This document shows, piece after piece, positions 1 to 64,000 of a DNA stretch of 64,000 nt. Source of the DNA: Oscillospiraceae bacterium (lineage in GTDB: Bacteria > Bacillota > Clostridia > Oscillospirales > QAMX01). Where the stretch lies: positions 200,485 through 264,484 of the forward strand of contig SVLQ01000001.1 of the NCBI GenBank assembly GCA_015067825.1, read 5' to 3'. A program made the position numbers and the translations under genes. The notes beneath the pieces are model-generated. The model was not told the DNA's origin and searched no databases. It was given only the letters and a program-made list of their open reading frames with translations. How positions within the stretch are numbered: the first letter of the stretch is position 1; every line of letters starts with the position of its first letter.

Positions 1-384
1 GTCGAGCAGCATTTCCTGCTTCGTCAGATATTTGAAGAACATCCGCAGCGAAACCGCCTTCCGCGCTCTGGCAGCGCTGCCGATCCCGTTTCTGCCGTTG
101 GGACGGGACGCATTCTCACGGTCGCGAGAGAGATAGCTCATGTAATCGTACAGATCCATCAGCGTGACCGATTTTAAAAGCGCCGCATCCACGTCTTTGA
201 TCGGGATCTCATCGAATGCCATGTCTGTCGGACAAAGCCCGCGCACCTGCTTCAGATAGCGAAAAAACAGGCGCAGATCGAGGTAGTATTCGTCTGCCGT
301 GCGCGGTGATTTCCCTTGGATCGTCTCCACGTAGGTCAAAAACCGCCGCAGAATATCCGGGGCATCTTCAAAGCTTCGGTTCAT
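1..384 (-). CDS. Tyrosine recombinase (Xer-like), N-terminal part, cut by window edge
   Basis: Reading leftward from the ATG at 384, 128 codons stay open to the window edge, so the C-terminal catalytic domain (R-K-H-R-H-Y) is outside. The visible part resembles the SAM-like core-binding domain of tyrosine recombinases: a helix with the pattern TxxxYxxDLxxFFRYL near residues 30-50, and AARARKAVSLRMFFKYL near residues 105-121, which matches the family region RklsaLrsFfkyL. Such enzymes resolve chromosome dimers (XerC/XerD) or integrate mobile DNA; which one cannot be decided without the catalytic half. An AAGGAAGAG ribosome site lies 8 bases before the ATG. The gene starts 26 bases after the beta-galactosidase stop and could be co-transcribed with it. 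No mobile-element genes are next to it within the window. Confidence 0.8.
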   Translation of the reverse strand, partial: MNRSFEDAPDILRRFLTYVETIQGKSPRTADEYYLDLRLFFRYLKQVRGLCPTDMAFDEIPIKDVDAALLKSVTLMDLYDYMSYLSRDRENASRPNGRNGIGSAARARKAVSLRMFFKYLTKQEMLLD

Positions 385-410
385 GGAACGTTCTCTTCCT
401 TGTCGTGTGT

Positions 411-4507
<4,097 letters not shown>

Positions 4508-4547
4508 AATTATTTTCTCCCTTCAGAAATTGATGATCGGTTGGTTC

Positions 4548-5285
4548 TTACGCTTCAACAGGAGCCTGCTCAGCAGCGGCTTCGGTGTTTTCGTCGTAGC
4601 TTTCGCCCTGTTTGCCTTCGAGGATGGCGTTGGCCATCGTCTGGCTGATGAGCTTGATGGCGCGGATAGCGTCGTCGTTGCCCGGGATGACGAAATCAAT
4701 TTCATCGGGGTCGCAGTTGGTGTCAACGATCGCAACGATCGGGATACCGAGCTTTCTGGCTTCCGCGATAACGATGCGTTCCTTGCGCGGGTCGACGACA
4801 AAGATCGCGCCCGGCAGCTTCTTCATTTCTTTGATACCGCCCAGGTATTTTTCGAGGCGTTCGATTTCAAGACGCAGCTTGATGACTTCTTTCTTCGGGA
4901 GAAGATCGAAGGTGCCGTCGGCTTCCATGGTCTGGAGCTGGACAAGGCGTTCAATACGCTTCTGGATGGTCTTGAAGTTGGTCATCATACCGCCGAGCCA
5001 TCTGGTGTTCACGTAGAACTGGCCGCAGCGTTCCGCTTCGGTCTTGATGGCATCCTGCGCCTGCTTCTTCGTACCGACGAAGAGGACGCTTTCGCCGTTG
5101 GCGGCGATGTCACGGATGAAGTAGTAAGCTTCATCAAGTTTTTTGACGGTTTTCTGGAGGTCGATGATGTAGATCCCGTTGCGTTCCGTGAAGATGTAAC
5201 GCGCCATTTTCGGGTTCCAGCGGCGGGTGTGGTGACCGAAGTGCACACCGGCTTCCAGAAGACTTTTCATAGATACGACTGCCAT
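4548..5285 (-). CDS. rpsB: 30S ribosomal protein S2
   Basis: S2 (245 residues) binds the 30S subunit on the solvent side between head and body. The N-terminus [22 protein letters not shown] and the motif [12 protein letters not shown] are diagnostic, as are [12 protein letters not shown] and the [18 protein letters not shown] segment. The acidic Ala/Glu-rich C-terminus is typical. The start at 5285 is set by AAGGAGG 8 bases upstream; 12 further in-frame codons lie upstream of it, but they belong to the leader. It is the first gene of rpsB-tsf. A structured 5' leader of about 150 bases and an A-tract promoter precede it. Confidence 0.98.
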
Positions 5286-5434
5286 TGTGTTTTTCCTCCT
5301 TATTTGTTCAATCCGCCACACCGCTTACGCCCGAAACGGACCTCTCGCGAGGCACACCGCGCAGGCAACGGCGTGTGTGTGATACGCCTTTCGGCGCTGC
5401 CGGAACACTCAAATTTTATCCCGGCCGGACAACC
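5286..5434 (-). promoter_or_regulatory. Structured 5' leader of rpsB (candidate r-protein autoregulatory RNA)
   Basis: About 150 transcribed bases separate the predicted start site (near 5434) from the rpsB ATG. On the minus strand they contain compact GC-rich stems: a GCCGAAAGGC hairpin, a CCTC-GCGA-GAGG hairpin with a GNRA tetraloop, a CCG-TTT-CGG hairpin, and two copies of GCGGTGTG. R-protein operons commonly carry leaders bound by their own product, so S2 autoregulation is a reasonable inference. I cannot match it to a named RNA family by eye. Confidence 0.45.
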
Positions 5435-5440
5435 TGATAT

Positions 5441-5511
5441 ATTTTATCACAACTCATGCGAAAAAGCAAGTCTTTTTTTGCATTTTTTCATTTCTTTTTT
5501 TGCGTTTTTTT
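5441..5511 (-). promoter_or_regulatory. rpsB promoter with upstream phased A-tracts
   Basis: Minus-strand TTGCTT (5464-5469) and TAAAAT (5441-5446) are 17 bases apart. Directly upstream lie four A-tracts of 6-7 bases starting at 5473, 5483, 5495 and 5505, spaced 10-12 bases, as in UP elements or intrinsically curved DNA at strong ribosomal promoters. Confidence 0.75.
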
Positions 5512-5529
5512 CGTCTGCAGTCCATATAT

Positions 5530-6429
5530 CTAACGGACACGCGTGCGCACGAACTTCGTCAGCAGAACAAAGGCCGCCACCAGCACCAGAACCGTCACGA
5601 CAAGAATCGCATACATCGCAGATTCGGAGACGGCATGGTCGAAGAAACGGATCTCACAGTCGACCGCAGCGCGCATTCCCTCCAACGCGGCTGATGGTAT
5701 ACCGCTCTCCTCCATCGCCGCGAACACGCCGCGCATCGCGTGATTCCGAAGCAGTGCCGTCGCATACGTCCCCGGCAGGAAGGAAATGACCGTCTGCAGT
5801 GTCTCACCAAACTGAGAGATCGGAATATACGCGCCGCAGATAAAGCCATATCCGGCGCTGACGATCGAGCCAACCGCCGAGATCTGCCCTTGCGTGCAGA
5901 GAAAATGGTTGATGACCGAAGAAAGCGCCGTCCCGAACATGACAAGCAGGAAAACGTCCAGCAGGATCTTTGCCACGTCGGTTCCGGAGAGATACCAGCC
6001 GACGTTTATTAGGTAGAGAAAACTCGCACCGGCTGCCGCATAACAAATGATCAGTGTCGCCGCTGCAGATGCGAGGTAGTATCCCAGCGCAAGCGTCGAG
6101 CGGCGTACCGGCGCCATTGTCAGATCTCCGCGCGCACCGGTAACTTTATCCTGCACCATCAAAAAATTCGAGCAGAACGAAACCGTCACGCAGCAGACCG
6201 CAAGTAGCGACGACAACAGCTGACCGCCGACTGCGCCGTCGAGCAACTTGTCGTCGATCGGCACACCGGTCGGGATCGATGAGGCAAATGCATCGCGGTA
6301 TACGTTGGCAAGGAAGGTCGAATACAGCAAAAGCAGGATCATCGGTGTGATCAGCGAAGTAAAAAACATCCCTTTGTCTTTGAAAAAGAGCTTGATGTTA
6401 CGTTTTAAGAGTGCGCCGAGCCCGATCAT
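5530..6429 (-). CDS. ABC-2 type transporter permease
   Basis: The protein has 299 residues and about six hydrophobic segments: one near the N-terminus after KLFFKDKGMFF, a large extracytoplasmic loop (about 40-80), then four to five helices, ending in RTRVR. LSSVINHFLCTQGQISAVGS and FICGAYIPISQF match the conserved core of ABC-2 permeases used by drug and lantibiotic exporters. Its start overlaps the stop of the upstream ATPase by four bases (ATGA), so the two form one exporter. The substrate is not predictable. The operon has no obvious terminator before the rpsB promoter. Confidence 0.88.
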   Translation of the reverse strand: MIGLGALLKRNIKLFFKDKGMFFTSLITPMILLLLYSTFLANVYRDAFASSIPTGVPIDDKLLDGAVGGQLLSSLLAVCCVTVSFCSNFLMVQDKVTGARGDLTMAPVRRSTLALGYYLASAAATLIICYAAAGASFLYLINVGWYLSGTDVAKILLDVFLLVMFGTALSSVINHFLCTQGQISAVGSIVSAGYGFICGAYIPISQFGETLQTVISFLPGTYATALLRNHAMRGVFAAMEESGIPSAALEGMRAAVDCEIRFFDHAVSESAMYAILVVTVLVLVAAFVLLTKFVRTRVR

Positions 6430-7340
6430 TTTTCATCGCCTCCCACCAGTTTTTTGCCCGTAACCGCCAGGAATACGTCATCCATGCGTCCTTTGGTGAT
6501 CTCGTAGTCCGTAAACAACGTCGGCTGCGACAGAATGAGCGCAGTCGCTTCGGCAGTATTGCTGACGGCGACCCGGAATGCATCACGCAGAGGTTCGTAC
6601 GGCTTTCCGAGGGCGCGTACGTCGTCTTCCGGGACGTTGTAGAACGTGATATAGTCGCCGGTATACGCGTTCTTCAGCATCAGCGGGGTGCCGTCGGCGA
6701 CGATTTTACCGCTGTCAAGGATCACAACGTAGTCGGCGTCGGCAGCCTCCTCCATGTAATGCGTTGTGAGGAAAACGGTCATGTTGTTTACTTTGCGCAG
6801 ATCGTGGATAACGTTCCAAAGCGTCCGGCGCGTTTGCGGATCGAGTCCCGTCGTCGGTTCGTCCAGGATCAGGATCTTCGGTTCATGCAGCAGCGCACGC
6901 GCGATGTCGATTCGCCTCCGCTGACCGCCGGAGAGCTTGCCGACCGGGCGTTTGATCAGATCGGTAAATTCCAACAGCTCCGCCAGCTCGGTCAGGCGTT
7001 TGCGGAACGCTTCCCCTTTGATCCCGTAGAGTGCGGCACGGCTCGTAAGATTATCGCGCACGGAAAGGGCCGGATCAAGCACGGAGTTTTGGAAAACAAC
7101 ACCGAGCTCGCGCTTGACCGAATCCAGCGCACGGTCAAGATCTTTGCCATCGACCACGACTGAACCAGCGTCCTTAGCCAGCTGACCGCAAAGAATCGAG
7201 ATCGTCGTCGACTTTCCCGCACCGTTGACACCCAAAAACGCAAACAGTTCCCCGCTTTTCACGCGGAAGCTGATATCCTGTACGGCCTTAACCTCACCAA
7301 AGCTTTTGCTCAGGTGGTCGATTTCAATAATATTTGGCAT
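6426..7340 (-). CDS. ABC transporter ATP-binding protein (exporter type)
   Basis: This 304-residue protein is the nucleotide-binding subunit of the ABC-2 exporter encoded just after it. Walker A is GVNGAGKST (about residue 37), the signature is LSGGQRRRIDIARALLHEP, Walker B is ILILDEPTTGLDP, and the H-loop is LTTHYMEEA. The roughly 80-residue C-terminal extension is typical of the DrrA/CcmA exporter subfamily. The start at 7340 follows GGGGTGAAGTC. The promoter just upstream carries a perfect 27-bp palindrome over its -10 box, so the pair is probably repressed by a dimeric regulator encoded outside this window. Confidence 0.93.
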   Translation of the reverse strand: MPNIIEIDHLSKSFGEVKAVQDISFRVKSGELFAFLGVNGAGKSTTISILCGQLAKDAGSVVVDGKDLDRALDSVKRELGVVFQNSVLDPALSVRDNLTSRAALYGIKGEAFRKRLTELAELLEFTDLIKRPVGKLSGGQRRRIDIARALLHEPKILILDEPTTGLDPQTRRTLWNVIHDLRKVNNMTVFLTTHYMEEAADADYVVILDSGKIVADGTPLMLKNAYTGDYITFYNVPEDDVRALGKPYEPLRDAFRVAVSNTAEATALILSQPTLFTDYEITKGRMDDVFLAVTGKKLVGGDEK

Positions 7341-7355
7341 GACTTCACCCCTGTC

Positions 7356-7398
7356 TATATGATATCATTATGATATCATATAACGTATCATTTGTCAA
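7356..7398 (-). promoter_or_regulatory. Promoter and 27-bp palindromic operator of the ABC exporter
   Basis: On the minus strand TTGACA (7393-7398) and TATCAT (7370-7375) are 17 bases apart. Positions 7356-7382 form a perfect inverted repeat with 13-base arms around one central base; each arm itself contains the 10-base palindrome ATGATATCAT. The palindrome covers the -10 box and start site, a classical repressor position. Confidence 0.8.
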
Positions 7399-7410
7399 GT
7401 CCTTCCAAAC

Positions 7411-7442
7411 AAAAAGAGACCTGTCCTTCCGACAGGTCTCTT
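7411..7442 (-). terminator. Terminator of the GH36 gene
   Basis: A 12-bp stem (AGAGACCTGTC arm, 7414-7425 with 7431-7442) is followed by a T run on the minus strand, 15 bases after the GH36 stop. Confidence 0.88.
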
Positions 7443-7456
7443 GACTTTTGCTCGAT

Positions 7457-9607
7457 CTATGCCTCTATTGCTTCGTAAAGCACGAGTTCGGATGAAAGCG
7501 CCGCTGGGATCGCAATGCGGATACCGTTGGTCATCAGCTCGTCGCCGCTGACGGTAACGGTCGCCCCACTGTTATCGAACGTAACGCGGTAGGTTTTCGC
7601 TGCATCCACACCCTTGGGGTGTAACGTACGAGCTGCAGGAGCAACGCACGGCAGCGCATAGGCGACGATCGCGCCTTTTTGCTTGTCCGGCGAGGCGATC
7701 TCCTGCGCTAAAAATCCGTTGCGGATCGCTTCGGACGTTTCCGGCGTATGGTGGTAGCTGAGTGCCGTCGGCAGGATCCCGCGGATAAAGTTTTTGTAGA
7801 TCTCAACGCTGTGGCGCACAAAGGCCATCTGCTGCGGATTTACCATTGCTGTGGTCGGTGCAATCACGTTGAGGCTCATATGCGTCAGCATCGTGTTGCG
7901 CATATGCATATCAAACGACGCGTGTTCGTGGCAGCCCATACCGGCAAACAGGCGGTCAACACGTTCCGGCGGCAAAACCATCGTCATGCCGTTGGTGATA
8001 TACAGCGAGCGGGGTGCGCGCTGGCAGTCGGAGACCCAGGTGTGGTTGAAGTTCTTCATCATGCCGAGGTCGGTACGTCCGCCGCCACCGGCACAGTTTT
8101 CGAACACGACATGCGGGAACCGGCGCTTCAGATTGCGGTACATCCGGTAGACCGCATCGGTATGGCGCAGCGAAAGGCATTCGCGTTTACCCTTGACCGG
8201 TTCGCCAAAGGCAAAATAATCGCGGAACGAAACGTTATAGTCGATGCGCAGAAGATCCAGGCGATATTCCTCGATCATGCGCGCAAGCTCGCTTTCGGCC
8301 CATGCAGCGGCTTCGGGATTGGTGAAATCGATATAGCCGCCATTTTTCTTCCCGAACGCATCCTTGGCGATCCATTCGGGATGTTCGGCAAGAGCGGGTG
8401 CATATTCGCCGAGGCGTTCGATCTCGATCCACATGGCAAATTTCATACCGTGTTCGTGACAATAGTCGGAAAGCTCGGCAAGTCCGTTCGGATAACGGTC
8501 GGGATCGGGCTCGTTGACGCCGTTGTAGTCGCCCCAATTGATCGGGAACTCCGGCGGGCACTCCCAACCGGCATCAATGATAAAAATTTCTGCACCCATA
8601 TCGGCAAACTGGCGGATAAACGACTTTGAGGTCTCCACCGACATATCGTGTTCCGCCCCCATGCCCGCACCGACGGACAGGTCGACCGGATTCAGTTCCG
8701 GCGCATTCATGACCGACCGGCGAATATGCGCGTGCATTTGATTGACTGCATCATCCAGATCGCCCGAAACGACGCCCATATGCACTTCCGGAGAACACCA
8801 ACATTCCCCTGCGTCGATCACACGCATCGGGTTATGGGATGTGATCTCGGCGACAAGCGACAAATGGCTGGTATCGCGGTCGGGAACGGCATTGTAATCG
8901 AGGCTATAACGGCATCCGCCGCTCCAGCCGATCTGCGAGAAATAGACGAGACCCTCGACGTTGTTGCGCACAAAGACCGCAGGATGGCGGAAACGATCGC
9001 GACCGAAGCGGCTCTCAACGGCAATCAGACCGGGCTGCAGATCGTGCCAATTGAAGTGTCCTTCGACGCCCCATCCGTCGTTATCGAAATACCCGACGGA
9101 ATAGCGCTTCTCGTCAGCACAGCTATGTACGACGTGATCCTGCCGCAGCGCTTCCATACCGCCGCTCAAAAGCGCCAGACGGTTCAGATTCATCGGAGCA
9201 TCCGACAGATTTTCGATCTCCAACCAGCGCGTAAACATCTGTGTACCATCGAGGAGCGTATGGACCTTCAGACGCACGGGTTTAACCGTGCTTTCCAGCG
9301 TCACAACCGCTTCGATCTTTTCGCTTTCGTTTTGGATATCAAGATCAACAAAGCGAAGGCCGTAATCAAGGCTGACACCGTCCAGTTCTACGTGGAAAAC
9401 GGACGGTTCGCAGTACGACCCGGGATTCAGACGCGTCGGATAGCCGGCAAGCACGTTCAGCGGATAACCGGCAGCATTATAGCCGCCCGAAACAAGAACA
9501 CCGGAGTCGAATACCTCCTCATAGACCATCATTCCGCTACGGTAACAGATCACAGGCGTATCGCCCGGTTGGTAATAAATATCACAAAAAGCACGGTTTT
9601 GTTCCAT
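7457..9607 (-). CDS. Glycoside hydrolase family 36 alpha-galactosidase
   Basis: This 716-residue enzyme releases alpha-1,6-galactose from raffinose- or melibiose-type sugars. An N-terminal beta-sandwich precedes the TIM barrel, which starts near residue 310 with FIIDAGWE. The nucleophile is D456 in LLRIDYN and the acid/base is D527 in VSDCQRAP. The GH36/27 motif ENCAGGGGRTD, near residue 505, is intact. No signal peptide is visible. The start at 9607 has GGAGGAGG six bases upstream; 30 further in-frame codons reach back toward the promoter and are rejected. The gene has its own promoter and terminator and diverges from the serine hydrolase gene. Confidence 0.93.
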   Translation of the reverse strand: MEQNRAFCDIYYQPGDTPVICYRSGMMVYEEVFDSGVLVSGGYNAAGYPLNVLAGYPTRLNPGSYCEPSVFHVELDGVSLDYGLRFVDLDIQNESEKIEAVVTLESTVKPVRLKVHTLLDGTQMFTRWLEIENLSDAPMNLNRLALLSGGMEALRQDHVVHSCADEKRYSVGYFDNDGWGVEGHFNWHDLQPGLIAVESRFGRDRFRHPAVFVRNNVEGLVYFSQIGWSGGCRYSLDYNAVPDRDTSHLSLVAEITSHNPMRVIDAGECWCSPEVHMGVVSGDLDDAVNQMHAHIRRSVMNAPELNPVDLSVGAGMGAEHDMSVETSKSFIRQFADMGAEIFIIDAGWECPPEFPINWGDYNGVNEPDPDRYPNGLAELSDYCHEHGMKFAMWIEIERLGEYAPALAEHPEWIAKDAFGKKNGGYIDFTNPEAAAWAESELARMIEEYRLDLLRIDYNVSFRDYFAFGEPVKGKRECLSLRHTDAVYRMYRNLKRRFPHVVFENCAGGGGRTDLGMMKNFNHTWVSDCQRAPRSLYITNGMTMVLPPERVDRLFAGMGCHEHASFDMHMRNTMLTHMSLNVIAPTTAMVNPQQMAFVRHSVEIYKNFIRGILPTALSYHHTPETSEAIRNGFLAQEIASPDKQKGAIVAYALPCVAPAARTLHPKGVDAAKTYRVTFDNSGATVTVSGDELMTNGIRIAIPAALSSELVLYEAIEA

Positions 9608-9664
9608 ACGAAACCTCCTCCAAAGATCCGCCTCGGTCGGATCCATGAACACATCTTTATCGTA

Positions 9665-9694
9665 ATTATACAATGCCGTACTTTTATTTGTCAA
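9665..9694 (-). promoter_or_regulatory. Promoter of the GH36 gene
   Basis: Minus-strand TTGACA (9689-9694) and TATAAT (9665-9670) are separated by 18 bases. Confidence 0.82.
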
Positions 9695-9709
9695 CACGCG
9701 CGGTTAAAG

Positions 9710-9738
9710 TTGAAACAAAACCCCATTTATGATATAAT
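9710..9738 (+). promoter_or_regulatory. Promoter of the serine hydrolase
   Basis: TTGAAA (9710-9715) and TATAAT (9733-9738) have a 17-base spacer. The site is back to back with the GH36 promoter, 16 bases away. Confidence 0.82.
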
Positions 9739-9777
9739 CGTCCTGTCGCTATCCAAGGCAATCAAGGAGGTATTTCG

Positions 9778-10935
9778 ATGAGACTTCTGGATAAAAAACA
9801 TCTGGCCGAACTTTTGGAGGCGCGCTACGCCGAAGATGCCGCCGAGGCGAAGGTCGGCGGTGTGGCAGTCCGCATTTGCCAGAAAGGCGAAGTCGTTTAC
9901 GAAAATTATTTCGGCACCGTTTCGCCCGACAGTACCGTCCCGCTGCATTCCGATATCATTTTCCGCCTCGCATCCATGACAAAACCGATCACGGGCGTTG
10001 CGATCATGATTTTGGTCGACCGCGGTTTGATCAGCATCGAGGATACCGTAGAAACGTATTTCCCGGAATTTGCCAACCGTACGGTCGCCGTCACAGACGA
10101 AAACGGCAAAGTCGTCGGCAAGAAAGCCTCGAAAGAACCGCTGCGCATCAAGCACCTTTTGAGTCATACCTCCGGGCTGGGTAGCGGTGTGCTTTTGGAA
10201 CAGGCACATGGCAACATGACTGCCGCCGACGACCAAACGCTCGCAACGGCGCTTGCTTACTATGCCACGCTTGATCTGAGCTTCGAGCCATTCACCAGCC
10301 AGGCTTACAGCCCCACCATGGCCTTTGATATTGCGGCAGCGATCGTCGAGAAGGTCAGCGGACTCCCCTACGACGAATTCCTCCGGAAAGAACTGTTTGA
10401 CCCCTGCGAAATGAAAGACGCATCCTTTGCACCCACGAAAGAACAGTTCTCCCGCTTTATCGGTATGCACAACCGCGTCGATGAAAAAAGCGTGCGCGAA
10501 CCGATGCCCGAGGGCAAGGTCTTTGGCGGCACACCGGTCACGCACTTTTTAGGCGGAGCGGGCCTTGCAGCAACGCTGCGGGACTACTCCAATTTTGCCG
10601 AAATGCTTGTCAACGGCGGTATCTTCCACGGCAAGCGGATCCTCTCGGAACAGGCAGTCGCCACGCTCTCGGCCCCGATCGTTCCGCCAGAGGTGATGGG
10701 CGGCGAAACGTCACGTTGGGGACTCGGTGTGCTCGTCACCGCAACCGACGGCCATCCGCGTCTGCCCAAAGGCGCATACGGTTGGAGCGGCGCATACGGT
10801 ACTCATTTCTGGGTCGACCCCGCCAACAAGGTGACTGCCGTTTTCATGAAGAACTCTTTCTATGAAGGCGGAGCAGGTGCGCGAACCGAAAATAACTTCC
10901 AGGCAGACGTCAACGCGGCGTTTGCCGAAGCATAA
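9778..10935 (+). CDS. Serine hydrolase of the beta-lactamase class C / esterase family
   Basis: The protein has 385 residues. The SxxK motif is SMTK (about residue 66), followed by the usual LLSHTSGLG segment. The second motif reads YSP rather than YxN (QAYSPTM), as in EstB-like esterases rather than true AmpC beta-lactamases. A C-terminal GWSGAYGTHFWVDP stands where the HxG/KTG strand is expected. With no signal peptide, it is more likely a cytoplasmic esterase or peptidase than a beta-lactamase. AAGGAGG lies 7 bases before the ATG. It is monocistronic, with no clear terminator before the tRNA promoter. Confidence 0.85.
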   Translation: MRLLDKKHLAELLEARYAEDAAEAKVGGVAVRICQKGEVVYENYFGTVSPDSTVPLHSDIIFRLASMTKPITGVAIMILVDRGLISIEDTVETYFPEFANRTVAVTDENGKVVGKKASKEPLRIKHLLSHTSGLGSGVLLEQAHGNMTAADDQTLATALAYYATLDLSFEPFTSQAYSPTMAFDIAAAIVEKVSGLPYDEFLRKELFDPCEMKDASFAPTKEQFSRFIGMHNRVDEKSVREPMPEGKVFGGTPVTHFLGGAGLAATLRDYSNFAEMLVNGGIFHGKRILSEQAVATLSAPIVPPEVMGGETSRWGLGVLVTATDGHPRLPKGAYGWSGAYGTHFWVDPANKVTAVFMKNSFYEGGAGARTENNFQADVNAAFAEA

Positions 10936-10959
10936 ATAAAAAAAGTTTTTGATCAGCTC

Positions 10960-10988
10960 TTGACAAATGCAAAAAAATCTGATATCAT
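10960..10988 (+). promoter_or_regulatory. Promoter of tRNA-Ser
   Basis: TTGACA (10960-10965) and TATCAT (10983-10988) are 17 bases apart. The -10 lies inside a small inverted repeat, CTGATAT-CAT-ATATCAG. Confidence 0.75.
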
Positions 10989-11034
10989 ATATCAGTACTG
11001 CGAATTACGCAGTTTGCAAGGGCAGTTGCCGTAC

Positions 11035-11126
11035 GGAGAGATGGCTGAGCTGGTCTAAGGCGCACGACTGGAAATCGTGTATGGGCTTATACCCCATCGA
11101 GGGTTCGAATCCCTCTCTCTCCGCCA
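11035..11126 (+). tRNA. tRNA-Ser (anticodon GGA)
   Basis: Acceptor arm GGAGAGA pairs with TCTCTCC, followed by discriminator G and an encoded CCA. The anticodon stem CACGA/TCGTG (11063-11067 / 11075-11079) encloses a 7-base loop with GGA at 11070-11072. A long variable arm, as in class II tRNAs, and the GGTTCGAATCC T arm are present. Confidence 0.97.
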
Positions 11127-11130
11127 AAAG

Positions 11131-11170
11131 AAACGACAATTTTCAACAGAAAGTTGTCGTTTCTTTTTTT
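11131..11170 (+). terminator. Terminator of tRNA-Ser
   Basis: Stem AAACGACAA (11131-11139) pairs with 11154-11162 and is followed by C and seven Ts. Confidence 0.88.
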
Positions 11171-11319
11171 ATTCATTTCACACTTCTCTTTCCGATCTTC
11201 CCCGTTCTCTCAGATAATTTCTTCCGGAGAAAAATAAAGCAGACATATAACCGAAAGTTCCGCGATCGTAAGGGTGGACAGAAGCAATCCCGCCGTTCTG
11301 TAAACTTTCTGCCGTTAGC

Positions 11320-11348
11320 TTGCGCAACTACCACAGATATGATATACT
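11320..11348 (+). promoter_or_regulatory. Promoter of the SDR gene
   Basis: TTGCGC (11320-11325) and TATACT (11343-11348) are 17 bases apart. The stretch 11171-11319 before it holds nothing recognisable. Confidence 0.7.
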
Positions 11349-11386
11349 AATATTAATTCGATTACAAATAATGGAGGTATTTTTTT

Positions 11387-12091
11387 ATGAACCGCATTGT
11401 TTTGGTAACCGGCGCGACCAGCGGCTACGGTCTGGCGACGGCATATAAATTCAAGGCCGAGGGCGACACCGTTATTATAGCGTCGCGCAACGCCGAAAAG
11501 GTCAATAAAGTCGTCAGCGAAGGCGGCTTCGACGCCGGCTTCACGATTGACGTCACGGATTACGCCGCATGGCTTGCGCTCAAGGATTTCATCATGGAGC
11601 GTTACGGCCGTATTGACGTGCTCGTCAACAACGCCGGCGGCGGTGTTGCCATCGTCGACACGGTCGACCAGACGAAAGAAAACATCGACAAAGCGATCGC
11701 TTTGAACTTGAACAGCGTTATCTACGGTTCGTCGATCTTCGGTACTGTCATGAAGGAACAGAAAGACGGTATGATCATCAACATCTCGTCGGTCTGCGCC
11801 CGTCACTGCTGGCCCGGTTGGTCGGTCTACGCATCGGCCAAGGCCGCTGTTCTGAACTTCACCAAGGGACTTTACGTGGAACTGCAGCCGCACGGCGTGC
11901 GCGCAACCTGTGTTATTCCCGCCGCCGCGGCCACGGCATTCCAGTCGAGCGCCGGTATCGCCGACGAGAACCAGACCCTCTACCCCGAACACATCGCCGA
12001 TGCGGTCGTCTACGCCGCGAATCAGCCCAAGGGTGTGGTTGTGGAAGAAGTGACGGTTTGGGGCACCTCGCAGCAGGTCCAGCCTCTGTAA
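11387..12091 (+). CDS. Short-chain dehydrogenase/reductase (SDR)
   Basis: This 234-residue classical SDR has the Rossmann motif TGATSGYG at residues 8-15, NNAG near residue 82, the catalytic Ser in NISS, and YASAK (catalytic Tyr and Lys) near residue 149. The basic residues after the second strand (ASRN) suggest NADP(H) preference. The substrate cannot be inferred; YdfG-like 3-hydroxy acid dehydrogenases are the closest general type. GGAGG precedes the ATG. The gene is monocistronic between its own promoter and a bidirectional terminator. Confidence 0.92.
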   Translation: MNRIVLVTGATSGYGLATAYKFKAEGDTVIIASRNAEKVNKVVSEGGFDAGFTIDVTDYAAWLALKDFIMERYGRIDVLVNNAGGGVAIVDTVDQTKENIDKAIALNLNSVIYGSSIFGTVMKEQKDGMIINISSVCARHCWPGWSVYASAKAAVLNFTKGLYVELQPHGVRATCVIPAAAATAFQSSAGIADENQTLYPEHIADAVVYAANQPKGVVVEEVTVWGTSQQVQPL

Positions 12092-12105
12092 ACTCCATAA
12101 AATCA

Positions 12106-12143
12106 AAAATCCGATCCGTGAGCATTCACGGATCGGATTTTTT
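12106..12143. terminator. Bidirectional terminator between convergent genes
   Basis: A 16-bp stem (12106-12121 with 12126-12141, centred on CGATCCGTGA) has T runs on both strands. It serves the SDR gene (+) and the metal exporter (-). Confidence 0.9.
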
Positions 12144-12160
12144 CATAGTCTGGAAAATCA

Positions 12161-13054
12161 TCAAAGAAGCTTGCAAACGAGATCTGTCAGGATCCCTGCG
12201 AACACCGCAAAAAGATAGAGATACAAAAGGATCTGCAGATTCTTTTTCTTATCGCGGTTGATCTTAAACAACATCGCGATCCCCAATCCGGCTCCCGAAG
12301 AGAGTCCGGCGATTGCCCCACCGAGAGAAAGCGTTCCCTCGACGAAAAGCTCGCTGATCAAAACCGACGGCGCACAATTCGGAATCAGGCCGATCAGAGC
12401 GGTCAGAAACGGTGAAAAAATGCTGCCCGAGAGCAGAACCTTGGCAAGCGCTTCTTCGCCGATCAAGGTCGTTGCGGTCGTGATCACCAGCAAAACGATC
12501 AACAAAAAGAGAAAGGTCTCGGCGGTGTGGTGCAGCGCAGAACGGAAGATCCCGCCCTCGCAGCCGCAATGCTTGCAGAGTTCGTGCGTGGCTTCGTCGC
12601 GTTCGTCGTCATGGTCGCAGTGATCGTGGGCGCAGGCGGCAGTATTTTTACGGCGGAAAAAGACGAGATCCGCAAGATATCCTGCCAACAGCGCAAACGC
12701 AAACTTCAGCCCGATCAGCGGCAGGATCTTCGTGCCACCCGCGGGATTGGCGAGCAAAACCGGGATCGCTTCGTCCGAGGTAGCCACAAACACCGCGAGC
12801 AATGTGCCGGCAGAGATCAGCCGGCCGGCATACAGATTGGATGCCGCGACCGAAAATCCGCATTGCGGCACCAAGCCGATCGCCGCACCGAGCGGAACGG
12901 AGTATTTTCCGGCATGGCCGAGGCTATGCCGCAACTTTTCACCGGTACGGTGTTCAATCCATTCGAGCAGCAGATATGCGCCGAACAAAAACGGCAGCGT
13001 CAGCAGGCCGTGATGCAAAGTTTCTTCCAGGATCTCAAGGACGGTATCCCACAC
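12161..13054 (-). CDS. Putative 10-TM heavy-metal exporter (ArsP_2 / putative manganese transporter family)
   Basis: The 297-residue membrane protein is built as two homologous halves, each with a GLVPQCGFS- or GLIPNCAPS-type motif (near residues 60 and 225), the hallmark of this family, which is linked to arsenic or manganese efflux. A cytosolic or periplasmic loop between the halves is rich in Cys and His (CAHDHCDHDD, then CKHCGCEGG) and looks metal-binding. The start is GTG at 13054 with AAGGAGA about 10 bases upstream. It lies 34 bases after the amidohydrolase gene in what looks like an operon led by manA. The exact metal is not known. Confidence 0.82.
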   Translation of the reverse strand: MWDTVLEILEETLHHGLLTLPFLFGAYLLLEWIEHRTGEKLRHSLGHAGKYSVPLGAAIGLVPQCGFSVAASNLYAGRLISAGTLLAVFVATSDEAIPVLLANPAGGTKILPLIGLKFAFALLAGYLADLVFFRRKNTAACAHDHCDHDDERDEATHELCKHCGCEGGIFRSALHHTAETFLFLLIVLLVITTATTLIGEEALAKVLLSGSIFSPFLTALIGLIPNCAPSVLISELFVEGTLSLGGAIAGLSSGAGLGIAMLFKINRDKKKNLQILLYLYLFAVFAGILTDLVCKLL

Positions 13055-13088
13055 AGGTTATGTTCTCCTTCTATCGTTTACAGGCAGA

Positions 13089-13892
13089 TCAAAGCTTGAT
13101 CTGCAGCGCATCGGCAAGGTTCTGTCCCAGAATGCGCGTTTTGGCTTCTTCGGAAATATTAAGGCCAAGGATACGGTCGATTGCCGCTTTCAGCTGCGGG
13201 CCTTTGTTGTGCGGGAAGTCCGTGCCGAAAATGTGCGTGGTCTCGCCGCCGAGTGCGACCATCGTGTAGAGCTGTTCATCGGTCAAGTACCAGAGGCCGG
13301 GATCGTAAATGCTCGTCCAGCCGGAGAACACGTGCGGATCCTTGGCATTCCCGCGGCGATTGACCATAACGGCCAGCGCATCTTTAAAGAAGCAGTAGCC
13401 GCCCATGTGCTCCATCGAAAATTTCAGATCCGGGAAATCGTAGGTCAGATCGTCGAACAGAAGCATCGCGTAGTCGGAAAGGCGGTGCCAATGCACGCCG
13501 GTGTGGAACGTCAGAAACAGACCGTGGCGCTGGGCCACTTCGTAGACCTCGTAGGCGCGTTCGCCATTGACCTTGAATTCCTGGGCAGCCGGATGCAGCT
13601 TGATGCCTTTGAGACCGAGTTCGGCGATCTCTTCGGTTTGCTCGCGCAGATCGGTGCGCTCGAAATCGATCGTGCCGAAACCGATGATATCGGGATCATC
13701 CTTGATCGCGCCGGCCAGCCAGCGGTTCTGGTTGACCTCCGGGGCCGAGACCTGGCGGCCGTTTTTAAACGGCGCAAAGGCAACGGCTTTGTCGATACCG
13801 GCTTCGTCCATCGTGCGCTTGAGTGTTTCGATCGAGCCGTGCGGACGCAGCTGTTCTTCAAAAACGTGGCAATGGTTGGCAAAAACTTTCAT
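13089..13892 (-). CDS. Amidohydrolase-family metal-dependent hydrolase (PF04909 type)
   Basis: This 267-residue TIM-barrel protein carries amidohydrolase_2 landmarks in order: NHCHVF near residue 7 (HxH metal pair), GIKLHP near 98, FHTG near 131, EHMGG near 164, and FGTDFP near 227 (the metal-site Asp). Relatives act as decarboxylases or hydrolases on small cyclic or aromatic substrates, and the substrate here is unknown. It sits between manA (34 bases upstream) and the metal exporter (34 bases downstream) on the same strand. AAAGGGGCG precedes the ATG. Confidence 0.85.
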   Translation of the reverse strand: MKVFANHCHVFEEQLRPHGSIETLKRTMDEAGIDKAVAFAPFKNGRQVSAPEVNQNRWLAGAIKDDPDIIGFGTIDFERTDLREQTEEIAELGLKGIKLHPAAQEFKVNGERAYEVYEVAQRHGLFLTFHTGVHWHRLSDYAMLLFDDLTYDFPDLKFSMEHMGGYCFFKDALAVMVNRRGNAKDPHVFSGWTSIYDPGLWYLTDEQLYTMVALGGETTHIFGTDFPHNKGPQLKAAIDRILGLNISEEAKTRILGQNLADALQIKL

Positions 13893-13926
13893 CTGTTAAC
13901 GCCCCTTTCGCGTCCCTCGTTACGTA

Positions 13927-14964
13927 TCAGTAAAGGAGTTTTTGAATCTCCGTGTCGGCATAACCGGCATTCTTCAGCGGAGCAACGATATCGGCGTCGA
14001 TGTTCGGCACGTAGAAACGATAGATCTCACCGTCGCCGCAGAGCGTGAAGCCGTCGGCGGCTGCCGGAACGACCGCGGTCATACCGGTCGAAAGTGCGAT
14101 TTCGCCGCCGTCGGCCGTGATCGTCAGTGCGCCTTTCGCGCAGAAAACGATGCTGAAGCTGTCGCCGCTGTGAGCGATCTCGCAGCGGTCGTGCAGGCGG
14201 ATGCGCTGCGTAGCAAACATCGAACAGGCCGGGAGATATTCGATCTCCGCACCGTCGGTTTTGATCGGCAGAACGGCGCCGAGCTCACCTTTGAGTTCGG
14301 TTTTGGAGACGTCGAGCGCTTTTTCGATATGGAGTGCGCGCGGCTTGCCGTCGAGACCAAGGCGACCCCAGTCGTAGACGCGGTAGGTCGTATCGCTTGA
14401 CTGCTGAATTTCGGCGATGACGAGACCCGTGCCGATCGCGTGGACAAGGCCGGGCTGAAGGAAGAAGGTATCGCCCGCTTTGCACGGGATAAACTGCAGC
14501 GCGGATTCCAGTTCGTTCTTTTCGATCAGCTTCTGGTATTCTTCGCGCGAGATCGCTTCCTTAAAGCCGAGATACAGTCCGGCTCCTTCTTCGGCGCTCA
14601 TAACGATCCACATTTCCGTCTTGCCGCGGTCACCGTCGGCAGCAGCGTACGCATCGTCCGGGTGCACCTGGACGCTCAGACGGTCGCGGGCATCGATCAG
14701 CTTGAAGAGCAGTGGGAACTTGCCGTCGGTCGTCAGCTTACCGAGGAACGCGCCCTCCGGCATCGCCGCGATGATCTGGGCGAAATCCATTCCGGCAAAT
14801 TCGCCGGAGGCTGCGGGCGTCTTGCCGTTGAAGTGTTCGGCGGCCTCCCAGCTTTCGCCGGTGACGGCAAACGTCGATTTTTTGCCGTAGTCTTCGTTCA
14901 GCGAAGTGCCGCCCCAGGGCATCGATTTATAACAAGGAACTGTCGGAATCGGTTTGTAATTCAT
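13927..14964 (-). CDS. manA: Mannose-6-phosphate isomerase, class I
   Basis: ManA (345 residues) interconverts mannose-6-phosphate and fructose-6-phosphate and is a zinc enzyme of the cupin fold. The N-terminus has KSMPWGGTSL, the metal-binding segment is SVQVHPDD (His ligand near residue 95), and FLQPGLVHAIGTG carries a further ligand. The length fits the short Bacillus-type enzyme. The ATG at 14964 is preferred because GGTGAT lies 6 bases upstream; the ATG at 14970 would overlap that site. It is first of an apparent three-gene operon with the amidohydrolase and exporter genes. Confidence 0.93.
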   Translation of the reverse strand: MNYKPIPTVPCYKSMPWGGTSLNEDYGKKSTFAVTGESWEAAEHFNGKTPAASGEFAGMDFAQIIAAMPEGAFLGKLTTDGKFPLLFKLIDARDRLSVQVHPDDAYAAADGDRGKTEMWIVMSAEEGAGLYLGFKEAISREEYQKLIEKNELESALQFIPCKAGDTFFLQPGLVHAIGTGLVIAEIQQSSDTTYRVYDWGRLGLDGKPRALHIEKALDVSKTELKGELGAVLPIKTDGAEIEYLPACSMFATQRIRLHDRCEIAHSGDSFSIVFCAKGALTITADGGEIALSTGMTAVVPAAADGFTLCGDGEIYRFYVPNIDADIVAPLKNAGYADTEIQKLLY

Positions 14965-15005
14965 AATCATATCACCATTTCTGTTTTCGTTGATTCTATT
15001 CTTAT

Positions 15006-15034
15006 ATTGTACTCGTTTTTTCTCGGCTTTTCAA
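15006..15034 (-). promoter_or_regulatory. Promoter of manA
   Basis: Minus-strand TTGAAA (15029-15034) and TACAAT (15006-15011) are 17 bases apart. No terminator is seen between the MBL gene upstream and this promoter. Confidence 0.75.
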
Positions 15035-15059
15035 GTCCTGCCGGCAATACAGCTTCGAT

Positions 15060-16367
15060 TTACGGTTCGCTTCCATCGTACGGACAGCCGCAGACCGGGA
15101 AAAACTCGGTGCCCGTAAGCTTGCCGTCGGCAATCCGGAAAATCGTCGTAGCGTCGCCGGAAACGTAGATGTTCTCGTCGGGACAGTAGCGATGGAGATT
15201 GCGGAAATTTTCGGAAATAAATTTCAAGAGCAGATACCGTCCTTCGGGCACCAGCATATATTCCGTACGGATAAATTCGTAAAAATTCTCCACGTGGTCG
15301 ATGCAGTGGTGCGCCACTTGCAGGAAATCACAAGTGACCGATCCCCACGGATAGCGTCCGATGAGGATATTTCCGTTGGGAATAAACGCATCACCGAGAA
15401 AGATCACGCTCTTGCCGTCAAAACTGAATTTTAAGATCGCGCTCGTTTCGTTCATGCCGAAATATGTTTTGTTGCGGCAGCGCGTGAGCGTATCCTCGTG
15501 GGTCAGGAGAACCTCGACCTCCGCGCCGGACAGCATGAACTTCTGGCCGGTGTGGAGCTTGAGGTAGGAAACTTCGGGATTATTCGTGCAAATGCGCTCC
15601 ATCGTACGCGAGCGGCTGAGCGGAATGCGTCCCGACGGCAGACGGAAGGTCGACCCGGCCATCAAAAGCGCTGTCGAAGCAAAGTTGAACATCGCGCGTT
15701 CCACCTTCAGCCGTGCGCCGAACTTGTTGAGCATCCGGCTGAAGAAATCCATATGGTCGCCGTGCGGGTGCGTACAGAACCATGCGGCAATGTGGATCGT
15801 CTCCGGATTTCCGGTCAATGCAGAAAGGCGGGCCATGAATTCGTCAGTTGCCGGCTCCGTCGATTGTTCACGAGAGCCGCCGTCGACGACGATGACTTTG
15901 TTGTCGCGCAGTCGGATCGCATAAAGCATACCGCAGTCGCTGGTATAGCCGCGGATCATATCGCCGTAATGCAGGCCAAATTGCATCAACGCCGTATCAT
16001 CGTGGACGGCAGTCCCCGGTTCACAGGCAAACTCGGGAACAGTCACGCCGGAATTGTCGCAAATGATCCGTGCCATGCGTTCGTTGAAGATATAGTAGAC
16101 GTAAAGCAGCTTTTCGCCTTTCAATTGGTGGAAGATGCCGGCATCGTTGCGGTTTTTAAACACCGTCGTATAGCCGTTCTGTTCCAGAAGCGCGCAGTAA
16201 TCCGCAAATTCCTCTTCGGTCGTTTGCGTCACGATGTGCATGAAGGAATCTTCGTCGGTCGGACCGAAGAAATCATCTTTCATACCGCTGCCGCAGTTAT
16301 ACAACGTAGGATTCAGTTCGCCGCCCGAGTAAGCGGGAATGCACTCCAGTTTCCAAATGCTTTCCAT
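15060..16367 (-). CDS. Metallo-beta-lactamase-fold hydrolase
   Basis: This 435-residue protein has a roughly 150-residue N-terminal region without recognised motifs. An MBL domain follows: THPHGDHMD (HxHxDH zinc motif) near residue 200, IFLGDAF (Asp ligand) near 325, and VAHHC near 349. The arrangement resembles the ComEC-like MBL branch without the membrane part. No signal peptide is seen. AGAGGG precedes the ATG. It is last in the dnaD-dnaI-ybaK-mutY operon, 28 bases after mutY. Its substrate is unknown. Confidence 0.85.
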   Translation of the reverse strand: MESIWKLECIPAYSGGELNPTLYNCGSGMKDDFFGPTDEDSFMHIVTQTTEEEFADYCALLEQNGYTTVFKNRNDAGIFHQLKGEKLLYVYYIFNERMARIICDNSGVTVPEFACEPGTAVHDDTALMQFGLHYGDMIRGYTSDCGMLYAIRLRDNKVIVVDGGSREQSTEPATDEFMARLSALTGNPETIHIAAWFCTHPHGDHMDFFSRMLNKFGARLKVERAMFNFASTALLMAGSTFRLPSGRIPLSRSRTMERICTNNPEVSYLKLHTGQKFMLSGAEVEVLLTHEDTLTRCRNKTYFGMNETSAILKFSFDGKSVIFLGDAFIPNGNILIGRYPWGSVTCDFLQVAHHCIDHVENFYEFIRTEYMLVPEGRYLLLKFISENFRNLHRYCPDENIYVSGDATTIFRIADGKLTGTEFFPVCGCPYDGSEP

Positions 16368-16395
16368 ATTCTTCCCTCTCTTTGTGTGTTATCGT

Positions 16396-17514
16396 CTACT
16401 TATCCGGCCGTTCCAGACAAATGCGGTAAGCGGTCGGCAGTGCGATCGTTTCGGCGAGGTCCGTCTCCACCGCCCACGTAAAACTAGGTGAGCGGGTTCG
16501 GATCTGCACCGCGTAGCAGCGCATATGCCACTCACGATGCGTAAAAATATGTTTTCTAAAATACGCCGGTTCGCAGCGGATCGGCGAAATACCCCATTCT
16601 TCCAGAGTTGCCATTACCGCTTCCGGTGAGAGCCATCCCGGAAGATCCGGCAGTTGCCAAAGCCCCGCAAGTAATCCGCGTTCTTCCCTTCTGCATACGG
16701 CGATCGCCTCGCCGTCTGTCAGGATCAAAACCGTTTTTTCTTCGATCGTCCGTTCTTTTTTTGCAGCTTTCAGCGGCAAAAGGCCGACTGTCCCGTTTTG
16801 GCTTGCACGGCACAACGCTGCAAGCGGACAATCGACACAATGCGGTGCGCCGTTCGGCACGCAGACGACTGCCCCAAGCTCCATCAGCGCCTGCGTGAAT
16901 TCGCCGCAGGCATTGCGCGGATAGACTTCCTCCAACGCCTCAAACACAGCGCGCTTCACCGCCGGTTCAGAAATCGGCAGCGGAAGCTCAGTCAGGCGGG
17001 AAATCACCCGCAGAACGTTGCCGTCCACCGCAGGTGTCGGACGGTCAAAGCAGATCGAAGCGATCGCCCCGGCCGTATAGTCACCCACCCCGGGAAGTTC
17101 GCGCAATTCATCGTACGTCGTCGGGAAATTGCCGCCGTCTGCGGCAACGATCTTGGCTGCTTTGTGGAGATTACGGGCGCGGGAATAATAACCGAGCCCC
17201 TCCCACAGTTTTAATACGGTATCCTCCGATGCATCCGCCAAAGCCTGTACCGTCGGACATGCAGCCAAAAAGCGTGCGTAATAGCCTTTGACCGCCTCCA
17301 CACGCGTCTGCTGCAGCATGATCTCCGAGAGCCAAACGCGGTAGGGATCGCGGTCTTTCCGCCACGGGAGGTCGCGGGCGTTCGCCCGGAACCACGCAAG
17401 AAGCGGCTCAGAAACGTTTCGCAGCAGCTTGGCACTGCGCGACTTCCACCCGCCAAGTATTACCTGCATCGCGTCAGCGGATTCTTTGCGGTTGGATCTC
17501 ATATCCTTATCCAT
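16396..17514 (-). CDS. mutY: A/G-specific adenine DNA glycosylase
   Basis: MutY (up to 372 residues) excises adenine mispaired with 8-oxoguanine. The HhH region reads LPGVGDYTAGAIASICFD with catalytic Asp, and PWRKDRDPYRVWLSEIMLQQTRV carries the catalytic Glu. The 4Fe-4S cysteines are spaced C-x7-C-x2-C-x5-C (CVPNGAPHCVDC, then PLAALC), one residue longer in the first gap than in E. coli. A C-terminal NUDIX-like domain for 8-oxoG recognition follows (WQLPDLPGW). The start could be 17514 or 17502 (GGATAAGGAT before the latter). It lies three bases after ybaK. Confidence 0.95.
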   Translation of the reverse strand: MDKDMRSNRKESADAMQVILGGWKSRSAKLLRNVSEPLLAWFRANARDLPWRKDRDPYRVWLSEIMLQQTRVEAVKGYYARFLAACPTVQALADASEDTVLKLWEGLGYYSRARNLHKAAKIVAADGGNFPTTYDELRELPGVGDYTAGAIASICFDRPTPAVDGNVLRVISRLTELPLPISEPAVKRAVFEALEEVYPRNACGEFTQALMELGAVVCVPNGAPHCVDCPLAALCRASQNGTVGLLPLKAAKKERTIEEKTVLILTDGEAIAVCRREERGLLAGLWQLPDLPGWLSPEAVMATLEEWGISPIRCEPAYFRKHIFTHREWHMRCYAVQIRTRSPSFTWAVETDLAETIALPTAYRICLERPDK

Positions 17515-17517
17515 CCT

Positions 17518-18006
17518 CTATCCGTCCGTGCGCGTCAGCGGAGCAACCGTAAAGGGAACGGCCTTACGCAATTCCTCCGGGCTCAGTTCGATCTGCGCAC
17601 CGATCTTTCCGGCGCTGACAAGGATGATCGGCTGCGATTCGACGGAGCTGTCAACCACCGTTTGGAACTGCTTTTTCATCCCGACCGGCGAGCATCCGCC
17701 GTGGACGTATCCCGTCAGCGGCAGCAACGCTTTCTGCGGGATCATCTCCACCGATTTTTCACCGACGGCTGCCGCCGCTTTTTTCAGATCAAGTTCGCCT
17801 GTTACCGGCACGACGAACACGTAGTTTTTCTTGCTGTGCGCCACCGTGACAAGCGTTTTAAACACCTGCGCCGGATCCTTGCCGAGCGTTGTGGCAACCT
17901 CCAGACCGCTGACAGCCGTACCGTCGCCGTAACGGTGCGCGATATAGCTTGCCCCCAGCCTGTCCAGCGTGCGCATGACGTTGGTTTTTTCTTCTGCTTT
18001 TGCCAT
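17518..18006 (-). CDS. ybaK: YbaK/EbsC-family aminoacyl-tRNA deacylase
   Basis: This 162-residue YbaK-type protein hydrolyses mischarged Cys-tRNA(Pro) in trans. Family marks are KTLVTVAH near residue 55, the general-base segment FVVPVTGELDLKKAA near 72-86, and the GYVHGGCSPVGMKK loop near 105-118. The start at 18006 is fixed by GGAG 8 bases upstream; upstream in-frame codons overlap dnaI. The gene begins one base after the dnaI stop and is followed at once by mutY, so it is in the primosome operon. Confidence 0.92.
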   Translation of the reverse strand: MAKAEEKTNVMRTLDRLGASYIAHRYGDGTAVSGLEVATTLGKDPAQVFKTLVTVAHSKKNYVFVVPVTGELDLKKAAAAVGEKSVEMIPQKALLPLTGYVHGGCSPVGMKKQFQTVVDSSVESQPIILVSAGKIGAQIELSPEELRKAVPFTVAPLTRTDG

Positions 18007-18007
18007 T

Positions 18008-19003
18008 TTATATCTCCAGTATGCTTCTGCCGCGGCGCGCGCTGTCCATGCGTGCGTAAATCGGCACCGGGACAAAATCAGCGCGCAGACGCGCCGAAAG
18101 GTGCGAACCGTAGCGTGCGCCGAGCTCGTCGACGTTCATCGCCGTCGACAGAATCGTAGGTTTTTTCTCGGCGAGACGGCGGTTTAAGAGTTGGTAGAGC
18201 GCAGATGCGGTATAGGCCGTCGTCATCTCCGTGCCAAGGCCGTCGAGCATGAAAAGATCGCATTTTTCCAGTCGCGCGATCTCTTCGGCGGGTTCACCGG
18301 TTTTATCAAAGCGCTCCTCTTCAAAGAGCTTTGCGAGGTCGAATGCGCTGTAGTAGACAACAGAGGCATTTTTTTCGATCGCACTCCGCGCGATCATGGC
18401 CATAAAGAAAGTCTTTTCGGTGCTTCCTTCCCCGCCAAACAACAGATTCTGCGACGTCGAGGAAAACGCGGCGCCGTATTTGCGGCATTTTTCGGCGACG
18501 ATCGCCATATATTTACGCGGCGAAATACCGTCGGCATTGATCTCAGGCGAATATTGTTCCGCCTCAAAAAGCTCGGGCTGACCGCTGCTCATCGCAAACA
18601 GTTCTGCCAGACAAGCGTACTGTTCTTCGCGGTAGATCTCGCGCAGGCATTCGCACATTTCCGAGCCGATATAACCGCTGTCGGCGCATTTTTCGCAGGC
18701 GTAGCGCGCGTCGATCGCGTTGGCGGGCAGGTCATTAGCGATCAAGATCTCTGCCCGTTCGGCGCGCAGCGCCTTTACGCGTTGCTTGATCTTCAAAACG
18801 TTTTCTTCAACGGCGTCTCCGCCCTTGATCACGTTTTCAACCAGCATCAAACCACAGGAGGAGATTTCCTGTTCGATCTCCGCCAGGCGCGGAAAGCGTT
18901 CGTTCAGTTCGCGAACCGTGCGCGCATGGCTAAGTTCCCGTTCGGTGCGCTGCGCGGCAAAGCGGTCCAGTGCTTTCTTCAGCGGTGCAACGTCGTAACT
19001 CAT
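18008..19003 (-). CDS. DnaI/DnaC-like helicase loader ATPase, with altered P-loop
   Basis: The 331-residue protein has an N-terminal helical region, a cysteine set resembling the DnaI zinc motif (CEKCADSGYIGSEMCEC, near residues 105-121), and an AAA+ domain. The Walker A reads GGEGSTEKT (190-198): the Gly before the catalytic Lys197 is Glu196. Walker B is FMLDGLGTEM with D254 but Gly instead of the second Asp. LSTAMNVDEL fits sensor 1. Relatives load the replicative helicase at origins and restart sites. It overlaps the upstream dnaD gene by four bases (ATGA). Whether it still hydrolyses ATP is an open question. Confidence 0.85.
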   Translation of the reverse strand: MSYDVAPLKKALDRFAAQRTERELSHARTVRELNERFPRLAEIEQEISSCGLMLVENVIKGGDAVEENVLKIKQRVKALRAERAEILIANDLPANAIDARYACEKCADSGYIGSEMCECLREIYREEQYACLAELFAMSSGQPELFEAEQYSPEINADGISPRKYMAIVAEKCRKYGAAFSSTSQNLLFGGEGSTEKTFFMAMIARSAIEKNASVVYYSAFDLAKLFEEERFDKTGEPAEEIARLEKCDLFMLDGLGTEMTTAYTASALYQLLNRRLAEKKPTILSTAMNVDELGARYGSHLSARLRADFVPVPIYARMDSARRGRSILEI

Positions 19004-20001
19004 CGTTCTGTTCCTCCATGGTTGTCATTCATGTATTCCTGCATCTGGCGGATGGCATCAAGCTCGGCTTCGGAGAAGCTGCCCGATGCCTGCGGGACAC
19101 GGCGGGCCGACATGCGTTTTTCGTGGGCAGCACGCGCCTCTTCGTGTTCTTTTTCACGGCGGGCCTCAAAAGCCTTGATCGCCTCGGCAGTTGTCAGCCC
19201 AGCCGACTTCCAGCTTTTCAAGATACTTCCGGCGTATTTCAGTTCCATTTCGCCGAGGCGTTTGACCGTGATCTCCTGCGCAAGAGCTGCGGCATCGGCA
19301 TCAAAGCCCATCTCCGCCCAAGAGCGGAGCAAGCGGCGTTCGTCCTGCCGCGAAACGCGCAAACCGATCGCCTGTTCGATCCGTTCGACCGTCTCGTAGA
19401 TGCGGTTTTCGTCGGCAATAAAGCGTTCCGCCGCTTCCGGTGTCGTGATCCCGTTTTCGAGCCAACGGTACGCCTCTTTTTTGATCATCGCCAGCGATGG
19501 ACGGCGACCGTTCTGCCGAGCGGTACGGGCGCGTGCAAAATGCAGGAGCAGGATCATGCATTCGGCCGGCATCCCGAAATAGCGGTAGATCGTCATCAGT
19601 TCTCTGAGGTCGCTTTCCCCCAAGCACGGGTGCAGCACCGTTTCGGCTTCGCGCACGACCTGTGCAAACGCGATATCGCTCGTCACCAGTCCCATAACCT
19701 CTTCCGGCGAATACTGCGGCTCGGCCATCGATTGGCGGCGCTGTTCGTTCAGCTGAACGTCGTTGACGGCCGCATCTTCCAAACTGATCAAGCGGGCGCG
19801 AGAAAGCGCCTCGCGTGCATCGGCAAGCATCTGCGGCGTCAGCGCCAACGCGCGCGCAGCGTGAGATTCGCCGTTTTCCGGGTGAACCGCGAGATAAAGA
19901 TACAGGCGCACAGCGTCCTTATTGGGAAGCGCGCAGAGCTTGTCTGCCGTTTCCCTGTCAAGATAGATCCCGTTACCACGGGGAATGATTCGAATCGCCA
20001 A
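19000..20001 (-). CDS. DnaD-domain primosomal protein
   Basis: This 333-residue protein contains an N-terminal winged-helix-like region and two DnaD-type helical repeats (about residues 120-200 and 220-290), the second with the motif YAGSILKSWKSAGL, matching the conserved YI..IL..W...G. DnaD remodels DNA and brings in the helicase loader, which is encoded directly after it. A TTG at 20001 is chosen as the start: GGTGGGAG lies just upstream, whereas the in-frame TTG at 20061 sits almost on the predicted transcription start. The C-terminal tail is charged and Glu/Arg-rich. Confidence 0.87.
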   Translation of the reverse strand: MAIRIIPRGNGIYLDRETADKLCALPNKDAVRLYLYLAVHPENGESHAARALALTPQMLADAREALSRARLISLEDAAVNDVQLNEQRRQSMAEPQYSPEEVMGLVTSDIAFAQVVREAETVLHPCLGESDLRELMTIYRYFGMPAECMILLLHFARARTARQNGRRPSLAMIKKEAYRWLENGITTPEAAERFIADENRIYETVERIEQAIGLRVSRQDERRLLRSWAEMGFDADAAALAQEITVKRLGEMELKYAGSILKSWKSAGLTTAEAIKAFEARREKEHEEARAAHEKRMSARRVPQASGSFSEAELDAIRQMQEYMNDNHGGTER

Positions 20002-20073
20002 GATGCTCCCACCCTTTATCCTTCGTGCTATGTACGGTATGCGCGTTTGCGCACACCGCAACCTTCCTATGAT

Positions 20074-20101
20074 ATTATATCACAGATTTCGCCGAAATCA
20101 A
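20074..20101 (-). promoter_or_regulatory. Promoter of the dnaD-dnaI-ybaK-mutY-MBL operon
   Basis: Minus-strand TTGATT (20096-20101) and TATAAT (20074-20079) are 16 bases apart. The promoter abuts the stop of the cysteine desulfurase gene upstream. Confidence 0.7.
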
Positions 20102-20104
20102 AGA

Positions 20105-21241
20105 CTATTTTCGCATAAGGATCGTCCAAAGCGTGCGGCAGAACCGCAGGACCTCAGCATCCGTATTCTCACCGCAAAGACTCACGCGCACAGTCCCTTC
20201 GCAAGCCGTCCCGACACTTTCGTGTGCAAGCGGTGCACAATGCAATCCGGCGCGGACGGCAATGCCGCGTTCGGCAAGCTTCTGCGCCAGTTCTTCCGGG
20301 TGCCAGCCGTCGGCAGTAAATGAAAACAGGCTGCCGCACGGTTCGCTGCCGGAGTCATAGACTCTGATTCCCGAAAAAGTTTGAAGTGCATACTTCAGTT
20401 CCCGTACCAGTTTTTCTTCGCGGTATCGGATCTTTGGCAGGTGTTTGCGCACATAACGGATGCCCTCGCAAAGTCCGCAGATCCCGGCAACGTTCAGCGT
20501 ACCGCTCTCGAAGCGTTCCGGGATCGTCTCCGGCTGATAGAGGCTCCGCGATTCACCGCCGGTGCCGCCGAACAACAGCGGCTCCGGCCGAACGTCCGTG
20601 CAAAGGAGCATCATCCCGGTTCCCACCGGCCCCAACAGTCCCTTGTGGCCGGGAACGCAGATGATATCGGCACCGATTCTGCCCGCATCAACAGGCAAGC
20701 TCCCAGCCGCCTGCGATGCATCGACCACAAAAACGATCCCGCGCTCTCTGCACATCCGGCCGATCTCTTCCACCGGAAGAAGATTGCCAAACACGTTGGA
20801 AACCATCGTACAAACGCACAGACCGCAACGCTGATCGAGCAGGCGGTCAAAAGCGCGGACCGCATCGTCCCTGTCAAACAGCCGGCTTTGCGCAATACGG
20901 ATCTCCAGACCGTCGCGCTCGCTGCGCCGGACCAGCGGTCGCCGTACGGCGTTGTGCTCGTACCCGGAAATAACTGCCGCTTTATTCTGCAAGGGCAAAC
21001 CCATGATTGCGGTGTTCAGAGCCTGCGTTGCGCTCGTGCAGAAAACCACACGCGTCTCATCCACAAGTCCAAAAAGCTTCGCCGCTTCGCTGCGGCAGGC
21101 AAACACCGCCTCCGCTGCTTTTTCTGCCGCACGATGACCGCTGCGGCCGTAGCCGGCATGTTTGCCGATCGATCCGCTGACGGCGCGGCGAACAGACGGA
21201 GGACGCAGGAGAGACGTTGCCGCACTGTCAAAATAGATCAT
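20105..21241 (-). CDS. Cysteine desulfurase family protein (class V PLP aminotransferase)
   Basis: The protein has 378 residues. MIYFDSAATS at the N-terminus, VDASQAAGSLPVD (PLP-interacting Asp), CVPGHKGLLGP (PLP-binding Lys near residue 205) and the mobile-loop GLHCAPLAH (catalytic Cys) are all present. Such enzymes take sulfur (or selenium) from cysteine (or selenocysteine). The preceding gene encodes a DUF3343 protein, a recurrent partner proposed to carry S or Se. The ATG has GAGAGGAG upstream. The gene is not linked to iscU or sufB, so a specialised thiolation or selenium role is more likely than bulk Fe-S assembly. Confidence 0.9.
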   Translation of the reverse strand: MIYFDSAATSLLRPPSVRRAVSGSIGKHAGYGRSGHRAAEKAAEAVFACRSEAAKLFGLVDETRVVFCTSATQALNTAIMGLPLQNKAAVISGYEHNAVRRPLVRRSERDGLEIRIAQSRLFDRDDAVRAFDRLLDQRCGLCVCTMVSNVFGNLLPVEEIGRMCRERGIVFVVDASQAAGSLPVDAGRIGADIICVPGHKGLLGPVGTGMMLLCTDVRPEPLLFGGTGGESRSLYQPETIPERFESGTLNVAGICGLCEGIRYVRKHLPKIRYREEKLVRELKYALQTFSGIRVYDSGSEPCGSLFSFTADGWHPEELAQKLAERGIAVRAGLHCAPLAHESVGTACEGTVRVSLCGENTDAEVLRFCRTLWTILMRK

Positions 21242-21265
21242 CTGCCAAGGTCTCCTCTCACAAAA

Positions 21266-21523
21266 TCAAAGGCTGAGGTATTCCCGAAAGTTTACCTTAT
21301 CGTTCGTGAGAAATATCCGAAACGGCGGCAGGCCGGATCCGTCAAGGATCGCACGAAGCCTTGTCGGGTCACCGTCTTTCACAAGCACTGCGTGACCGCA
21401 ACCTCCGCCCGTAAGCTCTTTGGGGCTTTTGGTCTGCCGCGCCCGGATCCCGTGCGTTCCCAGCAGACGGATCAGCTTTTGCGCATACGTCACCGAACGC
21501 ACGGCGATATAGCAATCAACCAT
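21266..21523 (-). CDS. DUF3343 protein, putative Se/S carrier
   Basis: This 85-residue protein (MVDCYIAVRSVTYAQKLIRL at the start) has the DUF3343 pattern: a beta-alpha fold, conserved R-x-T-x-S-P-x-E near residues 28-35, then GGGCGHAVLV with a Cys that could hold sulfur or selenium. Members often sit beside cysteine desulfurase-like genes, as here, 24 bases upstream on the same strand. The ATG at 21523 has GGGGAG and AAGGAGG upstream; the longer open frame to 21691 would run through the divergent promoters. Confidence 0.82.
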   Translation of the reverse strand: MVDCYIAVRSVTYAQKLIRLLGTHGIRARQTKSPKELTGGGCGHAVLVKDGDPTRLRAILDGSGLPPFRIFLTNDKVNFREYLSL

Positions 21524-21577
21524 TCTCCCCGATCCCTCCTTGTTTGCGGCGCATTTTTTTGTATCGCCGCTTACTAC

Positions 21578-21641
21578 AGTATATGCGCGGGATCCTGAAG
21601 ATGCCAAACCAATTGCATCCGACACGGTGATATGGTATAAT
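21578..21641. promoter_or_regulatory. Divergent promoters between DUF3343/desulfurase and the TetM-like gene
   Basis: Minus strand: TTGGCA (21602-21607) and TATACT (21578-21583), 18-base spacer. Plus strand: TTGCAT (21613-21618) and TATAAT (21636-21641), 17-base spacer. The two -35 boxes are five bases apart. Confidence 0.72.
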
Positions 21642-21677
21642 AACGCTGTTACCGACAAAACGAAAGGAGAACCGCCG

Positions 21678-23630
21678 ATGAAAACGATCAATTTCGGAAT
21701 TTTTGCCCACGTCGATGCAGGGAAAACGACGTTGACCGAGCGGATCCTTTATGAAGCAGGATCGATCCGCCAGGTCGGCAGTGTCGACGGCGGCACGGCC
21801 CAGACCGATTTTATGGAAGTGGAACAGCGGCGCAAGATCTCGGTCAATGCTGCCGCTGCGGAATTTGAATGGAACGGCGTGCGGTTCAACCTCGTGGACA
21901 CACCGGGGCACGCCGACTTTGGTGCAGCGGCAGAGCGCTCCGCAAACGCGATGGATTGCGCGGTCGTCGTTATTTCCGGCGTCGAAGGGGTTCAGGCGCG
22001 TACCGAACTGATCTGCTCACAGCTTGCGGAGCGAAAGGTGCCGACCATCTTTTTTGTCAACAAGCTCGACCGGGCCGGTGCAGATCTCAAAGCGGTCACC
22101 GAGGATCTCGCTGAGCTCGAACCAAACACACTTGCCATGTGCGCCTCGCAAAACGACGGTTCCGCACAAACCGCGGTCCAAAGCTTACTTTCCGATACTG
22201 CATTTGACGAAACAATTGCCGAAGCTGCTGCCATGACAAATGACGAATGCGCCGAGGCCTACCTGTCCGGAGAGCTGACCGCACAGATGCTGCAAGCGGC
22301 CCTTGCGGATGCCGTTGCCGACCGGGCACTGATCCCGATTTTTGCGGGTGCGGCAGCGATCGGTATCGGCGTAAAAGAGCTGCTCGACGCCATGAGCCGG
22401 CTTTTCCCCGCCGCAGAAACCGGTGACGATCAGCTGGCCGGAGTCGTTTTCAAGGTCGAGCACGACAAAGCCGTCGGCCGTGTTGCCCACGTCCGGCTTT
22501 ATTCCGGCTCTCTCGCACCGCGCGACGTCGTTTCGATCGGTGCGGCCGCACCGCGAAAAATCACCCAGATCAGGAAGTTCAGCGGCCGGAAATACCGCGA
22601 TATTGCCCGTCTCACAGGCGGAGACATCGGCGCGGTCTGCGGCCTTGACGCAAAAGTCGGCGATATCCTCGGCGACGCATCGCTCCTCCCACAGATGGTT
22701 CCGCTCTCCAAACCGCTCCTGACCGTTAAGGCGACGATCGCCGACAGCGATTACGTCAAGCTTACAGAAGCGATCGACGAGCTCGCCCACGAGGAGCCGC
22801 TTCTCGCACCCGTTTGGGTCAAGGAAAAAAGAGAGCTGACGATCAACGTCACCGGCACGATCCAGCTTGAGGTCATCAGCGAAATTTTGGAAAAGCGCTT
22901 CGGCATTGCCGCGCAGTTTGGCAAGCCGTCCGTCATCTACCGCGAAACACCGGTCGACACCGGTTTCGGGTTCGATGCATATACGATGCCCAAGCCCTGT
23001 TGGGCTGTTCTGAAGTTTTTGATCGAGCCGTTGCCGATCGGCAGCGGTGTGGAATACTCCTCTAAAGTCGCCAACAACAAGATCTTCTACCGTTACCAGT
23101 CACAGGTCGAACAGGCGATCCCTACGGCACTCCGCCAAGGGCCGTGCGGTTGGGAGGTCGTTGACCTGCGGATCACGCTCGTTGACGGCGAACACCACAC
23201 GATCCATACGCATCCGCTCGACTTCATCGTCGCCACGCCGATGGCGATCATGAACGGCCTACAGGCGATCGGCACGAAAATGCTGGAGCCGACGCTGCAG
23301 TTCAAACTCAGCGCGCCGGAGGAATGCGCCGGTAAGCTGATCGGCGAGATCATCAACCTGCGCGGAACACTCGGCGATTCTCCGCTTGGCCGCCGCGGAC
23401 AGATCTTTCTGGAGGGCGAACTGCCGGTTTCGACCGCATCGGATTTCCCGTTGTTTGTGGCCAAAGCGACCGGCGGACGCGGTATTTTGAATACGCGCTT
23501 CCTCCGCTACCGCGATTGTCCGCAGGAGTTCTGTGAAGCGACGGAATACCGCGGGATCTCGCCGCTCGACCGTGCAAAATACATTCTTTGGGTGCGCCAC
23601 GCGCTCGAAAACGCCGATATGCACCTGTAA
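21678..23630 (+). CDS. TetM-like translational GTPase (EF-G paralogue)
   Basis: This 650-residue GTPase has G1 AHVDAGKT, G3 DTPGH, G4 NKLD and five EF-G-like domains, with the length and order of TetM rather than EF-G (about 690). Tetracycline-protection proteins remove drug from the ribosome with the tip of domain IV loop III, S508-P509-V510 in TetM. The aligned residues here are T508-I509-H510 (in HHTIHTHPLDF), so classical resistance activity is doubtful. Many Clostridia carry such proteins as translation-factor GTPases of unknown role. AAAGGAG precedes the ATG, and the gene has its own promoter and a palindromic terminator. Confidence 0.88.
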   Translation: MKTINFGIFAHVDAGKTTLTERILYEAGSIRQVGSVDGGTAQTDFMEVEQRRKISVNAAAAEFEWNGVRFNLVDTPGHADFGAAAERSANAMDCAVVVISGVEGVQARTELICSQLAERKVPTIFFVNKLDRAGADLKAVTEDLAELEPNTLAMCASQNDGSAQTAVQSLLSDTAFDETIAEAAAMTNDECAEAYLSGELTAQMLQAALADAVADRALIPIFAGAAAIGIGVKELLDAMSRLFPAAETGDDQLAGVVFKVEHDKAVGRVAHVRLYSGSLAPRDVVSIGAAAPRKITQIRKFSGRKYRDIARLTGGDIGAVCGLDAKVGDILGDASLLPQMVPLSKPLLTVKATIADSDYVKLTEAIDELAHEEPLLAPVWVKEKRELTINVTGTIQLEVISEILEKRFGIAAQFGKPSVIYRETPVDTGFGFDAYTMPKPCWAVLKFLIEPLPIGSGVEYSSKVANNKIFYRYQSQVEQAIPTALRQGPCGWEVVDLRITLVDGEHHTIHTHPLDFIVATPMAIMNGLQAIGTKMLEPTLQFKLSAPEECAGKLIGEIINLRGTLGDSPLGRRGQIFLEGELPVSTASDFPLFVAKATGGRGILNTRFLRYRDCPQEFCEATEYRGISPLDRAKYILWVRHALENADMHL

Positions 23631-23650
23631 TTTTCCCCGTAAAACAAATT

Positions 23651-23680
23651 GCGCCCCGTGTTGATATCAACACGGGGCGC
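23651..23680. terminator. Perfect 30-bp palindrome, bidirectional terminator
   Basis: The arm GCGCCCCGTGTTGAT is followed by its exact complement with no unpaired loop base. It lies between two convergent genes. T-rich sequence follows only weakly on either strand. Confidence 0.75.
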
Positions 23681-23684
23681 TGGC

Positions 23685-24431
23685 TTATTCCTCGAGCATG
23701 ACGCGCAGCATCCGCTGCGGATCATCTAAGAATGCCTTGGTTACGCGAAAGTGCTCGGTTTCGCGGTAGTCGGTCGGCTCGATGCCGTTTCCGGAAAACC
23801 ACAGCACTTCCGCATCCGGGATCGCCATCAGGATCGGCGAGTGCGTCGCGATCAGAAACTGGGAGTTACGTTTGCGAAGTGCGTCGATCTCGCACAAAAG
23901 CGTCAGCAGACGCATCGGCGAAAGCGCGGCTTCGGGTTCGTCGAGGATATAGAGGCCGTTGCCGCCGAAACGGTTTTGCACGACGGCAAGAAAGCTCTCA
24001 CCGTGCGACTGGGCGTGCAGTGATTTTCCGCCGTAGCTTTGGCTGATCGGCGGAGCTGCGGCCGGCAGCTCGTCCAGCTCTTCAATATTGGTCGCAAGGT
24101 TATAAAACCCTTCTGCACGCAGAAAGAAACCGTCGCGCTCGTGGCGGGTTTTGGCGACCGCAAGCCGATCGCAGAGCGGCGAATGCGTTGCACGCGTGGA
24201 AAACTGAAAGTTTTTGGTGCCACCCTCCGGGTTAAATCCGCAGGAAACGGCGATCGCTTCCAGGAGCGTTGATTTCCCGGATCCGTTTTCCCCAGCAAAA
24301 ATCGTAATATCCTTTGAAAAACGCAGCGAATTTCCTTTTGTCAGCCATTGGACTGCCGGGATCTCCCGCAGATAAGATCCTCGCGGCAACTCCCCTTCCA
24401 GCCGAACTTCTTCCACGTATTTTCCGTTCAT
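23685..24431 (-). CDS. AAA-family ATPase (ABC/SMC-like predicted ATPase)
   Basis: The protein has 248 residues. Walker A is FAGENGSGKSTLLEAIA (near residue 45), the Q/signature region is YGGKSLHAQSHGES, Walker B is LYILDEPEAALSP, and the H-loop is IATHSP. This matches the COG3910 type of stand-alone predicted ATPases, distantly related to RecF and OLD proteins; the function is unknown. The start at 24431 overlaps the YgjV gene by four bases (ATGA), so it is translationally coupled and last in the esterase-YgjV-ATPase operon. A longer open frame upstream is an overlap artefact. Confidence 0.85.
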   Translation of the reverse strand: MNGKYVEEVRLEGELPRGSYLREIPAVQWLTKGNSLRFSKDITIFAGENGSGKSTLLEAIAVSCGFNPEGGTKNFQFSTRATHSPLCDRLAVAKTRHERDGFFLRAEGFYNLATNIEELDELPAAAPPISQSYGGKSLHAQSHGESFLAVVQNRFGGNGLYILDEPEAALSPMRLLTLLCEIDALRKRNSQFLIATHSPILMAIPDAEVLWFSGNGIEPTDYRETEHFRVTKAFLDDPQRMLRVMLEE

Positions 24432-24982
24432 GCGTTCTCTCCGTTTCGTTTGCGGTCGTAGCGCCAGATACCAAGCACGATCGAACCGAGACTCAGAACC
24501 TCGCAGATGATCGCACCGATCGCTACGTTGGCGATATTGTAGATCAGCCACGCCGGCGAGCTGACAAGACCGTAGGCGCGGATCGATTTCGCGCTTTGCA
24601 AGCGATAGCTGATCGTCGTTGCCAGCATGCCGATGACCGGCAGCACCTCGAGAATCGCGTTTCTTGCCGTAAACTCGCTGCCGAGAACGGTAAAGGTCAG
24701 AACGTACGAGACGATATATAGAAGCGTAAAGCCAACGAGCCACAGGATATGGTCGGCGCGGAAACGATCCTTTTTCAAATAAATGACGGCGCGGATCACA
24801 CCGATCAGGTTCATGATCGCCCCGACGATCGCATCAAGCATAAAAAAGTTCACGGCAAACAAGAGCGAACCGATCAGTTGGCAAAGCATCACCTTGCCCG
24901 GGGTTTTCATTTGAAACGATAAAATATTAAACGCCATCGCTGCAATACCGACGGCTTGTGCGCAGATCTCGTACATATTCAT
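24428..24982 (-). CDS. YgjV-family inner membrane protein
   Basis: The 184-residue protein has about six hydrophobic segments. The N-terminal pattern QAVGIAAMAFNILSFQMK followed by QLIGSLLFAVNFFML is the YgjV signature (PF10688), and the second half SPAWLIYNIANVAIGAIICE repeats a related motif. The family is uncharacterised. The gene starts three bases after the esterase stop and overlaps the ATPase gene, so all three should be co-expressed. Confidence 0.82.
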   Translation of the reverse strand: MNMYEICAQAVGIAAMAFNILSFQMKTPGKVMLCQLIGSLLFAVNFFMLDAIVGAIMNLIGVIRAVIYLKKDRFRADHILWLVGFTLLYIVSYVLTFTVLGSEFTARNAILEVLPVIGMLATTISYRLQSAKSIRAYGLVSSPAWLIYNIANVAIGAIICEVLSLGSIVLGIWRYDRKRNGENA

Positions 24983-24985
24983 CCC

Positions 24986-25912
24986 TCAGCGTATAAATGC
25001 CCGTCTCATAAAAGCAATTCTCGTTCGCAGAGCCGCCTGCGTCGTTTTGGCCTTTTGCATGATATCAAAACCGTGCATCGTTCCGACAGTCTCGTTCAGT
25101 TCTACTGTAATGCCGGCTTCCCGAAGCTTTTGCGCATAGAGAATGCCATCATCATGCAGGCAGTCAAACTCCGCCGTTTCAATGTAGGCGGGTGGAAGTC
25201 CGGCCAAGGAGCTTGCCTCGACCGGAGAATAGTAAACATAATCCGGCCGGGTTCTGTCGGCACAGGTCATCGGAGCGATCCTTGACGATAACTTCGAGTT
25301 CCACATCGGTGTATCCGTAAATCTCTTGCAGGATGCGCTGTTATTCCGGGCATCGAGAAACGGATACGGAAGCATTTGGAAAGCAAATCGGATCGGGTGT
25401 TCGCGGTCACGCGCCATCATGCAAACGCCGACCGCAAGCGCCGAGCCGGCACTGTCGCCGCCGATCCCGATGCGGGTAGGATCGATCCCCAATGCGGATG
25501 CATGCTTGTACGTCCAACACACCGCAGCGTAGCAGTCTTCAAAAAATATGGGATGCGGAGATTTCGGCGCAAGGCGATAATTGACGAACACGACCTTGCA
25601 GCCCACCTCTTTGGCATAGCGCATCGCATTTTTATAATGATATCCTGCCGCAGCCAGCACAAATCCACCACCATGGAGATAGATCAGACAAGGTGCGTCT
25701 TTTTCTGCGGTTCTCGGTGACAACAGGAAGCATTCAATCTTCTCATTGTCATAGCTTTTGATCAGATAACGCCTTACGGTAAGCTGTCGGTCACGAAAGA
25801 GAAATTTCGGCGTTTTCATATGCGGCACAGCCATTGCAAGAAACGTCTCGCTGATAGGTGGAGTAAAACATGAAAACGGAAAAAATTCCCGTTTGATCGG
25901 GTAGTTCAACAT
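24986..25912 (-). CDS. Alpha/beta-hydrolase esterase of the hormone-sensitive lipase family
   Basis: The 308-residue protein has the HSL oxyanion motif HGGG (YLHGGGFVLA, near residue 80), the nucleophile elbow GDSAG (near 151), the acid in EFDCLHDDG and the catalytic His in TMHGF. These enzymes hydrolyse short acyl esters, for example acetyl groups on sugars or drugs. No signal peptide is seen. The ATG at 25912 has AAAGGGGG upstream. It is first gene of the esterase-YgjV-ATPase operon, driven by the promoter at 25985-26013. Confidence 0.9.
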   Translation of the reverse strand: MLNYPIKREFFPFSCFTPPISETFLAMAVPHMKTPKFLFRDRQLTVRRYLIKSYDNEKIECFLLSPRTAEKDAPCLIYLHGGGFVLAAAGYHYKNAMRYAKEVGCKVVFVNYRLAPKSPHPIFFEDCYAAVCWTYKHASALGIDPTRIGIGGDSAGSALAVGVCMMARDREHPIRFAFQMLPYPFLDARNNSASCKRFTDTPMWNSKLSSRIAPMTCADRTRPDYVYYSPVEASSLAGLPPAYIETAEFDCLHDDGILYAQKLREAGITVELNETVGTMHGFDIMQKAKTTQAALRTRIAFMRRAFIR

Positions 25913-25984
25913 CAATATTCCCCCTTTAGGCGCAGATCACACCGAACATAAAAAATCTCGTATATACAGCTTCTGTTTTTTAAA

Positions 25985-26013
25985 ATTATAGCACACTTTT
26001 TACAGTGTTTCAA
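25985..26013 (-). promoter_or_regulatory. Promoter of the esterase operon
   Basis: Minus-strand TTGAAA (26008-26013) and TATAAT (25985-25990), 17-base spacer. The spacer contains a CAC/GTG inverted repeat around TGTAAAAA. Confidence 0.8.
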
Positions 26014-26017
26014 CATT

Positions 26018-26079
26018 CATTATTCATTCAAAATCGGCTTGGTACAAATGAAGAATGAATAGTGAAGAGTGAAGAATAC
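26018..26079. repeat. Short AT-rich iterated and inverted repeat
   Basis: TTCATTATTCATTC at about 26028-26040 is near-complementary to GAATGAATAGTGAAG at about 26053-26067, which itself continues as iterated TGAAGA/TGAATA units. It looks like a small intergenic repeat of the kind scattered in some Clostridia; its copy number elsewhere is not visible here. Confidence 0.4.
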
Positions 26080-26080
26080 A

Positions 26081-26113
26081 AACAAAAATCCGCTTTCTTT
26101 CGAAAGCGGATTT
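26081..26113 (-). terminator. Terminator of tRNA-Arg
   Basis: A 12-bp stem (AAATCCGCTTTC, 26086-26097, with 26102-26113) is followed on the minus strand by a TTTTTGTTTG tail, five bases after the tRNA. Confidence 0.88.
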
Positions 26114-26118
26114 TTGTT

Positions 26119-26195
26119 TGGTACGCCCGAAGGGATTCGAACCCCCGACCTACTGGTTCGTAGCCAGTCACTCTATCCAGCTGAGCTACGGGCGC
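26119..26195 (-). tRNA. tRNA-Arg (anticodon ACG)
   Basis: Reading the minus strand, GCGCCCG pairs with CGGGCGT (one G-U), then discriminator A and an encoded CCA. Anticodon stem ACTGG/CCAGT holds the loop CTACGAA with ACG at 26159-26161. The D arm has AGCTCAGCTGGATAGAG and the T arm has GGTTCGAATCC. The A34 is expected to be edited to inosine. Confidence 0.97.
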
Positions 26196-26215
26196 GCATT
26201 TTCAACTGCCAAAAT

Positions 26216-26244
26216 ATTATACCACATCATTCCTCAAAATGCAA
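26216..26244 (-). promoter_or_regulatory. Promoter of tRNA-Arg
   Basis: Minus-strand TTGCAT (26239-26244) and TATAAT (26216-26221), 17-base spacer. Confidence 0.78.
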
Positions 26245-26270
26245 TACCCCAAAAAACTTTTTTTCAAAAA

Positions 26271-26298
26271 CACAGGCAGGCCAAGCAGCCTGCCTGTG
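26271..26298 (-). terminator. Terminator of the first GH95 gene
   Basis: A CACAGGCAGGC arm pairs with its complement around a short loop, followed on the minus strand by a TTTTT run. It starts 15 bases after the stop. Confidence 0.85.
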
Positions 26299-26312
26299 CA
26301 GAGTTCAGCGGA

Positions 26313-28646
26313 TCATGCAAACGTAACGGTTTCGCCGGCGGCCATCGCTTTGGTGAAGATGCCGTTTTCCGCCGGCATCTGTGCGGCGAGTGCAGAGAGC
26401 TTCTCGCCGACCTTGAGACGCAAAACCGAATCGTTGCCGGCGGTGATCGTAAGCTTGGTCACCTTGCCTTCGCACCACACGATATCGACCGTAAAATTGC
26501 CTCTGGCCTTCAGACCGCGGACGGAGCCGTCCTTCCACGCATCCGGGATCGCCGGCAGAATATCGATCACGCGTGCGCCCGGCTCTCCGAGATGGCTCTG
26601 CAGCATCATTTCGGTCATACCGGAAACACCGCCGAAGTTGCCGTCGATCTGGAACGGAGGATGAATATCAAAGAGGTTGTTCGCAGTAGATTTCGTAATC
26701 AACTTACGAAGGTTTTCCCATGCCTGTTCGCCGTCCTTCAAGCGGGCAAAGCAGTTGACGGTCCAGGCCCGTGACCAACCGGTCTGGGCACCGCCGAAGG
26801 CCAAACGGCGCTCAAGCGATTTTCTTGCGGCCGCGTAGATCTCGGGAATTGCTTCGTTGATCTGATCGCCGGGATAGAGCCCGTACAGATGAGAGATATG
26901 ACGATGGTTAGGCTGTACTTCTTCAAAATCTTTGTTCCATTCACAGAGCGTTCCGTTGTAGCGCTCGCTGATGCGGAACGGCGGCAGACGACGTAAGGTC
27001 GATTCCAATTGCGCGGCGAAATCAAAATCGACATCAAGCCGGTTACATGCGTGAATCAAACGCGTAAAGAGCATATGGATTACTTCAAAATCGACCGTCG
27101 CACCGTATGTAAATCCAGTCAGCTTTCTCTCACCGTTTTTGTTGGTATAGTAGTATGGATTTTCCGGTGAATCCGACGGCGCTGTCGTCAAATGTCCTTT
27201 GCCGTCTTCAATCAGGAAGTCCAGGATAAATTCCGCAGATCCCTTGAGGATCGGATAGATCTCCTTGAGGTATTCTGCGTCGCCCGTAAACTCATAGTGC
27301 TCCCAAATATTCAAGCACAGCCAGGCACCGGCCATCGGAAAGACATAATAATCGTGCGGACCCGTACGGCCGAAAACGTCAGTTGTAGTGTTGACAATCC
27401 AGCCTTTGCAACCAAGCAGTTCTTTGGCGGTTCTCACACCGTATTTACTGAGCATCTTTACCATGTAGATCAGCGGCGGCATCGCAGAGGGCATGTTGGC
27501 AGGGCCGGCCGGCCAATAGTTCATCTCCGTGTTGATATTAAAGTGGTAGTCACTGCCCCACTCAGGACGGAAACCGTTGCACCAAATACCCTGAAGATTT
27601 GCCGGCAGCCGCGCATTTTTAGCGCTGCTCTCGATCAGCAAATAGCGGCCGAAGTTATAATAGAGCTCGAAGAAATCGATATCTTCGGTACGCTGCATTT
27701 GCAGATAGTAAAGGCGCCATTCCGTGGGAACCTCTTGCAGAGGAACGAAATCGTATTCTTCATCGGAATCAAGATGCAGTGCAACCGTATCGAAAACAGC
27801 TTTGTGGTCAGCGATATGCTGGGCCTTGATCGTTTCGTAGTCAACGGCCTTCATCGCTTCCAGCTTGGATTTCAGAACGGCACGGTAGTCGATGGATTCG
27901 TCGATATCGTACTTCTCAATGTTATAGTTCGTTTCAAACACGCCGTAGACGATCACCCACGTCGCATTTTCCACAAGGATCCGCTTTTTATCGTTGAACA
28001 GCGTACCGTCGGTGCGGACAAAGATGTTAGCGCCAAACGACATTCCTTCGCCGCATTCGCCGTAGTCATCTTCGTCGTAATAGGTCACGCGGCCGTTCAT
28101 AAAGAGCAGATCCTTGTGCAGCGCAGACGTATAGGCGTCCTGTTCGCGTTCCATCGTAACGTAGCAGTCAAATTCCGAAGTCGCCGACATTTTGTAAACG
28201 AGTCCGTCGTATTTTTCGCTGACAAAGGTCTCGCTCTTATATTCGGTCTTGCCTTTTTTGTACGATACACGGCCGATTGCTTCGCTGAGTTCGAGTTCTT
28301 TGCAGTAATTCTCAAAACGGCGATGATCCGGAAATTCGATCTTTACTTCGCCCATGCTTTCGAAGAAACGCACTTTTGGCGGGGTGGACAAAAAGTTTTC
28401 TTTGCAAATTGCTTCTGCCTCATCATAACGATCTTCTAACAAAAGCATACGCATTTTTTCCAGAGCTTCCGGTGAGCTGTTAAATTTTTCCTCGATCTGA
28501 CGGCCGCTCCACAGCGATTCTTCGTTGATCTCGATCGTCTCACAATACGGATCGCCGTATAGCATGGCACCGATGCGGCCATTTCCCAGCGGAAACGCAC
28601 GCATCCAATCGCGTTCGTAGTCTTCTTGCCAAACTCTTGTCGACAT
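26313..28646 (-). CDS. Glycoside hydrolase family 95 alpha-L-fucosidase, copy 1
   Basis: This 777-residue inverting alpha-L-fucosidase type acts on fucosyl-alpha-1,2-galactose ends of mucin or milk glycans. The catalytic features are visible: the NINTEMNYWP segment (two Asn that activate water), the acid Glu in LCEWNKDFEE before HRHISHLYGLYPG, and Asp in FQIDGNFGG. The N-terminal domain begins MRAFPLGNGRIGAMLYGDP. No signal peptide is seen, so it acts on imported oligosaccharides. It is a close paralogue of the next upstream gene. One difference is GWIVNTTTDVFG, where copy 2 has NHTTD. AAAGGAG precedes the ATG; it has its own promoter and terminator. Confidence 0.93.
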   Translation of the reverse strand: MSTRVWQEDYERDWMRAFPLGNGRIGAMLYGDPYCETIEINEESLWSGRQIEEKFNSSPEALEKMRMLLLEDRYDEAEAICKENFLSTPPKVRFFESMGEVKIEFPDHRRFENYCKELELSEAIGRVSYKKGKTEYKSETFVSEKYDGLVYKMSATSEFDCYVTMEREQDAYTSALHKDLLFMNGRVTYYDEDDYGECGEGMSFGANIFVRTDGTLFNDKKRILVENATWVIVYGVFETNYNIEKYDIDESIDYRAVLKSKLEAMKAVDYETIKAQHIADHKAVFDTVALHLDSDEEYDFVPLQEVPTEWRLYYLQMQRTEDIDFFELYYNFGRYLLIESSAKNARLPANLQGIWCNGFRPEWGSDYHFNINTEMNYWPAGPANMPSAMPPLIYMVKMLSKYGVRTAKELLGCKGWIVNTTTDVFGRTGPHDYYVFPMAGAWLCLNIWEHYEFTGDAEYLKEIYPILKGSAEFILDFLIEDGKGHLTTAPSDSPENPYYYTNKNGERKLTGFTYGATVDFEVIHMLFTRLIHACNRLDVDFDFAAQLESTLRRLPPFRISERYNGTLCEWNKDFEEVQPNHRHISHLYGLYPGDQINEAIPEIYAAARKSLERRLAFGGAQTGWSRAWTVNCFARLKDGEQAWENLRKLITKSTANNLFDIHPPFQIDGNFGGVSGMTEMMLQSHLGEPGARVIDILPAIPDAWKDGSVRGLKARGNFTVDIVWCEGKVTKLTITAGNDSVLRLKVGEKLSALAAQMPAENGIFTKAMAAGETVTFA

Positions 28647-28681
28647 ATCTATGTGCTCCTTTCGCAGCTGATGATATTGCT

Positions 28682-28710
28682 ATTATATCATAGCGCATTT
28701 TTAGGCGCAA
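28682..28710 (-). promoter_or_regulatory. Promoter of GH95 copy 1
   Basis: Minus-strand TTGCGC (28705-28710) and TATAAT (28682-28687), 17-base spacer. Confidence 0.78.
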
Positions 28711-28744
28711 GTAGAGGTCCAAAAGATTCACCATTGTTGCACGC

Positions 28745-28776
28745 AAAAGGGGCAGACACTCAGGTCTGCCCCTTAA
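28745..28776 (-). terminator. Terminator of GH95 copy 2
   Basis: An 11-bp stem AAGGGGCAGAC (28747-28757) pairs with 28764-28774. Only a short T run follows on the minus strand. Confidence 0.8.
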
Positions 28777-28786
28777 AAGTTCAATA

Positions 28787-31111
28787 TTACGCTTGGAACA
28801 AAACGGCTTCGCCGGCGGCCATTTTCTTGGCAAAAATGCCGTTTTCAGCCGGCATCTGTGCAGCAAGCGCGGAGAGCATATCGCCGACCTTGACGCGCAG
28901 GATCGAATCGTTGGCGGCGGTGATCGTGAGCTTGGTCACCTTGCCCTCACTCCATTCGATATCGACCGTGAAGTTGCCTCTGGCCTTTAGGCCGCGGACC
29001 GAGCCGTTCTTCCACGCATCCGGAAGCGCCGGCAGAACGTCGATGATGCGGGCATCCGGCTCACCGAGATGGCTTTGCAGGAGCATTTCGGTCATACCGG
29101 AAACACCACCGAAGTTGCCGTCGATCTGGAACGGCGGGTGCATATCGAAGAGGTTTTCGGCGGTCGAACGGATCATCAGCTGCTGCAGGTGTTCCCACGC
29201 ATTTGCGCCGTCCTTGAGGCGGGCGTAGAAGTTGATGATCCACGCACGCGACCAGCCCGTTGCACCGCCGCCGAACGCCAGTCGGCGGGCGATCGTTTTC
29301 TTGGCCGCCTCGTAGATCTCGGGGTTCGTCTCGTTGATCTGATCGCCCGGATAGAGCGCGAACATATGCGAAATGTGGCGGTGCTGCGGTTCGACCTCTT
29401 CGTAGTCCTTGATCCATTCGCAGACCGTGCCGTAGCGCTCGCTAATACGGAGCGGCGGCAATTTGGCAAGGATATCTTCCATGCAGGCGACGAAATCGGC
29501 GTCGATGCCAAGCGTTTTGCAGGTATGGATCGTGCGCGTATAGATCGCGTAGATAATCTCGAAGTCGATCGTTGCGCCGTAGGTAAACATGCTGTGCTTC
29601 TTCTCGCCGTTTTTGTCGTAGTAATAGAAATTGTTTTCCGGCGAGTTCGACGGAGCGGTCGTCAGGTAGCCGTTGCCGTCTTCGATCAGATAATCGCGCA
29701 GGAATTCGCACGCACCCTTGAGGATCGGATAGATTTCCTTGAGGAAATCGGTGTCGCCGGAGAACTCGTAATGCTCCCAAAGGTTCAGGCACAGCCACGG
29801 GCCGGCCATCGGGAAGAAACCGCAGTGGACGGAATCGTGCGGGCCGGTGCGGCCAAAGACGTCGGTCGTATGGTTGATGACCCAGCCTTCGCAGCCGAGC
29901 TGTTCTTTGGCGGTTGGGCGACCAAAGTTGCTGATCATCTTCATGAAGTGGATGAACGGACGCATCGTTTCCGGCATGTTGGCCGGTTCGGCGGGCCAAT
30001 AGTTCATCTGCAGGTTGATATTCGTGTGGTAGTCGCTGCCCCACGGCGGCATATAGCCGTTGCACCAGATGCCCTGCAGGTTGGCGGGAAGCTTGGCGTT
30101 TTTGCCGGAGCTTTCGATCAGCAGATAGCGGCCGAAATTATAGTAGAGCTCGTAAAGGTCGAGGTCTTCACGGCGGCGGCGTTCGACAAAATAGAGACGG
30201 TCGTCAACGGGCCATCTTTCATTTTTGGGCGCCTTGAGATCCAACGCAACCGTTTCGAAAACGGCTTTGTGCGCAGCGATGTGTTCGGCTTTGATCGTCT
30301 CATAATCGACGGCTTTCATCGCTTCCAGTTTGGATCTTAGGACCGCGCGGTAGTCGATAGATTCGTCGATATCGTACTTCTCGACGTTATAGTTCGTCTC
30401 AAACACACCGTAGATCGTAACCCACGTCGCATCGTGGACAACGAGATTGTGCTTTTCGTCAAAGAGCTTACCATCGGTACGGACATAGAGATTTGCGCCG
30501 AAGGACATCCCTTCGCCGCCCGCACCGTAATCCTCGTGGTCGGCATAGGTGATGCGGCCGTTCATAAAGAGCAGATCCTTGCTCAGCGCCGAGGTATAGG
30601 CATCCTGTCCGCGTTCGATCGTGATGTTGCAGTCAAACGGAGCCGACGCCGTCATTTTATAGACGAGACCGTCATATTTTTCACTGACAAAGGTCTCGCT
30701 TGCAAAGTTGATAACACCTTTTTTATAGGAAACACGGCCGATGGCCTCGCTGAGTTCCAGCTCTTTGCGGTAGTCTTCGTAGCGGGTCTTGTCCGGGAAA
30801 TCGATCCGCACTTCGCCCATGCTTTCGTAGAAACGAACGCGGGCCGGATTAGAGAGGAAGGTATCTTTGCAGAGATCGGCAGCTTCTTCGTACTGCTCGT
30901 CGAGCAGAAGCTGGCGGATTTTTGCCATCGCTTCGGGCGAGCTGTTGTAGGTTTCCTGGATCTGTCTGCCGCTCCAGAGCGATTCTTCGTTGATTTCGAT
31001 CGTTTCCAGATAGGGATCGCCGTAGAGCATCGCACCGACACGGCCGTTTCCGAGCGGGAACGCACGCATCCAGTCGCGCTGGTATTCGTTGTGCCAAAGT
31101 TTTGTAGACAT
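28787..31111 (-). CDS. Glycoside hydrolase family 95 alpha-L-fucosidase, copy 2
   Basis: This 774-residue paralogue of copy 1 is similar along its whole length, so the pair arose by tandem duplication. The catalytic pieces are again present: NINLQMNYWP, the Glu in VCEWIKDYEE before HRHISHMFALYPG, and FQIDGNFGG. It differs in having a two-residue-longer loop after GPHD and an intact His in INHTTDVFG. The central region around residues 290-310 (LKAPKNERWPVDDRL) is clearly diverged from copy 1, perhaps affecting substrate choice. GGAAAGG precedes the ATG. It is separately transcribed from a promoter at 31147-31175. Confidence 0.93.
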   Translation of the reverse strand: MSTKLWHNEYQRDWMRAFPLGNGRVGAMLYGDPYLETIEINEESLWSGRQIQETYNSSPEAMAKIRQLLLDEQYEEAADLCKDTFLSNPARVRFYESMGEVRIDFPDKTRYEDYRKELELSEAIGRVSYKKGVINFASETFVSEKYDGLVYKMTASAPFDCNITIERGQDAYTSALSKDLLFMNGRITYADHEDYGAGGEGMSFGANLYVRTDGKLFDEKHNLVVHDATWVTIYGVFETNYNVEKYDIDESIDYRAVLRSKLEAMKAVDYETIKAEHIAAHKAVFETVALDLKAPKNERWPVDDRLYFVERRRREDLDLYELYYNFGRYLLIESSGKNAKLPANLQGIWCNGYMPPWGSDYHTNINLQMNYWPAEPANMPETMRPFIHFMKMISNFGRPTAKEQLGCEGWVINHTTDVFGRTGPHDSVHCGFFPMAGPWLCLNLWEHYEFSGDTDFLKEIYPILKGACEFLRDYLIEDGNGYLTTAPSNSPENNFYYYDKNGEKKHSMFTYGATIDFEIIYAIYTRTIHTCKTLGIDADFVACMEDILAKLPPLRISERYGTVCEWIKDYEEVEPQHRHISHMFALYPGDQINETNPEIYEAAKKTIARRLAFGGGATGWSRAWIINFYARLKDGANAWEHLQQLMIRSTAENLFDMHPPFQIDGNFGGVSGMTEMLLQSHLGEPDARIIDVLPALPDAWKNGSVRGLKARGNFTVDIEWSEGKVTKLTITAANDSILRVKVGDMLSALAAQMPAENGIFAKKMAAGEAVLFQA

Positions 31112-31146
31112 AAGCGGGCATCCTTTCCGTTAAATATCTTGGAATA

Positions 31147-31175
31147 ATTATACCATACCCGCCCTCGCATCGCAA
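31147..31175 (-). promoter_or_regulatory. Promoter of GH95 copy 2
   Basis: Minus-strand TTGCGA (31170-31175) and TATAAT (31147-31152), 17-base spacer. The layout matches the copy 1 promoter (TTGCG-, TATAAT). Confidence 0.78.
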
Positions 31176-31202
31176 GACGGAGAAAGTGGATTTTCGCTCA
31201 TA

Positions 31203-31239
31203 AAAACAGGGGGTATCCGTTCAAAGCGGATACCCCTGC
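31203..31239 (-). terminator. Terminator of the ABC-F/HAD operon
   Basis: Stem CAGGGG-GTATCCG (31207 onward) pairs with CGGATACCCCTG, with a TTTTTA tail on the minus strand, a few bases after the HAD stop. Confidence 0.88.
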
Positions 31240-31246
31240 TTTCCCG

Positions 31247-31897
31247 TTACAGTACCAGCCTGCGGATTTCTTCTGCGGTATCGGCAAACTTTTCGGCACC
31301 GGCGGCCAAAAGCTGCTCCCGCGACCGAAAGCCCCAGGTCACTCCGATCACATCGATTCCGGCGTTCTGCGCCGTTTTGACGTCGACTTCCGAATCGCCG
31401 ACAAGCACGGTCCCCTCTTTGGGTACGCCAAGCTCGGTTAGGATGCGGTCGATGATATCCGGTGCGGGCTTACGCGGACAATCTTCGGTCTCGCCGCGAA
31501 CGACCTCGGCGGCGTCACCGAAGAGACCGTAGAAGATCTCCTTGGTTCCGGCATCAAACTTATTCGATGCAACGGCGATCCGCACGCCGGCATCCCGGAG
31601 TGCTTGCAGCAATTCGACCATACCCGGGTACGCGACCGTTCTGACAAGCAAATGTTCGCGATAATAGGCGCGAAACTCCCGCAGCAAGGAATCGCAGATC
31701 GCCGCATCGGTCCCGGCGGGTGCGGAGCGTTCGATCAGGTTGCGGATCCCATTTCCGATAGCCGCCCGCGTCTCCTCGAGGCTGCGTTCCGAAAAACCAT
31801 GCTGCGTTAAGGCGGCATTGACCGCGCCGTTCAGGTCGCCGAGCGTATCGGCAAGTGTGCCGTCGAGATCAAAAATTACGGTATGAAATTTTTTCAT
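31247..31897 (-). CDS. HAD-family phosphatase, phosphoglycolate phosphatase-like
   Basis: The protein has 216 residues. Motif I is FDLDGTLADT with the nucleophile Asp near residue 9, motif II is ASNKF, motif III is the Lys in PRKPAPD, and motif IV is VGDSEVD. The helical cap between motifs I and II is of the Gph/PGMB type. Substrates in this group range from 2-phosphoglycolate to sugar phosphates. The gene follows the ABC-F gene directly: an alternative ATG at 31918 overlaps its stop as TAATG, and MKKFHTVIFDLDG at 31897 is the better protein start. Confidence 0.88.
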   Translation of the reverse strand: MKKFHTVIFDLDGTLADTLGDLNGAVNAALTQHGFSERSLEETRAAIGNGIRNLIERSAPAGTDAAICDSLLREFRAYYREHLLVRTVAYPGMVELLQALRDAGVRIAVASNKFDAGTKEIFYGLFGDAAEVVRGETEDCPRKPAPDIIDRILTELGVPKEGTVLVGDSEVDVKTAQNAGIDVIGVTWGFRSREQLLAAGAEKFADTAEEIRRLVL

Positions 31898-31917
31898 TTT
31901 GCATTTCTTCTTTCTCA

Positions 31918-33450
31918 TTATGTTCGTTCCGCTATGAGTCCGTCTGAGTTCAGTCGATAGACCGTGGGGAAAACTTCGGTGAGAAGCTTTCGGTCATGCG
32001 TGACGCAGAGGATCGTACCGCGGTAGTTTTTCAGGATCTCGCGGATCACCGGCGCGGACATCGGACTTAAGTTTCTCGTCGGTTCGTCGAGGATCAGCAC
32101 GTCGGCTCCGTCGAGCACCATCTTTAAAAAGATCAGCTTAGCCTTCTGTCCACCCGACAGTTCCCCCATCCGCGCGCACATTTCGTCACGCGTGAAGCGC
32201 ACGCTGCCGAGGTACGACCGCGCCGCCGTAATATCGTCTTTTCGTCCCGACGGTACGAGAAAATCGACCGGTGTTTGCGAGAAATCGAGCCGTTCCGCAT
32301 AGTCCTGCGGCATATAGGCGGTGGACAGATCGCGCCGGGCCAAAAGCTCATCGGCGATCTTCCGCAGGAGGGTCGTTTTGCCGCAGCCGTTCAGCCCGAC
32401 AATTGCCGCGTGTTCGCCGCCATTCAGATGCAGCCGGATCCCCCGGGACAGCAGTCTCTCACCAACGACCAGTTCATCCAGCGAATAATCGAGCACGGTC
32501 TTTCCGGCCGGAAGCGAGATCTTTTCGGAGAAGTCCAGAAAGATCGCATCCTCAACGTCCGGCAGCTGCGTTTGGTGTTCTTTTTCGCGCTCGAACCGCC
32601 GTTCCTGCGCCAAAACCGATTTCATTTTCTTTTTTAGCAGCCGGGCGCCGCCGGGATCGGCACGGCTGATATTTCGCTGCGCCGTTTCGACCTTTCGGTA
32701 GATCTCGTCCCAACGGCGCATTTTTTGTTCGTAGTCGGCCGCCTCCTTGCGCGCGACCTGCTCTTGATGTGCAAGCAAGGCCAAACGTTGATCGGCATAC
32801 GCGCGGTATCCACTGCGCTTGACCGTATGGCGGGCCAGCGTTTTCTTCCGCACCTGCTCGATATGGATGATCACGTTGGCCGTCCGCTCCAGAAGCGTTT
32901 CGTCGTGCGAAATATAGAGCACCGGCCCCGGATAGGTGCAGAGAAACCGCTCAAACCATTCAAGCGTTTCCAGATCAAGATCGTTGGTCGGCTCGTCCAG
33001 CAAAAGCCAATCGCCCCCGCGCACCAAAACCGCCGCAATCTGCAGCTTCACCTTTTCGCCGCCGGAGCACGAACGCAAAGGCCGGGTTTCGTCAAAGATC
33101 TTCAGATTTAGCCCCACTTGCGCTGCGGCCATCGCCGCACTCTCCGGTTCAAGGAGATCGCCGCAGTTTTTCTGCATATAGTCGCGGATCGACATGGATA
33201 ATTCGCGTTCACTTAACTCCTGTGCAACGTATCCGCCGATATGGCCGCCGAGTGAAATCTTTCCTTCACAGGACGCGTAGGATGCGATCAACGCCTCGTC
33301 CGCAAGCGCCTTTAAGATCGTACTTTTGCCGTTGCCTTCCTCGCCGATCAGAGCAGCCTTGTCGCCGTCGTGCAGCACAAACGAAAGCCCGTCGACGAGC
33401 ACGCGCAAATTCTTTTCGATCGTAATTTTCAGATCATTTACCTGTATCAT
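31918..33450 (-). CDS. ABC-F family ATPase, ribosome-protection type
   Basis: This 510-residue protein has two ABC domains in one chain and no membrane segments. Walker A sites are GEEGNGKST (near 36) and GLNGCGKTT (near 350). Signatures are CSGGEKVKLQIA and LSGGQKAKLIFL; Walker Bs are LLLDEPTNDLDLE and LILDEPTRNLSP. The charged linker (about 230-300) would be the P-site tRNA interaction motif that reaches the peptidyl transferase centre. The long leader with a mini-ORF and terminators is the kind of control seen for antibiotic-responsive ABC-F genes such as vga(A), msr and lmo0919. The ATG at 33450 has GGAGAG, which is hidden in a hairpin. The drug range is unknown. Confidence 0.9.
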   Translation of the reverse strand: MIQVNDLKITIEKNLRVLVDGLSFVLHDGDKAALIGEEGNGKSTILKALADEALIASYASCEGKISLGGHIGGYVAQELSERELSMSIRDYMQKNCGDLLEPESAAMAAAQVGLNLKIFDETRPLRSCSGGEKVKLQIAAVLVRGGDWLLLDEPTNDLDLETLEWFERFLCTYPGPVLYISHDETLLERTANVIIHIEQVRKKTLARHTVKRSGYRAYADQRLALLAHQEQVARKEAADYEQKMRRWDEIYRKVETAQRNISRADPGGARLLKKKMKSVLAQERRFEREKEHQTQLPDVEDAIFLDFSEKISLPAGKTVLDYSLDELVVGERLLSRGIRLHLNGGEHAAIVGLNGCGKTTLLRKIADELLARRDLSTAYMPQDYAERLDFSQTPVDFLVPSGRKDDITAARSYLGSVRFTRDEMCARMGELSGGQKAKLIFLKMVLDGADVLILDEPTRNLSPMSAPVIREILKNYRGTILCVTHDRKLLTEVFPTVYRLNSDGLIAERT

Positions 33451-33502
33451 ATTCTTCTCTCCTGTTCTCAGGAGAATTAAGCGCCTTTTCCTCCGCGACA
33501 AA

Positions 33503-33540
33503 CAAAAAAGCCGTCTGTGTCTTTTGCGATACAGACAGCC
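33503..33540 (-). terminator. Leader terminator 2 of the ABC-F gene
   Basis: GCTGTCTGT (minus strand) pairs with ACAGACGGC (one G-U) around a 12-base loop, followed by TTTTTT. It ends about 54 bases before the ABC-F start. Confidence 0.82.
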
Positions 33541-33614
33541 CGATCCGTGTTGAAAAAGCCTGTTTCAGCACAAAAACAGACAAACAGATAGGAAGAAGCC
33601 TGTATCCAAACAAC

Positions 33615-33641
33615 GAAAAAAGACGCAGAATCCCCTGCGTT
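33615..33641 (-). terminator. Leader terminator 1 of the ABC-F gene
   Basis: ACGCAG pairs with CTGCGT around GGGATT, followed by C and six Ts on the minus strand. It begins about 21 bases after the mini-ORF stop. Confidence 0.78.
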
Positions 33642-33661
33642 ATCATCGTTCTCGGCACAGA

Positions 33662-33673
33662 CTACTTGGTCAT
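33662..33673 (-). CDS. Leader peptide MTK (three codons plus stop)
   Basis: ATG ACC AAG TAG on the minus strand lies five bases after AGAGGTG and is the first start codon in the predicted ABC-F transcript. It has no function as a protein and would act as a translation sensor for the downstream terminators. The strong ribosome site and its position directly after the promoter support it; the peptide itself cannot be confirmed from sequence. Confidence 0.65.
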   Translation of the reverse strand: MTK

Positions 33674-33702
33674 CTTTTCACCTCTTCCGTTTGTTTGATT
33701 GT

Positions 33703-33731
33703 ATTATAGCAAAATCCGATTGCTGCGTCAA
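33703..33731 (-). promoter_or_regulatory. Promoter of the ABC-F leader
   Basis: Minus-strand TTGACG (33726-33731) and TATAAT (33703-33708), 17-base spacer. Confidence 0.82.
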
Positions 33732-33752
33732 CCATATTTTTTCACTAAGGGC

Positions 33753-33804
33753 TTGACAAATACGGTTGCGCGTATATAATATACATATGAACAGATATTC
33801 ATAT
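33753..33804 (+). promoter_or_regulatory. Promoter and SmtB/ArsR-type operator of the metal operon
   Basis: TTGACA (33753-33758) and TATAAT (33775-33780) have a 16-base spacer. The inverted repeat ATATGAA-CAGATA-TTCATAT (33785-33804) covers the expected transcription start and matches the known operator of SmtB/CadC/CzrA metal repressors. Confidence 0.85.
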
Positions 33805-33818
33805 AAGGAGATGTTTCC

Positions 33819-34181
33819 ATGTCTGATAATATGGCTGCGCCGCATTGCGAAGACCTGTGCGTGCACAAAGAGATCGTCGACCGTGTAGACCGGCAGATGC
33901 CCGGCGAAGAAGAACTTTACGATCTGGCCGAGCTTTTCAAGGTATTCGGCGACACGACCAGAATCCGCATCCTTTACGTCCTGCTTAACGACGAGATGTG
34001 CGTTTGCGATATCGCCGCGCTTTTGGGCATGAACCAATCGGCGATCTCGCACCAGCTTCGCATTCTGAAGCAGTCACGGTTGGTGAAGTTCCGCCGCGAT
34101 GGCAAAAGCGTCTTCTATTCCCTCGCCGACGATCACGTACACGCGATGATCGCACAAGGTATGGAACATATCAGCGAATAA
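33819..34181 (+). CDS. ArsR/SmtB-family metal-sensing repressor
   Basis: This 120-residue winged-helix repressor is predicted to release DNA when it binds Zn, Cd or related metals. It carries two known metal sites. The alpha3N site is visible as HCEDLC near the N-terminus with MCVCD in helix 3 (CadC pattern). The alpha5 site reads D-x-H-x10-H-x2-E in DDHVHAM to EHISE, exactly the SmtB/CzrA spacing. The recognition helix is QSAISHQLRILKQ. AAGGAG precedes the ATG. The operator lies over its own promoter, so it is autoregulated and controls the HMA and ATPase genes that follow. Confidence 0.92.
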   Translation: MSDNMAAPHCEDLCVHKEIVDRVDRQMPGEEELYDLAELFKVFGDTTRIRILYVLLNDEMCVCDIAALLGMNQSAISHQLRILKQSRLVKFRRDGKSVFYSLADDHVHAMIAQGMEHISE

Positions 34182-34195
34182 ACGGAGGTTTTGGT

Positions 34196-34414
34196 ATGAA
34201 AGAAGTATTCAAGCTCACCGGCATCGACTGCGCGGCTTGCGCGGCCAAGGCGGAGCGCAAGATCCAAAAAGTGAAGGGCATTACGGGTGCGACGTACAGT
34301 TTTATGACGCAGAAGCTCACCATCGACTATGCAGGAGACCGTGAGGCGATCCTTGCCGAGGTTCTCGCGGTGTGCAAAAAAGTCGACAAATCGGCGGAGA
34401 TCCGCCCCTACTAA
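34196..34414 (+). CDS. Stand-alone heavy-metal-associated (HMA) domain protein
   Basis: This 72-residue protein is a single ferredoxin-like HMA domain with the metal motif GIDCAACA near residue 10 (consensus GMxCxxC). It probably delivers metal to, or regulates, the P-type ATPase encoded next; in many ATPases this domain is fused at the N-terminus, here it is a separate gene. CGGAGG precedes the ATG, 14 bases after the repressor stop. Confidence 0.88.
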   Translation: MKEVFKLTGIDCAACAAKAERKIQKVKGITGATYSFMTQKLTIDYAGDREAILAEVLAVCKKVDKSAEIRPY

Positions 34415-34441
34415 CCAGTCCAAACGAAAAGAGGGTTCATT

Positions 34442-36319
34442 ATGTCCGGATCGCAGCGAAAATCGTTGTATCTGATCATCATATCGGCAGCAACGCTTGG
34501 TTTCGCTTTGGTCGCCGATCATCTGAAGTGGCTGCCGGATTCCTGGCAGCCATGGGCAACGCTCGTTCTTTATCTGCTCCCCTATCTGCTCGTCGGCGCG
34601 GAGGTTATTTGGGAGGCCGTCAGCAACATCTTCGGCGGCGACGTATTTGACGAGTGCTTCTTGATGACGCTCGCATCCGTTGTGGCGTTTGTTTTAGGCG
34701 AATACGCCGAAGCGGTTATCGTCATGCTCTTCTATCAGGTTGGCGAACTTTTCCAGAGTTTAGCAGTCGCCCGTTCGCGAAAGTCGATTGCCGATTTGAT
34801 GAACATCCGTCCGGAATACGCCAATCTCGAAGAGAACGGCGTACTCTGCCAAGTAGATCCGTCCGAAGTGACTGTCGGTGATACGATCGTGGTCAAAGCT
34901 GGTGAACGAATCCCGCTGGACGGGATCGTCATCGATGGGCAGGCAACTCTGGATACCTCCGCTTTGACCGGTGAATCGGCACCGCGTGCGGTCGCAGTCG
35001 GTGCCGAGGTATTGAGCGGATGCATCGATCAGGACGGATTGCTCAAGGTTCGCGTGACCAAAGCGTTTTCCGAATCGACCGTTATGCGTATTCTCGCTTT
35101 GGTCGAAGACTCGGCCGACAAGAAGTCGCGGGCTGAAAACTTTATCACCGCATTTGCCCGCTGGTATACCCCCGCCGTCGTCGTTCTGGCCGTACTTTTG
35201 GCCGTTCTGCCGCCGCTTCTGACAGGCAACGAATGGAACACGTGGATCATGCGTGCGCTGACCTTCCTCGTCATTTCCTGTCCCTGTGCGCTTGTCATTT
35301 CCGTACCGCTGACGTTCTTCGGCGGTATCGGTGGAGCTTCCGCGCGCGGGATCTTGATCAAAGGTGGAAACTATATCGACGCACTTTCCAAGGTTGAAAC
35401 TGTCGTCATGGATAAAACCGGAACGCTGACGCACGGTGAATTTTGCGTTTGCGAGATCATGCCGCACGGTATTTCTGCCGACGAGCTGCTCACCCTTGCC
35501 GCCGCGGCCGAAACCTACTCCGACCACCCGATCGCCCGTTCGATCCGATCCGCCGCAGAAGATTTGCCGGCGGTTGATCCTGCAGAAATCGGCGCTGCTA
35601 CGGAACATGCGGGCAGAGGCGTATCTATCAGTCTCGGTACGGATCAGGTCTATGCCGGCAACTACAGACTGTTTGAGGAAATGGGCATTGCGACGGATTG
35701 CGAAACTGGCATCGGCACGATCGTCCACGTGGCCAGAAACGGCGTATACTGCGGTTGGCTTCGCATTGCCGACGAGCTCAAGCCCGAAGCAAAACCGGCA
35801 GTTTCCGCACTCCGATCGCTCGGAGTCAAGAAGACGATCATGCTGACCGGGGATCTCCGCACGGTCGCAGATGCGGTCGGCAAAGAAGCCGGTATCGATA
35901 ACGTTGTCGCTGAGCTGCTGCCGGATGGAAAAGTCGCTGAGATCGAAACATTGCTCGCCTCTCCCGACCGGCGCGGTTCGCTCGTCTTTGTCGGAGACGG
36001 CATCAACGATGCACCCGCACTCGCACTCGCAGACGTCGGTATCGCGATGGGAGCGCTCGGCAGCGATGCCGCGATCGAAGCCGCCGACGTGGTGCTGACC
36101 GACGATAACCCGCAGAAAATTGCCGCAGCGATTCAGATTGCCCGCAAAACGATGCGCATCGCCAAGCAAAATATCGTCTTCTCTCTCGGTGTCAAGATCG
36201 CGATTATGGTGCTCGGCGCGGCAGGGCTAGCAGGAATGTGGATGGCTGTTTTCGCCGACGTCGGTGTCTGTATGATTGCCGTGTTGAACGCGCTGCGCGC
36301 CATGCGTTCGGAATACTGA
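34442..36319 (+). CDS. Heavy-metal-translocating P1B-type ATPase (Zn/Cd/Pb type)
   Basis: This 625-residue exporter pumps metal out of the cytoplasm using ATP. The membrane metal site is C280-P281-C282 (SCPCALVIS), the phosphorylated Asp is D324 in DKTGTLTHG, the HP motif is SDHPIARS, TGES is in the actuator domain, and GDGINDAPAL closes the P-domain. There is no N-terminal HMA domain, which fits the separate HMA gene upstream. With an SmtB/CadC-like sensor in front, Zn(II)/Cd(II) is the likely cargo rather than Cu(I). GAGGG precedes the ATG. It is last gene of the operon before a terminator. Confidence 0.93.
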   Translation: MSGSQRKSLYLIIISAATLGFALVADHLKWLPDSWQPWATLVLYLLPYLLVGAEVIWEAVSNIFGGDVFDECFLMTLASVVAFVLGEYAEAVIVMLFYQVGELFQSLAVARSRKSIADLMNIRPEYANLEENGVLCQVDPSEVTVGDTIVVKAGERIPLDGIVIDGQATLDTSALTGESAPRAVAVGAEVLSGCIDQDGLLKVRVTKAFSESTVMRILALVEDSADKKSRAENFITAFARWYTPAVVVLAVLLAVLPPLLTGNEWNTWIMRALTFLVISCPCALVISVPLTFFGGIGGASARGILIKGGNYIDALSKVETVVMDKTGTLTHGEFCVCEIMPHGISADELLTLAAAAETYSDHPIARSIRSAAEDLPAVDPAEIGAATEHAGRGVSISLGTDQVYAGNYRLFEEMGIATDCETGIGTIVHVARNGVYCGWLRIADELKPEAKPAVSALRSLGVKKTIMLTGDLRTVADAVGKEAGIDNVVAELLPDGKVAEIETLLASPDRRGSLVFVGDGINDAPALALADVGIAMGALGSDAAIEAADVVLTDDNPQKIAAAIQIARKTMRIAKQNIVFSLGVKIAIMVLGAAGLAGMWMAVFADVGVCMIAVLNALRAMRSEY

Positions 36320-36326
36320 ATAATCA

Positions 36327-36365
36327 AACGCCGGAAAGCGGCCAATCGGTCTGCTTTCCGGCGTT
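36327..36365. terminator. Bidirectional terminator between convergent genes
   Basis: A 13-bp stem AACGCCGGAAAGC (36327-36339) pairs with 36353-36365. It overlaps the stop codon of the S51-like gene. Confidence 0.85.
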
Positions 36366-37041
36366 ATAAAATTTCATTCGGGTCAAATCGTTCGACTGCA
36401 CCGATCGTGCGAACGATACCATTTTCCACCACGATCGCCCCATGTTCGCGCATAGCATACACCGGTTTTCGCCGCTCACGAAGCACCCTTTCCACGCTTT
36501 CGCGCTGGACTTCGCTTCCTGTATAATGCACCTGCAAATAGAAATCACCAATATATCCGATGCCATTTCCGTAGGTGAATGCCGGATAATCGTCATCCGG
36601 CGAGAGATGGTACTCCGAAAGTTGGATCGCCGCGCCGGCGCTGTAACCGATCACTACGCCGCGGAAGTCCGCCAGCGGCGCAAGCAGATCGAACTCCGCC
36701 AACCGCTCGTACATCCGATCCGGCAGACCTCCGATAAAATACAAAATATCCGCCCGGGCAAGCTTTTTGCGGGCACTTTCTTTGGTATCGGCAAAGTAGT
36801 TCAGAAATTCGATTTGTTCTCCGTCGATCCCGTAGGACTTCCAGGAATCGACGATCCCCGGATAGAATTTTCCGTGGACTCTCCCGTAATGCGCATCCCA
36901 ATCGGCAGCATTTTTGACACGGGAATCGCGGAAGGAAAACGGCACAACGAGCACACGGTCGCTCCCGCCAAAATATCCCTTGAGTTCCGTATATAACCAC
37001 GGTGCGTCGATCATATAACGTTCCAGCAAAATATTGACCAT
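36364..37041 (-). CDS. Peptidase S51-like (class I glutamine amidotransferase-like) protein
   Basis: The protein has 225 residues. The nucleophile elbow is IGYSAGA (Ser near residue 116), preceded by YFIGGLPDRMY (oxyanion region), with His in LQVHYTG. This is the layout of dipeptidase E and cyanophycinase relatives that cleave aspartyl peptides. The precise substrate is unknown and the sequence is shorter in the C-terminal part than PepE. The ATG at 37041 has AGGGGAAAC upstream. It follows the YhcH gene but is separated from it by a strong hairpin. Confidence 0.8.
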   Translation of the reverse strand: MVNILLERYMIDAPWLYTELKGYFGGSDRVLVVPFSFRDSRVKNAADWDAHYGRVHGKFYPGIVDSWKSYGIDGEQIEFLNYFADTKESARKKLARADILYFIGGLPDRMYERLAEFDLLAPLADFRGVVIGYSAGAAIQLSEYHLSPDDDYPAFTYGNGIGYIGDFYLQVHYTGSEVQRESVERVLRERRKPVYAMREHGAIVVENGIVRTIGAVERFDPNEIL

Positions 37042-37062
37042 GTTTCCCCTACTTTCTTTTTT

Positions 37063-37103
37063 AAAACAGCCTGTGCGGAATTTTCTCCGCACAGGCTGTT
37101 TTT
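37063..37103. terminator. Terminator after the GH4-kinase-YhcH operon
   Basis: A 17-bp stem AAAACAGCCTGTGCGGA (37063-37079) pairs with 37086-37102, with T-rich sequence following on both strands. Confidence 0.88.
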
Positions 37104-37110
37104 ACGTACA

Positions 37111-37575
37111 TTAGTCGGCGATTCTGACCTTCGCGACGATTTTGATCGACTGGCTCGGGGTCGAACCGTTGGTTCTGCACGGCATATGCGCATCTTCCGG
37201 GAAGAAGATCGCGAAGTAGCCGCGGGTGAAATACTGCATCGTGCCCTTGCCGGAGTACCACGCGATATCGGCGTCGGCTTTGTAGGATTCACGAGGACGC
37301 AGGTCGCGGATGTTCGCCCAGCCCATGTATTCGCTGCCGTCGAGGACGAACTGGATGTCGGCGAACTTCACGTGCGCTTCATAGTAATCGTCGTCGGGCG
37401 CTTTGTTGTTGTTGAGCGAGACGCTGTAATAGAGGTTGTTTTCTTCCAGAACAACGCGCTTGCCCGGAGCCGGAACTTCACCGGCGTATTCTTCCATCAG
37501 GGCGCGGAGCGCTTTTTCAAAGCGTTCACCAAGGCCGAAGTACAGCGGAGCATTTTCAATTCTGTCGATAATCAT
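37111..37575 (-). CDS. YhcH/YjgK/YiaL-family protein (DUF386)
   Basis: This 154-residue cupin-like protein belongs to the family of EbgC and NanQ, which open or anomerise sugars. Family marks are HVKFADIQFVLDGSE (metal-site His and the conserved DIQ) near residues 68-82, and FAIFFPEDAHMPC near 122-134 with another His ligand. It is the last gene of a cluster with a sugar kinase and a GH4 enzyme, so an anomerase or mutarotase role in that sugar pathway is a fair inference. Confidence 0.88.
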   Translation of the reverse strand: MIIDRIENAPLYFGLGERFEKALRALMEEYAGEVPAPGKRVVLEENNLYYSVSLNNNKAPDDDYYEAHVKFADIQFVLDGSEYMGWANIRDLRPRESYKADADIAWYSGKGTMQYFTRGYFAIFFPEDAHMPCRTNGSTPSQSIKIVAKVRIAD

Positions 37576-37596
37576 AAGCTTTCCCTACCCTTTATT

Positions 37597-38586
37597 TTAT
37601 TTTTTTGTCGCGTCAATGATCTTGGCGCGGATGGTATCGGTGTAATCGCTGCCGAAGGCGAGCTCGGCCGCCCAAATGAGCGCACCGGCAGCCGGCGGAT
37701 TGGAGAGCGGCAGCATCGTGATCTTTTTGCCGGTGAGCGCTTCGATGCGTTCGCGGCAATGATCCATCATAACGGGCGATTGCGCACGGAGCGAAGCGGA
37801 GCCGATCAGAACGACCTCAACCTCTTCGCCGAAGTTCAGATTATTGATGCAGCCGCCGATCGACAACGCAAACTGGTCGCCAAAGCTCTTCAAGAGCGCA
37901 AGCGCAACGGCGTCGCCTTCGTTCGCCGCTTTGTAGAGCACTTCGTTATGGATGTCTTTGTTGGTAAGCGTACCGGCAAAATACTGGTCGTAGATCGCTT
38001 CGGTAAACTGTTCGGGCGATTCGATCCCGAGAAGGGCGAAGAACTTTTCGGCCATCGAGGTTTTTTCGCCGCAGCGGTAGAACATGCTGTAGACCGTGCA
38101 GATGACCGCACCGGACATACCGGTAGCACCGTTCAGATCGCCGAAAAATTCACCCGTGCCGCCGACCTGGAGCTGTTTGCCGTCACGGTCGACGCCGCCG
38201 ACGGAGTTGCCCGTGCCGTTGACAAAGCTGATGCCGTAGCCCTTGGTGCAGCCGGCTTTAACACCGAGGAAGGAATCGTTGACGACGAGGGCGTTTTTGA
38301 AACCCTTCTTCGCCAGATAATCTTCCATACGGATCTTCTGCGAAGGAACGTCGATGCCGGCCATACCGTAAACGGACGCGGCAATGTCGGCCGGACCGAT
38401 GGAGAGCTTGGCCATTGCTTCCCCGACGATCGCATCGAACACCGGCGTCATTTCGTCGAAGCCGCCGTCGTATTTTTCATGGTTGGTCGCACCGCCGCTG
38501 GCGAATGCAGCCAGCTCACCGTCTTTGGTGAAGATATAGCAATCGGTCTTGGTGCCGCCGCCGTCGAGGCCGAGAATATAGTCCAT
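37597..38586 (-). CDS. BadF/BadG-type sugar kinase (N-acetylglucosamine-kinase-like)
   Basis: The 329-residue actin-fold kinase starts with the phosphate-1 loop LGLDGGGTKTDCY. GMAGIDVP and the adenosine region VLIGSASLRAQSP fit the BadF/BcrA ATPase family, whose sugar members phosphorylate GlcNAc, glucosamine or disaccharides. It is followed after 21 bases by YhcH and preceded by a GH4 6-phosphoglycosidase. The inferred role is to phosphorylate the sugar that GH4 then splits, or the released monosaccharide. GGGAGATTTCC precedes the ATG. Confidence 0.87.
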   Translation of the reverse strand: MDYILGLDGGGTKTDCYIFTKDGELAAFASGGATNHEKYDGGFDEMTPVFDAIVGEAMAKLSIGPADIAASVYGMAGIDVPSQKIRMEDYLAKKGFKNALVVNDSFLGVKAGCTKGYGISFVNGTGNSVGGVDRDGKQLQVGGTGEFFGDLNGATGMSGAVICTVYSMFYRCGEKTSMAEKFFALLGIESPEQFTEAIYDQYFAGTLTNKDIHNEVLYKAANEGDAVALALLKSFGDQFALSIGGCINNLNFGEEVEVVLIGSASLRAQSPVMMDHCRERIEALTGKKITMLPLSNPPAAGALIWAAELAFGSDYTDTIRAKIIDATKK

Positions 38587-38660
38587 GGAAATCTCCCTTT
38601 TCTATCGTTGTGTATCAAACCGTTTCCCGCCGGTTTACGGCGGGAAACGGCAACAGAATC

Positions 38661-39920
38661 TTACAGATCAAACTGCGGCAGGTAACGCTTGTGGGCTTCG
38701 AGCATTTCGTCGAAGCAGGAGTTCGCAACGTTGACGTCGCCGATCAGCGGGTGGATCATCAGCGCGCGGATCGCTTCGTCGCGGTCACCGGTGAGAGCGG
38801 CGCGGGCAGCGTGCTTTTCGTACGCCTTGACCGTGCGCATCAGTTCGCAGATGTGCGGGTTGTCGAAGCCGCGGACCGGGATCGGGATGAACTGGTTGCG
38901 GTTGACGATCGTCTTGACTTCGACCACGTCGTCATCAGCCATCCACGGCAGCGTGCCGTTGTTCATAACGTTGATGACGTGAATCTCGTTGAGGTCGTTT
39001 TCGATCGCATTCAGGAGCGAAACAGCCGCTTCGCTGTAGAGCGCGCCACCGCGTTTGTTGAGTTCTTCCGGCTTGGTGTAGAGGCCGACGTCGGAGAACA
39101 TTTCAAGCAGGCGTTCTTCGATTTCCATGCATTCTTCGCCGCGGGTCTTGGTCTTGGCGGCTTCTTCCAGCTCGGCCAGACGTTCACGCGTGCGGTAGTA
39201 GTAGTTCAGGTAGCCGCACGGGATGCCCTGGCAGTAACGGAAGTACTTGTTGTCAACGTCTTCGTTTTTATAGGTCTCAAGAATCTCCGGCAGAAGTTCC
39301 TTACCTTCCTTTTTGATCGAGGTAATCCAGCTCAGGTGGTTGAGGCCGAGGTAGGTGATGTCGATATCGTTGCCGAGTTGCTTTTTGGCTTCGGCGAACA
39401 TATTGATCGGGATATTGCAGAGACCGACCATGCGGATCTTGGAGTTGTTCTGCACGGCTTCGGCGACCAGACCGGAGGGGTTGGAGAAGTTGATCAGGGT
39501 CGCGTTCGGGCAGAGAACTTCCATACGGCGGGCGATCTTGAGGATTTCCGGGATCGTACGCAGGCCTTTGAAGAAGCCGCCGATACCGGTGGTCTCCTGG
39601 CCGATTAGACCGTACTTAAGCGGGATGCGTTCGTCGAGAACGCGCGCCGGCAGACGGCCGACACGGATCTGCGCCAGAACATAATCGGCACCGTCAAGGG
39701 CAGTATCGAGGTCGGTGGTCTTAACAATTTCGGCGTCAATGCCGGCCGCTTTGACCATGCGTTCGATCAGGCCGCCGACGATCGAAAGCTTGCGTTCGTC
39801 GATGTCCATCAGGGCGATCTTTTTAACCGACAGCGAATCGCGGCGGTTGATGATGCCTTCAAAGATTTCGGGAGAATAGGTCGAACCCGAGCCGATAACG
39901 GCAATTTTTAAGTCTCTCAT
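38661..39920 (-). CDS. Glycoside hydrolase family 4, 6-phospho-beta-glucosidase type
   Basis: This 419-residue GH4 enzyme uses NAD+ and a divalent metal for an oxidation-elimination mechanism. The Rossmann start is IAVIGSGSTYSPE. The metal ligands are the Cys in GLCNIP and the His in LGLNHLSW. The catalytic Tyr region is near residue 240-260. The N-terminal STYSPE resembles 6-phospho-beta-glucosidases (LicH/CelF) rather than alpha-galactosidase MelA. The ATG at 39920 is chosen for GGAGGAAAAAGCT just before it. No PTS genes are in the window; the neighbouring kinase may supply the phosphorylated substrate. Confidence 0.92.
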   Translation of the reverse strand: MRDLKIAVIGSGSTYSPEIFEGIINRRDSLSVKKIALMDIDERKLSIVGGLIERMVKAAGIDAEIVKTTDLDTALDGADYVLAQIRVGRLPARVLDERIPLKYGLIGQETTGIGGFFKGLRTIPEILKIARRMEVLCPNATLINFSNPSGLVAEAVQNNSKIRMVGLCNIPINMFAEAKKQLGNDIDITYLGLNHLSWITSIKKEGKELLPEILETYKNEDVDNKYFRYCQGIPCGYLNYYYRTRERLAELEEAAKTKTRGEECMEIEERLLEMFSDVGLYTKPEELNKRGGALYSEAAVSLLNAIENDLNEIHVINVMNNGTLPWMADDDVVEVKTIVNRNQFIPIPVRGFDNPHICELMRTVKAYEKHAARAALTGDRDEAIRALMIHPLIGDVNVANSCFDEMLEAHKRYLPQFDL

Positions 39921-39969
39921 AGCTTTTTCCTCCAACATTCTATGCGTTTTCTGTGCGTTATTATTCGCA

Positions 39970-40002
39970 ACAATCTGCGGCGGGAGTTCCGCCGCAGATT
40001 GT
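39970..40002 (-). terminator. Strong hairpin between hpf and the GH4 operon
   Basis: A 14-bp stem ACAATCTGCGGCGG (39970-39983) pairs with 39989-40002. The minus-strand tail is not T-rich (TGCGAATAATAA), so it may be a weak terminator of hpf or an RNA-stability element. Confidence 0.55.
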
Positions 40003-40069
40003 TTAGAGTCTTTAATTGTAGACCACGGGAATCACCGCCGTTTCCGAAAGTGACCGGAAAACAGGCAAT

Positions 40070-40591
40070 TTATTCCGCTTCGATAATTCCGTAGCCGCCG
40101 TCTTCTCTGCCGTAAACCACGCAGATACGATTCTCGGCTTCGGAGTTCTTGAACAGATAGAACCGGTGGTTCAAAAGTTCCATCTGCAGCGCCGCTTCTT
40201 CTTCGGTCATCGGTTTCAGCTCAAAGCGCTTTCTGCGAACCATTTCGGGTTCGGCATCCGCGATCGGAGTAGGTTCGACCGAGCGCTCGAATGCGCCGTC
40301 GCGCAGGCGTTTTTCCAGTTTGGTCTTGTTTTTGCGGATCTGGCGAACGATCGCATCGACGGCAGCGTCGACCGCGGCGTATTCATCGCCGGCACGGTCT
40401 TCCGCGCGGAAATACATGTGCGCCGAACGAACAGTGACTTCCGCGACGGTCTGACCGCGGACCTCGCTAAATTTGACATCCGCAACAGCGTCCTCATTGA
40501 AAAAACGATCGAGCTTTGCAAGCTTCTTTTCAGCAGCCGCAATGGTCTGGTCGGAAACCGAGCTTTTCCGTCTGTCGAAATTGATCTTCAT
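40070..40591 (-). CDS. hpf: Ribosome hibernation promoting factor, long form
   Basis: The 173-residue long HPF turns 70S ribosomes into inactive 100S dimers in slow growth. The N-terminal HPF/RaiA domain (about 1-95) is beta-alpha-beta-beta-beta-alpha with FNEDAVADVKFSEVRGQTVAEVTV. A variable linker follows, then the C-terminal dimerisation domain with KPMTEEEAALQMELLNHRFYLFKN and a terminal strand VVYGREDGGYGIIE. The ATG at 40591 has AAAAGGAG nine bases upstream. A TATAAT box lies at 40625-40630; its -35 is poor (TGGAAA), which would fit growth-phase control. Confidence 0.95.
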   Translation of the reverse strand: MKINFDRRKSSVSDQTIAAAEKKLAKLDRFFNEDAVADVKFSEVRGQTVAEVTVRSAHMYFRAEDRAGDEYAAVDAAVDAIVRQIRKNKTKLEKRLRDGAFERSVEPTPIADAEPEMVRRKRFELKPMTEEEAALQMELLNHRFYLFKNSEAENRICVVYGREDGGYGIIEAE

Positions 40592-40630
40592 GCGTCGCAA
40601 CTCCTTTTCGTTTTGTCTGTCTATATTATA

Positions 40631-41052
40631 CTACATTACCGCTCTTTTTTCCAGTATTTTTTGTAAAATATTTTTGGCAGTTTGCCAGATATTTTGTGAT
40701 CATAATTATAGGTTTCTTCACAAGTATCCGGCATATGCCAGTATGCAAACAAGACTTAGAAAAGATGCTATCAAAATCTCAAATTACTTCTGCAAAAAGG
40801 CTCTTTCATTACAGGTTTCTTTTCTACTTTTGTGCAGAATGTTTTTCTTCAAAACCACAACAACAATAAAAGATTATTTTTGCAAAAATTGCTTTTTTCA
40901 ACACAGCTTATCTTTCACAAGTGTCCCTGTCCAAATCGTTCCCTTAACGGTTTCAACACCATTTCCCCACAAAAACACCGAAACATAAAAATCAGCGCGT
41001 TAAAAATTTCCGCTTTAAAGAGGAAAACAACTGACTTCTCCCCTTCTGCGGT
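40631..41052. other. AT-rich intergenic region without a recognisable gene
   Basis: About 420 bases, visibly richer in A and T than the surroundings. No reading frame here has a plausible ribosome site and family similarity. It contains imperfectly repeated pieces: TTCTGCAAAAAGGCT at about 40788 and TTTTGCAAAAATTGCT at about 40878, and CACAAGT-TCC at about 40719 and 40916. No clear promoter, terminator or structured RNA was recognised. Confidence 0.5.
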
Positions 41053-41628
41053 TTATTTTTCCGCAATCGTCAAGTCATAGAAGCGGTTGATCCCCTCACA
41101 GGCATCAATGCCGACATGGAATTCAGCCGGCAGCTCTTCCGACCAAAGCGTGATCCGATGACCATCGGCATCAATCACCAACGTTTTTTCGTTGATCTGC
41201 ACCGAGAGGCTATGGCGTTCGTTTTCCGCCAGCGGAAATTCCACGCCGACCAGCTTGTGCCAGACAACCTTGCCGTCCTTCGGCTCCAGACGCCAGACGT
41301 TAATGCCGTTTTTGTAGAGTACAACCTCAAAATAGTCGTCAAAGCGAAGCGCACCGTTTTCATCACGTTCCATCGTTTCCGAAAGCATGATAATCGGCGC
41401 TCCCAGCCCCTCAAATTCCATCGTCGCGCTCACCGTCGTACCGGCGCAGTATTTGCGTTCGGTCAGCAGGCTGATATTTTCATATCCGCCGGGACCATCG
41501 GGATCGGCCTGGTTTTCAACGTGGTCAGCAGCTTGAGTGAACACCGGCGTTTGCGGAAACCGGCGCGTGTAGGCATAGACAAAACCGGAATTCTCCCATG
41601 CGTTTTCAGCAAAAGAGATATGCTGCAT
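41053..41628 (-). CDS. Uncharacterised beta-sandwich protein (concanavalin/LamG-like)
   Basis: The 191-residue protein is not recognised as a named family. It is predicted to be almost all beta-strand: repeated strands such as YFEVVLYKNGINVWRL and HSLSVQINEKTLVIDADGHRI, ending FYDLTIAE. This is the strand order seen in concanavalin A-like jelly rolls of glycan-binding or glycoside-hydrolase-associated domains. There is no signal peptide. GGAGGAAGC precedes the ATG. It follows the transglutaminase lipoprotein gene by 24 bases and is probably co-transcribed with it. Confidence 0.65.
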   Translation of the reverse strand: MQHISFAENAWENSGFVYAYTRRFPQTPVFTQAADHVENQADPDGPGGYENISLLTERKYCAGTTVSATMEFEGLGAPIIMLSETMERDENGALRFDDYFEVVLYKNGINVWRLEPKDGKVVWHKLVGVEFPLAENERHSLSVQINEKTLVIDADGHRITLWSEELPAEFHVGIDACEGINRFYDLTIAEK

Positions 41629-41652
41629 GATGCTTCCTCCGTTCGTTCAAAC

Positions 41653-43002
41653 TTAGTACGACAGATCGATGACAAACGACTGGGAATCCGGGTAGATATA
41701 CCACTGGTAACTCCAGCTGCGGAGTACAGAGGACAGAACCTCCTGCAGCAGCGGATCCAGCATTTCGGAGAAATCATAGTAGGCATTGGGATCGACAATC
41801 TGCAGATAAATCCGCGCATCACCGCGTTCTACAGCGCGATAGATCAGTTCAACCAGATAGTCCACAGGCGAGTCGCCGGAATCGACGAATGAACCATCCA
41901 GCACATGGAAATTCATCGACTCGTCATCGCAGACGGGCTTGCCGAGAATCTCATAGAGACGATCGGTCGTGCGGTTGTTATCCACCACGGCATCACTCAC
42001 GTTGAAGAAACCGTACGGCACAGGGCACTGTTCGCCGTCTCTTTCCACGTCATCATGCGTCGCATCGACATGGCCGAAAACACCGTTGATCTCAACAATA
42101 TTCCAAGAATGGCGCTCGCCGTCTGCCAAAATATCGCCGGTCACCGTCATGCACGGGATATCCAGCGCCCACATCATCCACATAAAGGACTTGGCATAGC
42201 CTTCACAGCGGGCAACACCTTCCAGCATCGCACCGTAACAGGTGCCGGAATGCGTAGTAGTCACGTCATACGTGCAGACGTCGATGAGCAGTTCGTAAGC
42301 AAACTGTTCTTTTTCATAGTCGCTCATGCCACGGGTTTGACGGCGCAGTTCTTCAAAAATCGTGCGGATTTCTTCCAGCGCCCACAGATACGTATCTTCG
42401 TTGAGCAGGTAGTGGAATTCGACCGAAACGCACATACCGTCACCATTGGTATAGTAGGTGTAGTCACAGTCGATCTGCATGATCTCGGGACAAGCGTAGT
42501 TGATGAGCATCATCACGTTGCTCATGCGGTCAATTGTGATCGGTTCGTCAAAGACCACTTCACGTTCAAACGTCATAGCCGCACGGTACACCTGCTGGAA
42601 AACATCCATCGATTCCTCGGCCATCTCGCAGAGGAAGAAACGATCTTCCAGCGGCAGAAGCGACATTTCTTCAAAGTCAACCCGAAGTGCAGGAACTTCA
42701 ATGTCCGGCTCTGTCATTTCCGATTCTTCCGGAATTTCCACGGGCGCTTCGGTTGCCCAAGTAGGTTCGGTATCGGCCGAAACCGCCGGCACGTCGACAT
42801 CTTCCGGTGTGGTTTCGGTTGTGGTTTTCGATTTAGTGGTTTTTGCGGTCGTTGTGCGTTTGGTCGACTCGGTCGTCGTCGCTTTTGTTCGTTTGGTCGA
42901 TTCTGGAACTTCGTCCATCACGACAACTTTACAGGCCGAAAGCAGCATCATGGCCGCAAGCACAAGCAGCAGAACCGATTTTTTCAATTGACTGAAATGC
43001 AT
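41653..43002 (-). CDS. Transglutaminase-like lipoprotein
   Basis: The protein has 449 residues. A lipoprotein signal ends at LLSAC (Cys near residue 24). A Thr/Lys/Glu-rich linker with repeated TKRT/TTTK pieces (about 35-65), as in cell-wall-spanning proteins, comes next. A long domain is followed by a transglutaminase-like core: catalytic Cys in GVARCEGYAKSF, His in RHSWNIVEI, Asp in GHVDATHDD. It probably acts as a protease or cross-linking enzyme at the outer face of the membrane. The ATG at 43002 has AAGGAGG nine bases upstream. The GNAT gene upstream ends 38 bases before. Confidence 0.86.
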   Translation of the reverse strand: MHFSQLKKSVLLLVLAAMMLLSACKVVVMDEVPESTKRTKATTTESTKRTTTAKTTKSKTTTETTPEDVDVPAVSADTEPTWATEAPVEIPEESEMTEPDIEVPALRVDFEEMSLLPLEDRFFLCEMAEESMDVFQQVYRAAMTFEREVVFDEPITIDRMSNVMMLINYACPEIMQIDCDYTYYTNGDGMCVSVEFHYLLNEDTYLWALEEIRTIFEELRRQTRGMSDYEKEQFAYELLIDVCTYDVTTTHSGTCYGAMLEGVARCEGYAKSFMWMMWALDIPCMTVTGDILADGERHSWNIVEINGVFGHVDATHDDVERDGEQCPVPYGFFNVSDAVVDNNRTTDRLYEILGKPVCDDESMNFHVLDGSFVDSGDSPVDYLVELIYRAVERGDARIYLQIVDPNAYYDFSEMLDPLLQEVLSSVLRSWSYQWYIYPDSQSFVIDLSY

Positions 43003-43040
43003 CAAGGGGATCCTCCTTGCAATATTGGGTAATATGAACT

Positions 43041-43667
43041 TTATTGTAGGTAATCTGCCGCGCAAACGGCGCAATCCGCAAAACGCCGAAGCTCTTCTTC
43101 GCTCATAACCGAACGTAGAACTTCAATCGCATCGGGAAGTTCGCTCCGCGGAGCAATCGGCGAAACATCGGCCAACGGACGGAAACCGAGTGACAGATAC
43201 ATTCGCACAGCGATATGACTCCATGTTTGGGTATGGAGCATGATCGGACGGCCGGGTTCCAGCGTCTCAAAAAGTTGCAACACGCGCGCCATCACCGCAC
43301 GGCCAAGTCCCTTGCCCTGATGCTCCGGATGCACAGAGACCCAGTGTACCATCGCCAGACGTTCGTCGCCATCCTTGCTCCACCATGCCGTAGCGGTTGC
43401 CACCTGCGTCCCATCTGGGGCGCAGGCAAACACGCATCGGCGTGGTAGTTCATCGGCAAACGGTGCGTAATCCTTTTCAAAATACGCTCGCGCCTTTTCG
43501 ATATCGGGAAATTCGGCAACCGAAGTCTCGACCGCACACCACGCATCCCGGTCACCGGGCGCAAACATCCGCAGGGAGTAGCCATCCGGCAGTACCGGAT
43601 CGGCGGCATTTTTAACCGGGCCACGGATCATGTAGATATTCTTATAGGGAATGGACTTGTCAAGCAT
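43041..43667 (-). CDS. GNAT-family N-acetyltransferase
   Basis: The 208-residue protein has the acetyl-CoA-binding motif A VSVHPEHQGKGLGRAV near residues 110-125 (Q/RxxGxG/A), preceded by the strand LAMVHWVSV and followed by YLSLGFRPL (motif B). The acceptor is unknown. GGAG lies upstream of the ATG, and the gene starts four bases after the upstream acyltransferase gene, so the two are coupled. Confidence 0.88.
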   Translation of the reverse strand: MLDKSIPYKNIYMIRGPVKNAADPVLPDGYSLRMFAPGDRDAWCAVETSVAEFPDIEKARAYFEKDYAPFADELPRRCVFACAPDGTQVATATAWWSKDGDERLAMVHWVSVHPEHQGKGLGRAVMARVLQLFETLEPGRPIMLHTQTWSHIAVRMYLSLGFRPLADVSPIAPRSELPDAIEVLRSVMSEEELRRFADCAVCAADYLQ

Positions 43668-43671
43668 TCGC

Positions 43672-44604
43672 TTATTCTCCGCGTTTGTTGTTGACGATCT
43701 TTTCGCCGTCGAAGAGGATCAGACCTCTGCCCCATCCGGCCTTGCCGACTTCCTTCATCAGGCGCACGTAGTTGCGGCGCAGCGAGGTATCGGTCGGGAG
43801 TTCGTCGACCGGCTTGGAGATGTGGTGGCCGAACACGCGCCAAAGATCGCCCGGCAGTTCATCCCAGCCGCTTTCGAACACATCGAAATCGTGAAGGAAG
43901 TCGACAATATTGGAGTTGGGATCAAGATACTTGTCGTGATCGGGATTTAAGAGCCACGAAGAGCAGCGGATCGGCAGATATTTGCCGCCGACGCGGATAT
44001 CGGGATAGAATTCGTAGGCCTTGCGGTAAGAGGCGTAGCGGAGTTCGCGCGGGAACGGGCCTGCCGAAGGAATATGCATATTCAAAACCGGATCACCGTT
44101 TTTGAGCGTGATACCGCCGAAGGTATAGTCATCGTTGTTGTGTTCACGTTCTTCAAATTGCAGTCTGCCCAGCGCAAAGCGATCCATGATAAAGAAGCCA
44201 TGCGACCAGCCAAAGGTGTCGTTGCCCCAGACGCCGCGCAGTTCTCTGCATTCCATCAGTTTCCATTTGAGGTCGCTCATCGAGTCGTAGAAGATTTGTT
44301 CGTCGATACCGCGTTCTTTATACTTCTCATAAAGCTCAGCAGCGGCATTCAGATAAAAAACCTCGTGAAGGCTGCGGTGCGGGATCTGCGCTTCTGCACC
44401 GATCGCAACCAGGCGCTCAAGCGCGGGCTGTTTTTCGATCGCGCCGGCCATATAATCAGCCTGCATCTTCTGCAGTTCTTCCGCGTACGGGCCGGAAAGC
44501 CAGTAGCCGCTTTCGATCAATTTGAAGAAACCGATCGCATCGCTTGGGAAATTCAGTTTTTTCATCAGTTCAACCGCAAATTCCACGCGTTTGGTCATAT
44601 CCAT
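43672..44604 (-). CDS. Acyltransferase-domain protein of the NAT_N/GNAT_C type
   Basis: The 310-residue protein has an N-terminal helical part (about 1-130) and a C-terminal GNAT-like fold. GWSHGFFIMDRFALGRLQFE and LNMHIPSAGPFP match the two-domain acyltransferase proteins common in Clostridia and Bacteroides; their substrate is unknown. A 28-base gap from tmcAL and a 4-base gap to the GNAT gene suggest a shared transcript. GAGGGGG precedes the ATG at 44604. Confidence 0.75.
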   Translation of the reverse strand: MDMTKRVEFAVELMKKLNFPSDAIGFFKLIESGYWLSGPYAEELQKMQADYMAGAIEKQPALERLVAIGAEAQIPHRSLHEVFYLNAAAELYEKYKERGIDEQIFYDSMSDLKWKLMECRELRGVWGNDTFGWSHGFFIMDRFALGRLQFEEREHNNDDYTFGGITLKNGDPVLNMHIPSAGPFPRELRYASYRKAYEFYPDIRVGGKYLPIRCSSWLLNPDHDKYLDPNSNIVDFLHDFDVFESGWDELPGDLWRVFGHHISKPVDELPTDTSLRRNYVRLMKEVGKAGWGRGLILFDGEKIVNNKRGE

Positions 44605-44633
44605 GTCAAAGTCCCCCTCAAGGTGTTTTTATT

Positions 44634-45830
44634 TTATTGTTGATCTGCCGAAACGATATAGGGAGAACGGCAGAAAAATCCATTTTCAGAGCGCAGTGCT
44701 TCCCGCGGGTACGCCAGCGCATACAAGGCATCGGCACGGGCTTCTGCCGTATATTGCCGGACAGCGTCGCCGGTCAGCAATTTGACAGCGGCCGGTTTGG
44801 TGATTACAGGCAGAGTCGCCCGCTTTCGCATCAGCTTCAAAAGTTCTGTTCCGCGTTTGGTTGCGGCCAGCACGCGCAGATACTGCGGTTCCATTGCCTG
44901 ATCGGCTTTCGTCAGCCCTAGATAAGCGGAAATCAGAATCCGGCGCAGACGCGCCTCGGTATAGCGGCGAGTCTTCAGACGCAGGAGGAGCGTTTCACGG
45001 TTTTCGGAAACTGCCGCACACGCGATCAGACGGTGTTCCAACCCTTCCGATACTTCCGGCAGATTCGCTCCCTCTTCTGGCGAGATCCGCCGGAGCTCGG
45101 CAAGAATCGGCAACGAAAGCGCATCGGCAGAAACCGGGCATCGGCCTTCAGCCAACGCCGCATCCAGCATTTTTGCGGCAGCATCCGGCAAAAACGACGC
45201 GACCGATTCCCCTGTACGCACCAATTCGCGGATGCGCGTGGCACTCAGGATTTCAGCACTGCCGACATGGGCATCGTGCGCCGCACCTCGGCGGGAGACC
45301 GTAAACAGTTCGGCGTGCGGCATAGCATTTTCGGCCGCGCGGATATACTCGATCGCAAGCAGATTATTGGGCGAGGAAAAAATCTTACGGATTTCAAACG
45401 GATAAGCATCGGCCCGCGCCTTTGCGTAGGAACAGCCCAAGCCCATATTCTCCGCAAAGGCAACATGGTCAAATTCCGTTTCGGCAGCGGCTCTCTTCAG
45501 TTTTGCGAGATCGCCGCATTCGCTGCCAAACGACAGCGCCGACACCACACCGGTGGCTGCCAACAGCGAAACCGCACGCGCGGCAAAAATTTCGGCAGGA
45601 GCATTGGCAAACGCGACCGGAAGCTCCAGCACAAGGTCGGCTCCGGACTCCGCAGCCATCGCCGCACGAATCGATTTCGGCAGCAGAGCCGGTTCGCCGC
45701 GTTGGACAAAATTACCGCTCATAACGCAGACGACGGCCTTGTCCGAAAAACGGCGTTTGGTCTCGCGCAGATGGTACAGATGTCCGTTATGGAAAGGGTT
45801 ATATTCCGCTACGATGCCGACTGCCGCCAT
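44634..45830 (-). CDS. tmcAL: tRNA(Met) cytidine acetate ligase
   Basis: TmcAL (398 residues, YlbM family) makes N4-acetylcytidine at the wobble position of elongator tRNA-Met using acetate and ATP. The N-terminus VGIVAEYNPFHNGHLYHL holds the HxGH nucleotidyltransferase motif. VMSGNFVQRGEPALLPK and the later SATRIRELV are also family-typical. The ATG at 45830 starts the conserved N-terminus; extra upstream codons run into the divergent promoters. The ackA gene transcribed divergently beside it makes or uses acetate, which is chemically apt since acetate is the ligase substrate. Confidence 0.93.
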   Translation of the reverse strand: MAAVGIVAEYNPFHNGHLYHLRETKRRFSDKAVVCVMSGNFVQRGEPALLPKSIRAAMAAESGADLVLELPVAFANAPAEIFAARAVSLLAATGVVSALSFGSECGDLAKLKRAAAETEFDHVAFAENMGLGCSYAKARADAYPFEIRKIFSSPNNLLAIEYIRAAENAMPHAELFTVSRRGAAHDAHVGSAEILSATRIRELVRTGESVASFLPDAAAKMLDAALAEGRCPVSADALSLPILAELRRISPEEGANLPEVSEGLEHRLIACAAVSENRETLLLRLKTRRYTEARLRRILISAYLGLTKADQAMEPQYLRVLAATKRGTELLKLMRKRATLPVITKPAAVKLLTGDAVRQYTAEARADALYALAYPREALRSENGFFCRSPYIVSADQQ

Positions 45831-45879
45831 ATGCCCGAGCCTCTCCCGAAATAATTCGCGTTTTTGTTGCTTTTTACTC

Positions 45880-45961
45880 TTGCAAAATCCGCCAAAAAAG
45901 AGTATCATATTAAAGATAATATGATCACATATATTTTACACCTTCCGTCCCGAAATTGCAA
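45880..45961. promoter_or_regulatory. Interleaved divergent promoters of tmcAL and ackA
   Basis: Plus strand (ackA): TTGCAA (45880-45885) and TATCAT (45903-45908), 17-base spacer. Minus strand (tmcAL): TTGCAA (45956-45961) and TAAAAT (45933-45938), 17-base spacer. The two face each other, and between the -10 boxes lies the inverted repeat ATCATATTA-AAGA-TAATATGAT (45904-45925). Confidence 0.72.
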
Positions 45962-45997
45962 GACGGAAAGGAAAATTCAAGAAGGAGTTATCCGACA

Positions 45998-47203
45998 ATG
46001 TTAATTCTCGTCATCAACGCCGGCAGCTCGTCGCTGAAGTATCAGCTTTTCGACATGGACGAGCACAAAGTTCTCGCGAAGGGTCTCTGCGAACGCATCG
46101 GTATTGCGGGCAGCAAGAACACCCATACGCTCGCTGACGGCACCAAGATCGTCACCGAGGTCAACATGAACACCCACGCCGACGCCATCCGCATCCTCAC
46201 CGACCGTCTCACCGACGCCGAACACGGTGTTATCAAGTCCATGGCGGACATCGACGCCGTTGGTCACCGCGTTCTCCACGGCGGTCAGAAGTTCTCCGGT
46301 TCGGTCATCGTCGACGACGCCGTTATCGCCGCGATCGAAGAATGCATTCCGCTCGGCCCGCTGCACAACCCGGCCAACCTGACGGGCATTCAGGCCTGCC
46401 GCGAAGTTATGGGCGACGTCCCGCAGGTCGCTGTTTTCGACACCGCTTTCCACCAGACCATGCCGGAAAAAGCGTATATGTACGCGATCCCGTATGAATA
46501 CTACCGCAAATATGCGATCCGCCGCTACGGCTTCCACGGCACGAGCCACCGTTACGTTTCCGCCAAGGCCGCCGAAATGCTCGGCAAGCCGGCTTCCGAA
46601 CTCAAGATCATCACCTGCCACCTCGGCAACGGTTCGTCGATCGCGGCCGTTTCCGGCGGTAAGTGCGTTGATACCTCGATGGGTCTCACCCCGCTGGAAG
46701 GTCTGCCGATGGGCACGCGTTCGGGCGACCTCGACCCGGCCATCCTCGGCTTCATCGCCGAACACGAAGGCCTGAGCACCACCGAGCTCGTCAACATGCT
46801 CAACAAGAAGTCGGGCGTTCTCGGCATCTCCGAGCTCTCCAGCGACTTCCGCGATCTGGCCACTGCCCGCGAAGAAGGCAACCACCAGGCCACGCTCGCC
46901 CTCGAGATCTTTGACTACAAGGTCAAGAAGTACATCGGTTCGTACGCTGCCGCCATGGGCGGTGTCGATGCTATCGTCTTCACCGGCGGTATTGGCGAAA
47001 ACAACAAGACCGCCAGAAACGTCGCACTCGAAGGTCTGGAATTCATGGGCGTCGAACTCGACCCCGAAAAGTCGCAGCAGTCTTTGAAGAACGTCGACAT
47101 CAGTGCGCCGACCTCGCGCGTCAAGGTCCTCGTCATCGAGACCGACGAAGAGTTCGTCATCGCGTCCGACACGCTCGAACTCGTCACCGCCGCGAAGGCT
47201 TAA
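45998..47203 (+). CDS. ackA: Acetate kinase
   Basis: AckA (401 residues) converts acetyl phosphate and ADP to acetate and ATP, the last ATP-yielding step of acetate fermentation. Signatures: VINAGSSSLKYQLF at the N-terminus, DTAFHQTMPEKAYMYAIP, RRYGFHGTSHRYV, CHLGNGSS, GTRSGDLDP, and VFTGGIGENN. GAAGGAG precedes the ATG at 45998. A pta gene is not adjacent. It ends at a strong terminator. Codon use is strikingly C-ending compared with neighbours, as in highly expressed genes. Confidence 0.97.
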   Translation: MLILVINAGSSSLKYQLFDMDEHKVLAKGLCERIGIAGSKNTHTLADGTKIVTEVNMNTHADAIRILTDRLTDAEHGVIKSMADIDAVGHRVLHGGQKFSGSVIVDDAVIAAIEECIPLGPLHNPANLTGIQACREVMGDVPQVAVFDTAFHQTMPEKAYMYAIPYEYYRKYAIRRYGFHGTSHRYVSAKAAEMLGKPASELKIITCHLGNGSSIAAVSGGKCVDTSMGLTPLEGLPMGTRSGDLDPAILGFIAEHEGLSTTELVNMLNKKSGVLGISELSSDFRDLATAREEGNHQATLALEIFDYKVKKYIGSYAAAMGGVDAIVFTGGIGENNKTARNVALEGLEFMGVELDPEKSQQSLKNVDISAPTSRVKVLVIETDEEFVIASDTLELVTAAKA

Positions 47204-47213
47204 GTTTGATCTT

Positions 47214-47251
47214 AAAACCGCAGCAGACTGTTTTGTCTGCTGCGGTTTTTT
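47214..47251 (+). terminator. Terminator of ackA
   Basis: A 15-bp stem AAAACCGCAGCAGAC (47214-47228) pairs with 47235-47249, followed by T6. Confidence 0.93.
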
Positions 47252-47287
47252 CGAAATTTATTCCATTTCCGGAAAGGAATTGATCGG

Positions 47288-48358
47288 ATGAAGCATATGC
47301 GTTTTGCTGCGTTGTTGCTTGCCCTTGTCTTTTTGTTTGCGCCGTCCGCTGCCGCCGCAGAGACCGGCCAAATTGCAGAAAATATCCTCGCGTGCCTGGA
47401 CGGACAGGAAAACCCGCGCCATCCGCAAAGCCCCGCCGAGCACGATTTGGTTCGAAAGCTCTCAAGAGAGCAAAATGCCGACGGCAGCTTTGGTCAGGAG
47501 TTCCGCGAGCATATTACGTCGATCATCGCATTGGAGCTGACCGACCCATACGCCTACGACCGTGACCGAGCGTTGATACACCTCTGCGGCAATCTCAATC
47601 CTACCGATCCGGAGCTGACGGCGTACGCACTCTCGGCGCTGCAGTTTTTCCGCGGTGACCGGATCGCCGAATCCGCGATCGCATGGGCAGTCGGCGCGTT
47701 GCGTCCATCCGTTGAAAACGCCGCCACACTTCCCTGCCAAACGCTTTCAGCCATGATCTGCGGGCTGACCGCCATCGAAGCAGATCTTAACGCGCCGGAT
47801 TACACACCGTTGATCAAGGCATTTGCCGTATGCCCGCAGGATACCATTGAGACCGAACGCGCGGCATACGCGCTGCAGACAGGTTCTTGCCCGTATTGGG
47901 CGATCGCAAGAAGCTGCCAAATACCGGAAACGGTGTTCGCGGATACGATCGCAGATGCCGAGATCGGCGCCGCGATGGTCAGACTCTACAACAAAGGCGT
48001 TATTATCGGCCGTCCCGCAAGAAACGCCGCCGCAGATGCGGCTTTGACAACAGCCGAACTGCTGGTCATGCTGGATCGGATGCTGCCGGAAGATCGCGCC
48101 GACCGCGACAGTCATGTTTGGTATGCCGCAGCACTCGACCGTTTTTCTGTCGCACTCGCGATCGATCACGCAACATTTGACCCATCCGCAGTGGTTTCCG
48201 ACAAGGCGTTTTCTGCGATCACGGAAACCATCCTGCTTCCCAAATACGCAGACGTCGGACTCCCCGCCGGTATCACCTCCGCCGATCCGGCAGCAATCAC
48301 GCGTGGAGAGGCTGCACTCTATCTTGCCGCAGTTGGTGACCTGACTGTCAAACCATGA
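47288..48358 (+). CDS. Secreted alpha/alpha-toroid (prenyltransferase-like repeat) protein with SLH-like C-terminus
   Basis: The protein has 356 residues. A Sec signal peptide ends at SAAAA (about residue 24). The next 170 residues carry helical repeats with the QNADGSFG motif (near 62), typical of squalene-cyclase/prenyltransferase alpha-toroids, some of which bind peptides or proteins. The last 130 residues resemble S-layer homology repeats (VRLYNKGVIIG, LTTAELLVMLDRML, later ITRGEAALYL), which anchor proteins to the cell wall. The catalytic DxDD of true cyclases is absent. AAAGGAA precedes the ATG. Monocistronic; function unknown. Confidence 0.7.
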   Translation: MKHMRFAALLLALVFLFAPSAAAAETGQIAENILACLDGQENPRHPQSPAEHDLVRKLSREQNADGSFGQEFREHITSIIALELTDPYAYDRDRALIHLCGNLNPTDPELTAYALSALQFFRGDRIAESAIAWAVGALRPSVENAATLPCQTLSAMICGLTAIEADLNAPDYTPLIKAFAVCPQDTIETERAAYALQTGSCPYWAIARSCQIPETVFADTIADAEIGAAMVRLYNKGVIIGRPARNAAADAALTTAELLVMLDRMLPEDRADRDSHVWYAAALDRFSVALAIDHATFDPSAVVSDKAFSAITETILLPKYADVGLPAGITSADPAAITRGEAALYLAAVGDLTVKP

Positions 48359-48367
48359 GCCAAACGC

Positions 48368-48406
48368 AAAAGCAGCCCACCATTGTTAGGTGGGCTGCTT
48401 TGATTT
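48368..48406. terminator. Bidirectional terminator between convergent genes
   Basis: A 13-bp stem AAAGCAGCCCACC (48369-48381) pairs with 48389-48401. It overlaps the end of the lipoprotein gene. Confidence 0.88.
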
Positions 48407-49076
48407 ATTCATAGTCAGAGAGATCGAGCTCTTTATAATCGACTCGCAGATCGTCGGCGATTTCTTCCAGATATTCCAGACCGTCATACAGAATCGGCGT
48501 GGCATTCGCTTGGACGATACCTTCACCACTCGCTGTAAACGACACCGCGACTGCAAAATTACCGCGGTTATAAAGGACGAGCAGATACGATTCTTCACCG
48601 GCTTCCTCCACGCGATAGCTCTCGCCAACCGTCACATACGATGCCGCAGCGATCATTGAAGCGCCAAACCGACCGTTCACAAGTGCCGGCAGCGATACCG
48701 TCCATTTAAAACGCTTTGCCATCAGTTCCTGCGCTTCCGCGGTGAGATCGTCGAGCTCGCCGTCTCCGGCGTTACCCATGATCTGCATTACACGCTTCAG
48801 ACCCGGATCGCCGCTGATCAGATAAGCTTCGTCGGCTTTTCCGGCCTTGCAGCTGCCGATATCCTCGACATAGTCGCGAGCCTCTACCGGAATGTTGTAA
48901 AGTGCGGTGATCACGTCGCTTTGAGCCATCGTGCACACGTCGTCAGCGAGCTTGCGCGCTTTGGCGACCATAAACGCCTCGTCAAAAACCGCTTCCTCAT
49001 ACTTGGCGGAGCATCCTGCAAACAGCGGACAAATACATGCCAGAACAAGGAGCAGACAGAGAATCCGTTTCATCAT
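48405..49076 (-). CDS. Lipoprotein of unknown function
   Basis: The 223-residue protein has an MKRILCLLLVLACICPLF signal and the lipobox FAGC (Cys near residue 21). The mature part has an alpha-helical first half and a beta-rich second half (SYLLVLYNRGNFAVAVSFTA). No family was recognised. The ATG at 49076 follows GGAGGTAAA directly; it has its own promoter at 49103-49131 and is divergent to the glycogen operon. Confidence 0.75.
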   Translation of the reverse strand: MMKRILCLLLVLACICPLFAGCSAKYEEAVFDEAFMVAKARKLADDVCTMAQSDVITALYNIPVEARDYVEDIGSCKAGKADEAYLISGDPGLKRVMQIMGNAGDGELDDLTAEAQELMAKRFKWTVSLPALVNGRFGASMIAAASYVTVGESYRVEEAGEESYLLVLYNRGNFAVAVSFTASGEGIVQANATPILYDGLEYLEEIADDLRVDYKELDLSDYE

Positions 49077-49102
49077 TTTACCTCCGATTGAAAGATATAT
49101 CC

Positions 49103-49131
49103 AGTATATCATATCGGGCAAGTGCTGTCAA
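49103..49131 (-). promoter_or_regulatory. Promoter of the lipoprotein gene
   Basis: Minus-strand TTGACA (49126-49131) and TATACT (49103-49108), 17-base spacer. Confidence 0.82.
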
Positions 49132-49195
49132 AACAAGAAAAATGGTCTGACTTGCATATTTTCAGACAAATTTTGTCGGAAGTTGTTTCGATTCC

Positions 49196-49224
49196 TTGAC
49201 ACTTTCGGATATCTTTGGTAAAAT
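49196..49224 (+). promoter_or_regulatory. Promoter of the glycogen operon
   Basis: TTGACA (49196-49201) and TAAAAT (49219-49224), 17-base spacer, about 60 bases before glgB. Confidence 0.82.
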
Positions 49225-49284
49225 ATTATGTGGATAGGTATCGCGGTACTGCCTTGGCAGTTTTTTAGGTGTAAGGAGAAAAAA

Positions 49285-51147
49285 ATGCGCAATAAAAACA
49301 CCGGTGACGCATACGTATATAAAAACAGTCTCTTTTCGCAGTCCAAGCACAAATCCGGACGTTTGGGTGCTGTTTGTGTGGATTCCGCCAAAAATCTTTG
49401 GCGTTTTTCGGTCTATGCCCCATCCTGCCGCGAGGCCGCCCTTGTGGGCAGTTTCAACGGTTGGGCGCCGATTCCGATGCAACGTAGTGTAAGTGGCATC
49501 TGGTCGGTTGAAACAACTGCGGCCGAAGGCGATCTTTATAAATTCCGTTTTGTTGCCGCCGACGGCAATCTCTGCTACCGCGCCGACCCCTGTGCCCACT
49601 ACGCCGGACTTCGCCCGGAAACCGCTTCGCGTCTCTGGCAGGACCGCTATCGCTGGCACGACCGTGCATGGATTGCCAACCGCGCCGAACTCCACGAAAA
49701 AGCCCGTCCTATGGCCGTTTACGAGGTCCATCTCGGTTCCTGGCGCGACTACGGCGATCAGCCGATCTACCGCGCGGCCGCCAAAGATCTCGCCGCATAC
49801 GTTGCCGATCAGGGCTACACACACATTGAACTGATGCCGATCACCGAATATCCCTTTGACGGTTCGTGGGGGTATCAGGTCACCGGTTACTTCGCGCCGA
49901 CCTCCCGCTACGGTACTCCCGCCGATTTCAAATACTTCGTCGATACGATGCACCGCCATGGGATCGGAGTTCTGCTCGATTGGGTCCCCGCGCATTTTCC
50001 GCGCGATGCCCACGGTCTGCGCCAATTCGACGGCTCGCCGCTCTTTGAGCATCCCGACGAGCGCATGGCCGTGCACGAGCAATGGGGTACGCTGCGGTTC
50101 AACTTCGACAGCGACACCGTGAAGGATTTTCTGATCTCCAGCGCCCTCTTTTGGCTCTCGGAGTACCACATCGACGGTCTGCGCATTGATGCGGTCTCCT
50201 CAATGCTCTACCTTGACTACGACCGCACGTTTTCTTTGCAGAACCGATACGGCGGCAAGGAAAATCTCGCCACGCTCACGCTGTTCCGCGCGCTGAACGC
50301 CGAGATCCACAGCCGCTTCCCCGGTGTGCTGACGATTGCGGAAGAAGCGACGGATTTCCCCTCGATCACCGCTCCGATCGAATCGGGCGGCCTTGGGTTT
50401 GACTACAAATGGAACATGGGTTGGATGAACGATACGCTGCGCTATATGCAGACCGATCCGATCTTCAGAAGCGGCAACCACACGCTCATGACCTTCTCCA
50501 TGATGTACGCCTTCAACGAGCACTACGTTCTGCCGCTCTCTCACGATGAATGTGTCCACGGCAAAAAGAGCCTGCTCGATAAAATGGCCGGCGACTACGA
50601 AACGAAGTTCGCCGCACTGCGCACCTATCTCGCCTACATGTTCACGCATCCGGGCAAAAAGCTGCTCTTCATGGGCACGGAACTGGCACCGTTTTTGGAG
50701 TGGCGGTTCTACGAACCGCTCGAATGGAAAATGATGCAGTTTGACACACACCGCGACTTCAGCAGATACACCCGCAGTCTCGTCCGCTTCTACCGTGAAA
50801 ACGAAGCGCTTTGGAGCCTTGACGACAGTTGGGACGGGTTCTGCTGGTCCAACGCCGACGACGCGATTTTTGAAGTGCTTTCCTACTTCCGTATCGGTGC
50901 CGGCGGCCAGATCTTGCTCTGCGTTTTCAACATGACGCCGGTCCGGCGTGAAAATTATCTGCTCGGTTCGCCCTATGCAGGTGAGTTCCGCCTCGTCCTC
51001 AATTCCGATCCCGCAGATGAGGGCGAGACCGTCATCCAAACGCAAAAGAAACGTCAGGGTACGTTCGCAAACGCTTTGCAGCTGACCTTACCGCCGCAAA
51101 GCGCACTTATATACCAATATTCCCCGAATGATACAGAACAGGAGTGA
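49285..51147 (+). CDS. glgB: 1,4-alpha-glucan branching enzyme
   Basis: GlgB (620 residues) makes alpha-1,6 branches in glycogen. After a short N-terminus comes a CBM48 domain ([18 protein letters not shown]), then the GH13 barrel. The triad is D302 in [10 protein letters not shown]353 in IAEEATDFP and D421 in [10 protein letters not shown]. The [15 protein letters not shown] region is typical. The ATG at 49285 has AAGGAG 6 bases upstream; the preceding in-frame ATG at 49228 lies at the promoter. First gene of glgB-C-D-A-P, with all genes on the plus strand and short gaps. Confidence 0.96.
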
Positions 51148-51152
51148 TCACC

Positions 51153-52367
51153 ATGCGTCACAACGATTGCGTCGCCATGATTCTTGCCGGCGGACAGGGC
51201 TCCCGCCTCGGTGCACTGACCAACCAGCTGGCCAAACCTGCTGTCCCCTTCGGCGGCAAGTACAGGATCATTGACTTCGCCCTCTCCAACTGCGCCAACT
51301 CCGGCATCTCAACCGTCGGTGTGCTGACCCAGTATCAGCCGCTTGAGCTGAATACCTATATCGGCACGGGCCAGCCGTGGGATCTCGACCGCATCAACGG
51401 CGGTGTTTACGTCCTGCCGCCGTACATGACCGGCAAAACAGGCGAATGGTACAAGGGCACGGCCAACGCGATCTACCAGAACGAACGCTTTATCGAACAG
51501 TTTTCTCCCGACAACGTTCTGATTTTGAGCGGTGACCACATCTATAAAATGGACTATCGCCGCATGCTCAGTTTCCACCAAAAGAGCGGTGCAGCCTTAA
51601 CGATCGCCGTTTTCAGCGTACCGTTGTCCGAAGCCAGCCGTTACGGCATCCTCAGCGCGGACGAAAACGGCCGCATCTACGACTTCACGGAAAAGCCCAA
51701 GAATCCGACCAGCACACTGGCCAGCATGGGTGTTTACATCTTCGACTGGAAAGCGCTGCACAAATACCTGAACGAAGACGAAGCCAATCCGAGCAGCTCC
51801 AACGACTTCGGCAAGGACATCATTCCCGCCATGCTCGCTGACGGCTGTCCCATCTATGCCTACTCCTTCAGCGGCTACTGGAAGGACGTCGGCACCATCA
51901 GCAGCCTTTATGAAGCGAATATGGATCTGCTCGGCGACAATCCGGTTTTGAACCTCGACGACGACGAGTGGAAGATCTACTGCCGCCATACGAAGCGCCC
52001 CTCGCAGTATATCGGCTCCAACGCCGAACTGAAAAACTGCTGTGTTGCCGACGGCTGTGTCGTCGACGGCACGATCGAGCACTCGCTCCTCTTCTCCGGT
52101 GCTGTCGTTGAAGAAGGTGCGGTCGTGACCGATTCGATCCTCTTCCCCGGCGCACACGTCTGCAAAGGGGCCAAGATCGACCACGCGATGCTCGCCGGCG
52201 GCACGGTCATCGGCGAAGGCGCCGTTATCGGTGCGGACAAAGGTGTGACCGCAATGCTCGCCGAGAGTCCGCTCTGCGACGGCGGTATCACTTTGGTCGC
52301 AGAAAACGTCGAGGTTTCCGCCGGTACCATCATCGGCCGCAACGTCGTCGTCTCCGCATCGGTCTGA
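51153..52367 (+). CDS. glgC: Glucose-1-phosphate adenylyltransferase, catalytic subunit
   Basis: GlgC (404 residues) makes ADP-glucose from glucose-1-phosphate and ATP and sets the rate of glycogen synthesis. [13 protein letters not shown] is the nucleotide loop, [15 protein letters not shown] the Lys-containing activator/substrate region, and [10 protein letters not shown] holds the catalytic Asp. The C-terminal half is a left-handed beta-helix. The ATG at 51153 has AGGAG upstream, and a GTG nine bases earlier overlaps the glgB stop. It is paired with glgD, as in Firmicutes. Confidence 0.96.
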
Positions 52368-52398
52368 CATACATACAGAGAAGGGCTGGTCTTGCAAC

Positions 52399-53520
52399 AT
52401 GAATGATACATTGGGAATTATTTTGGCAGGTATCGGCGACGCCCCGTTCGGCGCGCTGAAACAGCACCGTTCCGTGGCGGCAATGCCGATCTGCAGCCGC
52501 TACCGTCTGGTCGACTTTTTGCTTTCCTCCATGGTCAACTCCGGGATCACCAACGTCGGTATCCCCACGCTCTCGGCTTACCGTTCGCTGATGGACCATC
52601 TCGGCAGCGGTACGGACTGGGATCTTGACCGCAAGCTTTACGGCTTGTTTATTCTGCCGCCTTACGGCGTCTACCGTCAGACCGATGCGTTTGTCGGTGA
52701 CATCGACGTCTTGGCCGGTATTACCGACTATCTCTCGCGTTCCAAACAGGAATACGTGCTGCTCTGCGGCTGCAACGCCCTGTTCAATATGACGTTCTAC
52801 GACCTGCACGAGTTCCACCTCGACAACAACGCCGACATCACCGTGCTCTGCTGCAAACAGCCGGCAACCGACCTTTCGAGCTCGCCGCGTTTTATTGCTC
52901 TGCGCACCGACGAGACCGGCCGCGTTACCGATATGCGCGCCCGCGACGGTCTAGCTGACAACGAGTTCCGTTCTCTCGACGTCTGGTTTATGAAAAAGAG
53001 CTTCCTTGAACAGCAGATCGCCTACTGTTCCTCGCGCGGGATGCACGATTTTGCGATGGATGTCGTCATCAAAAACCTCAAGCGCTTTAAGGTCTACGCA
53101 CATTGTTACGACGGCTACGTCGGCAACCTCGATTCGATCAACGATTTCTACCGTGAAAATATGCGCCTTCTTGAACGCGACAACTTCACGGCGCTCTTCT
53201 GCGAGGATCTTCCGGTCTACACCAAAATCAAAGACCAGGTCCCCACGCGTTACACCAATACCGCCAACGTCAAAAATTCGCTGGTCGGCGACGGTTGCAC
53301 GATGGCCGGTACCGTCGAAAACTGCGTGGTTTTCCGCGGTGTCACGGTCGAACCCGGCGCAGTCGTCCGCAATTCCATCATTATGCAGGATACGCACATT
53401 GAAGCAGGGGCTAACCTCGACAGCGTGATCCTCGACAAAAACGTAACGATCAGTGCCGGAAAACACCTTGCCGGACAATCGACCTATCCGATCGTCGTCG
53501 GCAAAAACACCGTGATCTGA
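52399..53520 (+). CDS. glgD: Glucose-1-phosphate adenylyltransferase, regulatory subunit
   Basis: GlgD (373 residues) is homologous to GlgC but lacks its catalytic features: the GGxGxRL loop is AGIGDAPFGAL, and the SGDHIY motif is LCGCNALFNM. It forms a heteromer with GlgC and raises its activity in Bacillus and Streptococcus. SRYRLVDFLLSSMVNSGI and the beta-helix C-terminus are conserved. AAGGG precedes the ATG, 31 bases after glgC. A GC-rich hairpin with a T tail lies between it and glgA. Confidence 0.95.
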   Translation: MNDTLGIILAGIGDAPFGALKQHRSVAAMPICSRYRLVDFLLSSMVNSGITNVGIPTLSAYRSLMDHLGSGTDWDLDRKLYGLFILPPYGVYRQTDAFVGDIDVLAGITDYLSRSKQEYVLLCGCNALFNMTFYDLHEFHLDNNADITVLCCKQPATDLSSSPRFIALRTDETGRVTDMRARDGLADNEFRSLDVWFMKKSFLEQQIAYCSSRGMHDFAMDVVIKNLKRFKVYAHCYDGYVGNLDSINDFYRENMRLLERDNFTALFCEDLPVYTKIKDQVPTRYTNTANVKNSLVGDGCTMAGTVENCVVFRGVTVEPGAVVRNSIIMQDTHIEAGANLDSVILDKNVTISAGKHLAGQSTYPIVVGKNTVI

Positions 53521-53530
53521 CGCATCTCCG

Positions 53531-53575
53531 GGCGACCGCCGCGGAACGAAAAGCGGCGGCCGCCGATTTATTTTT
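53531..53575 (+). terminator. Intercistronic hairpin between glgD and glgA
   Basis: A 12-bp stem (GGCGACCGCCGC, 53531-53542, with 53553-53564; one mismatch) is followed by a T-rich tail. It could lower transcription into glgA or be an RNA-processing site, since no good promoter follows it. Confidence 0.65.
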
Positions 53576-53610
53576 CGACTCATACGATATTTTTTACCGG
53601 GTGGTTTTTT

Positions 53611-55032
53611 ATGAACATTTTGTTTGCATCCTCTGAAGCGTCTCCGTTTGCCAAAGTCGGCGGACTCGGCGACGTCGTCGGTTCGCTGCCGGCCGCGCTG
53701 CGCGAGATCGGGCACGACGCTCGTCTGATCATGCCGAAATACGGCGTGATCCCCGAAAAATTCTCCGCGGATTTTGAATTCGTCACCAACTTTACGGTGC
53801 TGATTGGCCAAGCGTACAAATACGTCGGCCTCTTCCGCTACGTCCACCGCGGCGTGACCGTTTACTTCCTCGATAACAAAGAATTCTTCGGCGGCGACGT
53901 TTACGGCTACGACGGCAACAACGAAGCCGAACGCACCGTGTTTTTCTGCCGCGCGGTCATCGAATCGATCGCCCACCTCGGCTTCGAGCCGGAAGTTCTG
54001 CATCTGAACGACTGGCAGACGGCTCTGATCCCTGCCCTGCTCAAATGGCAATACCCGCAGCTTACGCTCAAAACCGTGCTGACGATCCATAACCTCCGCT
54101 ACCAAGGGTTGTTCGACATCCCGCACCTGCAGGGTCTGACCGGTCTGCCCGACGAAGCGTTTACGATCGATTGTCTGGAGTTCTACGGCTGCGCCAACAT
54201 TCTGAAAAGCGGTATCGTTCTGGCTGACAAGGTCAACACGGTCAGCCCGCACTACGCCGAAGAAACGCTTACCGGAGAATACGGCGAACGTTTGGAAGGC
54301 GTACTCGCCATGCGCGGTGAGAATTACTCCGGCATCTTAAACGGCATCGATTACGAAGTCTTCCACCCGCGCAAGGATGCGCGCATTGCCGCCCCCTACG
54401 GGCCGCGCAGTCTCGGCGGCAAAGCCGTCTGCAAAAAGTCATTGGCCGAGGAACTCGAACTGGATGAGGACAAATGCTTCATCACGGTGATCTCCCGCTT
54501 GGTCGACCAAAAGGGGCTCGACATTCTGGCCGAATGCGCCGAATCGTTGCTCACCGATCCGCGCTGCGTACTGATCGTTTTGGGTACCGGTGAACCGCAG
54601 TACGAGGCTTTGTTCGATTCTCTCGCCCAGCGTTACCCTGAAAATGCCCGTGCGATCCTCAAATACGACGGTGCGCTCGCCCAGCGCCTGTACGCCGGTT
54701 CGGATCTCCTGCTCGTGCCCAGCCGCTTTGAACCCTGCGGCCTCACGCAGATCATCGCCATGAAGTACGGCACGCTTCCGCTCGTGCGCGAGACCGGCGG
54801 TCTCTACGATACTGTCCGGCCGTACAACGAAACCGACGGCAGCGGATGCGGCTTTACGTTTGCACCCTACGCCGCCCACGACCTCGCCTATACGATCCGC
54901 CGTGCCGTTTCGATCTACTTCGACGAACCCGACGTCTGGAAGAAGCTCATCGGCCGTGCGATGCGCATGGACTATTCGTGGAAACAGTCGGCCCAGCTTT
55001 ACGCCGAGCTTTACCGTTCGGCTTTGCAGTAA
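53611..55032 (+). CDS. glgA: Glycogen (starch) synthase
   Basis: GlgA (473 residues, GT5) elongates glucan chains from ADP-glucose. The KVGGLGDVVGSLP motif at residues 15-27 binds ADP-glucose. LNDWQTALIP, SPHYAEE, and the C-terminal RFEPCGLTQIIAMKYGTLPLVRETGG (split motif, catalytic Glu) are all present. The ATG at 53611 has only a weak GGGTGG ribosome site, and it lies downstream of the hairpin. It is followed after 29 bases by glgP. Confidence 0.97.
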   Translation: MNILFASSEASPFAKVGGLGDVVGSLPAALREIGHDARLIMPKYGVIPEKFSADFEFVTNFTVLIGQAYKYVGLFRYVHRGVTVYFLDNKEFFGGDVYGYDGNNEAERTVFFCRAVIESIAHLGFEPEVLHLNDWQTALIPALLKWQYPQLTLKTVLTIHNLRYQGLFDIPHLQGLTGLPDEAFTIDCLEFYGCANILKSGIVLADKVNTVSPHYAEETLTGEYGERLEGVLAMRGENYSGILNGIDYEVFHPRKDARIAAPYGPRSLGGKAVCKKSLAEELELDEDKCFITVISRLVDQKGLDILAECAESLLTDPRCVLIVLGTGEPQYEALFDSLAQRYPENARAILKYDGALAQRLYAGSDLLLVPSRFEPCGLTQIIAMKYGTLPLVRETGGLYDTVRPYNETDGSGCGFTFAPYAAHDLAYTIRRAVSIYFDEPDVWKKLIGRAMRMDYSWKQSAQLYAELYRSALQ

Positions 55033-55061
55033 TATATTCCCCGTAAGGAAAGGAAACAAAC

Positions 55062-57485
55062 ATGGATTTCACAGCTGAAAAGAATCAGATCAAAAAAGCC
55101 TTTGCCGAAAAGCTGAAGCGCCAGTTCGGCAAGAGCATTGAAAGCGCTACCACGCTGCAGCGCTATAAAGCGGTCGCGATGACCGTACGCGACGAGATCA
55201 TGGAAAGCTGGCTCTCGTCGGTCAACCGTGTCAACACCGAAAAGAAAAAGGTCGTTTTCTACCTGTCGCTTGAGTTTCTCACCGGCAAGTTTTTGGGTGC
55301 GAACCTGACCGCACTCGGAAAATACGACCTTTACCGCAACGCGCTCGCCGAGCTGAACATCGACCTTGCAGAGTTGGAAGAAGCCGAGCGTGAGCCGGGC
55401 CTCGGCAACGGCGGTCTGGGACGTCTGGCGGCCTGCTTCATGGATTCGCTCGCCGCCCTCGGCCTCCCCGCAGTCGGCTGCGGCATCCGCTACGATCTCG
55501 GCCTATTCCGACAGCGCATCGTCGAAGGTGAACAGGTCGAACTGCCCGACCGCTGGCTGTTCGACGGCAATGAATGGGAAGTCGCACGTCCGGAAGAAGC
55601 GGTTGAGATCTGCTTCAACGGCACGGTGCGTGAATACACCGACGAAACCGGCAGACTTTGCTTTGCTCTCGACAACCCCAACCGCGTGATCGCCGTCCCC
55701 TACGATATCCCGGTCTGCGGTTATAAAAACGATTTCTGCAACACGCTGCGTATCTGGAGCGCCAGCTCGCCCGAGATCATCGATATGCGCTCGTTTTCCG
55801 AGGGCGATTACGTCAAGGCGAGCGAGGAACGCGAGCTTGCCGAGACGATCTCCCGCATCCTCTACCCCAACGACAGCCACAACGCCGGCAAGAGCCTGCG
55901 CCTGCGCCAGCAGTATTTTTTCACCTCCGCCACGCTGCAGTTCCTGCTCAAACGCCACAAGGCACAGGGATTGCCGATCGAACGCCTCGCCGATTACGTC
56001 GCCGTGCAGATCAACGACACGCACCCGTCGATCGCGATCGCCGAACTGATGCGCCTGCTCGTCGACGGTGAACGCATGGCATGGGAAGATGCCGAACGCA
56101 TCTGCTCGGAGGTTTTCTCCTACACCAACCACACCATCATGAGCGAAGCGCTGGAAGCCTGGCCGTGCTATCTGATGGAAAATCTGCTGCCGCGCATCTA
56201 CATGATCATCTGTGAGCTCGACCGCCGCGCCAGGCTGAGAAACGCCGCAAAAGCCGGCTACGACGTCGCCGAACGCACCGCCATTATCAACTACGGTTCC
56301 GTGCGTATGGCCAATCTCTGCATGAATATCTGCCGCAAGGTCAACGGCGTTTCCGGCCTGCACAGTGAGATCCTGCAGCAGAGCCTCTTCTCCGACTTCC
56401 ACAAGATGGATCCCTCGCAGATCATCTCCGTGACCAACGGCGTCACGCCGCGCCGCTGGCTCTTGCAGGCCAACCCCGCCCTCAGCGCTTTCATCACCGA
56501 GATGCTCGGCAGCGATGAATGGGCGCGCGATCTCTCGCGTCTTTCCGAGCTGGAAGCCCACGCCGACGACAAAGCCTTCGGCGAAAAGCTGGCGGCGATC
56601 AAGCGCGGAAATAAGCTGCGGCTGATCGAATGGATCAACAAAACGCAAAACGTCGCGCTCGACCCCGATTCGATCTTCGACGTGCAGATCAAGCGTCTGC
56701 ACGAGTATAAGCGCCAGCTCTTGAACGTCCTGCACATCCTCTATCTCTACTTCGAGATCAAAGAAAACGGCGTGACCTATGCCGCACCGCGCACCTTCCT
56801 CTTCGGTGCCAAGGCATCGCCCGGCTATACCCGCGCCAAGCAGATCATTTCCCTGATCAACGCAGTCGCCGACCTCGTCAACAACGACCCGGATATCAAG
56901 GGGCTTTTGAAGGTCGTCTTCGTGGAAAACTACAACGTTACCGCGTCCTCGCTGCTGATCCCGGCAGCCGACGTCAGCGAGCAGATCTCGATGGCCGGCA
57001 AAGAGGCCTCGGGCACGGGCAACATGAAGTTCATGATGAACGGTGCTCTTACGGTCGGTACGCTCGACGGCGCAAACGTCGAGATGTACGATCTTTTGGG
57101 CGACGATAACCTTTTCCTCTTTGGTCTGCGCACCGAACAGGTCAACAACGCGTTCCGCTACGGCCGTACGCCACCGGAAAAGATCTGCACCGACAACGCC
57201 ACGCTTGGCCGCGTGATCGCTTCACTCGCCGACGGTACGCTGCCGTCCAACGTCGCCTCTCTGCGCGATTACCTCCTCAACGGCGACGGCGGCGTGGCTG
57301 ATCCGTACCTCTGCCTTACGGACTTTGCCGACTACTCAGCAGCACACGAACGCGTACTCGCCAAGTACCTCACGCAGGACGAGTGGCGCGCATCTTCCGC
57401 CCGCAACATCGCCCGTTCCGGTTTCTTCTCCTCCGACCGCTCGATCGCGGAATACAACGAAAAGGTCTGGCACCTCGGTCTATGA
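55062..57485 (+). CDS. glgP: Glycogen phosphorylase
   Basis: GlgP (807 residues, GT35) releases glucose-1-phosphate from glycogen ends. YLSLEFLTGKFLG near residue 68, NGGLGRLAACFMDS, QINDTHPSIAIAELMR, and the PLP lysine K656 in GTGNMKFMMNG are diagnostic, followed by TLDGANVEM. AAGGAAAGGAAAC precedes the ATG. Its stop overlaps the next gene's start (ATGA), so breakdown and debranching are coupled. Confidence 0.97.
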   Translation: MDFTAEKNQIKKAFAEKLKRQFGKSIESATTLQRYKAVAMTVRDEIMESWLSSVNRVNTEKKKVVFYLSLEFLTGKFLGANLTALGKYDLYRNALAELNIDLAELEEAEREPGLGNGGLGRLAACFMDSLAALGLPAVGCGIRYDLGLFRQRIVEGEQVELPDRWLFDGNEWEVARPEEAVEICFNGTVREYTDETGRLCFALDNPNRVIAVPYDIPVCGYKNDFCNTLRIWSASSPEIIDMRSFSEGDYVKASEERELAETISRILYPNDSHNAGKSLRLRQQYFFTSATLQFLLKRHKAQGLPIERLADYVAVQINDTHPSIAIAELMRLLVDGERMAWEDAERICSEVFSYTNHTIMSEALEAWPCYLMENLLPRIYMIICELDRRARLRNAAKAGYDVAERTAIINYGSVRMANLCMNICRKVNGVSGLHSEILQQSLFSDFHKMDPSQIISVTNGVTPRRWLLQANPALSAFITEMLGSDEWARDLSRLSELEAHADDKAFGEKLAAIKRGNKLRLIEWINKTQNVALDPDSIFDVQIKRLHEYKRQLLNVLHILYLYFEIKENGVTYAAPRTFLFGAKASPGYTRAKQIISLINAVADLVNNDPDIKGLLKVVFVENYNVTASSLLIPAADVSEQISMAGKEASGTGNMKFMMNGALTVGTLDGANVEMYDLLGDDNLFLFGLRTEQVNNAFRYGRTPPEKICTDNATLGRVIASLADGTLPSNVASLRDYLLNGDGGVADPYLCLTDFADYSAAHERVLAKYLTQDEWRASSARNIARSGFFSSDRSIAEYNEKVWHLGL

Positions 57486-59371
57486 TCACTCCCACTCCCC
57501 GGACGCAATTCCGTCGTCCGGAAAACGCTCTGGCATATCATAACATCGCATCCGGCGTCTACCGGATGCCGTTCGGCGCGATCCGTTGCGGCGAAAAGGT
57601 GGTTCTGCGCGTATTTGCGGCGGAGCCGCTGGCAGCATCCCGTGTTTATCTGCGAATTTGGGCAGATGATGCGGAATGCTTTTTCCCAATGCACAAATGC
57701 GGAATGCTTTGGGAATGCGCCTACACCGCACCGGCCGCACCGCAGATCGTCTGGTACCGATTCGAGATTCATACGCCGTCCGGCATCATCTATTGCCAGC
57801 CCGGCAAAAGTGCGCTGAGCGGAACGGATTCGAAAAACCGCAACGATTACCAAAGCTTTCAGCTCACGGTATACGATCCGGCGTTCTCTGTGCCAGACTG
57901 GGCCGCGGACGGCATCATGTACCAGATCTTCCCCGACCGATTCTACCGTAGCCGCGAAACCGCTATCGGCCCGCACACGCACCGTCTGCACCAAAACTGG
58001 GACGAACAGATGGATTATCTGCCCGACCCGGTCAAGGGCTATTACGCCGCCGACGATTTCTTCGGCGGGAATCTCAAGGGGATCGAAGAAAAGCTCCCCT
58101 ATCTTGCAGAGCTCGGCGTCACGGTACTCTACCTGAACCCGATCTTCCGCGCGTATTCCAACCACCGCTACGACACCGGCAGCTACGAGGAGATCGATCC
58201 GCTGCTCGGCTCGGAATCCGACCTTCGCTCACTTTGCTCGCATGCGGCCGAGTTCGGGATCCGCGTGATCTGCGACGGTGTTTTCTCGCACACCGGTTCC
58301 GACAGCTTATATTTCAACCGTGAAGGCACTTACTCGACCTGCGGTGCGTACAACTCTCCGGAATCGCCGTACGCTTCGTGGTATCGATTCCAGCGTTTTC
58401 CGGATGAATACGACTGTTGGTGGGACGTTTGGTCGCTGCCGGAAGTGGAGGAGACCGATCCTTCGTATCTCGACTACATCACCGGCGAAAGCGGCATCGT
58501 GCAAAAATGGCTGAAGGCCGGCATCTCCGGTTGGCGTCTTGACGTCGCCGACGAACTGCCCGACGAATTTCTCGACCGTCTGCGCAGCCGCGTGAAGACG
58601 ACCGATCCCAACGCTCTCGTCCTCGGCGAGGTTTGGGAGGATGCATCCAACAAAGTCAGTTATAATGCGCTGCGTCGTTTTCTCTTGGGCGGTCAGCTCG
58701 ATTCCGTGATGAACTATCCGCTGCGAAAAATGGTTATCGGGCTCCTTTCCGGCAAAACCAACGCCAAAGCCTTCGCTACAGAACTCACCGAACTCGCATC
58801 CAACTATCCGCCGCAGGTGTTTTTTGCGTGTATGAATTTTCTTTCCACGCACGACGTCTGCCGTATCACCACCACGTTCGGCAAGCCCTACGACGTCGCT
58901 GACGTTCCCCGCGCCCGGCAAGCCGATATCCGGCTGAGTAAGGATGAACGGACTCGGGCAATCGCCATGCACAAAGCCGCATCTCTGCTGGTCTATTCGC
59001 TGCCCGGAATGCCCTGCATCTACTACGGTGACGAAGCCGCCGTCGAAGGCGGTACCGATCCCTTCAACCGCGCACCATTCCCATGGGATCGCCGCGACGA
59101 GCAAAGCTTAGCGCTGACCGAATGGTACCGGGATCTCGGTGCTTTGCGCCGCCGCTATCCGGCGTTGAGGAGCGGAACGATGCAGGTTTGGGAAGAAAAC
59201 GGTCTGTTATGTATCCGGCGAGAATCCGACGGTGTCAGGTTGCTGACGATCGTGAATCCTACCGACGCGGAACTGCCGCTGCCTGTTCCGGTTGCTTCGC
59301 CGATCCTCTGCTCGGCAAATTCAAACGAGGGGTGCATCGCCGCCAAAAGCAGCATGATCGTACTTTGCTAA
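57482..59371 (+). CDS. GH13 alpha-glucan hydrolase (neopullulanase/cyclomaltodextrinase-like)
   Basis: The 629-residue protein has an N-terminal CBM34-like domain (about 1-130) followed by a GH13 barrel with IMYQIFPDRFYRS. The triad is D354 in WRLDVADELP, E383 in LGEVWED and D458 in STHDVCR. This arrangement is found in neopullulanases and cyclomaltodextrinases that cut alpha-1,4 and alpha-1,6 links in small glucans. Being last in the glycogen operon, it probably trims limit dextrins left by GlgP. No signal peptide. The start overlaps the glgP stop. Confidence 0.9.
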   Translation: MITPTPRTQFRRPENALAYHNIASGVYRMPFGAIRCGEKVVLRVFAAEPLAASRVYLRIWADDAECFFPMHKCGMLWECAYTAPAAPQIVWYRFEIHTPSGIIYCQPGKSALSGTDSKNRNDYQSFQLTVYDPAFSVPDWAADGIMYQIFPDRFYRSRETAIGPHTHRLHQNWDEQMDYLPDPVKGYYAADDFFGGNLKGIEEKLPYLAELGVTVLYLNPIFRAYSNHRYDTGSYEEIDPLLGSESDLRSLCSHAAEFGIRVICDGVFSHTGSDSLYFNREGTYSTCGAYNSPESPYASWYRFQRFPDEYDCWWDVWSLPEVEETDPSYLDYITGESGIVQKWLKAGISGWRLDVADELPDEFLDRLRSRVKTTDPNALVLGEVWEDASNKVSYNALRRFLLGGQLDSVMNYPLRKMVIGLLSGKTNAKAFATELTELASNYPPQVFFACMNFLSTHDVCRITTTFGKPYDVADVPRARQADIRLSKDERTRAIAMHKAASLLVYSLPGMPCIYYGDEAAVEGGTDPFNRAPFPWDRRDEQSLALTEWYRDLGALRRRYPALRSGTMQVWEENGLLCIRRESDGVRLLTIVNPTDAELPLPVPVASPILCSANSNEGCIAAKSSMIVLC

Positions 59372-59413
59372 AAAAAGATCGTTGACCGCAAGTCGGTCAA
59401 CGATCTTTTTTGA
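59371..59413. terminator. Bidirectional terminator of the glycogen operon and nadE
   Basis: An 18-bp stem AAAAAAGATCGTTGACCG (59371-59388) pairs with 59394-59411, with T runs on both strands. Confidence 0.93.
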
Positions 59414-59423
59414 TTTTCGGAAC

Positions 59424-61325
59424 TTATTCGAGGGTTTCCAGCTCGGCCATCCAAAGCTTTGAGGATGCATCGCTCGGCATATGCCAGTCGCCACGCGGCG
59501 ACAGAGAGACCGAGCCGACTTTGGGGCCGTCGGGCAGGCAGGAACGCTTGAATTGCTGGATAAAGAAGCGGCGATAGAAATTTTTCAGCCAGTAAAGCAG
59601 CACCTTGCGGTCAAACTCTCCGGCAAAGACCGTTTCCGCCAGCCGCAGCACCTTACGCGGCGAATAATTCCGGCGGATGCAGTAGAAGAGATAGAAATCG
59701 TGCAGCAAATACGGCCCGACCAGTTCCTCGGTTTTTTGGGCAATATCGCCCGCATCGCTCGCCGGCAGCAATTCCGGGCTGACGGGGGTGGCGAGAATAT
59801 CGCGCAACACCGCGGCAAGTGCCGGATCGGCAGCCATATCGGCTTCGTGCGCAACGAGATAACGCACCAATGTTTTCGGCACGGCAGCATTGACACCGTA
59901 CATCGACATATGATCGCCGTTGTAGGTCGCCCAACCAAGCGCCAGTTCACTCAGGTCGCCCGTACCGACGACCAGACCGTTTTCGGCATTGGCAATATCC
60001 ATCAGCACCTGCGTGCGTTCACGCGCCTGCGCATTTTCGAAAACGACGTTATGGTTTTGCGGGTCATGGCCGATGTCCGCAAAATGTTGGGTGACGGCAT
60101 CGCCGATCCGGATCGTTTTGGTCGTCACGCCGAGCAGTTCGCACATCGTTAGAGCATTATTTTTCGTGCGGGCGGTCGTACCAAAGCACGGCATGGTGAT
60201 CGCCGTGATCTCACTCATCGGGCGGCCGAGAAGCTTCATCGCGCGCACGGCGACCAGAAGCGCCAGACACGAATCCAAACCGCCGGAGATGCCGATGACA
60301 AGGCTCTTGGCCCAGGCGTGTTTGGTGCGGCGTGCAAGGCCGTGTGCTTGGATCGCAAGGATCTCCTCGCAGCGGCGGACGCGTTCGTCGGCGGCGGGAA
60401 TAAACGGTTCGCGGGCAAATTCGCGGGAGATCTTGGTTTCCCGCAAAGGCAGATCAAACGAAATCGTTTCAAATCCGCCCGGAACAGAGACACACGAGGT
60501 CAGACTGCGGCGCTCCGTCAGCAGGTACTCGACGTCGATCTCGGTGACGGTAACCCCTGAACCAAACGGTTTACTTTCGGCAAGGATCACGCCATTTTCC
60601 GCAATCAAAGTATGAGAGGCAAAGACCATATCGGTCGTCGATTCACCTGGATTGGCATCGGCCAAAAGATACGCGCACGCGAGCTTGGCCGATTGGCTCT
60701 TGACGAGCAAACGGCGGTATTCCGCCTGACCAACGGTCTCCGCGGTCGCAGCAAGATTGCAGATCACGGTGGCACCTGCCTGTGCCGCGGCCGTGGAAGG
60801 CGGAATCGGCGACCAAAGATCCGCAGACAGTTCGGCGGCCAAAATCAGCCCCGGAACATTGCGGCAGGCAAACAGCAGACCCGTACCAAACGGGACGGAA
60901 CAGCCCATCAGTTCAATCCGCGAATTCTCTGTCGGCGCCGCAGCAAACACACGCGTTTCCCAAGGTGCGGTCAGTTCACGCTTGGGTACGACGCCTAAAA
61001 TCACACCGTCAAAAATAGCAACGGCACAGCTGTAAAGCTTTTGTGCGTACAGAATCGGCGCACCAACAAAGACCAGCAGTTCTTTTCCGCGTGTTGCTTC
61101 GGCAATCTTCGCCAGTGCATCCAACGCACCATTGATCAGCGTCGGCTGATAGAAAAGATCGCCGCAGGTAGAACCGGTCACACAAAGTTCGGGGAACGTC
61201 AGGACAGAAACACCCTCTGTGTGCGCTTTTTCGATTGTTTGAATGAGCTCTTCCGCATTGGTGCGGCAGTCGGCAAGCTGAATCGCCGGAGAAGCGGTGG
61301 CTACCCGGATCAGACCGTCGTGCAT
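59424..61325 (-). CDS. nadE: NAD synthetase (glutamine-dependent architecture, glutaminase nucleophile lost)
   Basis: NadE (633 residues) converts nicotinate adenine dinucleotide to NAD. The C-terminal synthetase domain is intact: VIGISGGLDSCLAL (ATP loop) and VVGTGDLSELALGW. The N-terminal nitrilase-like glutaminase keeps E46 (FPELCVTG) and K115 (VVPKRE), but the nucleophile position, normally in an ICEDLW motif, reads LSADLW: Cys is S167 (codon TCT) and the next Glu is A168. The enzyme may therefore use free ammonia only. AGAGGG precedes the ATG at 61325; in-frame codons upstream overlap the promoter. Confidence 0.93.
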   Translation of the reverse strand: MHDGLIRVATASPAIQLADCRTNAEELIQTIEKAHTEGVSVLTFPELCVTGSTCGDLFYQPTLINGALDALAKIAEATRGKELLVFVGAPILYAQKLYSCAVAIFDGVILGVVPKRELTAPWETRVFAAAPTENSRIELMGCSVPFGTGLLFACRNVPGLILAAELSADLWSPIPPSTAAAQAGATVICNLAATAETVGQAEYRRLLVKSQSAKLACAYLLADANPGESTTDMVFASHTLIAENGVILAESKPFGSGVTVTEIDVEYLLTERRSLTSCVSVPGGFETISFDLPLRETKISREFAREPFIPAADERVRRCEEILAIQAHGLARRTKHAWAKSLVIGISGGLDSCLALLVAVRAMKLLGRPMSEITAITMPCFGTTARTKNNALTMCELLGVTTKTIRIGDAVTQHFADIGHDPQNHNVVFENAQARERTQVLMDIANAENGLVVGTGDLSELALGWATYNGDHMSMYGVNAAVPKTLVRYLVAHEADMAADPALAAVLRDILATPVSPELLPASDAGDIAQKTEELVGPYLLHDFYLFYCIRRNYSPRKVLRLAETVFAGEFDRKVLLYWLKNFYRRFFIQQFKRSCLPDGPKVGSVSLSPRGDWHMPSDASSKLWMAELETLE

Positions 61326-61359
61326 ACAAGATCCCTCTTTTGCCTGTAATATCGCTGTT

Positions 61360-61388
61360 ATTATAGCACAAATCCATCCTATTGACAA
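61360..61388 (-). promoter_or_regulatory. Promoter of nadE
   Basis: Minus-strand TTGTCA (61383-61388) and TATAAT (61360-61365), 17-base spacer. Confidence 0.8.
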
Positions 61389-61438
61389 GTGCACCGTTCC
61401 GCCCAAACCCGCATAGTATGAGCCAAAGGAGGGGTTCG

Positions 61439-61780
61439 ATGCTTCTGCATATTACAGAACTGATTGTCTGCTTTTTTCTCGCACTCTTTTTGGTAACAGG
61501 AATTGTTTCCCTCACATTGCTGACATTCTATTGCAAATACCAACGCCATTGCCGGTCTCTGATTATTCTGACAACCGACGATACCGACGCAGAGTTCAGA
61601 ATTCGGGCTTGTTTGCGTGCGGATCGCCTGCTCGGGCGAACACTGCCGCCGATTTTGGTCGATACGGGAATATGTGAGGAGAGCAAAGAAATTGTACGTC
61701 GAGCCGCACTTCGATATGATCTGCCCGTGATCGTGTGCCAGCAGAGCGATGATCGAAACAGGAATCCAAAAAATATATAA
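61439..61780 (+). CDS. Small single-pass membrane protein of unknown function
   Basis: The 113-residue protein has one hydrophobic segment (about 5-33, LIVCFFLALFLVTGIVSLTLL) and then a soluble, mixed alpha/beta domain with SLIILTTDDTDAEFRIRAC and ILVDTGI pieces. The alternation of hydrophobic strands and helices suggests a small Rossmann-like fold facing the cytoplasm. No family was recognised. AAAGGAGGGG precedes the ATG at 61439. It stands alone between nadE (divergent) and the aminotransferase; no clear sigma-A promoter was found. Confidence 0.6.
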   Translation: MLLHITELIVCFFLALFLVTGIVSLTLLTFYCKYQRHCRSLIILTTDDTDAEFRIRACLRADRLLGRTLPPILVDTGICEESKEIVRRAALRYDLPVIVCQQSDDRNRNPKNI

Positions 61781-61841
61781 ATCAATAGCAAAATAACGGA
61801 AATTCGCACCTGAAATAAGCAAATAATTTCCACAAACGGCC

Positions 61842-61870
61842 TTGCGATTTTTGCTGTTTTGTGATAGAAT
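61842..61870 (+). promoter_or_regulatory. Promoter of the aminotransferase gene
   Basis: TTGCGA (61842-61847) and TAGAAT (61865-61870), 17-base spacer. The leader to 61969 has a T8 tract at about 61912 but no convincing terminator stem. Confidence 0.72.
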
Positions 61871-61969
61871 ATAACAGATAAACAAGAATCATCAGATCCT
61901 CTGTCTGTCGTTTTTTTTAGCGGCGGCACACAGGGGCTTTGTAAGGTTGCGAAAGATGAGGTTTTTTCT

Positions 61970-63181
61970 ATGATATATCAGTTTGCCGACCGTATTGGTA
62001 CGCTTGCGCCATCTGCAATTCGTGAGATCCTGAAGGTCACGCAGAATCCGAACGTGATCTCCTTTGCCGCCGGCAATCCGGCTGCCGAATCGTTCCCGGC
62101 CAAGGAAATGGCCGAGATCTCTGCCGACCTGCTCGCCAATAAATACGCGTCCGCTCTGCAGTACGGTATTTCCGAAGGATATGTTCCCCTGCGTGCCCAG
62201 CTCACTGAACGTCTTCGCACCAAGCACGCGACCGGCACCGAAAACGACGATTTGCTGATTGTCTCCGGCGGTCAGCAGGGCATCGAAATGACGGCAAAGA
62301 TCCTCTGTAACGCGGGCGATACCGTTGTTTGCGAAGCGCCGAGCTTTGTCGGCGCGCTGAATGCGTTCCGCTCCTACGGCCTGAAGCTCAAGGGGATTCC
62401 CGTCTGCGAAGACGGCATTGACACAGAAGCTTTGGAAGAGTATTTGAAACAGGACAACCGCGTCCGCCTACTCTACGTCATTCCGACTTTCCAGAACCCC
62501 ACCGGCATTACCACAAGCCTTGCCAAGCGCAAACGTTTGATTGAGCTCGCCGAGCAGTACGATTTCCTGATTCTTGAAGACAGCCCGTACTTTGAACTCC
62601 GCTATTCCGGCAAGGTTGTGCCGACGATCAAGAGTTTAGATACGACCGGCCGCGTTATTTTCGTCGGTTCGTTCTCGAAGATCATTGCCCCGGGGATCCG
62701 CGTCGGCTACGTTATCGCCGACAAGCAGATCATCTCCAAGCTCACGGTTGCCAAACAGGTCAGCGACGTTCATACCAACCTCTTCTTCCAGATGGTCATC
62801 TCCGAATACATGAACCGCTATGATCTCGATGCACACATCGAAAAGATCCGCGCATTCTACGTAGTCAAACGCGACGCGATGCTCGCTGCCGCCAAAAAGT
62901 ATCTGCCCGCCGAAGTCACCTGCGGCAAGCCCGACGGCGGCCTCTTTATCTGGTGCACGATGCCCAACGGCGCCAACACGATGGATTTCTGCGGCATGGC
63001 CTCCAAACGCATGGTCGCAGCAGTTCCCGGCGCATCGTTTGCTGCGGATGAAAGCGAAATCTCTCCCTCCTTCCGTCTGAACTTCTCACTGCCGACGGAA
63101 GAACAGATCAACAAAGGTATGCAGATCCTCGGCGAAGCTGCCGCGGATTATCTGGCCGAACTCAAGAAAGCAGGGAAATAA
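61970..63181 (+). CDS. PLP-dependent class I/II aminotransferase (2-aminoadipate/aromatic type)
   Basis: The 403-residue protein begins near SAIREIL and FAAGNPAAESFP, the typical start of LysN/MocR-core aminotransferases. LQYGISEGYVPLR, SGGQQGIEM, YVIPTFQNPTG and the PLP lysine in GSFSKIIAPGIRVGY are conserved. Likely substrates are branched-chain, aromatic or aminoadipate amino acids with 2-oxoglutarate. It precedes trpS by two bases, so the two are co-transcribed. The ribosome site is modest (GATGAGG). Confidence 0.92.
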   Translation: MIYQFADRIGTLAPSAIREILKVTQNPNVISFAAGNPAAESFPAKEMAEISADLLANKYASALQYGISEGYVPLRAQLTERLRTKHATGTENDDLLIVSGGQQGIEMTAKILCNAGDTVVCEAPSFVGALNAFRSYGLKLKGIPVCEDGIDTEALEEYLKQDNRVRLLYVIPTFQNPTGITTSLAKRKRLIELAEQYDFLILEDSPYFELRYSGKVVPTIKSLDTTGRVIFVGSFSKIIAPGIRVGYVIADKQIISKLTVAKQVSDVHTNLFFQMVISEYMNRYDLDAHIEKIRAFYVVKRDAMLAAAKKYLPAEVTCGKPDGGLFIWCTMPNGANTMDFCGMASKRMVAAVPGASFAADESEISPSFRLNFSLPTEEQINKGMQILGEAAADYLAELKKAGK

Positions 63182-63183
63182 GT

Positions 63184-64000
63184 ATGGAAAACACCGAAAA
63201 GAAACTGATCCAATTCAGCGGCATCAAGCCCACCGGCGCTTTGACGCTCGGCTCTTACCTTGGCGCGATCAAAAACTGGAAATCGATGGTGGAAGAATAC
63301 GAATCGATCTTCTGCGTTGTCGATATGCACTCGATCACGATCCGTCTCAACCCCGCCGAACTCCGCAGCAACGCAATCGAACAGCTCGCTTACTACATTG
63401 CCGCCGGCCTTGACCCGGAAAAGTGCACACTTTTTATCCAGAGCCATGTTGCCGCTCACGCGGAACTTGCCTGGGTTCTGAATTGCTACACCATGTTCGG
63501 CGAGCTCTCGCGCATGACGCAGTTCAAAGACAAGTCGGCCAAGCACGCCGACAACATCAACGCCGGTCTCTTCACCTATCCGGTGCTGATGGCTGCCGAT
63601 ATTCTCCTCTACAACACCGATATCGTCCCTGTCGGCGAAGACCAGAAACAGCATGTGGAAATCTGCCGCGACATCGCCACACGCTTCAACAACATCTACG
63701 GTGAAGTCTTTAAGTTGCCCACGCCGGTTCTGCCCAAGGTCGGTGCGCGCATCATGAGCTTGTCCGAACCTGACAAAAAGATGTCGAAGTCCGATGACGA
63801 AACCGGCTGCATCATTCTGAAGGATTCCGACGATGTGATCATGCGCAAGTTCAAACGCGCCGTCACCGACAGCGATATGTGCGTGCGCTATGACCCGGTG
63901 GAAAAGAAAGGTATTGCCAACCTGATGTCGATCTATTCGTCGTTCAGCGGCAAGAGCTTTGACGAAATTACCCGCGAATTCGAAGGTCAGGGCTACGGCA
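63184..64000 (+). CDS. trpS: Tryptophanyl-tRNA synthetase, cut by window edge
   Basis: The 272 visible residues of TrpRS (full length about 330) charge tRNA-Trp. FSGIKPTGALTLGSYLGAIKNW is the class I nucleotide-binding start, VVDMHSIT and PVGEDQKQHVE form the tryptophan and ATP pocket, and KKMSKSDDE is the KMSKS loop. The frame is open to the window edge. Its start lies two bases after the aminotransferase stop. Confidence 0.97.
   Translation, partial: MENTEKKLIQFSGIKPTGALTLGSYLGAIKNWKSMVEEYESIFCVVDMHSITIRLNPAELRSNAIEQLAYYIAAGLDPEKCTLFIQSHVAAHAELAWVLNCYTMFGELSRMTQFKDKSAKHADNINAGLFTYPVLMAADILLYNTDIVPVGEDQKQHVEICRDIATRFNNIYGEVFKLPTPVLPKVGARIMSLSEPDKKMSKSDDETGCIILKDSDDVIMRKFKRAVTDSDMCVRYDPVEKKGIANLMSIYSSFSGKSFDEITREFEGQGYG

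Follow-up and report, generated by a model that had tools for sequence, protein, structure and literature searches.

A three-codon ORF and two mutually exclusive RNA helices point to a ribosome-mediated attenuator upstream of a clostridial ABC-F gene

The leader of an ABC-F gene in an Oscillospiraceae bacterium (GCA_015067825.1, contig SVLQ01000001.1) is very probably a ribosome-mediated transcription attenuator controlling that gene, as judged from leader comparisons and folding models. The leader occupies the minus strand, 33731-33451, of the 64,000-nt stretch of DNA that was analysed (the window), and comprises the following elements together with the regulated gene:

33731-33703, minus strand: promoter TTGACG-17-TATAAT with an extended -10 (TG), an 11/12 match to the consensus
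33688-33679, minus strand: Shine-Dalgarno (SD) of the mini-ORF, GGAAGAGGTG, by its sequence a strong site
33673-33662, minus strand: mini-ORF ATG ACC AAG TAG (MTK*), read from the sequence and backed by a 3-5-codon ORF in 82/123 homologous leaders
33667-33595, minus strand: P1, the putative anti-antiterminator helix (own versus swapped pairing, p = 9e-12, and folding)
33667-33646, minus strand: predicted 5' strand of P1, AAG-TAG-TCTGTGCCGAGAACGA (folding)
about 33616-33595, minus strand: predicted 3' strand of P1, TCGTTGTTTGGATACAGGCTTC (folding)
33640-33616, minus strand: T1, a hairpin of -8.1 kcal/mol (33640-33623) with a U6 tail (33621-33616), within the P1 loop
33610-33523, minus strand: putative antiterminator, pairing 33610-33598 (TTTGGATACAGGC) with about 33545-33523 (T3 5' arm) (own versus swapped pairing, p = 1.3e-9)
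33581-33553, minus strand: T2, a hairpin of -9.0 kcal/mol (33581-33558) with a U5 tail, within the antiterminator loop
33540-33504, minus strand: T3, the candidate conditional intrinsic terminator, a hairpin of -15.3 kcal/mol (33540-33510) with a U6 tail; most relatives have a gene-proximal U-tailed hairpin
33476-33457, minus strand: predicted hairpin over the ABC-F Shine-Dalgarno, TTCTCCTG-AGAA-CAGGAGAG, -10.8 kcal/mol (folding)
31918-33450, minus strand: regulated gene, an ABC-F ATPase of 510 aa with its start at 33450; nearest solved structure VmlR2 (8buu)

The fold of the whole leader scored z -4.27 against dinucleotide shuffles, with 0/200 shuffles equalling it, and the leader had no Rfam match at the gathering threshold or at E up to 1. 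The original prediction for this DNA had listed a promoter, a ribosome site, the MTK* ORF, two T6-tailed hairpins and a hairpin on the ABC-F ribosome site, all of which were located on the minus strand; the third U-tailed hairpin, T2 (U5), was absent from it.

Homologous genes at 131 loci yielded 123 distinct leaders. A mini-ORF under a strict rule (a ribosome site and 3-5 codons, 140-430 nt upstream of the gene) occurred in 82/123 of them, as compared with 6.9 +/- 2.3 in shuffles (maximum 15), and its GGTGAAAAG-type ribosome site is kept in relatives. Some of the other 41/123 leaders gain a mini-ORF under a looser rule, and some homologues (e.g., L006 and L037) have no such leader. In 44/65 non-redundant leaders vs 1% of shuffles, the 75 nt preceding the uORF contained a promoter with at least 10/12 consensus matches. 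As in vmlR-type leaders, the uORF is short, looks translated, has a ribosome site to itself and lies near the predicted transcript start.

The 5' strand of P1 consists of the last codon of the mini-ORF, its stop and about a dozen following bases, and the 3' strand is a stretch 60-90 nt downstream, giving a helix that overlaps the uORF as the anti-antiterminator of vmlR-type switches does. The swap and shuffle tests treated leaders as independent once close ones had been removed; in the 65 non-redundant leaders, the P1 duplex energy was -17.9 kcal/mol for own strands and -12.4 kcal/mol for swapped ones (p = 9e-12). In a position-anchored test of 40 three-codon leaders aligned at the ATG, pairing at positions +9 to +23 exceeded that in swaps, and most of these positions were served by several pair types: +13 was paired in 39/40 leaders through five pair types, and +20 in 38/40 through six. 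Pairing at +4 to +8 was not clearly above the swap level. Where codon 3 was altered (MRK to MRG or MRI), the partner strand was altered too, as seen in L042 (CAAATAATCCG), L058 (CGCGGGTAATCG) and L094 (CGCATCTGATCTG). Since codon 3 and its partner change together, and pairing is kept while the peptide varies, selection appears to act on base pairing more than on the peptide.

RNAalifold, run on a sequence-only alignment of 51 leaders, found no consensus pairs because helix register and loop length vary, and the position-anchored and swap tests were therefore used. A NusG-type pause motif, TTNTTT, was found between the uORF and the P1 3' strand in 20/65 leaders vs 14% of shuffles, an enrichment that is suggestive only. 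In L002, L003 and L004, inspection by eye showed that the P1 3' flank GCCGC is complementary to GCGGC just after the terminator, which suggests a further alternative pairing near the ribosome site of the gene.

A U-tailed hairpin lies just upstream of the gene in most leaders. The 5' arm of this terminator has its partner in the P1 3' strand or the adjoining flank (own -20.5 vs swapped -15.9 kcal/mol; p = 1.3e-9, n = 57). Antiterminator and intrinsic terminator are mutually exclusive, again as in vmlR-type switches. We modelled the effect of a ribosome footprint by cutting transcripts before the terminator 3' arm and placing the ribosome on the uORF start. Across 57 leaders, the modelled antiterminator occupancy rose with the footprint from 0.08 to 0.65; it went only from 0.12 to 0.19 when the P1 3' region was shuffled (a gain of only 0.06), and was unchanged by an upstream-only block. 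In the window, P1 (33667-33595) was the predicted fold without the footprint, and the antiterminator (33610-33598 paired to about 33545-33523) the one with it, although pairing of the latter was substantial even without a ribosome (0.56, rising to 0.83 with the footprint, when a wider pairing region was counted). Once the complete T3 is present, the minimum-energy fold of the window keeps T3 even with the ribosome bound, and antitermination must therefore be kinetic, as in other attenuators.

These data fit a model in which, when no drug is present, ribosomes would translate the three-codon ORF and leave, P1 would form over its last codon and stop, and the T3 5' arm would remain free, such that T3 forms and transcription ends before the ABC-F gene. 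A ribosome held by a drug on or close to the start of the mini-ORF would block P1, and the P1 3' strand would then pair with the T3 5' arm as an antiterminator, T3 would fail and RNA polymerase would read into the ABC-F gene, the product of which would relieve the drug-bound ribosome. The hairpin on the SD would lower basal translation. For this system we infer the transcription start, the transcript ends, termination, drug-induced stalling and resistance alike. The earlier proposal that a ribosome stalled on MTK* refolds the leader and permits read-through is supported by the conserved mini-ORF, the two exclusive conserved helices and the footprint folding; its core idea of stalling and read-through stands, while P1 and the antiterminator, the helices that would make up the switch, had been missed.

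T3 (33540-33504) is predicted, from the modelling and the relatives, to be the sole conditional, switch-coupled and conserved terminator. T1 and T2 persisted in both modelled states, with the footprint and without it, and only 4/65 leaders have three U-tailed hairpins. T1 is probably a pause hairpin or a weak terminator, and both T1 and T2, if efficient terminators, would stop read-through in either state. The SD hairpin was likewise predicted in both states; among the relatives, SD pairing exceeded 0.5 in 28/58 leaders, usually without a dedicated strong hairpin. By these models and comparisons, T1, T2 and the SD hairpin are local extras, outside the conserved design. The view of two serial terminators plus SD masking as the essential arrangement is not supported, only T3 being both switch-coupled and conserved. 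The original prediction had also staked itself on conservation of the mini-ORF and hairpins in related genomes: the mini-ORF and a T3-type terminator are conserved, the other hairpins are not. The 74-codon frame it pointed out (33658-33434) exists and is not conserved; it looks like chance, because frames of at least 60 codons overlapping the gene start occur in 18/65 leaders with unrelated sequences.

The SD hairpin of -10.8 kcal/mol raises the question of whether control is mainly translational, with the mini-ORF governing access to the ABC-F ribosome site and the terminators secondary. A precedent exists in cplR, whose induction is independent of its premature terminator (PMC10201436), and three relatives are arranged accordingly: L024, L028 and L109 carry MFA*/MLK* mini-ORFs, no gene-proximal terminator was found in them by the scan, and their SD and start codon lie in a long stem in which TGCGCATA and TATGCGCA form about ten pairs, making them a probable translational version of the same switch. 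In the window, however, the SD hairpin is present in both predicted states and relatives do not conserve it as a dedicated element, and the target of the conserved antiterminator is the terminator 5' arm. We therefore consider mainly translational control of the window gene unlikely, if the strongest of the alternatives to transcription attenuation.

In a second alternative, the mini-ORF would encode an arrest peptide acting sequence-specifically in response to macrolides, phenicols or oxazolidinones; msrD, whose leader peptide responds to macrolides, offers a precedent in principle (PMC10314930). The strict-rule matches in relatives comprise 46 different peptides, nearly all of 3-4 residues, of which MRK is the commonest (22 cases); MIIK, MRF, MLV, MLK, MTNK, MIG and MKN also occur, and the MTK of the window is one variant among them. 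Rather than the conserved peptide of ermC/msrD-type leaders, only the RNA pairing persists, which makes such an arrest peptide quite improbable and speaks against MTK as a conserved one. A variable peptide of only 3-4 residues makes drugs that stall ribosomes at initiation or immediately after it, and with little regard to sequence, the most likely inducers of the proposed attenuator: pleuromutilins, lincosamides and streptogramin A.

The last codon of the uORF (33667-33665 in the window) is biased, encoding Lys or Arg in 37/62 non-redundant 3-4-codon uORFs vs 10.5% expected. These codons are always AAR or AGR and never CGN, though CGN does encode Arg at the middle codon. P1 pairing does not explain the bias, the first two positions of the last codon being paired at a level not clearly above that of swaps. 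Such a bias would suit a mini-ORF that senses general translation stress or a charged tRNA (e.g., Lys) rather than drugs. The last codon is not fixed, however (A, G, F, V, L, I and E are found as well), and there are no codon runs; nor does the regulated gene belong to amino-acid metabolism, its product being an ABC-F protein. We give this explanation slightly less credence still than the arrest peptide.

Searching the genome of origin by motif for other mini-ORF switches returned matches at the level of the reversed control (42 vs 35 for the bare motif GGTG-N4-6-ATG-NNN-NNN-TRR), and it is through its conservation in homologous leaders that the mini-ORF stands out from chance. A chance assembly of ordinary terminators and a fortuitous mini-ORF before a constitutive gene would be in keeping with the near-chance frequency of the bare motif, but uORF, promoter, P1, antiterminator and terminator are all strongly conserved; this contradicts it and leaves it barely credible. 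In a separate observation, GGGGTGAGAAATGGTATAATAA, in which a strong ribosome site precedes the two-codon ORF MV*, occurs twice, 732 bases apart (G000 C14:212080-212101 and 212812-212833); the pair could be another mini-ORF or a repeat.

The regulated protein has two ABC domains, a helical linker (helices 215-260 and 266-291) and no membrane domain, as expected of an ABC-F protein, and VmlR2 (8buu) is its nearest solved structure both by sequence and by fold. Its relatives (39-56% identity) occur in many Clostridia, including Oscillospiraceae, Lachnospiraceae and Acutalibacteraceae, among them Neglectibacter, Blautia, Sporobacter, Caproiciproducens and many uncultured genomes. Their presence is patchy (12/21 genomes of the same family, 35/394 of the same order), and no relatives were found in the viral contigs searched. 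The curated NCBIfam cut-offs of the known resistance families (Vga, Msr, Lsa, OptrA, Sal and CplR models) were not reached, the best model being NF000355 (ribosomal protection; 279/380 bits), compared with 164/780 for CplR and 216/725 for Vga. The protein tree took in CplR-like, Vga-like, MsrE, OptrA and YdiF-like proteins; VmlR was missing from it, an ORF filter had removed PoxtA and LsaE along with one clade member and two Vga-like loci, and long branches in it were flagged. The window clade stood there on a branch of its own with 100/100 support and did not group with the known resistance families represented, so that the protein falls into a well-supported clade distinct from the resistance ABC-Fs used for comparison. 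The case that it confers drug resistance is circumstantial, drawing on the drug-type leader, VmlR2 as the nearest fold and the patchy presence.

Several neighbouring genes deserve mention in their own right. Directly downstream of the ABC-F gene is a HAD-type phosphatase (31247-31918, minus strand), the two frames meeting at base 31918, and the two genes are probably in one operon. Further along the same strand, two adjacent and closely similar genes of 777 and 774 aa (26313-28646 and 28787-31111), the second matching glycoside hydrolase family 95 (Pfam), are apparently a tandem duplication. On the plus strand, a divergent perfect promoter, TTGACA-16-TATAAT, and, after it, the near-palindrome ATATGAACAGATATTCATAT lead into genes for an ArsR-type repressor and a P-type ATPase (33753-34181 and 34442-36319), an arrangement that looks like a metal-resistance operon.

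Judging from these comparisons, the leader is a new example of an already known type of control, with the same switch predicted in relatives across Clostridia. It provides strong indirect evidence that an uncharacterised ABC-F clade, found in many Clostridia of gut and rumen, responds to drugs that target the ribosome. Intrinsic resistance that a search by gene name would overlook is accordingly probable in commensals, the window protein lying under the NCBIfam cut-offs. In evolutionary terms, the coding content of such mini-ORFs seems to drift while base pairing stays, and one sensor appears to be joined to transcriptional or translational outputs. A broader reading, which we put forward tentatively and hold to be rather doubtful as a whole, is that this whole uncharacterised clostridial clade, commonly found in bacteria of the gut and rumen, constitutes a family of intrinsic drug resistance; that one sensor (the 3-4-codon ORF and P1) is plugged into either a terminator or a stem masking the start codon; and that a preference in stalling or release underlies the A-R-R last codon (Lys or Arg). 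As no Rfam family matched the leader, a covariance model of it could reveal more cases.

No description of the leader of this clade was found in the literature searched, which is not proof of absence. The clade resembles FAF1, FAF2 and BAF1, Firmicutes ABC-F subfamilies predicted as resistance factors (PMC6723617), in being uncharacterised and patchily distributed. Very short uORFs precede several resistance ABC-F genes, namely vmlR2 (MK[L/Q]), lsaA (MAGN), vgaL/lmo0919 and Streptomyces are5sc (MLV), and stalling with pleuromutilin, lincosamide or streptogramin A drugs has been proposed or shown for them (PMC10201436, PMC12421871); on an MLV uORF, lincomycin, tiamulin and pristinamycin IIA stall the ribosome at the start codon (PMC12421871). 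The proteins and uORF sequences of these systems differ from those of the window, and their leaders are likened to ours by description. Three-codon uORFs are known for cplR (MR[I/M]), vmlR (MIN) and vmlR2 (PMC10201436). C. difficile cplR shares with the window a three-codon uORF, a terminator, an ABC-F gene and a host among the Clostridia (PMC10201436), whereas its terminator hairpin itself sequesters the SD, the two being separate in the window, and CplR-like proteins fall outside the clade of the window protein. The closest counterpart is the B. subtilis vmlR leader, in which a uORF encoding MIN, the anti-antiterminator SL-1, an antiterminator, the terminator SL-3 and the SD hairpin SL-4 form a switch of proven logic (PMC9226507). 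Unlike vmlR, the window has a uORF encoding MTK, a different ABC-F protein, three U-tailed hairpins and T1 within the P1 loop, and its drug response is one that we infer. Both leaders place a three-codon uORF inside an anti-antiterminator, set an antiterminator against a terminator, carry an extra hairpin before the terminator and an SD-sequestering hairpin, and precede an ABC-F gene; by this analogy, the mechanism proposed for the window would match that of vmlR almost element for element.
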